This document shows positions 1-39,895 of a DNA stretch of 39,895 nucleotides, piece after piece (position 1 is the stretch's first letter; every line of letters starts with the position of its first letter). The stretch covers positions 1 to 39,895 of the forward strand of contig JALSJY010000241.1 in assembly GCA_026989045.1 (NCBI GenBank), written 5' to 3'. Both the position numbers and the translations under genes were made by a program. Source of the stretch: Hyphomicrobiales bacterium. Lineage in GTDB: Bacteria > Pseudomonadota > Alphaproteobacteria > Rhizobiales > Devosiaceae. The notes beneath the pieces are model-generated. The model made no database searches. It was not told the DNA's origin and was given only the letters and a program-made list of their open reading frames with translations.

Positions 1-1709
1 TATTCCCCACCTCCCTTAAAATGGCAACAGGTCACATGCCTGTTTATTTTGAAGCAGCAGCGGTGATTATTGCTTTGGTGTTTTTGGGTCAGGTGCTTGA
101 ACTTCGTGCAAGAGAAAAAACAGGCAATGCAATTAAAGCCTTGCTTGATTTAGCTCCAAAAACTGCACGCCGCATCAATCCTGATGGATCTGAATATGAC
201 GCACCGCTTGAGAATATTTTACAAGGTGATCTCTTGCGTGTGCGTCCCGGTGAAAGCATTCCTGTTGATGGGGTGATTATTGAGGGAAATTCATCAATTG
301 ATGAAAGTATGATAACTGGAGAATCATTACCCGTTGCTAAGGGCGAAAAAGATGAAGTTACTGGCGGCACAATCAATAAAAATGGCTCTTTAATTATTAG
401 GGCTAACAAAGTTGGTGATGAAACAATGCTAGCTAAAATTATTGAAATGGTCGCCAATGCCCAGCGCTCACGTGCGCCAATTCAGGGCATGGTAGATAAG
501 GTAGCATCGTATTTTGTGCCTATTGTTGTCGCTGTGGCAATAATTGCCTTTATCGCTTGGAATTTATTTGGCCCATCACCTGCGCTTGTTTTGGCAATTG
601 TTTCAGCCGTCTCGGTGCTTATCATTGCTTGCCCTTGCGCGATGGGTTTGGCTACTCCAATGTCAATTATGACGGCGGCTGGCAAAGGAGCGCAAAATGG
701 TGTGCTGATAAAAGACGCTTCAGCGCTTGAACAAATGGCAAAAGTTGATGTGCTAATTGTTGATAAAACTGGCACGCTAACTATGGGCAAGCCAGAATTA
801 ACAGATGTGGTGATTTTTGATAAAACGCCTGAAAAATCCTTCCTCTCTCTTGTTGCAACGCTTGAAAATTCATCTGAGCACCCACTAGCCGAAGCAATAG
901 TTGGCGGCGCTAAACAGCGTGGTGCAAAAATGTCTAAGGCAAGTAAGTTTACCTCAATCACTGGCAAGGGCGTAAAAGCTATGGTCAATAAAAAGCAGGT
1001 AGCAATAGGCAATAAGGCAATGATGGACACGCTTGATATATCAACTGAAGAAGTTGAAAGCCAAGCAAATAAATTGCGTGAAACCGGTCGCACTACAATG
1101 TTTGTAGCAATCGATAATAAGCTTGCAGGGATTATTGCTGTTTCTGATCCAATTAAGCCAGAAACTAAAGACACGATTGAAAAACTACATGCGCTTGGTC
1201 TTAAAATCATCATGGCAACTGGTGATAATGAAAGAACCGCACAAGCTGTGGCAAATGAATTGGGCATTGATGAGGTGCTGGCTGGCGTGTTGCCTGAAGA
1301 TAAACAAGCGCTGGTAACAAGGCTACATAAAGAGGGTAAAATGGTTGCTATGGCAGGAGATGGAGTCAACGATGCACCAGCACTTGCGCAGGCCGATGTT
1401 GGCATCGCTATGGGAACGGGTGCTGATGTGGCAGTTGAAAGCGCTGGCATTACGCTTTTAGGAGGCGATTTAAGCGGCATTGTGCGTGCTAGAAAATTAG
1501 CCAAAGCGACAATTAAAAATATCAAACAAAATCTATTTTTTGCCTTTGCTTATAATGCCGCAGGTGTGCCTATTGCCGCTGGTATTTTATATCCCTTAAC
1601 TGGCACTTTGCTTTCACCAATGATTGCGGCGGCGGCGATGAGCCTGTCTTCTGTTTCGGTGATTTCTAATGCGCTAAGATTAAATAGGTTAAAACTAAAG
1701 GATAGTTAG
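1..1709 (+). CDS. copA: Copper-exporting P1B-type ATPase, 5'-truncated by the window edge
   Basis: Frame is open to the window start (upstream of the listed ATG it reads [22 protein letters not shown], typical CopA core); CPC motif ([12 protein letters not shown]), [21 protein letters not shown]. Confidence 0.95.
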
Positions 1710-3113
1710 ATGTCTATCAATCGGCGAAATATATTAAAATATGGCGCAGCTGGTGCGGCTTTTTTAGCTGCACCATTCTCGCTAAAAGTAAGCCAAGCTA
1801 GCCCTGACTTTTTTTCTATTACTGCCGCTCCAATTAAAAAAAGCTTAATGGGTGCGGGCGGACCACTTTCTGATCTTTGGCTCTATGATGGGCAGACTCC
1901 GGGTCCTGAAATTAGGATAAAGCAAGGTGAATATGTGATGGCGCGACTGGTCAATGAGCTAGAAGAGCCAACCACAATTCATTGGCACGGCATAAGAATT
2001 GACAATGCAATGGACGGCGTGCCGGGTTTGACGCAACAAGCGGTAATGCCGGGTGAGACATTTGATTATTATTTTTTAGCACCCGATGCTGGAACTTATT
2101 ATTATCACTCGCATAATAAAACGTGGTCACAGGTGGCACGTGGTCTTTATGGCCCGCTTATCATTGAAGAAAAAGATGAGATTTTTGACAAGGATCACGA
2201 TTTAACTTTGATAATTGATGATTGGCGCATTGGGCAAGATGGGAAGTTAGATCTCGCTTCACTTGGCTCAATGATGGATTGGTCGCATGGCGGACGGCTT
2301 GGCAATCTGCTCACAGTAAACTCACAAAATCAGCCAAGTTTTAAGCTAAATGCTGGTGAAGATTATCGCCTTCGTTTAATAAATGCCGCTAATTCTAGAA
2401 TTTTAGAAATTGATCCAAGCCGGTTTGACGCAAAAATTTTGGCCTATGATGGGCAGTCAATTGGTGAGCCTAAAAAATTATCATACTCGCCATTGTTATT
2501 AGGACCTGCGCAAAGGGTTGATTTGTTAATCACTCCTAAAGCAGGAGGTGATTTTTCGCTTGAAGAATTATCGAGCGGGCAAGCCTATGCTTTTGCTAAT
2601 TTTGAAATAGTGGGCGAAAAATCTGTTACGCCTTCTTTGAAACAATTACCGCTAAATTCTATCCCTGAACCTGATATTAAAAATGCAAAAATATTTCCAT
2701 TGAAAATGAGTGGCGGCGCAATGCGTAGAGTTGGCGATATTTATTATCAGGGCAAGAAACTTCAGGGTGACGATTTTAGAAATACTGGTCAGGTTTGGGC
2801 GTTTAATGGGGTTGCTAACCTGCCTGAAAAGCCGTTTTTTACAGTTAAGCAGGGCGAAACAGTAATAATTGAAACCATAAATGATACTAATTTTATTCAC
2901 GCAATGCACGTGCATGGGCATCATTTTAGAGTAATTGATAGAAGCGGCTCTGATATTGATGAGGGCAACCCATGGCGCGATACTTTTTTAATTGGCTCAG
3001 AGCAAACAGTAAAAATCGCCTTTGTCGCCGATAACAAGGGCAAATGGCTCTATCATTGCCACATGCTTGAACATGCCGCGGCTGGCATGATTACATGGTT
3101 TGAAGTTGTTTAA
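1710..3113 (+). CDS. Multicopper oxidase, CueO/laccase-like, Tat-type signal
   Basis: N-terminal RRNILKYGAAGAAFLAAP; copper motifs IHWHGIR, YYHSHNK, HAMHVHGHHFRV, WLYHCHMLEHAAAGM; immediately follows copA. Confidence 0.92.
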   Translation: MSINRRNILKYGAAGAAFLAAPFSLKVSQASPDFFSITAAPIKKSLMGAGGPLSDLWLYDGQTPGPEIRIKQGEYVMARLVNELEEPTTIHWHGIRIDNAMDGVPGLTQQAVMPGETFDYYFLAPDAGTYYYHSHNKTWSQVARGLYGPLIIEEKDEIFDKDHDLTLIIDDWRIGQDGKLDLASLGSMMDWSHGGRLGNLLTVNSQNQPSFKLNAGEDYRLRLINAANSRILEIDPSRFDAKILAYDGQSIGEPKKLSYSPLLLGPAQRVDLLITPKAGGDFSLEELSSGQAYAFANFEIVGEKSVTPSLKQLPLNSIPEPDIKNAKIFPLKMSGGAMRRVGDIYYQGKKLQGDDFRNTGQVWAFNGVANLPEKPFFTVKQGETVIIETINDTNFIHAMHVHGHHFRVIDRSGSDIDEGNPWRDTFLIGSEQTVKIAFVADNKGKWLYHCHMLEHAAAGMITWFEVV

Positions 3114-3137
3114 ATTCGATAGAAAGGGGTTTGTGTA

Positions 3138-3521
3138 TTACGCCTTAGTCACGCCAGGACGAGTAGCAATGAATAAAGAAACAATACCAAGCACAGCGGC
3201 TTGAATTGCTAAGAAAATTAAGCCAAGGCCAAATAATACTGAGATAGCAAAGGTAGCAAAGATTGCGAAAATTGCTTTATATTTGGTTTTTGTAGCTATT
3301 GCGCCATGTTCTTGCCAATCGTTAATCAGTGGGCCAAATTGGCGATGATTAAGCAGCCAAGCATGTAAGCGCTCAGATGAGCGGGCGAATGAATAAGTTG
3401 CAATTAGCAGAAATACCGTGGTTGGCATAAGTGGTAAAATCGCGCCAATAAAAGCTAAAGCAAGTGTGACACACCCAAGGCTCAGCCATAAAATTCTTTT
3501 TGCTGTAAATTTTTGTTTCAT
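3138..3521 (-). CDS. DUF454 (YbaN-like) inner-membrane protein
   Basis: Small membrane protein with LPLMPTTVFLLIATYSFARSSERLHAWLLNHRQFGPLINDW signature. Confidence 0.85.
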   Translation of the reverse strand: MKQKFTAKRILWLSLGCVTLALAFIGAILPLMPTTVFLLIATYSFARSSERLHAWLLNHRQFGPLINDWQEHGAIATKTKYKAIFAIFATFAISVLFGLGLIFLAIQAAVLGIVSLFIATRPGVTKA

Positions 3522-3852
3522 AAATCTAGCTCATTAATTTTAAACTTATCACAGCAAATGATAATATTTAAAAGTAAATCAGGCGTATATTTTTATTATC
3601 AGTTCAAATTCTGGTTAATAAGACTAAAATATTTCATTAGTAAAATCGGCTAGCAACTTAGTATTAGGAGCTATCACTAATATAACGATTATCCTCGTTA
3701 ATGTTATCAGCTAGAATGACGCTTTAAGTGCCTATAATTATCATAATTGCATCACAACATTGTCATAATTTGTTTGTGGTAAAATTAACTATCTCAATAT
3801 ATTTATTGCACAATGATATTTAGGTTGATTTTAATAGTGAAAGAATTTTGCA

Positions 3853-4542
3853 ATGGGTAAAAAAACATTGATTTCTAGAAGAATTTTCACTTCTGGGGCG
3901 GTTAGTTTATTGGGACTAACAATAGCAGGTTGCTCAAGCAATTCCTCAAGACAATCAACACAATTATCAAAATTTTCTCACGCTAGTAGTGTAAGTGAAA
4001 TTGCTAGTATGTATGGTCCAATAAAAAATGAGCGCTTTCCCATTCCCGCTGTTCCTCTAAAGCAAGTCTCATCAAAATATTATCGCCAACAAATTTCATA
4101 TAAAACAAAAGAAAAAGTAGGCACTGTCATTGTTGATACTAAAAATTTCTATGCCTATTTGGTGCAAGAAAATGGCAAGGCGATGCGTTATGGTGTTGGC
4201 TTGGGTCGTGCGGGCTTTGAGTGGTCAGGTCGTGCAAATATTGCATGGAAAAGAAAATGGCCAACCTGGACACCGCCCAGCGAAATGATTAAGCGCCAAC
4301 CAGAGTTAGAAAAATATTCTGCAGCAAATGGCGGAATGGAGCCAGGGCTGGCAAACCCTTTGGGAGCAAGAGCGCTTTATATATTTAAAAATGGCAAAGA
4401 TACGCTTTATCGCTTGCATGGAACTTCAGAGGCTTTTTCAATTGGCAAAGCCGTATCTAGTGGTTGTGTAAGGTTTTTAAATCAAGATATTATTGATCTT
4501 TATCGACGCGTACCAAGCAATTCAACCATTGTAGTTATCTAA
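3853..4542 (+). CDS. L,D-transpeptidase (YkuD fold) lipoprotein/exported protein
   Basis: Signal with lipobox-like LTIAGCSS; catalytic HGTSE...SSGCVRF motif. Confidence 0.92.
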   Translation: MGKKTLISRRIFTSGAVSLLGLTIAGCSSNSSRQSTQLSKFSHASSVSEIASMYGPIKNERFPIPAVPLKQVSSKYYRQQISYKTKEKVGTVIVDTKNFYAYLVQENGKAMRYGVGLGRAGFEWSGRANIAWKRKWPTWTPPSEMIKRQPELEKYSAANGGMEPGLANPLGARALYIFKNGKDTLYRLHGTSEAFSIGKAVSSGCVRFLNQDIIDLYRRVPSNSTIVVI

Positions 4543-4563
4543 TTAAATTTAAGCACATAAGTT

Positions 4564-5043
4564 ATGAAAAACACTAAACTGATAATAGCTTTTATAATTA
4601 TTGCTATTATCAGTGCGGGTGGGTTTTATTATCTAAAACCTCAATCAAACATAAAATTAGGTGCAATATTTTCTCCAGATGATAAAAAACTGGTGGCGTT
4701 TGGCAAAAAATTATATGCAAATAATTGCGCCTCTTGTCATGGTATGAATCTTGAGGGCGAGAGGGATTGGAAAAATAGAAATGAGCAGGGACTTTTACCT
4801 GCTCCACCGCATGATGAAACTGGTCACACTTGGCATCATAATGATGAGACATTATTCTCATTAACAAAATATGGCTTAGCAAAAACTGCTAATCTCAAAG
4901 ATTACAAAACCAACATGCCAATATATGAAAATATTTTATCTGATGAAAAAATAATCTCAATAATGTCCTATGTAAAATCAACTTGGCCAGATGAAATTAT
5001 TGAGCGTCATGATCAGTTAAATGCTAATCAAGCGCAACAATAA
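4564..5043 (+). CDS. Membrane-anchored mono-haem c-type cytochrome
   Basis: Single N-terminal TM segment, CASCHG haem-binding motif, possible distal Met ligand (NMPIYENIL). Confidence 0.88.
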   Translation: MKNTKLIIAFIIIAIISAGGFYYLKPQSNIKLGAIFSPDDKKLVAFGKKLYANNCASCHGMNLEGERDWKNRNEQGLLPAPPHDETGHTWHHNDETLFSLTKYGLAKTANLKDYKTNMPIYENILSDEKIISIMSYVKSTWPDEIIERHDQLNANQAQQ

Positions 5044-5045
5044 TA

Positions 5046-5903
5046 TTAGCTTTTCTCACCTTTTTGAAAAAATATCATCACCAATGCAAGCGCTGATGAG
5101 CCTATCATCAATAATAATGAAACCGCATTTAGCACGGGTGTTGAGCCTTCTTTGAGCCTATCAAACATGGTGATGGTTAGTGGTGCATCTGATCCAACCA
5201 GCATAAGAGTAGTATTAAAATTCTCAAAACTCATTAACAGGGCAACAATGCCAGCACCAATAATAGCTGGGCGTAAAAACGGTAATGTCACGTGATAAAT
5301 TGCCTGCCAAGGCGTTGCGCCAAGATTAAGCGCTGCTTCTTCTAATGAGCTATCAAATTTTTTCAAACGTGCCGCAATAACCAAAGTTGCAATGGTTGTA
5401 ATGAATGAGAACTGCCCCAAAACCACCAGCGTTAAACCCGGCCTTAATGCTTCAATTTCCCAACCAGTTAAATTCTCAACTCCGTTCGCTACAAAATTTG
5501 AAAAAACTAAAATTGAAATCCCAAGAATAATTCCAGGAATAACTAATGGCAAAAGCATAAGCACATATAAAAATCCCTTGAATTTAAACTCGGCTCGCTC
5601 AAACAAAAACGCATTGATAGTGCCAACTGTAATCGAGAGAACAGAAACACAAAGCGCAACAAATGCAGAAGTGCCAATAGAGCGCATTATTCGTCTTTCA
5701 TGAAACACCCCAAGCCAAGGTTGCTCAGTGCCAAAAAACCAAGTCCAGGTAAAACCTTCCCAAGGCAGTGAGGGAAATTGTGAATCATTAAAAGCAAACA
5801 CCGCCACCACTGTTAATGGCAAAGCAAGATAAATGAAAAACAAGACTACATAAGAATTATAGATGGTTTTAACAAATGGATTTTGTTTAATGCTCGGAAT
5901 CAT
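5046..5903 (-). CDS. potC: Spermidine/putrescine-type ABC transporter permease (PotC-like)
   Basis: EEAALNLGATPWQAIYHVTLPFLRPAIIGA permease EAA loop; adjacent to the other pot genes. Confidence 0.88.
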   Translation of the reverse strand: MIPSIKQNPFVKTIYNSYVVLFFIYLALPLTVVAVFAFNDSQFPSLPWEGFTWTWFFGTEQPWLGVFHERRIMRSIGTSAFVALCVSVLSITVGTINAFLFERAEFKFKGFLYVLMLLPLVIPGIILGISILVFSNFVANGVENLTGWEIEALRPGLTLVVLGQFSFITTIATLVIAARLKKFDSSLEEAALNLGATPWQAIYHVTLPFLRPAIIGAGIVALLMSFENFNTTLMLVGSDAPLTITMFDRLKEGSTPVLNAVSLLLMIGSSALALVMIFFQKGEKS

Positions 5904-5906
5904 TTT

Positions 5907-6767
5907 CTATCCCATCGTCTTAGCTAAAGTTTGGCCAGAAAATTTAAGCCCCAGCCAGACTATGAGCGAGGATAGGCCAAGCAATAAAAATCCAAATGCT
6001 GCCCCCTGCTCCCAATTAAATCGAGTGATAAATTGGCTATAAATCATGCCAGTAAACCATAGCGAGGATTTTCCACCCAATAATATCGGCGTGAGATAAT
6101 TACCAAGTGAGAGCATAAACACCACGATTGAGCCGGTAACAATTCCTGGAATAGCGTGAGGAATAACTATATTTTTCATTATCGAAAAACCATTGCCACC
6201 CAAATCATAACCTGCCTCAATCAAACTATCATCTAAACTATCTAGCGTAGTAATAAGTGGCACAACCATAAACAGCATCGAAGTATAAACAAGCCCAACC
6301 ATAATCGCTCCATCATTATAAAGCATTTCTATTGGCTGATTTACTACACCACTCCATTGCAAGAAACTTGAAATAACCCCTGTTTCTCTTAGCAAAATCA
6401 TCCAACCAAAAGTTCGCACAAGCTCTGAAACCCAAAACGGCACGAGGCACAATAAAAACAGAGCCATCTTCATTCGCCCTTTGGCTATTTTGGCAATATA
6501 ATAAGCAATAGGAAAGCCAATAAGTAGCGTTAAAAAGGTTGCGAATATTGACATATAGGCAGTGCGGGCAAATGTATTCCAATAAAGCGGCTCAGTAAAA
6601 AATGTCATATAATTGCCAAAGCCAAACTCATATAGACGCACTCCAACTTTTTCGCGCAAAGATACATAAAGCATATCGAGATGCGGAATAATAATAAGCG
6701 TTGTTAGCCATAATAATAGCGGCGACATCAACAGGATGAGACCAAGTTTTGTGCGTGGTCCAATCAT
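5907..6767 (-). CDS. potB: Spermidine/putrescine-type ABC transporter permease (PotB-like)
   Basis: ORF 5907..6797; internal start MIGPRTK at 6767 better fits the junction with the ATPase gene. EAGYDLGGNGFSIMKNIVIPHAIPGI permease loop. Confidence 0.87.
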   Translation of the reverse strand: MIGPRTKLGLILLMSPLLLWLTTLIIIPHLDMLYVSLREKVGVRLYEFGFGNYMTFFTEPLYWNTFARTAYMSIFATFLTLLIGFPIAYYIAKIAKGRMKMALFLLCLVPFWVSELVRTFGWMILLRETGVISSFLQWSGVVNQPIEMLYNDGAIMVGLVYTSMLFMVVPLITTLDSLDDSLIEAGYDLGGNGFSIMKNIVIPHAIPGIVTGSIVVFMLSLGNYLTPILLGGKSSLWFTGMIYSQFITRFNWEQGAAFGFLLLGLSSLIVWLGLKFSGQTLAKTMG

Positions 6768-7882
6768 TGTTGGATATCCTCTTTTACAGTAAAACAAGTT
6801 GCTTGATCATGTTGCCAACCAATATGAATTTCCTGCCCCTTATTAAGACTAGCAAACTCTCCAGTTTGCGGGATAGCTACATCTATTTCTGCACCATCTT
6901 TTGGATTGCGCACCAACACTCTTGAATTTGCGCCATTAAACAGGACATTGCCAACCACGCCTTTAATTTTATTTTCCATTTTAGCAATATCATTTGCTTT
7001 TAATCCAAGCAAAACTGATTCAGGGCGCACAAAAGCTTTCACATTCTGCCCCTTTTTTATTACCTCGCCATTAGTTTGTGCAATAAGAGTAAAACCATCA
7101 TTCGTTCGAATTTTTACGCTGTCTTTTTTTACTGTTTCAACAATTCCAGACCATTGGTTGCTCTCGCCAACAAAGCCAGCAACAAAAGCAGTTTTTGGAT
7201 TATAATAAAGCTCTCGAGATGTTCCAACTTGCTCAAAAATCCCCTCATTCATCACTGCCACCTGATCGCTCATAACTAGAGCTTCTGATTGATCATGCGT
7301 AATATAAATAAAGGTGGTGTTAAATTCGCTTTGTAGTTTTTTAAGCTCAACCTTCATATGTTCACGCAATTTTAAATCAAGCGCTCCAAGCGGCTCATCT
7401 AGCAACAACACATCAGGATCAAGCACCATACATCGAGCAATGGCAATGCGCTGTTTTTGCCCACCAGAAAGCTGATCGGCTTGGCGCTCCTCAACTCCAG
7501 GCAGCCCAACTCTTTCAAGCACTTCACCAACTTTTTGCTTGATAGTGGCACTATCTTCACCACGCCGCTTTAGACCAAAGGCAATATTTTCATAAATATT
7601 CATCATTGGGAAAAGTGCTAAATGCTGAAATACCATGTTAACAGGACGTTTATTTGGCGGCTCATTAACCACCGACTTCCCCTTAATAAGAATATCGCCA
7701 GCGCTTGGCTCTATGAACCCGGCAACCATTCTTAAAAGTGTGGTTTTGCCGCAACCAGAGGGGCCAAGAATTGAAAAAAAACTACCCTTTGGCACAGAAA
7801 ATGAAACATTATTCACCGCGGTAAAATCACCAAATTTTTTATTCACTTTAATGCAGTCTAAATCGGAAGCATTTTCATTCAT
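6764..7882 (-). CDS. potA: Polyamine-type ABC transporter ATP-binding protein (PotA-like)
   Basis: Walker A GPSGCGKTT, signature LSGGQKQRIAIAR, Walker B VLLLDEPLGALD, C-terminal TOBE-like region. Confidence 0.93.
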   Translation of the reverse strand: MNENASDLDCIKVNKKFGDFTAVNNVSFSVPKGSFFSILGPSGCGKTTLLRMVAGFIEPSAGDILIKGKSVVNEPPNKRPVNMVFQHLALFPMMNIYENIAFGLKRRGEDSATIKQKVGEVLERVGLPGVEERQADQLSGGQKQRIAIARCMVLDPDVLLLDEPLGALDLKLREHMKVELKKLQSEFNTTFIYITHDQSEALVMSDQVAVMNEGIFEQVGTSRELYYNPKTAFVAGFVGESNQWSGIVETVKKDSVKIRTNDGFTLIAQTNGEVIKKGQNVKAFVRPESVLLGLKANDIAKMENKIKGVVGNVLFNGANSRVLVRNPKDGAEIDVAIPQTGEFASLNKGQEIHIGWQHDQATCFTVKEDIQQ

Positions 7883-7909
7883 TTTTTTCTCTTATTTATA
7901 GTAAATCTA

Positions 7910-7994
7910 CTTCGCTTTGCTCAGTATGACATCGAATTAGGTCAGCATAATTATTCTTAACCATAGCACTTGTGTTACCCTGAGCAAAGCGAAG
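7910..7994. repeat. Inverted repeat: 15-bp perfect arms CTTCGCTTTGCTCAG (7910-7924) / CTGAGCAAAGCGAAG (7980-7994)
   Basis: Read directly from sequence between potD and potA. Confidence 0.85.
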
Positions 7995-8004
7995 GGTCTT
8001 GCGT

Positions 8005-8033
8005 TAAAAATGGCGCTCAAATTTTGAGCGCCA
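8005..8033 (-). terminator. Hairpin downstream of potD, Rho-independent-terminator-like on the minus strand
   Basis: tggcgctcaaa-t-tttgagcgcca (8011-8033), followed on the minus strand by TTTTTAACGC. Confidence 0.7.
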
Positions 8034-8046
8034 CTTAAGTCTTAAT

Positions 8047-9126
8047 TTATTTAGCTGCATTCACACGATCAAGAACACCACCTTCAATGGTTTCAAGACC
8101 TGCAGGAACTGGCGGATACCATTTGATATTATCAATTGCTTCTGGTGGGAAACTAGCTTGAAAACGAGCTTTAAGAGCATCATCAGCCATAGCATCTGCT
8201 CCAAGTGAAGCTGTGAAGTTACCAGCTTGAGCAGTAATCATTGCAGCAACATCTGGCTGCATTACAAAATTAATCCACTTATAAGCCGCATCATCTGCTT
8301 TGCCTTTTTTAGGCAACACAAATGCATCAATCCAGCCAAGCGCACCAGATTTTGGCGCAACAAATGAGATGTTAGGATTGTCAGCATTTAGCTTCCAGCC
8401 ACCTGTATCCCAAGCCATAGCCGCAACAACTTCACCAGAGCGCAACAAGTTCATAATCTCGTCGCCACCTGACCAATAAGTTTTTACGTTAGACTTACAA
8501 TCGATCAATTTAGCTTCAACTTGCTTCATCACGTCTTCATAAGCTGCAGTGTCTGAATAAGCTGCGAATGGATCTAGACCCATTGAAAAAGCGAAACCAA
8601 TTAAGGTTGGGCGCTTAAGTCTATAAGAAACTTTACCTTCATATTTCGTATCACAAAGATCAATATAATCTTTAACGTCAGGAGCTTTTGAACTATCAAC
8701 GATTAAACCGCTTGTTCCCCAAACATGAGGCACGCCATAAACTTCACCATTAAGCGTTGTTTGAGCTTTGGTTGCATCGAGCATTGAGGTAATAAACTGA
8801 CTAGCGTCAATTTTGCTGAGATCCATTGGCTTATAAATATCATATTCAGCTTGTGCACCAGCAACCCTATCTTGAGAAGGCTGAGCAAGATCAAAACCGC
8901 CGCCACCAGTTGCACGAAGTTTTGCTATCATTTCTTCATTGTTTGAAAGAGTAACCTCAACATCAATACCTGTTTCAGCTGTAAATTTAGCAACCACATT
9001 TTCAGGCGCATAACCACCCCATGTTAACAAACGCAGCGTTTCAGCAAGCGTAGGCGTTGCACTAAGTGCAAATGCTGTCACAGCACTTACTAATGTAATT
9101 TTAGAAATTTTATTTATTAAGCTCAT
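8047..9126 (-). CDS. potD: Spermidine/putrescine-type periplasmic substrate-binding protein (PotD-like)
   Basis: Signal peptide; TLRLLTWGGYAPENVVAKF and FVLPKKGKADDAAYKWINFVMQP; strong SD (AGGAGG) upstream on the minus strand. Confidence 0.92.
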   Translation of the reverse strand: MSLINKISKITLVSAVTAFALSATPTLAETLRLLTWGGYAPENVVAKFTAETGIDVEVTLSNNEEMIAKLRATGGGGFDLAQPSQDRVAGAQAEYDIYKPMDLSKIDASQFITSMLDATKAQTTLNGEVYGVPHVWGTSGLIVDSSKAPDVKDYIDLCDTKYEGKVSYRLKRPTLIGFAFSMGLDPFAAYSDTAAYEDVMKQVEAKLIDCKSNVKTYWSGGDEIMNLLRSGEVVAAMAWDTGGWKLNADNPNISFVAPKSGALGWIDAFVLPKKGKADDAAYKWINFVMQPDVAAMITAQAGNFTASLGADAMADDALKARFQASFPPEAIDNIKWYPPVPAGLETIEGGVLDRVNAAK

Positions 9127-9455
9127 CTTTTTTCCTCCTTAGATGAATAATACTCACGCCGTTTATACCATTTTTGGTATTATTCTTTGACATGTTTGTT
9201 TAGATCTTTTCTTGAGTTTATTTTTAGACATCTAAAGAAATAAGATGACTAAAAACAAAAGCAAAGCCCCTCTTATTGTAGAAAACAAGAGAAAACCCAA
9301 AAGCTTACCTAAGCTATATATATTACAGTCCTATGACAGGGAAAAAGCAAGTGCTGATTTTATATTTTTGCTGAATTTGGCTAGCTGGTAAATATTTCAA
9401 CCTTTAAACACCATCTTTATTTGCTGAAATACCCGCTCTTAAAAAATATACTAAT

Positions 9456-9469
9456 TTGATCTGAATCAT
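9456..9469. promoter_or_regulatory. Candidate FNR/CRP-family palindrome TTGATctgaATCAT
   Basis: 9 of 10 half-site bases match TTGAT-N4-ATCAA; lies about 140 bp upstream of the 9608 ORF. Confidence 0.4.
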
Positions 9470-9607
9470 AGAATTCAATGCTATAAAATTCTATATAGGC
9501 TCAAGAGCATTGCTGAAATAGGCGTATGCTTATCCAATATATTGAAGTTTTATATTTAATCTGGGGGTTGTTTATTAACCAAACACGAAGTGTAGATAAG
9601 GATTAGT

Positions 9608-9943
9608 ATGATGAAAACCAAAAAGATTGAAAAAGATCAATGGGAAAGCTATTTTAATTCTATTACAAATTTTCTTGAGGGCAAAATCGCAACTATTGAT
9701 GTAACTTCACTTGATATTGGCGATCAATTGCAAGTTGACGAAGTTTCATTATTTGGGCTTGCCTATGATCCAAAAGATGACCTTTTTGAAGTTTCTCTTG
9801 AAGGTTTGGATCATCTAATTTTACACCCAAAAGAAATATATGCCTTAACTGGTGAAAATGGCATAGAGGCTATTGAGGTTATCACCGATAAGGGCGTGAA
9901 ACAGATAATTACGTTAAAACAAGCTTTAATGCTGCCTGCATAG
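9608..9943 (+). CDS. Small DUF5335-like protein
   Basis: 111 aa, acidic, no signal peptide; W-E-S-Y-F N-terminus and HLILHPKEIYA segment resemble the DUF5335 family; SD-like AAGGA upstream. Confidence 0.65.
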   Translation: MMKTKKIEKDQWESYFNSITNFLEGKIATIDVTSLDIGDQLQVDEVSLFGLAYDPKDDLFEVSLEGLDHLILHPKEIYALTGENGIEAIEVITDKGVKQIITLKQALMLPA

Positions 9944-10039
9944 CTCAAATATTTCTTCTATTGCCTCTAATATTTAATAAAGGCGGAGTGTTATTTTAAA
10001 TTTTGCTCCGGTGATTTTATTTTAAAGGGAGTGGTTCTA

Positions 10040-12043
10040 ATGAGTGATTTTAAGTCTTTACGCCAGCAGATGGTAGAAAACCATATCTATGCTCGTGGCG
10101 TAAGAGATGAAAAACTTCTTACAGCAATGTCAAATGTTAGGCGTGAATTATTTGTTTCGCCAGAGTTACGAAACATTGCTTATGATGATCGTCCCTTGCC
10201 TATTGCAGCAGGGCAGACAATTTCTCAGCCCTATATTGTTGCTTATATGATTGAAGCTCTCGCCCTAAAGGGGGGTGAGAGAGTTCTTGAAATCGGCGCT
10301 GGCTCTGGTTATGCTGCAGCGGTTATAGCTGAAATAGCTGATGATGTTTATGCAATTGAAAGAATTGCGCAACTAGCTACTCAGGCTGCTCAAAATTTAA
10401 TTTTTGCGGGTTATAATAATGTTCATATTAAACATGATGATGGCACACAGGGCTGGCTTGAAAAGGCTCCGTTTGATGCAATACTTGTTTCTGCTGGAGC
10501 TCCCTCAATACCAGAACCTCTTTTAGCACAATTAAAAATTGGCGGACGCATGGTTGTTCCCATTGGAGCTAATAAAATTGTGCAAGAATTAGTTCGCATA
10601 ACAAGAGTAAGTGAAGATGAATATGAGCGAGAAGACATGGCAGATGTCCGCTTTGTGCCCCTTATTGGTAAAAATGGCTGGGAGGAAGACTTAGAACAAG
10701 CTCAGCAAAGCTCACCACGTGTTACCCAAAGCAGGCCGATAACCTCTGCTTCTCTTGCGAGCTTAATTGTTGCAGGCTCATCTTCATTCACAAATATAGA
10801 AGAAGCTGACCTTGACCCATTAATAGAACGCATTGGAGATTCACAAGTAGTTCTGATTGGTGAGGCCAGCCATGGAACTAGCGAATTTTATAAAATGCGC
10901 GCTAAAATTACCAAAAAGCTAATAAAAGAAAGAGGTTTTAATATAGTAGCCTTGGAAGCAGACTGGCCTGATGCGGCTAGAATTGATAATTATGTGCGTC
11001 ATTTTGATGTTCCAGTTAGCGAGTGGACGAGCTTTGCAAGATTTCCAACATGGATGTGGCGAAATGAAGAAACACGCGAATTTGTCGATTGGCTACATAT
11101 TCATAATGAAAAAACAGATGCTAGTGATCGAGTAGGAGTTTATGGTCTAGATATATATTCTCTTTATACCAGCGTACGTGAGGTTATTAAATATCTTGAG
11201 GAAGTTGACCCTGAGCTAGCGAAAATTGCTCGTCAGCGTTATTCATGTTTAACCCCGTGGGAGGCGGATCCAGCTGCTTATGGGCGCGCAGCTTTGATGG
11301 GGCAGTATCAGCATTGTGAAAATGATATAACAGATATGTTGACTGATCTACTTGCTAAGCGTCAAGATTATGCACAATTTGATGGAGCAAGATTTTTTAA
11401 TGCTGAGCAAAACGCCAAATTAATTGCATCAGCAGAGCAATATTATCGCATCATGTATTATGGATCGCGCGCCTCATGGAATTTGCGTGATACGCATATG
11501 TTCTCAACCTTGCAAAGAATAATAAGCCATCAGGGGGAAAAGTCAAAAGCTGTTGTGTGGGCGCATAACTCTCATGTTGGTAATGCTCTAGCTACAGAGA
11601 TGTCAGCACGTGGAGAATATAATATTGGTCAATTATGTAAACAGTCTTATGGCGATAAGTGCTATATTATAGGGTTTGGCACTTATGATGGTAGTGTTGC
11701 CGCTGCTTCTGAGTGGGATGGACCTATGCAAATTAAAAAAATTAACCCCGCCCACCCCCAGAGCTATGAGGGGTTATTTCATATGACAAATGTGCGTGGA
11801 CTGTTAATGCCATTAAGAAATGCCTATAATGAACAAGCTATAGAAGGGCTAATGAAACCTCGTCTTGAGCGGGCAATTGGCGTTATTTATCGTCAAGAAA
11901 ATGAATTGGCGAGCCATTATTTTGAAGCTAAATTACCAGCCCAATTTGATGAATATATCTGGATAGATAATAGTAGCGCAATAACCCCAATTAAAACTAA
12001 AACTCTAGAGGCTATGCCAGATACTTATCCATTTGGATTATAA
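10040..12043 (+). CDS. Fusion protein: N-terminal protein-L-isoaspartate O-methyltransferase (PCMT) and C-terminal erythromycin-esterase-family domain
   Basis: ORF begins at GTG 10031; ATG at 10040 has a better-spaced SD (AAAGGGAG). PCMT motifs GQTISQPYIVAYMIEAL, VLEIGAGSGYAAAV; esterase motifs VVLIGEASHGTSEFYKMR, ALEADWPDA, VVWAHNSHVGNA. Confidence 0.9.
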   Translation: MSDFKSLRQQMVENHIYARGVRDEKLLTAMSNVRRELFVSPELRNIAYDDRPLPIAAGQTISQPYIVAYMIEALALKGGERVLEIGAGSGYAAAVIAEIADDVYAIERIAQLATQAAQNLIFAGYNNVHIKHDDGTQGWLEKAPFDAILVSAGAPSIPEPLLAQLKIGGRMVVPIGANKIVQELVRITRVSEDEYEREDMADVRFVPLIGKNGWEEDLEQAQQSSPRVTQSRPITSASLASLIVAGSSSFTNIEEADLDPLIERIGDSQVVLIGEASHGTSEFYKMRAKITKKLIKERGFNIVALEADWPDAARIDNYVRHFDVPVSEWTSFARFPTWMWRNEETREFVDWLHIHNEKTDASDRVGVYGLDIYSLYTSVREVIKYLEEVDPELAKIARQRYSCLTPWEADPAAYGRAALMGQYQHCENDITDMLTDLLAKRQDYAQFDGARFFNAEQNAKLIASAEQYYRIMYYGSRASWNLRDTHMFSTLQRIISHQGEKSKAVVWAHNSHVGNALATEMSARGEYNIGQLCKQSYGDKCYIIGFGTYDGSVAAASEWDGPMQIKKINPAHPQSYEGLFHMTNVRGLLMPLRNAYNEQAIEGLMKPRLERAIGVIYRQENELASHYFEAKLPAQFDEYIWIDNSSAITPIKTKTLEAMPDTYPFGL

Positions 12044-12060
12044 TTATATTAAAATATTAG

Positions 12061-12972
12061 CTAACTAAAAATAATTTTTTCAATGCCCTTTGCGGCAATA
12101 ATTTCGTCCCTACTCATAAGTAAAAAACCAGTTGATAGCCCATCAGCAATTGCGGCTGACTTTGCTATTACACTTATTTGTTTTTGCTGCCCTGTTGGCT
12201 CACCAGAAATAGGGTTAATAATATGACCAACTTGTCCTTGCTTATCAAACACTGTGCCTAGCGAGGCAGAGGTTGCAATTGCCATATTATTAAGCTCAAC
12301 AGATTTTTCACTATTAGCTATTTTTATCTGCCAGTCTTGATCCTGTGGAGATTTACCCAAAGCAGAAATTTCACCAGTATTTATCAGCACGTTTGATATG
12401 CCATTGCGCTTAAATAACTCGGTTATTTTATCAGCAATATAGCCCTGCGCAATGCCATTTAAGCTAAGCGCCATACCTTGCTTTTTAAATGAAATTTGGT
12501 TTGCAGAAAACCGTACATTTTTCCAACCAGTCAGCTCTTTTATTTTTGCAATCTCATTTTCTTGTGGGGCTAAGCCATTTGCATATCTATTTGCATAAAG
12601 CGCCCAAAGTGGTTGGATAGAGGGATCAAACGCACCCTTAGTTCTATCATTTATTGTTGAGCTGATAGAAAGCAATTCAACTAATTCAAAGGCAGGATCT
12701 TTAAGTTGACCTTGTTTATTCAAGAGCGAAAGCTGACTATTGGCATCAAAAAGGCTGAATATTTTTTCTAAGCGGTTTATTTCTGCTAACGCTTGCAAAA
12801 TAAGAGTATCAGCATTTGGGTGATCTAAAATAATCTGTGCATTTGCACCAAGTGATATGCCTTGCCAATTGCGTACACTGGCAAAAGCCTTTGTGCCGAG
12901 CAAAGGCAATGTGGGCAATGCTGCTAGACCTGCAATAATTGATAAAACTCTTCTGCGTCTAATCATTTTCAT
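12061..12972 (-). CDS. nosX: ApbE-family FAD:protein FMN transferase of the nos operon (NosX)
   Basis: ApbE-like SLFDANSQLSLLNKQG, GAFDPSIQPLW, GIAQGYIADKI; last gene of the nos operon. Confidence 0.9.
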   Translation of the reverse strand: MKMIRRRRVLSIIAGLAALPTLPLLGTKAFASVRNWQGISLGANAQIILDHPNADTLILQALAEINRLEKIFSLFDANSQLSLLNKQGQLKDPAFELVELLSISSTINDRTKGAFDPSIQPLWALYANRYANGLAPQENEIAKIKELTGWKNVRFSANQISFKKQGMALSLNGIAQGYIADKITELFKRNGISNVLINTGEISALGKSPQDQDWQIKIANSEKSVELNNMAIATSASLGTVFDKQGQVGHIINPISGEPTGQQKQISVIAKSAAIADGLSTGFLLMSRDEIIAAKGIEKIIFS

Positions 12973-12984
12973 TCTCTGTTTTAC

Positions 12985-13503
12985 TTATTGTTTGATGGGA
13001 GGGGTTTCATAATCAATCGGAGTTAAAACCATTTCACTATCTATTTCTTCAAAACTCAGCACTTTACCACCTCGCTCTTTGGCAAACTCTTGTGCTTTTT
13101 TCTTATCAGCAAAGGGAACAAATTCAGGTGCTCCCATGCCACCAAGCGCATCAGATCCCACCACAAAAAACGCCTTTTCTATATCAATCCAATTATCCTC
13201 TCCCATGTCACTCCAGCTCGGGGCAACACCAACATCATTGACATAAACTACTAATATTTCAAATGTTTTATCGGGTGATTTCATAAATGCCAAAGCATCT
13301 CGCACTTGTGAAAACCAAAGCGGAGCACCATTATTTAGCAAATGGGCTTGAGACTTAGGGCCATCATGATCCAAAATAATCATCTGACAATAATGCCCCG
13401 CCGCATCGGCAGTTAGGGCAGTTGGCTCTGGCTTTTCTTTACTGATATTCTGCGAGCAGGCACCAAGAAAAAGCACAAGGATAATTAGAAAAATCTTCTT
13501 CAT
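12985..13503 (-). CDS. nosL: NosL copper chaperone-like lipoprotein
   Basis: Start at MKKIFLIILVLFLGACS (13503) gives an ATGA overlap with nosY; lipobox and HYCQMIILDHDGPKSQAHL motif. Confidence 0.92.
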   Translation of the reverse strand: MKKIFLIILVLFLGACSQNISKEKPEPTALTADAAGHYCQMIILDHDGPKSQAHLLNNGAPLWFSQVRDALAFMKSPDKTFEILVVYVNDVGVAPSWSDMGEDNWIDIEKAFFVVGSDALGGMGAPEFVPFADKKKAQEFAKERGGKVLSFEEIDSEMVLTPIDYETPPIKQ

Positions 13504-14312
13504 GTCTTCACCTTTTTTAAAGCAACCCAAGCAAAAAACAATGCTAAAATTGGCCACAGGAATAATGATGCAATCTGCCCAATTCGCCCACTTACTTGTG
13601 AAGCAGAACTTAAACCTGAACTAAGCACATTATTTGAAATATCTGGCATGTTTACAAGCCTAAACGCGTCGGCTGGATTAGCAACAAGCAGCCATGGAAA
13701 AATTACCTTGGTAAAAAACCCGCCATTATCAGCAACCAATGCCCCAAGCAGACCAATGTCATAAAGCACTACGCAAACCAACCAAATAACAATAGCGAAG
13801 CCAGATGCAACACTTGGCTGGTTTACTAAAGATGAGACTAAATAGCCTATCCCTAAAAATGTTGCGCCAAGTGCCAGCGAGGTAACAAATAACCATAACA
13901 GTGGAGTGAATGACATATTCAATCCCCCATTTTTAAATATTGAAATTATTGCAACCAGCAACAGCCCAACTCCGATAGCAAAAGCTAGCACTAAAAAATG
14001 CGCTAAAAATTTACCAATAAGAATTTGTGCGCGCGATAATGGATAAGTAAGAGATAAAGCTAACGTGCCGCGTTCTTTTTCACCAGATATTGCATCAAAT
14101 GAGAGTAAAAGACCAACTAAAGGCACAAAATATACCGATAGGGTTGTGATAGAAGTGACGGCAACAATCAGTGGATTAACTCCAAGTGTGCCAGTTGGCG
14201 CGCCCCCTGCCATGCTTAAAACAACGCTAAATAGCGCCATTAAGGCAACCGAAGTTGCAACCCACATGTTGCGCCGAGCGATCAATAATTCTTGTTTTGT
14301 AATTGCTAGCAT
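13500..14312 (-). CDS. nosY: NosY ABC-2-type membrane permease
   Basis: Multi-TM; SFDAISGEKERGTLALSLTYPLSRAQILIGKF; position in nos operon. Confidence 0.93.
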   Translation of the reverse strand: MLAITKQELLIARRNMWVATSVALMALFSVVLSMAGGAPTGTLGVNPLIVAVTSITTLSVYFVPLVGLLLSFDAISGEKERGTLALSLTYPLSRAQILIGKFLAHFLVLAFAIGVGLLLVAIISIFKNGGLNMSFTPLLWLFVTSLALGATFLGIGYLVSSLVNQPSVASGFAIVIWLVCVVLYDIGLLGALVADNGGFFTKVIFPWLLVANPADAFRLVNMPDISNNVLSSGLSSASQVSGRIGQIASLFLWPILALFFAWVALKKVKT

Positions 14313-15226
14313 TATTCGCCCTCACTAATATTTGAGCTTCTATTTTCTGCACTATAATAACGATATAATTCTTCTAAACTTGGCGGTATAATATCAACAT
14401 CATCAATTTTTGCTCCAAAACTACTTATTTGTCCAAGAATTTGGATTTTTTTATCTGAATTGCAAAATAATTCAATCGCATGCCCATTGATGCTTTTGCC
14501 CCCCAAATCTTGCGCAATCTTTTTATTATTCTTGGCTTTGGTTTTAATATCAAAACGAATGGGCAGGGCGGCAGCTGTTCTTAAATTTTCTAAACTATCA
14601 TTAGCAACTAATTTTCCCTGACTTAAAATTGCAATTTTATCGGTGCGACTTTCCACCTCGGTCAAGGCATGTGAAGAGATAATAACTGCCGTGCCGTTTT
14701 CGCTCATTTCTTTGATTATATCATAAAATTCATGCCGAGAAATTGGATCAAGCCCAGATGTCGGCTCGTCCAATAGGGCAAGTTTTGGTCTTCCAAGCAA
14801 GGCTTGAGCCAAGCCTATTCTTTGGCGCATGCCCTTAGAGTATGTGCCAATTCGCCTATCAATTGCATGATTTAAGCCAACTTTTTCTAATAATATATTA
14901 GCAGTTTTTTTGCTCTCTCCTTTAAGTGAAGCAAAATGTTGCATCTGCTCACGCCCAGTTAAAGAGCCATGAAAAGCAACATTTTCAGGCAAATAGCTGG
15001 TAAATGAGCGAGCCATGTTTGACCCCGGAATTGCACCAAAAACATCAATTTCACCAGAGGTTAGAGGAGTAAGCCCCAAAATCATTTTAATTAAAGTAGT
15101 TTTACCAGCGCCATTATGCCCAAGCAAAGCCAGCACACTGCCTGCACTTATTTCTAGGCTGACGCAATCAAGGCTCTTAACCTGATCATATTGTTTGCTT
15201 ACATTTGTTATTGTTAGGGCACTCAT
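14312..15226 (-). CDS. nosF: NosF ABC transporter ATP-binding protein
   Basis: Walker A GHNGAGKTT, signature YSKGMRQRIGLAQALLG, Walker B LALLDEPTSGLDP; start MSALTITN at 15226 overlaps the nosD end. Confidence 0.93.
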   Translation of the reverse strand: MSALTITNVSKQYDQVKSLDCVSLEISAGSVLALLGHNGAGKTTLIKMILGLTPLTSGEIDVFGAIPGSNMARSFTSYLPENVAFHGSLTGREQMQHFASLKGESKKTANILLEKVGLNHAIDRRIGTYSKGMRQRIGLAQALLGRPKLALLDEPTSGLDPISRHEFYDIIKEMSENGTAVIISSHALTEVESRTDKIAILSQGKLVANDSLENLRTAAALPIRFDIKTKAKNNKKIAQDLGGKSINGHAIELFCNSDKKIQILGQISSFGAKIDDVDIIPPSLEELYRYYSAENRSSNISEGE

Positions 15227-16485
15227 TGAATTTCTTTCCAAACTGGTGGAGTTAATTTTATTGGTTGCATTAAAGGAAATTTATCAATCACGCCACCTGG
15301 CAATAAAGCAGGAAAAGCCGATTGTGACCATTTAATAAGCTGCACTGCAGGCGATCCCATTAAGGATTTTGCGGCGGGCTGTGTCCATAAAATTCTATCC
15401 ATAACATCATTGGGGCGATAAATATTATCAGCAATACCATCTGAATTTAAATCAAACCCTGCATGATCTGACCAAAAATTACCCCTACCACTCTCGCTCC
15501 AATCAACCCATTTTGAGCCAACATATTTCACTTGAGTGCGGTTGAATGAAAAAGAATTATTACTAATTGTATTTCTTTCCGAACCAGCGGTGAAGTGAGT
15601 GCCAACATCACATTTTTCAAATATATTTTCACTGAAATTATTCTTGTGAGAATTATAAATAAACACACATTTTTCTGCTGATTGCTGGATAATATTTTGC
15701 TCAACAATGCTTGAATTTGTATAATTTAACATAATTCCATAATCGCGATCATTAAATGAATAATTATTCTTTATGATAACTTTTTTAGAAAACATTATCG
15801 CATATCCCAAATGATTATTCATTGAGATATTTCCAGAAACTTCACTATTATGAGCATACATATAATGCACACCAAAGCGCAAATCACGAAAACGATTATT
15901 ACTATATTGATTGTTTTTTGAGGTGGTTACAAAAATTCCATCACGCCCATATCTAATATCATTGCCAATAACCCTCGCCCCATCAGTATTCCAAATATAA
16001 ATACCGTTACCCCGGTCATTCATCCGATTATCTAATCGACCAATAATGATATTATTTTTTACCAAGGCATTTTTTGGGCCGTGAATATCAACACCCACTA
16101 AATTACCAATAATCTTATTATTCTCAACTATTGCATTGGTTGCACCTTCAAGCAAACGAACGCCCGAATCAATTGTTTCATGAGAAGAGCCAGAACCTGA
16201 AATCTCTAAGCCTTTAATAGTGACATTTGGCGCTGTAACAATGATTGGCGAGCCAATATCGGTGCCAACAATTTTTGCACCTTTTTCGCCAATTAGCGTA
16301 AGGGGAATTTCAATCTCAAACGAGCCGCTATGAATACCAGAAGCGAGCCGGAGAATATCCCCCGGCTTCGCAATTTGTAGAGCTTTGGCAAGTTCTCCGT
16401 TCTTTGCTTTAACAATATATTCTGCTGCTTGTGTAGCTGATGCACCAATTAGCAAAAATAATATCAATAAAAAACGCAAAAACAT
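15223..16485 (-). CDS. nosD: NosD periplasmic right-handed beta-helix protein
   Basis: Signal peptide; repeated NN.I..N beta-helix pattern, GIYIWNTDGARVIGNDIRYGRDGIFV, HYMYAHNSEVSGN. Confidence 0.95.
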   Translation of the reverse strand: MFLRFLLILFLLIGASATQAAEYIVKAKNGELAKALQIAKPGDILRLASGIHSGSFEIEIPLTLIGEKGAKIVGTDIGSPIIVTAPNVTIKGLEISGSGSSHETIDSGVRLLEGATNAIVENNKIIGNLVGVDIHGPKNALVKNNIIIGRLDNRMNDRGNGIYIWNTDGARVIGNDIRYGRDGIFVTTSKNNQYSNNRFRDLRFGVHYMYAHNSEVSGNISMNNHLGYAIMFSKKVIIKNNYSFNDRDYGIMLNYTNSSIVEQNIIQQSAEKCVFIYNSHKNNFSENIFEKCDVGTHFTAGSERNTISNNSFSFNRTQVKYVGSKWVDWSESGRGNFWSDHAGFDLNSDGIADNIYRPNDVMDRILWTQPAAKSLMGSPAVQLIKWSQSAFPALLPGGVIDKFPLMQPIKLTPPVWKEIQ

Positions 16486-16505
16486 TACCTAAACTCATTT
16501 TTCTT

Positions 16506-18410
16506 TTATGCAGGTTCAACCAACATACGACCACGCATTTCAAGATGTAATGCATGGCAGAACCATTGGCAATAGAACCAATGCACACCTGGTCTATCAG
16601 CTGTAAAGGTGATGGATGCGGTTGCATGCGGTCCAATTTCCATTGCAGCACCAAAGTTAACCATACAAAAACCGTGAGTAAGATCGTCTACATCGTCCAT
16701 ATTGGTAACATAAACCGTTACTTCATCGCCTTGTTTCACGGTGAATTTTTCTAAAGAGAAAGTTGGGGCTATTGAGGTCATATAAACACGAACCTTATTG
16801 CCATCACGAATAACATCTGCCGCCTCTTCAAGATTGACGCCATCTGCTTTTGCTTGCGCAACCGCATCAGCAAAAGTTGGATCAGCACGATCATACATTG
16901 TAAGAGGGTTCACTTTTGAGCGATGCACGATAATACTATCATGAGGCTCTGCAAAAGTAGCACCATCATGGACAACTTCAAAATTATCACCTGAAATATC
17001 AATCAGCTGCTCATTCTCTGGTTTTAATGGCCCAACATTGATGAAACGATCTTTTGAGAATTTATTCATCGACACAAGCCACTTGCCATCAGCTTCATTA
17101 GTTTCACCCATTGAAGTTGAGTTATGCCCTGGCTGATAAGCAACATCTACCTTACCAACAATCGGGTCAACATCTTCGCCCGCATAAGCACGAACAGCTT
17201 TGTCAATATTCCATTCAGCAACTTGGCTATCCAAGAAAAGAGTAGTAAAAGCATTGCCCTTACCATCAAAGGCAGTGTGTAGTGGGCCAAGACCTAATTC
17301 TGGCTCTGCAACAACAGCTGAGCGTGGATCAGCATTATCGCTAAATAAAGCATCAACCTTTTTCACATCAATCACTGAAACAGTTGGTGAAAGCTTGCCA
17401 TTGACCATAATATAATTACCATCAGGAGAAGCGTTCACACCGTGCGGTGAGTTTGGTATTGGAATGTAGCGAGTATATTTAGACCCCTTACGGCCGTCCA
17501 AAACAGGAACACCATTTAGCTCTTGGAAATCACCAGCTGCAACACCAGCTTCAATTGCCTTAATGTCAAACACAACACAATGATCCATTTCATTGCCCAT
17601 CATATCTGCTAAATTCATACCCATTTCTGAGTTATAGCTTGAGGCAAAGGCATATTTACCTTGATAATCAGCATCAACATTATCTAAGTTGCCACTCACT
17701 TGTAGCTGCCACTTAACTTCCATAGTGTCGCCATCAATCGCAGTAAAAATAGAAACATAAGCTGCTGGGTTATCAAGATCACGACCATCATTGATAAGCG
17801 GTGCTTCATGTTCACCATTAGCAAAAACATAACCAGTGCGTGGGAATTTTTGTGGACGAAGACCATGAATTGAATATGCGTTAGGAATTTCAATCATCTT
17901 ATCACATTTCATGATATCAACCCTAACACGTGCAACACGAGTATTGGCTTTATCATTCATGAATAAATAACGACCATCATAAGTACCATCAGTAAATGAC
18001 ATGTGAGGATGGTGAAGATCACCATTATCATAATTTACCTTGCCTTGTTTGGCGAGCATTGCCTTAGTTTCTGGCAATAGATTTTCTGTCATAATTTTTA
18101 ATGACTCATTGGTCTGTCCCCAACCAGTTGCTGAGCAACGGTTAAACACTGGAACACGCATAAGTTCACGCATTGAGGGCACGCCCAAAATACGCATTTC
18201 ACCAGTTTGTCCTGATGACCAAAAGCCGTAATATTCATCTAATTCACCGGGTTTAAGTTCGTTTTTACCAGCAGCTCGTGCAGGTGCTGATGAAAGCACT
18301 GCTGCTCCACCAGCAGCAGCAATCCCGCCAGCTAAAGCAGCTCCTGCACCGGTTCTCGTGAGCAACTCACGTCTTGATAGGCCCTTTTTATCTTCTGTGT
18401 CATTTGACAT
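16506..18410 (-). CDS. nosZ: Nitrous-oxide reductase, Tat-exported (clade I type)
   Basis: Tat signal [18 protein letters not shown]; CuZ-region [24 protein letters not shown]; CuA motif [24 protein letters not shown]. Confidence 0.98.
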
Positions 18411-18411
18411 A

Positions 18412-20634
18412 TCAGATCTCCTTTTGTTTAGGGTTGGTTTGATTAGTCTTATATTTAGCTAAAGCCTCAGCAGATTGAGCCGTAGACTTAGCCAGTTTTT
18501 CCCGTCCTTTGCGTTTTTTAATTTGAACGGGACATTTCATGTCATCCTGATAAAGCACTTGGCAGTGAAGGCAGGATAAACACTCATTCGGGTTGATTTC
18601 ACCAGTTGGGTGAATTGCTTGCACAAAACACTCATTGGCACAGATTTGGCATGGAGAGCCGCACTCTTTATAGCGCTTAAGCCAGTCAAACATGCGCATA
18701 CGTGCAGGAATGGCAAGCGCTGCTCCAAGTGGGCATAGATAGCGGCAATAAAAGCGTTCAATAAATAGTCCAATACCTAAAATAACCGTTACAAATAACA
18801 AGAACGGCCAAGCTCGTGCAAATTTAAGAATGATAGCCGTTTTAAACGGCTCAATTTCAGCATATTGTTCTGCCAAGCCCATTGAAGCAAGTGAGAGACC
18901 AAACAGAGCTAAAAATATCATATATTTTAGAGGCCACAAGCGCTCATGCAGACCCCAAGGAAGGGTAATTTGCGGCACTTTAAAAAATCTTGCTATTTGA
19001 TTAGTTAACTCTTGCAAAGCACCGAATGGGCAGAGCCAGCCGCAATATGCCCCACGCCCCCAAAAAAGCAAAGAAGCAGCAACTGAAACCCAAAGGATAA
19101 AAATCATAGGATCCATTAAAAATGCGTCCCAAGAAAATCCCTCACGCAGCGAAGCGCCAAGAGCCATTAGATTAACTACGGATAATTGCGCATTCATCAT
19201 CCAGCCAAGAAACACTAAAGTGACAGCCAAAAAGCTCATACGAAACCAATAAAATGCTCTTTCATTTTTTGTTGCTTGCATTTGAAAGAAGAACACACCT
19301 GTCAGAATAGTTATCATCGCCAGCAAAAGACCTATTTCTATCTTCTTATCGAGCCATATTTTTTTCCATAATGCTGAGCGAGCAGCTGCATCTTCATCTG
19401 TTAAGATAGAAGTTGTTGCAACTTCACTTTGTAACTTAGTCATATATTGCTCAGGTAGATTATATCCCAACTCATAAGTGATGAATAACTTCTCAATTGC
19501 CCCCACCGCTCGATTAGTTAGCAATTGAATGCGCCACGGTTTTGTGGGGTCAAAGCCAACATCAGAAGGAATTTTGAAAATATCTAACTCGGTAAATTCT
19601 GGAGCTCCATTAGCGCTAATCTCTCCTAAACGCCTTTGTTGAGAATCATGAAATCGAACCGAAATATCGCCTTGAATTAAATGGATACGATCAAATACAC
19701 CGCCGCGCACATAACCCGACCCTTTGTAAGAAAATATGCCATTACTAGCTAAAATAATAGCATTTTCACCCTCATCTAACCATTCCACAAGATTGTTATA
19801 TTCAGCTTCGCCTAGTAGGGAAAGGCCAATTGAGGGGACAGAGGCAAGTCCCGCATACATGTCAATAAATATATCATTTGCTGCGCCTTTTTCGGCATAT
19901 TTATTTACTCGCTTGTCACCCAATTCTTCATAAGCTTTGTTGATTTGCCCAACATCAATGGTTAAGCGACGTAGCGAGCCGTCTCCTACTAAGGTTTGCC
20001 AATCGTAAATATCTTTTTTATCGAGATTAACCTCAAAAACTGGGTCAGTATTTCCCCCCGTTGCTTCTAGCCCACCTAAGCCAAACGCACGCGCTACCTT
20101 AATTGAAGAGCGCACAATACTGTCATCAATAATCATAATGGTAACTGTAGCGCCAGAGATAATATCAACATCATGCCCCGTGCCACCAACCGCAGCTTCA
20201 GCAACAATATCAAGCCCGTCAAAGCCTTCTATCATTGTTTTGATTTTGCTTTCGGGAATGCCGATTAAAACAATCGGCTCATGATGCTCAACAAGCTCGG
20301 CCTTGATTAACTTGCCATCCAAACCAATTGCCACCATCACATGAATGGGCTTGCCTGAATATCCAGTAGTGCTAACAAAGTCAGAAGTTATATAGGCATA
20401 ACCAAGAATTTCCTCGCCCTTAAGAATAGGAGCAACAGGAATGTTATCTAAAACCACCCCATATGATGTGGCGCTGGCAACAAATTCACTTGCAGCAATT
20501 TTGGGTAAAAACTTTTCTAAGATTGTCTGACTAGACTGAGCCAGAGAAACACCTGATATTAAAATCAGGAAAATAAATAAAAATACAGATAAAAATAATT
20601 GTCTAAGCGGCAAAATGCCAAATAATTTACTCAT
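18412..20634 (-). CDS. nosR: NosR, FMN-binding membrane flavo-iron-sulfur protein
   Basis: SGATVT flavinylation motif, [27 protein letters not shown], and C-terminal ferredoxin-like [12 protein letters not shown]...CLSCLHCQ. Confidence 0.96.
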
Positions 20635-21122
20635 AGGACTATCCCCTTCAAAATTTCACTAAATACCAATATATGATTCTTGGTAATAAGAAGGGGGTCT
20701 TTTGGTTTTATTTCAGCTATTGGAGGCCCTCGCGAGATGGCTCGATGGCGCGCACCAAGCGCAATATCACCAACCAATTGAGATTTATTAAAAGATGCAA
20801 TAAAATAATCATCTGTCACTATTTTCTCAACAAAAGGAATAAGCCCTGAACTATTGCTAGCTGTAGTTGGGCAGAATTTACACATTGAACCAGAATTGGG
20901 CGCTTTTTCACTATTTCCACCAACTTGGACGACAGAAATTCCAGCGCTTGAGCAAACCGCACTCATAATGGGTGAGTTGGAATTATTCATTGCTAAGACT
21001 GAGGGAATGGTTTGAAAAATTGAGAAAATTACGCATAATAGGGTGACAAAAAACTTACGCTCCCAAGCGTAAAGCCCAGAACCTCTTAGAAATCCTATTA
21101 GATGCCTATTGTTTTTTTTCAT
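20631..21122 (-). CDS. Small exported DUF2946-like protein with CxxC, first gene of the nos operon
   Basis: N-terminal TM/signal segment; AVCSSAGISVV...SMCKFCPTT resembles the DUF2946 C-S-x-x-G ... C-x-F-C pattern; ATGA overlap with nosR. Confidence 0.7.
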   Translation of the reverse strand: MKKNNRHLIGFLRGSGLYAWERKFFVTLLCVIFSIFQTIPSVLAMNNSNSPIMSAVCSSAGISVVQVGGNSEKAPNSGSMCKFCPTTASNSSGLIPFVEKIVTDDYFIASFNKSQLVGDIALGARHRAISRGPPIAEIKPKDPLLITKNHILVFSEILKGIVL

Positions 21123-21210
21123 TACACTTTAAATTCTGATAACAAAGCAATATTCGCTAAGTCTTGATACCTTGTTAGATGTTTTTTAAGGCATAGAAAA
21201 CCCCTAAACA

Positions 21211-21224
21211 TTGTCATAGATCAA
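21211..21224 (-). promoter_or_regulatory. Candidate FNR/NnrR-type binding site upstream of the nos operon
   Basis: Minus strand TTGATctatGACAA: perfect TTGAT half-site and TTG-N8-CAA core, about 90 bp upstream of the first ORF of the operon. Confidence 0.6.
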
Positions 21225-21254
21225 TTTTCTTAAAAACTGATAAGACTTTATGCT

Positions 21255-23408
21255 TTAGCAGGCTTTTTTCTTTGTTGCTGAACAAGGAATAATACGGTTT
21301 GTATGATTTTGTTTTTTAGCAAGAGTAGATTTTGCATATTCAAAAAACTCATCAGCGGGTAATGGTTTTGAATAATAATAGCCCTGAGCCTCTTCGCAAT
21401 TTTGTGCGTTTAAAAATAATATATGCTCCGAAACCTCAACCCCTTCGGCAATCACTTCAAGCCCCAAAGCGTGCGCCATTACTATCGTTGAATGAACAAT
21501 TGCACTATCCTGCTCGCTATAGGGAATATTTTCTAAAAAGCTTTTGTCAATTTTAATGCGGGTAAGTGGATATTTGACCAAATAGCTTAAAGAGGCATAA
21601 CCAGTGCCGAAATCATCAAATGCAATATGAATACCCCTTTCTTTAAGCTTTGCAAGTGGCTTGATAATATCGTCACCTTCAGAGTGGGAGATATTTTCGG
21701 TAATTTCTAATTCAAGTGCATGTGCAGGTAAGCCAGTCTCTTGCAAGACTGCATCAACATCTTCCTCAATTATACGAGCCTTAAATTGCGCTTCAAACAG
21801 GTTCACCGCAATTCTAAAATCAGGAAAACCATTTTCACGCCAAATCATTGCTTGTTTGGCAGCCTCTAACATTATCCACTTGCCAACATCATAAGATATA
21901 GGATTTTTTGCCAAAATATCAATAAAATCAGCAGGCGAAACAAGCCCTTTTTTATGGTGATTCCATCTAAGCAAAGCCTCAGCGCCAACTATTTCGCCAT
22001 TACTAAGTCTTACTTGTGGCTGATAATAAATTTCAAACGCATTATTATCAAATGCTTGCCTAAGCTCATTATTCAAATTGAGCTTAGCTTTAGCTACCTC
22101 TTTAAGAGGGGGGTTAAATAATTGATAAACGCATTCATTATTCTCTTTTGCAGACTGAAGAGCTATATGAGTATTTGAGAATAAAGCTTCACTATTATCA
22201 CCATGCATTGGAGCAATAGAAATGCCTGCCTTAGCCGTAATGCTAACTATTTGATTATTTATCTCAAATGGAGATTCTATAGCTTCAAACATATCTGCCA
22301 ATATATCAATGGCTATATCGGGATCAGATAAATGAGGGGGTGAAATCGTGATATAAAATTCATTACTGCAAGTTTTATATATAGAGGCACAATTGCTGGC
22401 TACAACTTGTAGCCTATTAGCTACATCTTTGAGTATTTTTTCACCAGCAGATTGACCAAGCGTGTTACTAATTGCCGTTACACCCATAAGCTCAATTGTT
22501 GTTATAACTATAGGATTATTGCTCTTACCTAAATGATTTATAATATCATTTTGCAAAAAAGCTTTGTTTGGAAGCCCTGTTAAGTTATCATAATAGGCTA
22601 ATTGATTTAACTTTTTTTCAGCTATAATTCGCTGTGTAATATCTTGAGCACTATAAGCGGCGGCATATACTTCATTATCCTCAGTATACATTGGAGCGGC
22701 AGAAATAGAGACATCAATTAACGAGCCATTTTTATGAAGTCGCCTGACTTTTAAATCAATTACACGTTCACCAAGCATTGTTTTATCAAGAATAGAGGTG
22801 CAATCAAACTGACTTTGTTCATCTTTGGGAAGGAGCATATAAGGTTTTCCCAACACCTCCTCAGCTTTATAGCCAAATAATTTTTCAGCCTCTAAACTCC
22901 AAGATATTACTTTTTTTTCTCTATTAAGCACAAAAATTGCAACTGGAGCAGAATCCATTACAGCTTTAAGAGTTTCTTTCGCTTTTTTTTCGTTTTCTAA
23001 AATTTGCTTTTTTTCAGTAATATCACGAATTACGCAAACTGTTATTTTGCCAGCTTTTGTTGGCATTGGGGCCAGCATAATATCTATATCAAAGGTTTTG
23101 CCATCTTTTCTTTGACCTTCAAACTTCATTCCAGTTTCAATACTGCGACCGCTATGATGGGTCATATGCTCTTTACGAATGCCAACATGATTTGCACGAA
23201 AGCGATTGGGCATCAGAATTTCCATGGCCTTGCCCAATATTTCTGATTTTTCAAACCCAAATAATTTTAAAAGCTTATTACTAGCGTCTTCAATTTTACC
23301 GTTTTCATTAACAATCAAAATTGCATCAGGATATTGCTCAAACAAAAAATCATTCTGCCACATTTGGCGAAGATTGCCTGATTCATTTTTTGATTTTATG
23401 TTACGCAT
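21255..23408 (-). CDS. PAS-PAS-GGDEF(degenerate)-EAL signalling protein
   Basis: Two PAS segments (FEQYPDAILIVNENGKIEDAS..., SAPVAIFVLNREKKVISWS...); GGDEF position reads CSNEF; EAL motifs intact (VGAEALLRWNHH, ELEITEN, AFDDFGTGYASL, EVIAEGVE). Confidence 0.92.
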   Translation of the reverse strand: MRNIKSKNESGNLRQMWQNDFLFEQYPDAILIVNENGKIEDASNKLLKLFGFEKSEILGKAMEILMPNRFRANHVGIRKEHMTHHSGRSIETGMKFEGQRKDGKTFDIDIMLAPMPTKAGKITVCVIRDITEKKQILENEKKAKETLKAVMDSAPVAIFVLNREKKVISWSLEAEKLFGYKAEEVLGKPYMLLPKDEQSQFDCTSILDKTMLGERVIDLKVRRLHKNGSLIDVSISAAPMYTEDNEVYAAAYSAQDITQRIIAEKKLNQLAYYDNLTGLPNKAFLQNDIINHLGKSNNPIVITTIELMGVTAISNTLGQSAGEKILKDVANRLQVVASNCASIYKTCSNEFYITISPPHLSDPDIAIDILADMFEAIESPFEINNQIVSITAKAGISIAPMHGDNSEALFSNTHIALQSAKENNECVYQLFNPPLKEVAKAKLNLNNELRQAFDNNAFEIYYQPQVRLSNGEIVGAEALLRWNHHKKGLVSPADFIDILAKNPISYDVGKWIMLEAAKQAMIWRENGFPDFRIAVNLFEAQFKARIIEEDVDAVLQETGLPAHALELEITENISHSEGDDIIKPLAKLKERGIHIAFDDFGTGYASLSYLVKYPLTRIKIDKSFLENIPYSEQDSAIVHSTIVMAHALGLEVIAEGVEVSEHILFLNAQNCEEAQGYYYSKPLPADEFFEYAKSTLAKKQNHTNRIIPCSATKKKAC

Positions 23409-23726
23409 AAAAGTTGCCCTTCAGATTCCCAATAAGCTCTTATAAAAAATTGAAGTTAATGGCTATTTAAGTGCAATCTATATTGTAACAATCATAACTT
23501 TATGTTTAATAAACTGTTAATTTAAGATTGGTTTTTTTCAAAAAAATAAAATAATGAAAACACCCAACAATATTTTGCTAATATTATCCACAGGCAGCTT
23601 ATTTGATGCTAAGGGCGTGACTTTATAATAGTTAATGCTTGGCTTAATGATTTAAATGTGGTTTTAGTCCGATAATAAAAGCGATGATAAAACATTCGCA
23701 TAGTTAAAAGTTGGGAGGCTTTTTAC

Positions 23727-24602
23727 TTGGATATGATGCAATTACTAATTTCTGGTCTGGCAAATGGCTGTGTTTATGGCTTAATAGCACTTGGCTTTGT
23801 TTTGATTTATAAAGCCACCGAGGCGGTGAATTTTGCTCAGGGCGATTTTATGATGCTTGGGGCATTTATAACTATCTGGCTAACTAACACTGAATATTTA
23901 GGCCTAAATTTTTATCTAGCAGTGCCAATAGCTATTTTAATCATGGGCGTGCTTGGTTATTTGCTTGATATTTTAGTCATTAGACGCATGTTTGGCCAAC
24001 CACAAATTGCTGTGGTTATCCTAACAATTGCGCTTGGTTTTATCATTCGTTTTGTAGTTGGGGCAATATGGGGGCATGATCCGCATTTACTAGAAACCCC
24101 ATTTGCAGGCAAAGAGCTTAAAATTGGCGCGCTGGTTTTGGGCTATGAAGAAATAGCGGTAATTATTGTCACGCTGTTACTTACCTTTATGCTGTTTACA
24201 TTTTTTAGAAAAGCTAAACTTGGTCAAGCAATGCAAGCTGCCTCACAAAACCAATTGGCCGCTTATTATGTTGGCATTCCTGTTAAAAAAATTCAAAGCC
24301 TTGTTTGGGCGCTGGCGGGCATTGTTGCCGCAGTTGCAGGGGCATTATTTGCCTCAAAGGGGGCAATTGATCCGTCAACTGGCTTGTTAGGCATTAAAGC
24401 CTTTGCCGCCGCAGTAATCGGCGGTTTTGGCTCATTACCTGGGGCGCTGATTGGTGGGCTTATCATTGGTGTTGTTGAGCCATTTGCTGCCTATTATTTA
24501 CCCGCTGGTTATTCACAAGTCGCCCCTTATGCAATTATGTTATTGGTGTTAATTTTTAGACCCGCTGGCCTATTTGCCCAAATGCAAAATAAGAAAGTTT
24601 AG
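23727..24602 (+). CDS. livH: LivH-type branched-chain amino acid/carboxylate ABC permease
   Basis: GLANGCVYGLIALGFVLIYKATEAVNFAQGDFMMLGAF. Confidence 0.9.
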   Translation: MDMMQLLISGLANGCVYGLIALGFVLIYKATEAVNFAQGDFMMLGAFITIWLTNTEYLGLNFYLAVPIAILIMGVLGYLLDILVIRRMFGQPQIAVVILTIALGFIIRFVVGAIWGHDPHLLETPFAGKELKIGALVLGYEEIAVIIVTLLLTFMLFTFFRKAKLGQAMQAASQNQLAAYYVGIPVKKIQSLVWALAGIVAAVAGALFASKGAIDPSTGLLGIKAFAAAVIGGFGSLPGALIGGLIIGVVEPFAAYYLPAGYSQVAPYAIMLLVLIFRPAGLFAQMQNKKV

Positions 24603-24613
24603 GGGAAAAGCTA

Positions 24614-25711
24614 ATGCGATTTGTTTTTAAACGATCTTATGATGATGATATAAAATTATTCAAACACCGCCCGCAATTTATCTATTATCTGCTGTTGCTA
24701 ATTTTACTCATTGCTTTGCCTTGGTTGATTGATGACTTTTTTTTAGGTGAGGCAACAAATGTTTTAATCTGGGCAATTGCTGGTATGGGTTTAATGGTAT
24801 TAACGGGCTTTACGGGGCAGGTTAGCCTTGGTCATGCGGCCTTTATGGCATTGGGCTGTTATCTAAATGTAATATTGATGCAAAATGGCGTACCCTTTAT
24901 AATATCTTTGCCCCTAGCTGCCATTCTCACGGGATTTGCAGGCGCTATAATTGCCCTGCCGGTATTGCGCTTGCACGGGATTTATTTAGCTATCGCAACT
25001 TTGGCAATTTCAATTCTTACCGAAGATATTATTGTTATTGCAAAAAATTGGACTGGCGGAGTGATGGGGCTTGTTGCTGAGCCGATAGAGATTTTTGGGC
25101 TTGATATTGATCGTTACGGCACTCCTGTTTTATTTTATTTTGTTGTGTTGTTTATTGTATTATTTGTGTTGATGGTGGTTCGAAATCTTACCCGCGCCCC
25201 ACTTGGTCGGGCTTTCACCGCCATTAGAGATTCAGAGGTTTCTGCCCAAGCGCTGGGCGTGAATGTTACAAAAACTAAAGCAACTTCTTTTGCTATCTCT
25301 TGCGCTATTGTTGGTCTTGCTGGCGGCCTGCTTGGTCATTATGCTGGCGCGTTTAATCATGAGACCTTTAATTTAGTGTTTTCAATCCAATTATTATTGA
25401 TGATTGTTATTGGTGGGCTTGGCTCAATTCATGGGGCGTTTTTTGGTGCAATAATTGTTGGTTTTTTACCGCAGTTAATCGCTATCACTCGTGGTTCGAT
25501 TTCCTCTATTTTTAATCTTGGCTCTTTACCACTACCCGGAATTGAAAGCGCCGCCTTTGCCTTTATTCTCATTGTTTTTATATTATTTGAGCCAAGAGGA
25601 ATTTATGGGCTTTGGATTAAAATAAGAACCTATTTTGAACTATTTCCATTTTATCGCAAGAATATGTTTAAACGTCAAAAAACCTATCTTAAAACTGAGC
25701 GTATGAAGTAA
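24614..25711 (+). CDS. livM: LivM-type ABC permease
   Basis: GLMVLTGFTGQVSLGHAAFMALG, IVGLAGGLLGHY, MIVIGGLGSIHGAFFGA. Confidence 0.9.
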   Translation: MRFVFKRSYDDDIKLFKHRPQFIYYLLLLILLIALPWLIDDFFLGEATNVLIWAIAGMGLMVLTGFTGQVSLGHAAFMALGCYLNVILMQNGVPFIISLPLAAILTGFAGAIIALPVLRLHGIYLAIATLAISILTEDIIVIAKNWTGGVMGLVAEPIEIFGLDIDRYGTPVLFYFVVLFIVLFVLMVVRNLTRAPLGRAFTAIRDSEVSAQALGVNVTKTKATSFAISCAIVGLAGGLLGHYAGAFNHETFNLVFSIQLLLMIVIGGLGSIHGAFFGAIIVGFLPQLIAITRGSISSIFNLGSLPLPGIESAAFAFILIVFILFEPRGIYGLWIKIRTYFELFPFYRKNMFKRQKTYLKTERMK

Positions 25712-25736
25712 AAGAAAGCAAGAAGAAGGTAAATAT

Positions 25737-26513
25737 ATGAGCCTGCTAACCCTTGAAAATGTTACACTAAGTTTTGGTGGTCTTAAGGCCGTCAACAATG
25801 TCTCATTTCATGTAGGAAAGGGCGAGACATTTGCGATCGTTGGGCCAAATGGAGCCGGCAAATCAACCGTTTTTAATTTGATTTCACGTATTTATAACCC
25901 AGATTGCGGCGATATAAAATTTGCTAATAAATCTATTTTAGGCCTTCGCCCCGATCAAATTCCATTTCTTGGCATTGCTAGAACCTTTCAAAATATCGAG
26001 CTTTTTGAGCAATCAACCGTATTGCAAAACCTGCTGGTTGGCCGCCAAAGACATCGTAAAAGCAACCTTATAACCGAGATGTTTTTTGCCCCCTCTGTGC
26101 GTGATGAGGAGCGCCGCCACCGTCAAGTAGTTGAAGAGGTTATTGAGTTTTTAGAATTGCAGGCCTATCGCGATAAATTTATTGCAGGCTTGCCTTATGG
26201 AGTGCGAAAAATTGTTGAGTTGGCACGCGCATTAGCTACCGAGCCGCAAGTTTTATTGCTTGATGAGCCAGCCTCTGGTCTCTCTCTTGAAGAGACTAAT
26301 GATATGATTTTTTGGATCGAAGATATTAAAAAGCAAATGGGCATAACCGTTTTAATGGTTGAGCATGATATGAATTTGGTAAGTTCAGTTTCTGATAGAG
26401 TTTTGGCGCTTGCGGACGGCAAAGAATTAGCAATTGGCACTCCTGAGCAGGTGCAGAACCACCCTGCAGTTATTGAAGCATATATTGGCACTGGTAAGAG
26501 GATTGTTTCATGA
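25737..26513 (+). CDS. livG: LivG-type ABC ATP-binding protein
   Basis: GPNGAGKSTVFN, GIARTFQNIELFEQSTVLQNLLVGR, LLLDEPASGL. Confidence 0.92.
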   Translation: MSLLTLENVTLSFGGLKAVNNVSFHVGKGETFAIVGPNGAGKSTVFNLISRIYNPDCGDIKFANKSILGLRPDQIPFLGIARTFQNIELFEQSTVLQNLLVGRQRHRKSNLITEMFFAPSVRDEERRHRQVVEEVIEFLELQAYRDKFIAGLPYGVRKIVELARALATEPQVLLLDEPASGLSLEETNDMIFWIEDIKKQMGITVLMVEHDMNLVSSVSDRVLALADGKELAIGTPEQVQNHPAVIEAYIGTGKRIVS

Positions 26514-27319
26514 ACAAAAACCCTAACAACCAAATGCCTGTGTTAAGAGATGCGCCTGTGCTTAGAATTGAAAATCTTGAAAGCTATTATGGACCAATAA
26601 TGGCAATTAGAGGCGTTAGCCTTGAAGTAAGAGAGGGGCAGATTGTCACTATCTTGGGAGCGAATGGTGCTGGCAAAACTACATTGTTAAAAACTATTTC
26701 AGGTGTGATGACTCCCGCCAAAGGTATTATCGAGTTAAATGGTGAGAATATTAGCACGCTTGAAGCCGATCAAATAGTAAAAAAACATATGGTACATGTG
26801 CCAGAGGGGCGTGAAATTTTCCCGCTTCTTAGTGTTGAAAAAAACATTTCCATTGGCGCTTATGTAAGAAAAGACAGGGAGGAAATTAAACGTGATGAGG
26901 AAATGGTTTATTCTTATTTCCCGATATTAAAAGAGCGAGCCAAACAGCAAGCAGGCACTCTTTCTGGTGGCCAACAACAAATGTTAGCGATTGCACGCGG
27001 CCTTATGGCAAAGCCAAAGATTATGTTGCTTGATGAGCCAAGCCTTGGCCTCTCGCCGCTTTTGGTTGAAGAAATTTTCACCATTTTAAAGCGGCTAAAT
27101 GTTGAGCAAAAAGTCACCATGGTTTTAGTTGAGCAGAACGCAAAAGTTGCGCTTGATGTCGCGGATTATGGTTATGTAATGGAATTAGGTCGTATTGTTA
27201 TGGCTGATGATGCAGATAAGTTAGAAAATTCTAAAGATATTCAGGCCTTTTATCTTGGGGTGAGGCAAGATAATGAACGTGGTCAGCGTCGCTATAAGCA
27301 AAGGAAAACTTGGCGATGA
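26510..27319 (+). CDS. livF: LivF-type ABC ATP-binding protein
   Basis: GANGAGKTTLLKTISG, VPEGREIFPLLSVEKN, LSGGQQQMLAIARGLM, LLDEPSLGLSP. Confidence 0.92.
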   Translation: MNKNPNNQMPVLRDAPVLRIENLESYYGPIMAIRGVSLEVREGQIVTILGANGAGKTTLLKTISGVMTPAKGIIELNGENISTLEADQIVKKHMVHVPEGREIFPLLSVEKNISIGAYVRKDREEIKRDEEMVYSYFPILKERAKQQAGTLSGGQQQMLAIARGLMAKPKIMLLDEPSLGLSPLLVEEIFTILKRLNVEQKVTMVLVEQNAKVALDVADYGYVMELGRIVMADDADKLENSKDIQAFYLGVRQDNERGQRRYKQRKTWR

Positions 27320-29226
27320 GTGATTTAGAAAAAACAAGAATACCTACTCAAGTAATTCCAGCTCAAGAAATAATTGATGGCGTGTCCACCAATAAGGATT
27401 TATTTAACGGCCCTTATTATGTTGATGGCTGTGATACTATTACAAAATTATTTGCGCTTAGGTGCAAACAGCTTGGTAAAAAAACTGCCCATCGTGAGAA
27501 ACACCTTGGCATTTGGCATGATTATTCATGGCAAGCTTATTTTTCTCACGCCCGCAAAATTGGCCTTGGGCTTTTAACATTAGGCTTAAAGCGAGGCGAC
27601 ACAGTTTCTATCCTTTCAGAAGATAATAAAGAATGGCTTTATTGCGATATGGGTGTGCAGTGCGTTGGGGCAATTACCTCGGGTGTTTACACCACTGATT
27701 CGCCTTCTCAGTTGGCATATTTAATTAATGATTCTGGTTCAAAATTTCTCTTTGTTGAAAATGATGAGATGTTAGACAAATATCTTGAGATTAAAGATGA
27801 AGTGCCGACTTTAGAAAAAATCATTATTTATAATCGAGATGGTTTGCATGATTTTAAAGATAAAAAGGCACTTTTTCTTGATGAGCTTTATGATTTGGGT
27901 GAAAAATATCATCAAACTAATCCAGAAGTCTTTGATGCTGAAATAACTAAATCCACCCCTGATGATGTTGCATTGTTAATCTATACCTCTGGCACAACAG
28001 GTCAGCCAAAGGGGGCAATGTTATCAAATGAAAATATTATTTTTGCGGTGGCATCTTCTCTCCATGTTCTGCCCTATTCAGAAGGGGACAACCAGCTTTG
28101 TTTTCTCCCCCTTTGCCATGTGCTAGAGCGCTCAAGCTCAGTTTATTCACCTATTGCCAACAAGACTATTGTTAATTTTGTTGAAAGCACCGAGACAATA
28201 TTTGATAATTTACAAGAAGTAGCGCCAGATGTTTTCACCGCCGTTCCGCGTGTGTGGGAGAAGATTTTTTCTCGCGTGGCTCTAATGGCACAAGATGGAA
28301 CAGATTTTGGCAAATGGGCTTATAACAAGGCGCTAAAAACAGGCCTGCAACGTGCTGAATATTTGATACAGAGCAAACCAGTTCCATTTTTGATTGAAGC
28401 AAAATATCGTTTTTGGGACTTTTTTGTGTTTACCAATTTACGCCGTATGCTGGGCATGAATAATTTACATCGGGCAATAACTGGTGCTGCGCCAATTTCA
28501 CCCGATTTGCTAAAATATTATCGAGCTATCGGGGTTAATCTAGTTGAAGGGTTGGGGCAGACCGAGGGCGCTGGCATTACCTCAATAAATACTTTAGCAA
28601 AAAATAAAAACGGCACGGTTGGCCCTGCAATCCCTGGTGTGCATATTCGTATTGCAAAAAATGGTGAAATTCAATTTAAGGGAGCAAATGTTTTCCCTGG
28701 ATATTGGCAAGCACCTGACAAAACCAAAGAGACAATGACAAAAGATGGTTATCTAAAAACTGGCGACGTTGGAGTTTTAGATGATGATGGATTTTTAAAA
28801 ATTACAGGCCGCTTAAAAGATATTATTATCACAGCAGGGGGTAAAAATATCACTCCTTCTGAAATTGAAAATAAGTTAAAAGCCAGCGCTTATATTTCTG
28901 ATGCGGTGGTAATTGGTGATAAGCGCAAATATCTCACTTGTTTAGTGATGATAGATCAAGAAAATGTAGAAAAATTTGCACAAGACAAAAAAATACCGTT
29001 TAATGACTTTGCTTCTTTATGTGCGGCCAAAGAAGTGCAAGAGCTTATTGGCTCAACAATTGAGGCTGTTAATCAGGATTTTGCTAGGGTTGAGCAGATA
29101 AAGAATTTTGCGCTTATTGACATAATCTTAACAGCAGAAGATGATGAACTTACAGCTACTATGAAATTAAAGCGATCATTTGTAGAGAAAAAATATAAAC
29201 CACTAATCGATAGCTTATATAAATAA
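27316..29226 (+). CDS. AMP-forming acyl-CoA synthetase/ligase (long-chain type)
   Basis: LLIYTSGTTGQPKGAMLS, GLGQTEGAGITSIN, KTGDVGVLDDDGFLKITGRLKDIIITAGGKNITPSEIE; ATG at 27316 overlaps livF stop (ATGA). Confidence 0.93.
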   Translation: MSDLEKTRIPTQVIPAQEIIDGVSTNKDLFNGPYYVDGCDTITKLFALRCKQLGKKTAHREKHLGIWHDYSWQAYFSHARKIGLGLLTLGLKRGDTVSILSEDNKEWLYCDMGVQCVGAITSGVYTTDSPSQLAYLINDSGSKFLFVENDEMLDKYLEIKDEVPTLEKIIIYNRDGLHDFKDKKALFLDELYDLGEKYHQTNPEVFDAEITKSTPDDVALLIYTSGTTGQPKGAMLSNENIIFAVASSLHVLPYSEGDNQLCFLPLCHVLERSSSVYSPIANKTIVNFVESTETIFDNLQEVAPDVFTAVPRVWEKIFSRVALMAQDGTDFGKWAYNKALKTGLQRAEYLIQSKPVPFLIEAKYRFWDFFVFTNLRRMLGMNNLHRAITGAAPISPDLLKYYRAIGVNLVEGLGQTEGAGITSINTLAKNKNGTVGPAIPGVHIRIAKNGEIQFKGANVFPGYWQAPDKTKETMTKDGYLKTGDVGVLDDDGFLKITGRLKDIIITAGGKNITPSEIENKLKASAYISDAVVIGDKRKYLTCLVMIDQENVEKFAQDKKIPFNDFASLCAAKEVQELIGSTIEAVNQDFARVEQIKNFALIDIILTAEDDELTATMKLKRSFVEKKYKPLIDSLYK

Positions 29227-29247
29227 CATTCATAAAGGGAGAAAAAT

Positions 29248-30408
29248 ATGAATATTTTGAAGAAACTTACGGCAGCGCTGGCAATTTCTGCCTCGCTGAT
29301 TGCAGGCGCTTATGCGCAACAAGGGGTAACAGATACAGAAGTCGTCATTGGTTCAAACTCTGATCTATCAGGTATTTTTGCAGCCTTTGGTGCGCCATCG
29401 GTAAAAGCTGCGCAAATGTATTTTGATGAAGTTAACGCCAATGGTGGTGTGCATGGACGGCAAATTAAATTTGTTGTTGAAGATCACGCCTATTCATTGC
29501 CAAAATCGGTTCAAACTGTAAATAAGCTGGTCAATAAAGACAAGATTTTTGCTATGTTCTTGCAAATTGGCACACCAATGAATATTGCCTCTTTCAAATT
29601 GCTTGAGCCTAAGGGAATTCCAAATGTCTTTCCTATGACTATGGCAAGACAATTGGTTGAAGAGCCTATTGCTCTGCGTTTTTCACCAGGTGCATCTTAT
29701 TATAAGCAAATTCAAACTGGCGTTAAATATCTTAACGAAACAAAGGGTGGAAAAAACATTTGCGCTATGTATATTCCAAATGATTTTGGCATGGAGATCA
29801 AAGAAGGCTCTGTTGATATAGCAGCTGAAATGGGTCTAAACTTTGCAGCAGAAACTACTCATAAACCAGATGATGCAGACTTTGTTGGTGCTATTTCTAA
29901 ACTTAAAGAAGCAAATTGTGAAATCATAACAATGGCTCTTGGTGTGCGCCAAACTATTACAGCTTACGGCACAGCTAAAAAGCTTGGCTTCACAAATGCA
30001 AGCTTTATTAGCTCAGCCCCAGGCTTTCACTCAGTTATGGCAAAAGTTCCAGGCGGTGTAACCGAGGGTCTTTATGCAGCGGCTGTTTGGGCTGATATTT
30101 TACCACGTATGGACAACCCAATAGTTGGCCTATGGGCAAAAAGCTATATTGAAGCAACTGGTGAAAAACTACCAGGCACTGGTGCTGTTCTTGGTCGTGC
30201 AGGTGCAGAAACTCTAGTTCGTGGGCTTGAAGCTGCGGGCAAAGATTTAACAGCTGAAAGCTTTAGAAAAGGCCTAGAAAGCCTAAATTATAAAGATGAA
30301 ATTCTTGATGCTCAAATGACACTGTCAGCAACAGATCATGAAGGCATTGATGAGGTTATTGTTTCTGTAATTGAAAATGCTAACTGGAAAGAAGTTTTCC
30401 GCCAATAG
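29248..30408 (+). CDS. LivJ-type periplasmic ligand-binding protein
   Basis: Signal peptide (AGAYAQQGVTDTEVVIGSNSDLSGIFAAFG); Peripla_BP_6-like. Confidence 0.92.
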   Translation: MNILKKLTAALAISASLIAGAYAQQGVTDTEVVIGSNSDLSGIFAAFGAPSVKAAQMYFDEVNANGGVHGRQIKFVVEDHAYSLPKSVQTVNKLVNKDKIFAMFLQIGTPMNIASFKLLEPKGIPNVFPMTMARQLVEEPIALRFSPGASYYKQIQTGVKYLNETKGGKNICAMYIPNDFGMEIKEGSVDIAAEMGLNFAAETTHKPDDADFVGAISKLKEANCEIITMALGVRQTITAYGTAKKLGFTNASFISSAPGFHSVMAKVPGGVTEGLYAAAVWADILPRMDNPIVGLWAKSYIEATGEKLPGTGAVLGRAGAETLVRGLEAAGKDLTAESFRKGLESLNYKDEILDAQMTLSATDHEGIDEVIVSVIENANWKEVFRQ

Positions 30409-30431
30409 TCTTTTAAAATTTAAAATAAAAT

Positions 30432-30465
30432 AAAGGCGCTTCTCGTTAAAGGAAGCGCCTTTTTA
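30432..30465 (+). terminator. Rho-independent terminator of the liv/acyl-CoA-ligase operon
   Basis: AAAGGCGCTTC-loop-GAAGCGCCTTTTT. Confidence 0.88.
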
Positions 30466-30487
30466 TCTATAAGAGAAGCAGCTTTTT

Positions 30488-31612
30488 TTACAGCTTCTTC
30501 ACAATAACATTGCCAACCGAATAGCCTGCGCCAAATGAGCAGATAATTCCAAGTGCGCCTTTTTCTAAATCTTGGCTATATTGTGCAAAGGTAATGATTG
30601 AGCCAGCGGAAGATGTGTTTGCATATTCTTGTAAGATATTTGGTTGCTCATTTGGCTCTGGCACTCTGCCTAAAACCTTGCGTCCAATCATATCATTCAT
30701 TGATTTGTTAGCCTGATGAAGCCAAAGCCTTTTAATGTCAGTAATTGCAATATTTTGCTCTTTTAAATGCTCAACTATTAGGTTTGAAACCATTGGCACT
30801 ACTTCTTTAAAGACTTTTCGACCATTTTGCATAAATTGCATATCACGCTTATCCTCCATTCCATTGGGATAAGAGCGGCGTAAAAAACCAAAATTATTTC
30901 TAATATTATTTGAATATTGTGTAGCGCATTTTGTGGCAATAATTTCAAATTGATTGTCGCCATTTGCAATTTCAGCTTTCTCAATCACAACTGCCGTGCA
31001 GACATCACCAAAGATAAAGTGACAATCTCTATCTCGCCATTCAACATGACCTGAGCAAATTTCAGGATTAAGCATTAAGACAGATTTTGCTGAGCCAGAT
31101 TTAATCATATCGGCAATAACCTGCATGCCAAAAGTAGCCGAAGAGCAGGCAACATTCATATCAAAGCCAAAGCCTTTAATGCCCAAAGTGCTTTGCACCT
31201 CAATTGCAATTGCTGGATAAGCGCGCTCAAAATTTGAAGCTGCAACAATTACGCAATCAATGTCTTTTGCTTGCTTGCCTGCTTTTTTAAGTGCTTTTTT
31301 TGCGGCATTAACGGCCATTTCAGCCATGATGGATAATTCACTATCTTGGCGTTTTTCTAAAATAGGGTGCATAATTTCTGGGTTAAGAATACCAGATTTA
31401 TTCATCACATGGCGGCGCTCAATTCCCGAAGCTTTAAAGATAAATTCTTCACTAGAATATGGCACAGGCTCTCGCTCACCCTTAGCAATCTCTGTTGCAT
31501 ATTTTTCATTTTGTAAATCAGCATAGGCGTTAAATACTTTTACCAACTCCTCATTTGAAATTACTTCCTCAGGGGTGAAAACCCCAACTCCAGAAATTAC
31601 TATTTTTGTCAT
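30488..31612 (-). CDS. Beta-ketoacyl-ACP synthase III family protein (FabH-like, possibly beta-ketodecanoyl-ACP synthase type)
   Basis: Cys-His-Asn triad: NVACSSATFG, LWLHQANKSMND, EYANTSSAGS; elongated N-terminal insertion relative to E. coli FabH. Confidence 0.87.
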   Translation of the reverse strand: MTKIVISGVGVFTPEEVISNEELVKVFNAYADLQNEKYATEIAKGEREPVPYSSEEFIFKASGIERRHVMNKSGILNPEIMHPILEKRQDSELSIMAEMAVNAAKKALKKAGKQAKDIDCVIVAASNFERAYPAIAIEVQSTLGIKGFGFDMNVACSSATFGMQVIADMIKSGSAKSVLMLNPEICSGHVEWRDRDCHFIFGDVCTAVVIEKAEIANGDNQFEIIATKCATQYSNNIRNNFGFLRRSYPNGMEDKRDMQFMQNGRKVFKEVVPMVSNLIVEHLKEQNIAITDIKRLWLHQANKSMNDMIGRKVLGRVPEPNEQPNILQEYANTSSAGSIITFAQYSQDLEKGALGIICSFGAGYSVGNVIVKKL

Positions 31613-31634
31613 TAAATATACCTTTGTAATAAAT

Positions 31635-32891
31635 TTAGACTAAAAACTCTTTAAGCTGTCGAGCAACTAGTTGATTTTTTAGCGTTACATAATCTGGAAG
31701 GCCATTTTTATATGGCGGATAATCTTCACCTAATATCAACGGCTCTAAATATTGCCGACAAGCGGGAGTGATTGAAAATCCATCATCAGAAATAAATTCC
31801 CTTGGCATGAATTTTTCAACATTTGCTACCTCGCTAAGCGGCGCTTTGCCAATTTCCCACTGATATGGATTATTAGAAATTCGCTTAATGGTTGTCATTA
31901 TTGAACTTTCCCCCTTAAGCGCCATTTCTACTGCCGACTTGCCCACAGCATAGGCCTGCTCAACATCGGTTTTTGAAGCTATGTGGCGTGCCGCCCTCTG
32001 TAAATAATCAGCTACCGCCCAATGAAATTTATAGCCCAAAGCATCTTTTATCATATTTGCAACAACTGGTGCCGCGCCGCCTAATTGGGCGTGACCAAAG
32101 GCGTCACGAGTTCCTTGTTCGGCTAAAAACTTACCATCTTCATATTGCGCACCTTCTGATACAATAATGGTGCAATAGCCATGGCTTTTTACTTTCTTAT
32201 CGACTAGCGCCAAAAATTTCTTTTGGTCAAATTTAACTTCAGGAAATAAAATAACCACAGGAATATTATTTTTTTCATCTGCCGCCAGCGCGCCCGCCGC
32301 TGCTATCCAGCCAGCATGCCGCCCCATAACTTCAAGCACAAAAACCTTGGTAGAAGTTTTTGCCATTGAGGCAACGTCAAAGCTAGCTTCACGGGTTGAA
32401 ATGGCTACATATTTTGCAACTGATCCAAATCCAGGGCAGTTATCGGTTATAGGTAAATCATTATCAACGGTTTTTGGTACATGAATTGCCTGAACTGGAA
32501 AACCAAGATTTTTAGATATTTGTGAAACCTTATAACAAGTATCAGCACTATCCCCGCCACCATTATAAAAGAAATAACCAATGTTATGAGCCTTAAACAC
32601 TTCAATCAGACGCTCATATTCAACCCTGTTCTCATCTATCCCCTTAAGCTTAAAACGACATGAGCCAAAAGCACCAGATGGAGTATAACGAAGCGCGGCA
32701 ATATCTTTATCGCTCTCAAGGCTTGTATCAATCAAATCTTCTTGCAAGGCGCCAATAATACCATTTTTTCCAGCAAAAACATTACCAATTTTGTCACTAT
32801 ATTTGCGAGCGGTTTCAATTACTCCACAAGCAGAAGCGTTAATAACAGATGTTACACCGCCCGATTGGGCATAAAAAGCATTTTTTAGCAT
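31635..32891 (-). CDS. 6-phosphofructokinase, probably pyrophosphate-dependent
   Basis: NGGGDSADT (Asp in the PPi-type position) and PKTVDNDLPITD (Lys in place of Gly), EVMGRHAGW. Confidence 0.88.
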   Translation of the reverse strand: MLKNAFYAQSGGVTSVINASACGVIETARKYSDKIGNVFAGKNGIIGALQEDLIDTSLESDKDIAALRYTPSGAFGSCRFKLKGIDENRVEYERLIEVFKAHNIGYFFYNGGGDSADTCYKVSQISKNLGFPVQAIHVPKTVDNDLPITDNCPGFGSVAKYVAISTREASFDVASMAKTSTKVFVLEVMGRHAGWIAAAGALAADEKNNIPVVILFPEVKFDQKKFLALVDKKVKSHGYCTIIVSEGAQYEDGKFLAEQGTRDAFGHAQLGGAAPVVANMIKDALGYKFHWAVADYLQRAARHIASKTDVEQAYAVGKSAVEMALKGESSIMTTIKRISNNPYQWEIGKAPLSEVANVEKFMPREFISDDGFSITPACRQYLEPLILGEDYPPYKNGLPDYVTLKNQLVARQLKEFLV

Positions 32892-33056
32892 TTAAAATTT
32901 CCTATTTTGTCTGACTTTGACCCATTTAACAAAAACACTCAAGAAATATGAGTGGTTTTTGTAGTTTTTATCATTATACTTAAATCTGGTGCTGGACGTG
33001 AGCGAAAAAGCCCCATAAATAGAATAAGTTTTTATTGACCTTAATGGAGAAATATC

Positions 33057-34064
33057 ATGGCAATTCGAGTAGCAATCAATGGTTTTGGACGCATTGGACG
33101 TTTAGTCCTTCGCTCTTATATGGAGGCAGGGCGCAAAGATATAGATTTTGTAGCAATCAATGACCTTGGCTCAACTCAAGATAATGCACATTTGCTAAAA
33201 TATGACAGTGTGCATGGTCGCTATCCTGGTGAAATCACTGCAACCGATGATAGCATCACAGTTGATGGTGACACAATGAAAGTTCTTAGTGAGCGTGACC
33301 CTTCAAAACTGCCTTGGAAAGAATTAGATATTGATATTGTGTTTGAATGCACAGGGATTTTCAACGCAAAAGAAAAAGCTATGGTGCATATTAACACTGG
33401 TGCTAAACGTGTTCTTGTTTCTGCTCCTTCAGCTGGCGCAGATAATACAATTGTTTATGGTGTAAATGATGATACTCTTTCATCTAGCGATATTATTGTT
33501 TCAAACGCTTCATGCACCACAAATTGCCTCTCACCTGTTGCATCAGTGCTAAATGATAGCGTTGGTATTGTGCAAGGATTTATGACTACTATTCACTCTT
33601 ATACTGGCGATCAACCAACTGTTGACACTTTGCATAGTGATTTATTTCGTGCTCGTGCAGCAGCAGTTAACATGATACCAACCTCAACGGGTGCAGCAAA
33701 AGCTGTTGGCTTGGTTTTGCCTAAACTTGCTGGCAAGCTAGATGGCGTGTCTATTCGTGTTCCAACCCCAAATGTTTCACTAATTGATTTAACCTTTAAT
33801 GCTGGTAGAGCAACTTCAATTGAAGAAATTAACGAGTTGATGAAAACAGCTAGTGAGGGCAAGCTAAAAGGCATACTTGGTTATAACGATGAAAAGCTTG
33901 TTTCAAGCGATTATAATCACTCACCGCTTAGCTCAACATTTGATGCAACTGGCACCAAGGTTATTGATGGCACGCTGGTTCGTGTTGTAGCATGGTATGA
34001 TAATGAGTGGGGCTTCTCAAATCGCATGAGCGACACTGCAATTAAAATTGGCAAACTTATTTAA
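33057..34064 (+). CDS. gap: Glyceraldehyde-3-phosphate dehydrogenase
   Basis: INGFGRIGRLVLR, SNASCTTNCLSPV, WYDNEWGFSNRM. Confidence 0.97.
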   Translation: MAIRVAINGFGRIGRLVLRSYMEAGRKDIDFVAINDLGSTQDNAHLLKYDSVHGRYPGEITATDDSITVDGDTMKVLSERDPSKLPWKELDIDIVFECTGIFNAKEKAMVHINTGAKRVLVSAPSAGADNTIVYGVNDDTLSSSDIIVSNASCTTNCLSPVASVLNDSVGIVQGFMTTIHSYTGDQPTVDTLHSDLFRARAAAVNMIPTSTGAAKAVGLVLPKLAGKLDGVSIRVPTPNVSLIDLTFNAGRATSIEEINELMKTASEGKLKGILGYNDEKLVSSDYNHSPLSSTFDATGTKVIDGTLVRVVAWYDNEWGFSNRMSDTAIKIGKLI

Positions 34065-34079
34065 AAGTTAGGACGTAAA

Positions 34080-35144
34080 ATGGCACGTATTTCTTTAAGA
34101 CAATTACTCGATCATGCCGCCGAAAACGACTATGGCATGCCAGCGTTTAACATCAATAATATGGAGCAGGTTATTGCGGTTATGGACGCGGCAAGCCAAA
34201 CTGGCTCTCCTGCTATTATGCAAGCCTCACGTGGTGCAAGAAAATACGCCAACGACCTTATGCTAGAGGCTATGGTATCAGCAGCTGAGAAAATCTATCC
34301 GCATATTCCAATTTGCCTGCATTTGGATCATGGTAATGAAGCAGCAACTTGTGTTAGTGCTATTCAGCATAGTTTTTCTTCTGTGATGATGGACGGCTCG
34401 CTTGAAGCCGATGGAAAAACTCCAGCCTCTTATGAATATAATATGGGTGTTACCAAACAAGTTACCGACATTGCCCACATGGTTGGTGTTTCTGTTGAGG
34501 GTGAATTAGGTGTGCTTGGAAGCCTTGAAACTGGCGAGGGTGAAAAAGAAGACGGGCATGGATTTGAAGGAAAGCTTGATAAAGACATGCTTTTGACAGA
34601 CCCAGACCAAGCCGTTGATTTTGTTAAACAAACTAAATGTGATGCCTTAGCAATTGCTATGGGAACTTCTCACGGTGCATATAAATTCACCCGCAAACCA
34701 ACGGGTGATATTTTGGCAATGGACGTAGTTGAAAAAATTCATGCCAAATTACCAAATACCCATCTAGTTATGCATGGCTCAAGTTCTGTGCCGCAAGATC
34801 TGCTTGAAATTATCAATGAGCATGGCGGAGCAATACCTGAAACCTATGGCGTGCCAGTAGAAGAAATTCTCAAGGGCATTAAACATGGTGTTCGCAAAGT
34901 TAATATTGATACAGATCTCCGCCTTGCGGCAACTGGGCAAATTCGTACAGTTCTGGACGAAAATAAGGCCGTGTTTGATCCACGAGCTTATTTAAAACCT
35001 GCACGTGAAGCGATGCAAAAACTATGTGCAGCGCGTTATGAAATGTTCGGCTCAGCTGGCATGGCACAAAAAATTACACCAATTTCTTTGAGTGACATGG
35101 CAAAACGCTATTCATCTGGTGAGCTTGACCCAAAGATATCTTAA
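34080..35144 (+). CDS. fba: Class II fructose-bisphosphate aldolase
   Basis: [45 protein letters not shown]. Confidence 0.95.
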
Positions 35145-35168
35145 TGGAATTTCTTAAAGGAAATTATT

Positions 35169-35840
35169 TTGACTAAAAGAGAAATCCTAATCGCTCCATC
35201 TATTCTTTCTGCTGATTTTGCAAAATTGGGAGAAGAGGTTCGCGCCATTGATAAGGCAGGGTGCGATTGGGTTCATATTGATGTGATGGACGGGCATTTT
35301 GTGCCAAATATTACCATTGGTCCAGACGTAGTTAAAGCGCTTCGCCCTCATAGCAAAAAAATCTTTGATACGCATTTAATGATTGAAAATCATGATAAAT
35401 ATATCGAAGATTTTGCCAAGGCTGGCTCTGATTATATTTCTGTACATGCAGAGGCAAGCACGCATCTTGATCGCTCCATTCAATTGATAAAATCATTTGA
35501 TGTAAAAGCAGGCGTGGCGCTAAACCCGCATACACCGCTAAACGTGCTTGATTATATATTAGATAAAATTGATCTGGTTATTATCATGTCGGTAAATCCA
35601 GGTTTTGGTGGGCAGAGCTTTATACCACAAACTTTGCAAAAATTACGTGATTTAACCGCCATGATTGGTGAGCGTGATGTTAGAATTGAGGTAGATGGTG
35701 GGGTAAACTCGCTAAATGCCAGTGAAATTGTAAGTGCCGGGGCAGATGTTTTGGTTGCAGGTTCGGCTACATTTAAGGGTGGTAGATATAAAGAAAATAT
35801 CGCCGCTATCCGTGCTGCAGCAAATCTTGGTTTTGCTTAG
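35169..35840 (+). CDS. rpe: Ribulose-phosphate 3-epimerase (TTG start)
   Basis: [53 protein letters not shown]. Confidence 0.96.
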
Positions 35841-35893
35841 CAAGCTTTGGCTTTGGTTAGAAAATTTTGGTTTTAATAAAATAAGCATTTAAA

Positions 35894-36094
35894 ATGGACG
35901 TTGATGAAAATAACATAAAAGTTAAAAAGCCAATTTCTGATAATGCCAAAAGAGCATTAGCAGAAGCAAAGAAACGTCATGATGCCAAGCTAGCTAAAAA
36001 TGCAAAACTAGCAAAAGAAATAAATGGAAGAAAAGGGCTTGAGCCAACCCGCTATGGTGATTGGGAAGTGAAGGGCATTAGCTCAGATTTTTAA
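35894..36094 (+). CDS. DUF1674 / succinate dehydrogenase assembly factor 4-like protein
   Basis: C-terminal KEINGRKGLEPTRYGDWEVKGISSDF is the family signature. Confidence 0.9.
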   Translation: MDVDENNIKVKKPISDNAKRALAEAKKRHDAKLAKNAKLAKEINGRKGLEPTRYGDWEVKGISSDF

Positions 36095-36535
36095 TCTTTT
36101 TTACAGCAGCTCTTGCTTATCTAAAATTATACTAAGACAACTATATTATCATTTGGATAAAAAATTAACTATTATCTCTAAATTATTGAGGTTGCCGATG
36201 GTTAAAACATGTGATCCAGCAAAAACGAGCGAGCGCTCTCATTGACTATTTGTAATATCTGCCCAGAAATAGGATTTCTTGCTATTTGTGTAACAAGCGC
36301 AACATTTTTATGTGCTGTAGCTAGGAATAAAGTTATAAAATTGAAATACAAAGCCAACATTATCATGCAGCTAATTAGTTTTAACCTTCTCATTAAGGGA
36401 GGTTAGCTCTTTATCCAAAACCAAACCTTACCTGAACTGGCACTATCCAGCCCACCAATAATATCAAGCAAATTGAATTTGATAATGATTACAAGATGTT
36501 ATTGTGCAAACATTCTATTATATATGTTTGGTTTT

Positions 36536-36560
36536 GTTCTCGCTAAAAAATAGCGAGAAC
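36536..36560. other. Perfect 10-bp-stem hairpin downstream of the porin gene (possible terminator without clear U-tract)
   Basis: GTTCTCGCTA-AAAAA-TAGCGAGAAC. Confidence 0.5.
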
Positions 36561-36577
36561 TTGATGATTTATAATAA

Positions 36578-37327
36578 TTAGAATTTAAAGTTTAAGCCAG
36601 CCCTAACAATGCTTGCAGAATTGGTGAAACCATATAATTCTTCATTATTGGTATAACTTTGATGCTCAGGAAATTGCATTTGTAGATATTCAATCTTTGT
36701 CGACAAATTATCTGATAAAGCATATTCTACCCCACCACCAAAAACCCAACCTGTATGAATATTATCATTATAGGTATTTTGAGTGGCATCATTATCACCA
36801 AGGATTATTTCATTTGTTTGCATAAAAGACAAACCAGCGGTTCCATAGATCATAACATTATCAAAAGCATAACCTACACGAGGGCGCAAGCTACCCCATA
36901 GGCCAGCATATTTGCTTTTCCAAATATGCCCATCCCACATATCCAACTTATCTGGGGCTTGGAAATTCATCATTCCCAAATCACCTTCAATGCCGATAAT
37001 TATATTATTATCTAATTGATAATTATAACCTGCAGTAACAGAAGCCAGATAGCCAGCTAGGCTATTTGTTTCTGTTGTTGGATGATCATCACCCGCTCGA
37101 TCATAAAAAGTACTTGAATTACCCCAACCGCCGCCAACACTGGCACCAAAATAAAATCCTGACCAGCGCTCACTATAACTAACATTAGATAATAAGTTAT
37201 TATAATCAGGAGACTCTGCTCCATTAGAAATTGTAGATTGCGCATTGGCGCCAGAAATTGCCAAAACAAAGGGCATTAAAAAAATGCCTCCCGAATAACA
37301 GCCTTTTAGTGCAGGATTTTTTGCCAT
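36578..37327 (-). CDS. Outer-membrane beta-barrel protein (Omp25/31-like porin family)
   Basis: ORF 36578..37447; internal Met at 37327 precedes a signal peptide (ISGANAQS); WSGFYFGASVGGGWG, RPRVGYAFDNVMIYGTAGLSF, terminal ...VRAGLNFKF. Confidence 0.85.
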   Translation of the reverse strand: MAKNPALKGCYSGGIFLMPFVLAISGANAQSTISNGAESPDYNNLLSNVSYSERWSGFYFGASVGGGWGNSSTFYDRAGDDHPTTETNSLAGYLASVTAGYNYQLDNNIIIGIEGDLGMMNFQAPDKLDMWDGHIWKSKYAGLWGSLRPRVGYAFDNVMIYGTAGLSFMQTNEIILGDNDATQNTYNDNIHTGWVFGGGVEYALSDNLSTKIEYLQMQFPEHQSYTNNEELYGFTNSASIVRAGLNFKF

Positions 37328-37672
37328 ATTGGCCTGCTTTATTAAATTGAACTCCCCACTGCTCAACCCTACTATTTTTTTGGATAATTTTTTCAATTTA
37401 TCCCTCCTAAAATTAAGTATTGATTGAACCTTTACTAATTTCTGCAAATCAAATTCATTTGCAGAAACTTAAGTGTTTCAATCAAATTAGGTGGGAGAGT
37501 GTTTTCTTTATGATGACTTCATGTTTCTTTATGTCAAATTCATGTCAATCTTATGTTAATCTAATGTCCTTTTTGTGATGGCGGGATTGAGGTAAATTTC
37601 TACTTGAGGATCAAAAAGAAAACTAACTTGGAGCAAGCTAGCTAAAAAACCACAGAGCCCTAAAGCCGTATG

Positions 37673-37876
37673 CACTACCGCAGTAAGCTTTATCCTGAAG
37701 GGAAGCCCAAAGAAAGAAAGCTCGTTTTGCGTAAGCCTGCCCAAAGCTCGAAGAGCGTAGGGTGGTGGAGCCAGCATGCGCTTCCGCAGTAATCTTTAGC
37801 TTGCGAGGACGCGCCAAAGAAGGAAGGTCCGTGGCGTAAGCCAGCCGAAGCCGAAGGCGTAGGGTGGTGGAGCCAG
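37673..37876 (-). repeat. Degenerate tandem repeat (period about 102-107 bp) downstream of tRNA-Ala; each unit starts with the tRNA 3' end
   Basis: GCGTAGGGTGGTGGAGCCAG identical at 37755-37774 and 37857-37876; further aligned blocks CCGCAGTAA (37678 and 37784), CCAAAGAA (37707 and 37814), GCGTAAGCC (37729 and 37834). Confidence 0.85.
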
Positions 37877-37940
37877 ACGGGATCGAACCGACGACCTCTT
37901 CGCTGCCAGCGAAGCGCTCTCCCAGCTGAGCTATGGCCCC
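37865..37940 (-). tRNA. tRNA-Ala (anticodon GGC), CCA encoded
   Basis: GGGGCCATAGCTCAGCTGGGAGAGCGCTTCGCTGGCAGCGAAGAGGTCGTCGGTTCGATCCCGTCTGGCTCCACCA, 76 nt, full cloverleaf with loop CTGGCAG. Confidence 0.97.
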
Positions 37941-38011
37941 ACTTTTTAATTTTGCTAATTTATTGGGCTAGCAAAATCAGTCCTTATCATTGCAATAATA
38001 TATGCAATAAT

Positions 38012-38395
38012 TTATTCGTCTCTAGTATTAGTTGGCACGCCAAGGTCTATTTTGGCATCATCATCATCAACTTCTAAAAATGTGTCTTGCTGATCTGCAT
38101 TAACATCATCATCAACTTCTACTTCAACATCATCAACATCAGGAATATCTTCAACAATATCTTCTTCTGCTTCTTCTAGTGAAATTGTATCTGGATCAAT
38201 TACAATATCATCAGTTTCAACTATTGGTTTAACAACTGGTTCGACTTTTTCTTCTTTAACTTTAGTGGTGGGGGTAGAAGCAATCACAAATTCTTCTCCA
38301 CAACCTGGGCAGATGATAGGATCACGACCAAGATCATAAAATTTCATCTCGCAACTTTGACACTGACGCTTTGTGCCTTTTTCAAAACTTGCCAT
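38012..38395 (-). CDS. TIGR02300 family protein (zinc-ribbon N-terminus, acidic C-terminus)
   Basis: KRQCQSCEMKFYDLGRDPIICPGCGEEF followed by a long Asp/Glu-rich tail. Confidence 0.9.
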   Translation of the reverse strand: MASFEKGTKRQCQSCEMKFYDLGRDPIICPGCGEEFVIASTPTTKVKEEKVEPVVKPIVETDDIVIDPDTISLEEAEEDIVEDIPDVDDVEVEVDDDVNADQQDTFLEVDDDDAKIDLGVPTNTRDE

Positions 38396-38548
38396 TTCAT
38401 TCCCTTATAAAAATATAATATCTTAAACGTTTCGGTTAGAGGAGAATACTAACCTGTGTCAAATGTAAAATGATTTATTTTACCAATTTTAATATATGCT
38501 ATAGAAAAACTACTAAATAAATAGTTTTTTCTAAATATAAGGCATAAA

Positions 38549-39184
38549 ATGATCATTGCAGTAGATGGCCCAGCAGCTTCTGGCAAAGGAACGATAAGTA
38601 AAGGACTTGCAGAATTATATAATTTGCCTCACTTAGATACTGGTCTTTTATATCGCGCTGTTGGCTATGCTATGCTTGATAAGTTAGAGGATGATAATTT
38701 CGAGAATTTAGCAATTGATACAGCTAAGACAATTAATTTAAAAAATCTTGATGCTGAGCTGCTTGGCACGCCTGAAGTGGCCTACGCGGCTTCAAAAGTT
38801 GCAAAAATAGAAAATGTTCGTTCGGCCTTGAGGCAATTTCAAATTGACTTTGCTAAACAAAAAACAGGCGCAATTCTTGATGGCCGAGATATTGGCACTA
38901 AAATCTGCCCTAATGCTGATGTAAAATTCTATATTACCGCAACACCGCAAATAAGAGCCAAAAGACGCACATTACAGCTTTTAGAAAAGGGATTAGATGT
39001 AAAGGAGAGTGATATTTTGGCTCAAATCATTGCTCGTGATGAAAGTGATAAAACAAATCCTGCCGGAAATTTTTATAAAAGCCAAAATGCGCACTTGCTA
39101 GATAGCTCACTTTTAGATATAGAGGGCGCACTTCGTAAGGCAAAAACGATTGTTGATGAGGTCATGGCAAGACAGGCTGGGTAA
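38549..39184 (+). CDS. cmk: Cytidylate kinase
   Basis: MIIAVDGPAASGKGTISKGLAE, HLDTGLLYRAVG, DGRDIGTKICPNADVKFYITA. Confidence 0.96.
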   Translation: MIIAVDGPAASGKGTISKGLAELYNLPHLDTGLLYRAVGYAMLDKLEDDNFENLAIDTAKTINLKNLDAELLGTPEVAYAASKVAKIENVRSALRQFQIDFAKQKTGAILDGRDIGTKICPNADVKFYITATPQIRAKRRTLQLLEKGLDVKESDILAQIIARDESDKTNPAGNFYKSQNAHLLDSSLLDIEGALRKAKTIVDEVMARQAG

Positions 39185-39352
39185 TAAGTCTCAATAAATG
39201 AGCATAATATCCAAAATCAAACCTATTTTGTAACTATGAGCTAAAATAATTTGTCAATTTATTGACCGTTAATCTAGACGAAAAAATCGAAAATCCGAAA
39301 ATTACTGAAACAAGCCATTTTGACTTGTAATTATAAGCCCTTTGCGCCGGGT

Positions 39353-39375
39353 CATCTTTTACTTTGTAAAAGATG
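39353..39375 (+). other. Perfect stem-loop in the rpsA leader
   Basis: CATCTTTTAC-TTT-GTAAAAGATG, about 70 nt upstream of the rpsA start codon. Confidence 0.6.
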
Positions 39376-39447
39376 TAACCTTAAGGGAATTACATATTCA
39401 AATTGGCATTAAACTAAACAGTCCGGCGTAAAACCATTGGAGTATAT

Positions 39448-39895
39448 ATGACACAGCAAACTGTGAGCACAGAAGATTTTGAAGCCCTTTTAATGGATTC
39501 ATTTGTGGACAACGAGCCAATTGAAGGTGCGGTTGTCACGGGAACAATTGTTGCAATTGAAAAAGATTTAGCAATTATTGATGTCGGACTAAAAACAGAG
39601 GGGCGCGTGCCGTTAAAAGAATTTGGCGCTGCTGGCCTTGATGGCACAATAAAAGTAGGCTCAAAAGTTGAAGTCTATGTAGATAGAGTTGAAAACGCAT
39701 CTGGCGAGGCAGTATTAAGCCGTGAAAAAGCCCGCCGCGAAGAAAGCTGGATTAGACTTGAAGCCCTTAGTGAAAAAGGGGAAAGAGTTGAAGGTAAAAT
39801 CTTTAACGTTGTTAAGGGCGGCTACACTGTTGACCTTGATGGGGCAACAGCATTTTTACCACGCTCACAAGTTGATATTCGCCCAATCCGTGATA
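39448..39895 (+). CDS. rpsA: 30S ribosomal protein S1, 3'-truncated by the window edge (absent from the supplied ORF track)
   Basis: ATG at 39448: MTQQTVSTEDFEALLMDSFVDNEPIEGAVVTGTIVAIEKDLAIIDVGLKTEGRVPLKEF...; open to window end. Confidence 0.95.
   Translation, partial: MTQQTVSTEDFEALLMDSFVDNEPIEGAVVTGTIVAIEKDLAIIDVGLKTEGRVPLKEFGAAGLDGTIKVGSKVEVYVDRVENASGEAVLSREKARREESWIRLEALSEKGERVEGKIFNVVKGGYTVDLDGATAFLPRSQVDIRPIRD

Follow-up and report, generated by a model that had tools for sequence, protein, structure and literature searches.

The DNA analysed here, referred to as the window, is a stretch of 39,895 nucleotides from a Hyphomicrobiales bacterium of the family Devosiaceae. On its minus strand, a gene for an FYDLN_acid protein (38012-38395; Pfam PF09538) is followed by tRNA-Ala(GGC) (37865-37940; ARAGORN and Rfam RF00005, 60.2 bits), by two tandem units, A (102 bp, 37763-37864) and B (37670-37762), and then by an outer-membrane beta-barrel gene. 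An exact 20-nt direct repeat, CTGGCTCCACCACCCTACGC, occupies 37857-37876 and 37755-37774 at a spacing of 102, and by our arithmetic the probability that an exact 20-mer recurs by chance within ~100 bp is negligible. Twelve of its nucleotides are the last 12 of the tRNA (positions 65-76; 37865-37876) and the remaining 8, CCCTACGC, come from the tail; the second copy of the tRNA 3' end, CTGGCTCCACCA, therefore lies at 37763-37774 and closes unit A. Further into the units, a 54-nt repeat (37776-37829 and 37670-37723) is 72% identical at a spacing of 106, and local alignment of A with B using blastn gives ~79% identity over 106 columns (E about 1e-15). A preliminary description of this DNA had reported both the restart of the tRNA end 102 bp downstream and the alignment of the two units, and both observations are borne out. 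Unit B, presumably the older of the two, ends in ...GTGCATACGGCTTTAGGG, where a third copy of the tRNA end is decayed or missing. The sequence CTCCACCACCCTACGC does not occur elsewhere in the genome, even allowing 2 mismatches, and the two units in the window are the only copies in the 2.14-Mb draft assembly. Closer to the beta-barrel gene, and upstream of it, there is a tandem 21-bp repeat (37503-37544) and a 14-bp inverted repeat (37439-37467), which are possibly regulatory.

Both units contain a hairpin built around the CCA of the tRNA end. In unit A this is CCACCC-TAC-GCC-TTC-GGC-TTC-GGCTGG (37841-37867), which starts inside the CCA of the tRNA itself and, set against 42 other tailed tRNAs, forms 5/6 outer pairs. 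The unit B hairpin, CCACCC-TAC-GCTC-TTC-GAGC-TTT-GGGCAGG (37736-37765), evident from the blastn alignment and the MFE structure, has the same design with one bulge. Beyond its hairpin, unit A carries a right half (37776-37829) that is kept in unit B. This right half of ~55 nt is known from this genus only; a search for it in 386 genomes of the class matched nothing but rpsD and other DNA that appears to be coding, which we take as chance at that search size. The junction GCATGCTGGCTCCAC, sought in 398 genomes of the order, gave three matches besides the window's own, in contexts lacking a tRNA or a tail, and these also look like chance. Neither junction pattern was found among the IMG/VR viral contigs.

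The same locus was compared in four congeners and in two alphaproteobacterial metagenome-assembled genomes that were found by pattern, fen_915 (L006) and a member of the Parvularculaceae (L008). Both of the latter contain, in order, the FYDLN_acid gene, tRNA-Ala, a CCCTACGC tail and a gene for a GIY-YIG nuclease. Because the FYDLN_acid neighbour is common to the window, to these two genomes and to the genus relatives, we consider all of them to represent one locus. In the congener G004, the tRNA leads into a CCCTTCGCCCTTCGGGCTTCGGGTGGCTTACGCCA tail, after which a leader of ~100 bp occurs twice and is followed by an intact GIY-YIG gene of 80 aa, and G002 has a unit with the window's right half, then a copy of the tRNA end, TGGCTCCACTA, a second hairpin tail and a broken-off start, MKYVYDLQN, which looks like the first codons of the GIY-YIG gene. 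G003 has just one unit, again with this right half, and its copy of the tRNA is truncated. Conservation of the downstream units in relatives, raised in the preliminary description, is evident for the right half at the locus itself in G002 and G003. The tRNA-Ala of the fourth congener, G001, has no tail, but its contig stops 289 bp later and it was left out as proof of an empty site. The presence of the GIY-YIG gene behind the same tRNA-Ala tail in these relatives indicates that the tail here forms the leading end of such an element. Moreover, the 35 nt at 37740-37774, comprising the tRNA copy and the start of the unit B tail, match the Parvularculaceae element, over its tRNA end and tail, with 97% identity by blastn. 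In G004, a second, C-terminal GIY-YIG fragment directly follows the intact gene, which suggests that elements also stack or recombine there. Elsewhere in the genus, tails are found behind tRNA-Met in G002 and tRNA-Leu in G004.

The association extends well beyond this locus. A pattern combining the tRNA T-arm, CCA and tail matched 47 times in 21 of 190 sampled genomes of the class (including an apparent chance match in G466 and a G502 site that the variable gap counts twice), compared with a single match for the reversed control pattern. With the G004 nuclease as query, the same 190 genomes yielded 22 matches in 19 genomes. In 18 of these, an intact tRNA gene of the same orientation precedes the match by 67-400 bp, and the tRNAs concerned represent 11 amino acids (Pro, Leu, Tyr, Ser, His, Lys, Asp, Gly, Val, Ala and Gln). 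Three others (L047, L048 and L051) follow a tRNA-Ser 3' end that stands alone, and for one match neither is present. The isolated end matches that genome's own tRNA-Ser over 17 nt in G424 and over 14 nt in G585 (compared by eye), and two further isolated TGGCTCCACCACCCTACGC copies are present in a Bryobacterales contig and a Saprospiraceae contig. Tails and the nuclease occur together in 14 genomes (Fisher p 2e-12). A nuclease gene was found within 1 kb of about 9 of the 27 distinct tailed tRNAs looked at; since roughly two thirds have none, the ORF-less copy is the usual one. The suggestion of a tRNA-3'-derived dispersed repeat in the preliminary description was therefore essentially right, related units being found behind many tRNAs and also away from tRNAs together with a tRNA 3' end. 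The link to the GIY-YIG gene and the overlap of the hairpin with the CCA emerged from the relatives and could not be seen by the preliminary description; overall, the earlier interpretation is partly supported.

The associated nuclease is ~80 aa long and belongs to the GIY-YIG superfamily (Pfam PF01541, E 1.6e-18), with the catalytic Tyr, Arg and Glu invariant in 23/23 sequences (alignment columns Y18, R28 and E68). No NCBIfam model naming it was found. This subfamily was not found in the window's own genome, and behind the window units there is no detectable GIY-YIG remnant (best E 0.2). The GIY-YIG genes that this genome does encode are situated elsewhere: C239 has no nearby tRNA and C198 is part of a 635-aa frame. 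The genome also contains a different hairpin repeat, TTTTATGATCTCGCGGTAATTCGCTTTGCTCATACCTCCGATGGGGCGCGGC..., which starts from the very base after CCA (L140-L152) and is present behind tRNA-Arg(CCG), Leu(UAA), Leu(GAG), Leu(CAA), Thr(UGU) and Arg(ACG), with similar hairpin repeats behind Gly(GCC), Met(CAU) and a second Arg(ACG). A similar tail is seen in same-family genomes (L022 and L026).

Across the tails, the hairpin follows a common plan of CCANCC, a TNC internal loop, an inner stem (GC..GC), a second TNC and GGNTGG, in which the tRNA's own CCA provides the outer 5' arm. Covariation is seen between the base following CCA and its partner, in all four Watson-Crick forms: among 43 distinct tails the pair is C-G in 18, G-C in 13, T-A in 8 and A-T in 1, with 3 exceptions. 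All six outer pairs are formed in 23 of the 43, a count to be read with the caveat that the 3' arm was picked as the best-pairing position, which favours matches, although by our arithmetic such a procedure is expected to give a perfect arm in only ~1% of cases. G-U occurs once, and its near-absence suggests that the hairpin is selected as DNA rather than as RNA. In most loci a second hairpin of inverse design precedes the nuclease gene (as read from the sequences, without statistics). This inverted hairpin (..GAA-GC..GC-GTA..) is absent from the right end of both window units, where the genus-specific right half is found instead.

Tandem restarts of the tRNA end are uncommon among tailed tRNAs. 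A downstream copy was detected at 3 of the 42 with enough sequence, namely in the window and at tRNA-Phe and tRNA-Thr of another genome, G541; as a control, 60 untailed tRNAs were scored and the single positive was a duplicated whole tRNA-Ile. The G541 tRNA-Phe (L125) is followed by two tandem units of 102 bp and a third copy with a deletion, and the tRNA-Thr (L137) by one unit of 105 bp, nearly the unit length in the window. The tRNA-end copies in G541 are 19 nt long (tRNA positions 58-76), compared with 12 nt (65-76) in the window. One explanation for such arrays is an old local tandem duplication starting from the tRNA 3' end, by replication slippage or unequal crossing-over and without any mobile element. 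Two tandem units at equal spacing are what this would produce, and the nearly identical G541 pair behind tRNA-Phe looks like a recent local duplication. A purely local event leaves unexplained the same CCA-hairpin tail at many tRNAs, the nuclease association and the isolated copies with tRNA 3' ends, and would still need an origin for the first unit; we regard it as unlikely to account for the window. Copies of tRNA 3' ends from the T-loop onward are also typical of integrase attachment sites, and the units could accordingly be relic att sites, tandem tRNA 3' ends left after the deletion of integrase-type islands for which this tRNA served as attB. The start of the G541 copies at tRNA position 58 fits such an origin, but the small size of the units (only ~100 bp), the conservation of the hairpin and a recurrent cargo consisting of a GIY-YIG gene do not, and we give this possibility very little weight.

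The preliminary description had likened the locus to the E. coli rtT arrays (tyrT/tyrV; rttR small RNA), and in architecture the likeness stands: tandem units behind a tRNA each restart with the tRNA 3' end. In E. coli MG1655, tyrV is followed by three copies with a period of 178 bp and a 19-nt tRNA copy (positions 58-76), such that the rtT copies begin at exactly tRNA position 58, as do those in G541. The likeness does not extend to sequence, where blastn finds only 7-15-nt chance matches between rtT and the window units, nor to the Rfam model, where a scan of the units gave no RtT match up to E 10 and tRNA as the only family above gathering score and the sole credible match, which speaks against an RNA-family explanation. 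The rtT units are longer (178 bp), include 19 nt of tRNA against 12 in the window and lack a CCA hairpin (at most 4/6 pairs). A GAAGGGCGAAGC stretch within them recalls the tail hairpins. The possibility that the window units are co-transcribed with the tRNA and yield a functional small RNA by processing, as proposed for E. coli rtT, is favoured by this shared architecture, by their position immediately behind the tRNA in the same orientation, and by one terminator-like site after unit B (37621-37643), about the number expected by chance. Set against it, the units are not clearly better folded than shuffled sequences (z -0.8 and -1.3), the tRNA-proximal part differs between congeners with only ~55 nt kept, and an outer stem that is Watson-Crick and almost free of G-U fits a DNA palindrome. 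We found nothing in support of the processed RNA that had been suggested, and consider an rtT-like RNA element improbable here.

Taken together, these observations lead us to conclude that the window units are probably ORF-less (decayed or non-autonomous) tandem copies of a mobile element anchored at tRNA 3' ends and associated with a GIY-YIG nuclease. Their assignment to the hairpin-element family is strong. On the same reading, the complete element would consist of a tRNA 3' end, a hairpin that begins within the CCA, a spacer containing an inverted counterpart of this hairpin, and a same-strand gene for the ~80-aa GIY-YIG protein. We infer a transposition mechanism in which the nuclease, encoded by the element or acting in trans, would recognise the CCA-hairpin junction or a bare tRNA end and nick or cut there. 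Repair of the break from an element-bearing copy would then insert a unit directly behind the CCA; the tRNA would stay functional, its 3' end being supplied or preserved by the element, and the displaced old end would be left downstream as the 12-19-nt copy. Repeated rounds would stack units with the newest adjoining the tRNA, such that unit A may have inserted after unit B and displaced it by 102 bp. The window units may be satellites moved in trans or remnants, their nuclease gene having been lost or never present. Against the element reading stand the absence of a detectable GIY-YIG remnant behind the window units and of this subfamily from the genome, a right half that is known from this genus only, and a tRNA copy of 12 nt compared with 19 nt in G541. 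In addition, a tRNA-end copy on the far side is limited to the three loci noted above and is missing from most nuclease-bearing loci; a simple target-duplication model is therefore not sufficient for every locus.

The proposed element has points in common with several known systems. Integrative elements that target tRNA genes likewise sit at the tRNA 3' end, keep the tRNA intact and leave the old end downstream, as proposed here for the tail element. They differ in that the tail element measures only ~100 bp to ~0.5 kb, and no integrase was seen in the flanks read. The element also resembles free-standing homing endonucleases of the GIY-YIG type, for example the Seg enzymes of T4 (PMC2988022; SegB, PMC13096335), in having a small GIY-YIG nuclease, which in the full form of the element lies beside tRNA genes. 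By comparison, the nuclease of the element is only ~80 aa long, shows no separate DNA-binding domain and resides in bacterial genomes, and the element is linked to a CCA hairpin and to many different tRNAs, its window copies having no nuclease. The conserved catalytic Tyr, Arg and Glu of the associated nuclease are consistent with a homing-endonuclease likeness, and site-specific cleavage of an empty allele is a putative activity. REP/BIME palindromes with RAYT transposases (PMC3733652) are also short hairpins with many gene-less copies, some beside an enzyme gene; in contrast, the enzyme of the tail element is a GIY-YIG protein rather than a RAYT tyrosine transposase and the element is anchored at tRNA 3' ends. 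That REP survey does not mention GIY-YIG, and the passages found in the 2006 survey of the GIY-YIG superfamily (PMC1564403) make no mention of a tRNA-gene context. No description of a GIY-YIG/tRNA-end element was found in the open-access literature, and the element is apparently, and provisionally, undescribed.

These findings offer a concrete origin for tRNA-end tandem repeats, which have been a puzzle since rtT, and assign a defined location, at the 3' end of tRNA genes, to a group of anonymous GIY-YIG genes of ~80 aa. From the use of the tRNA CCA as a hairpin arm, predictions about target recognition follow that can be tested, and this design illustrates how an element could take essential genes as a safe site. 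More tentatively, with the balance slightly against so broad a claim, there may be an undescribed and widespread class of minimal bacterial elements which use the tRNA CCA as the hairpin arm for an ~80-aa GIY-YIG nuclease, insert behind almost any tRNA without harm and give rise to ~100-bp gene-less satellites, two of which would be those in the window; rtT-type arrays elsewhere may share this origin.
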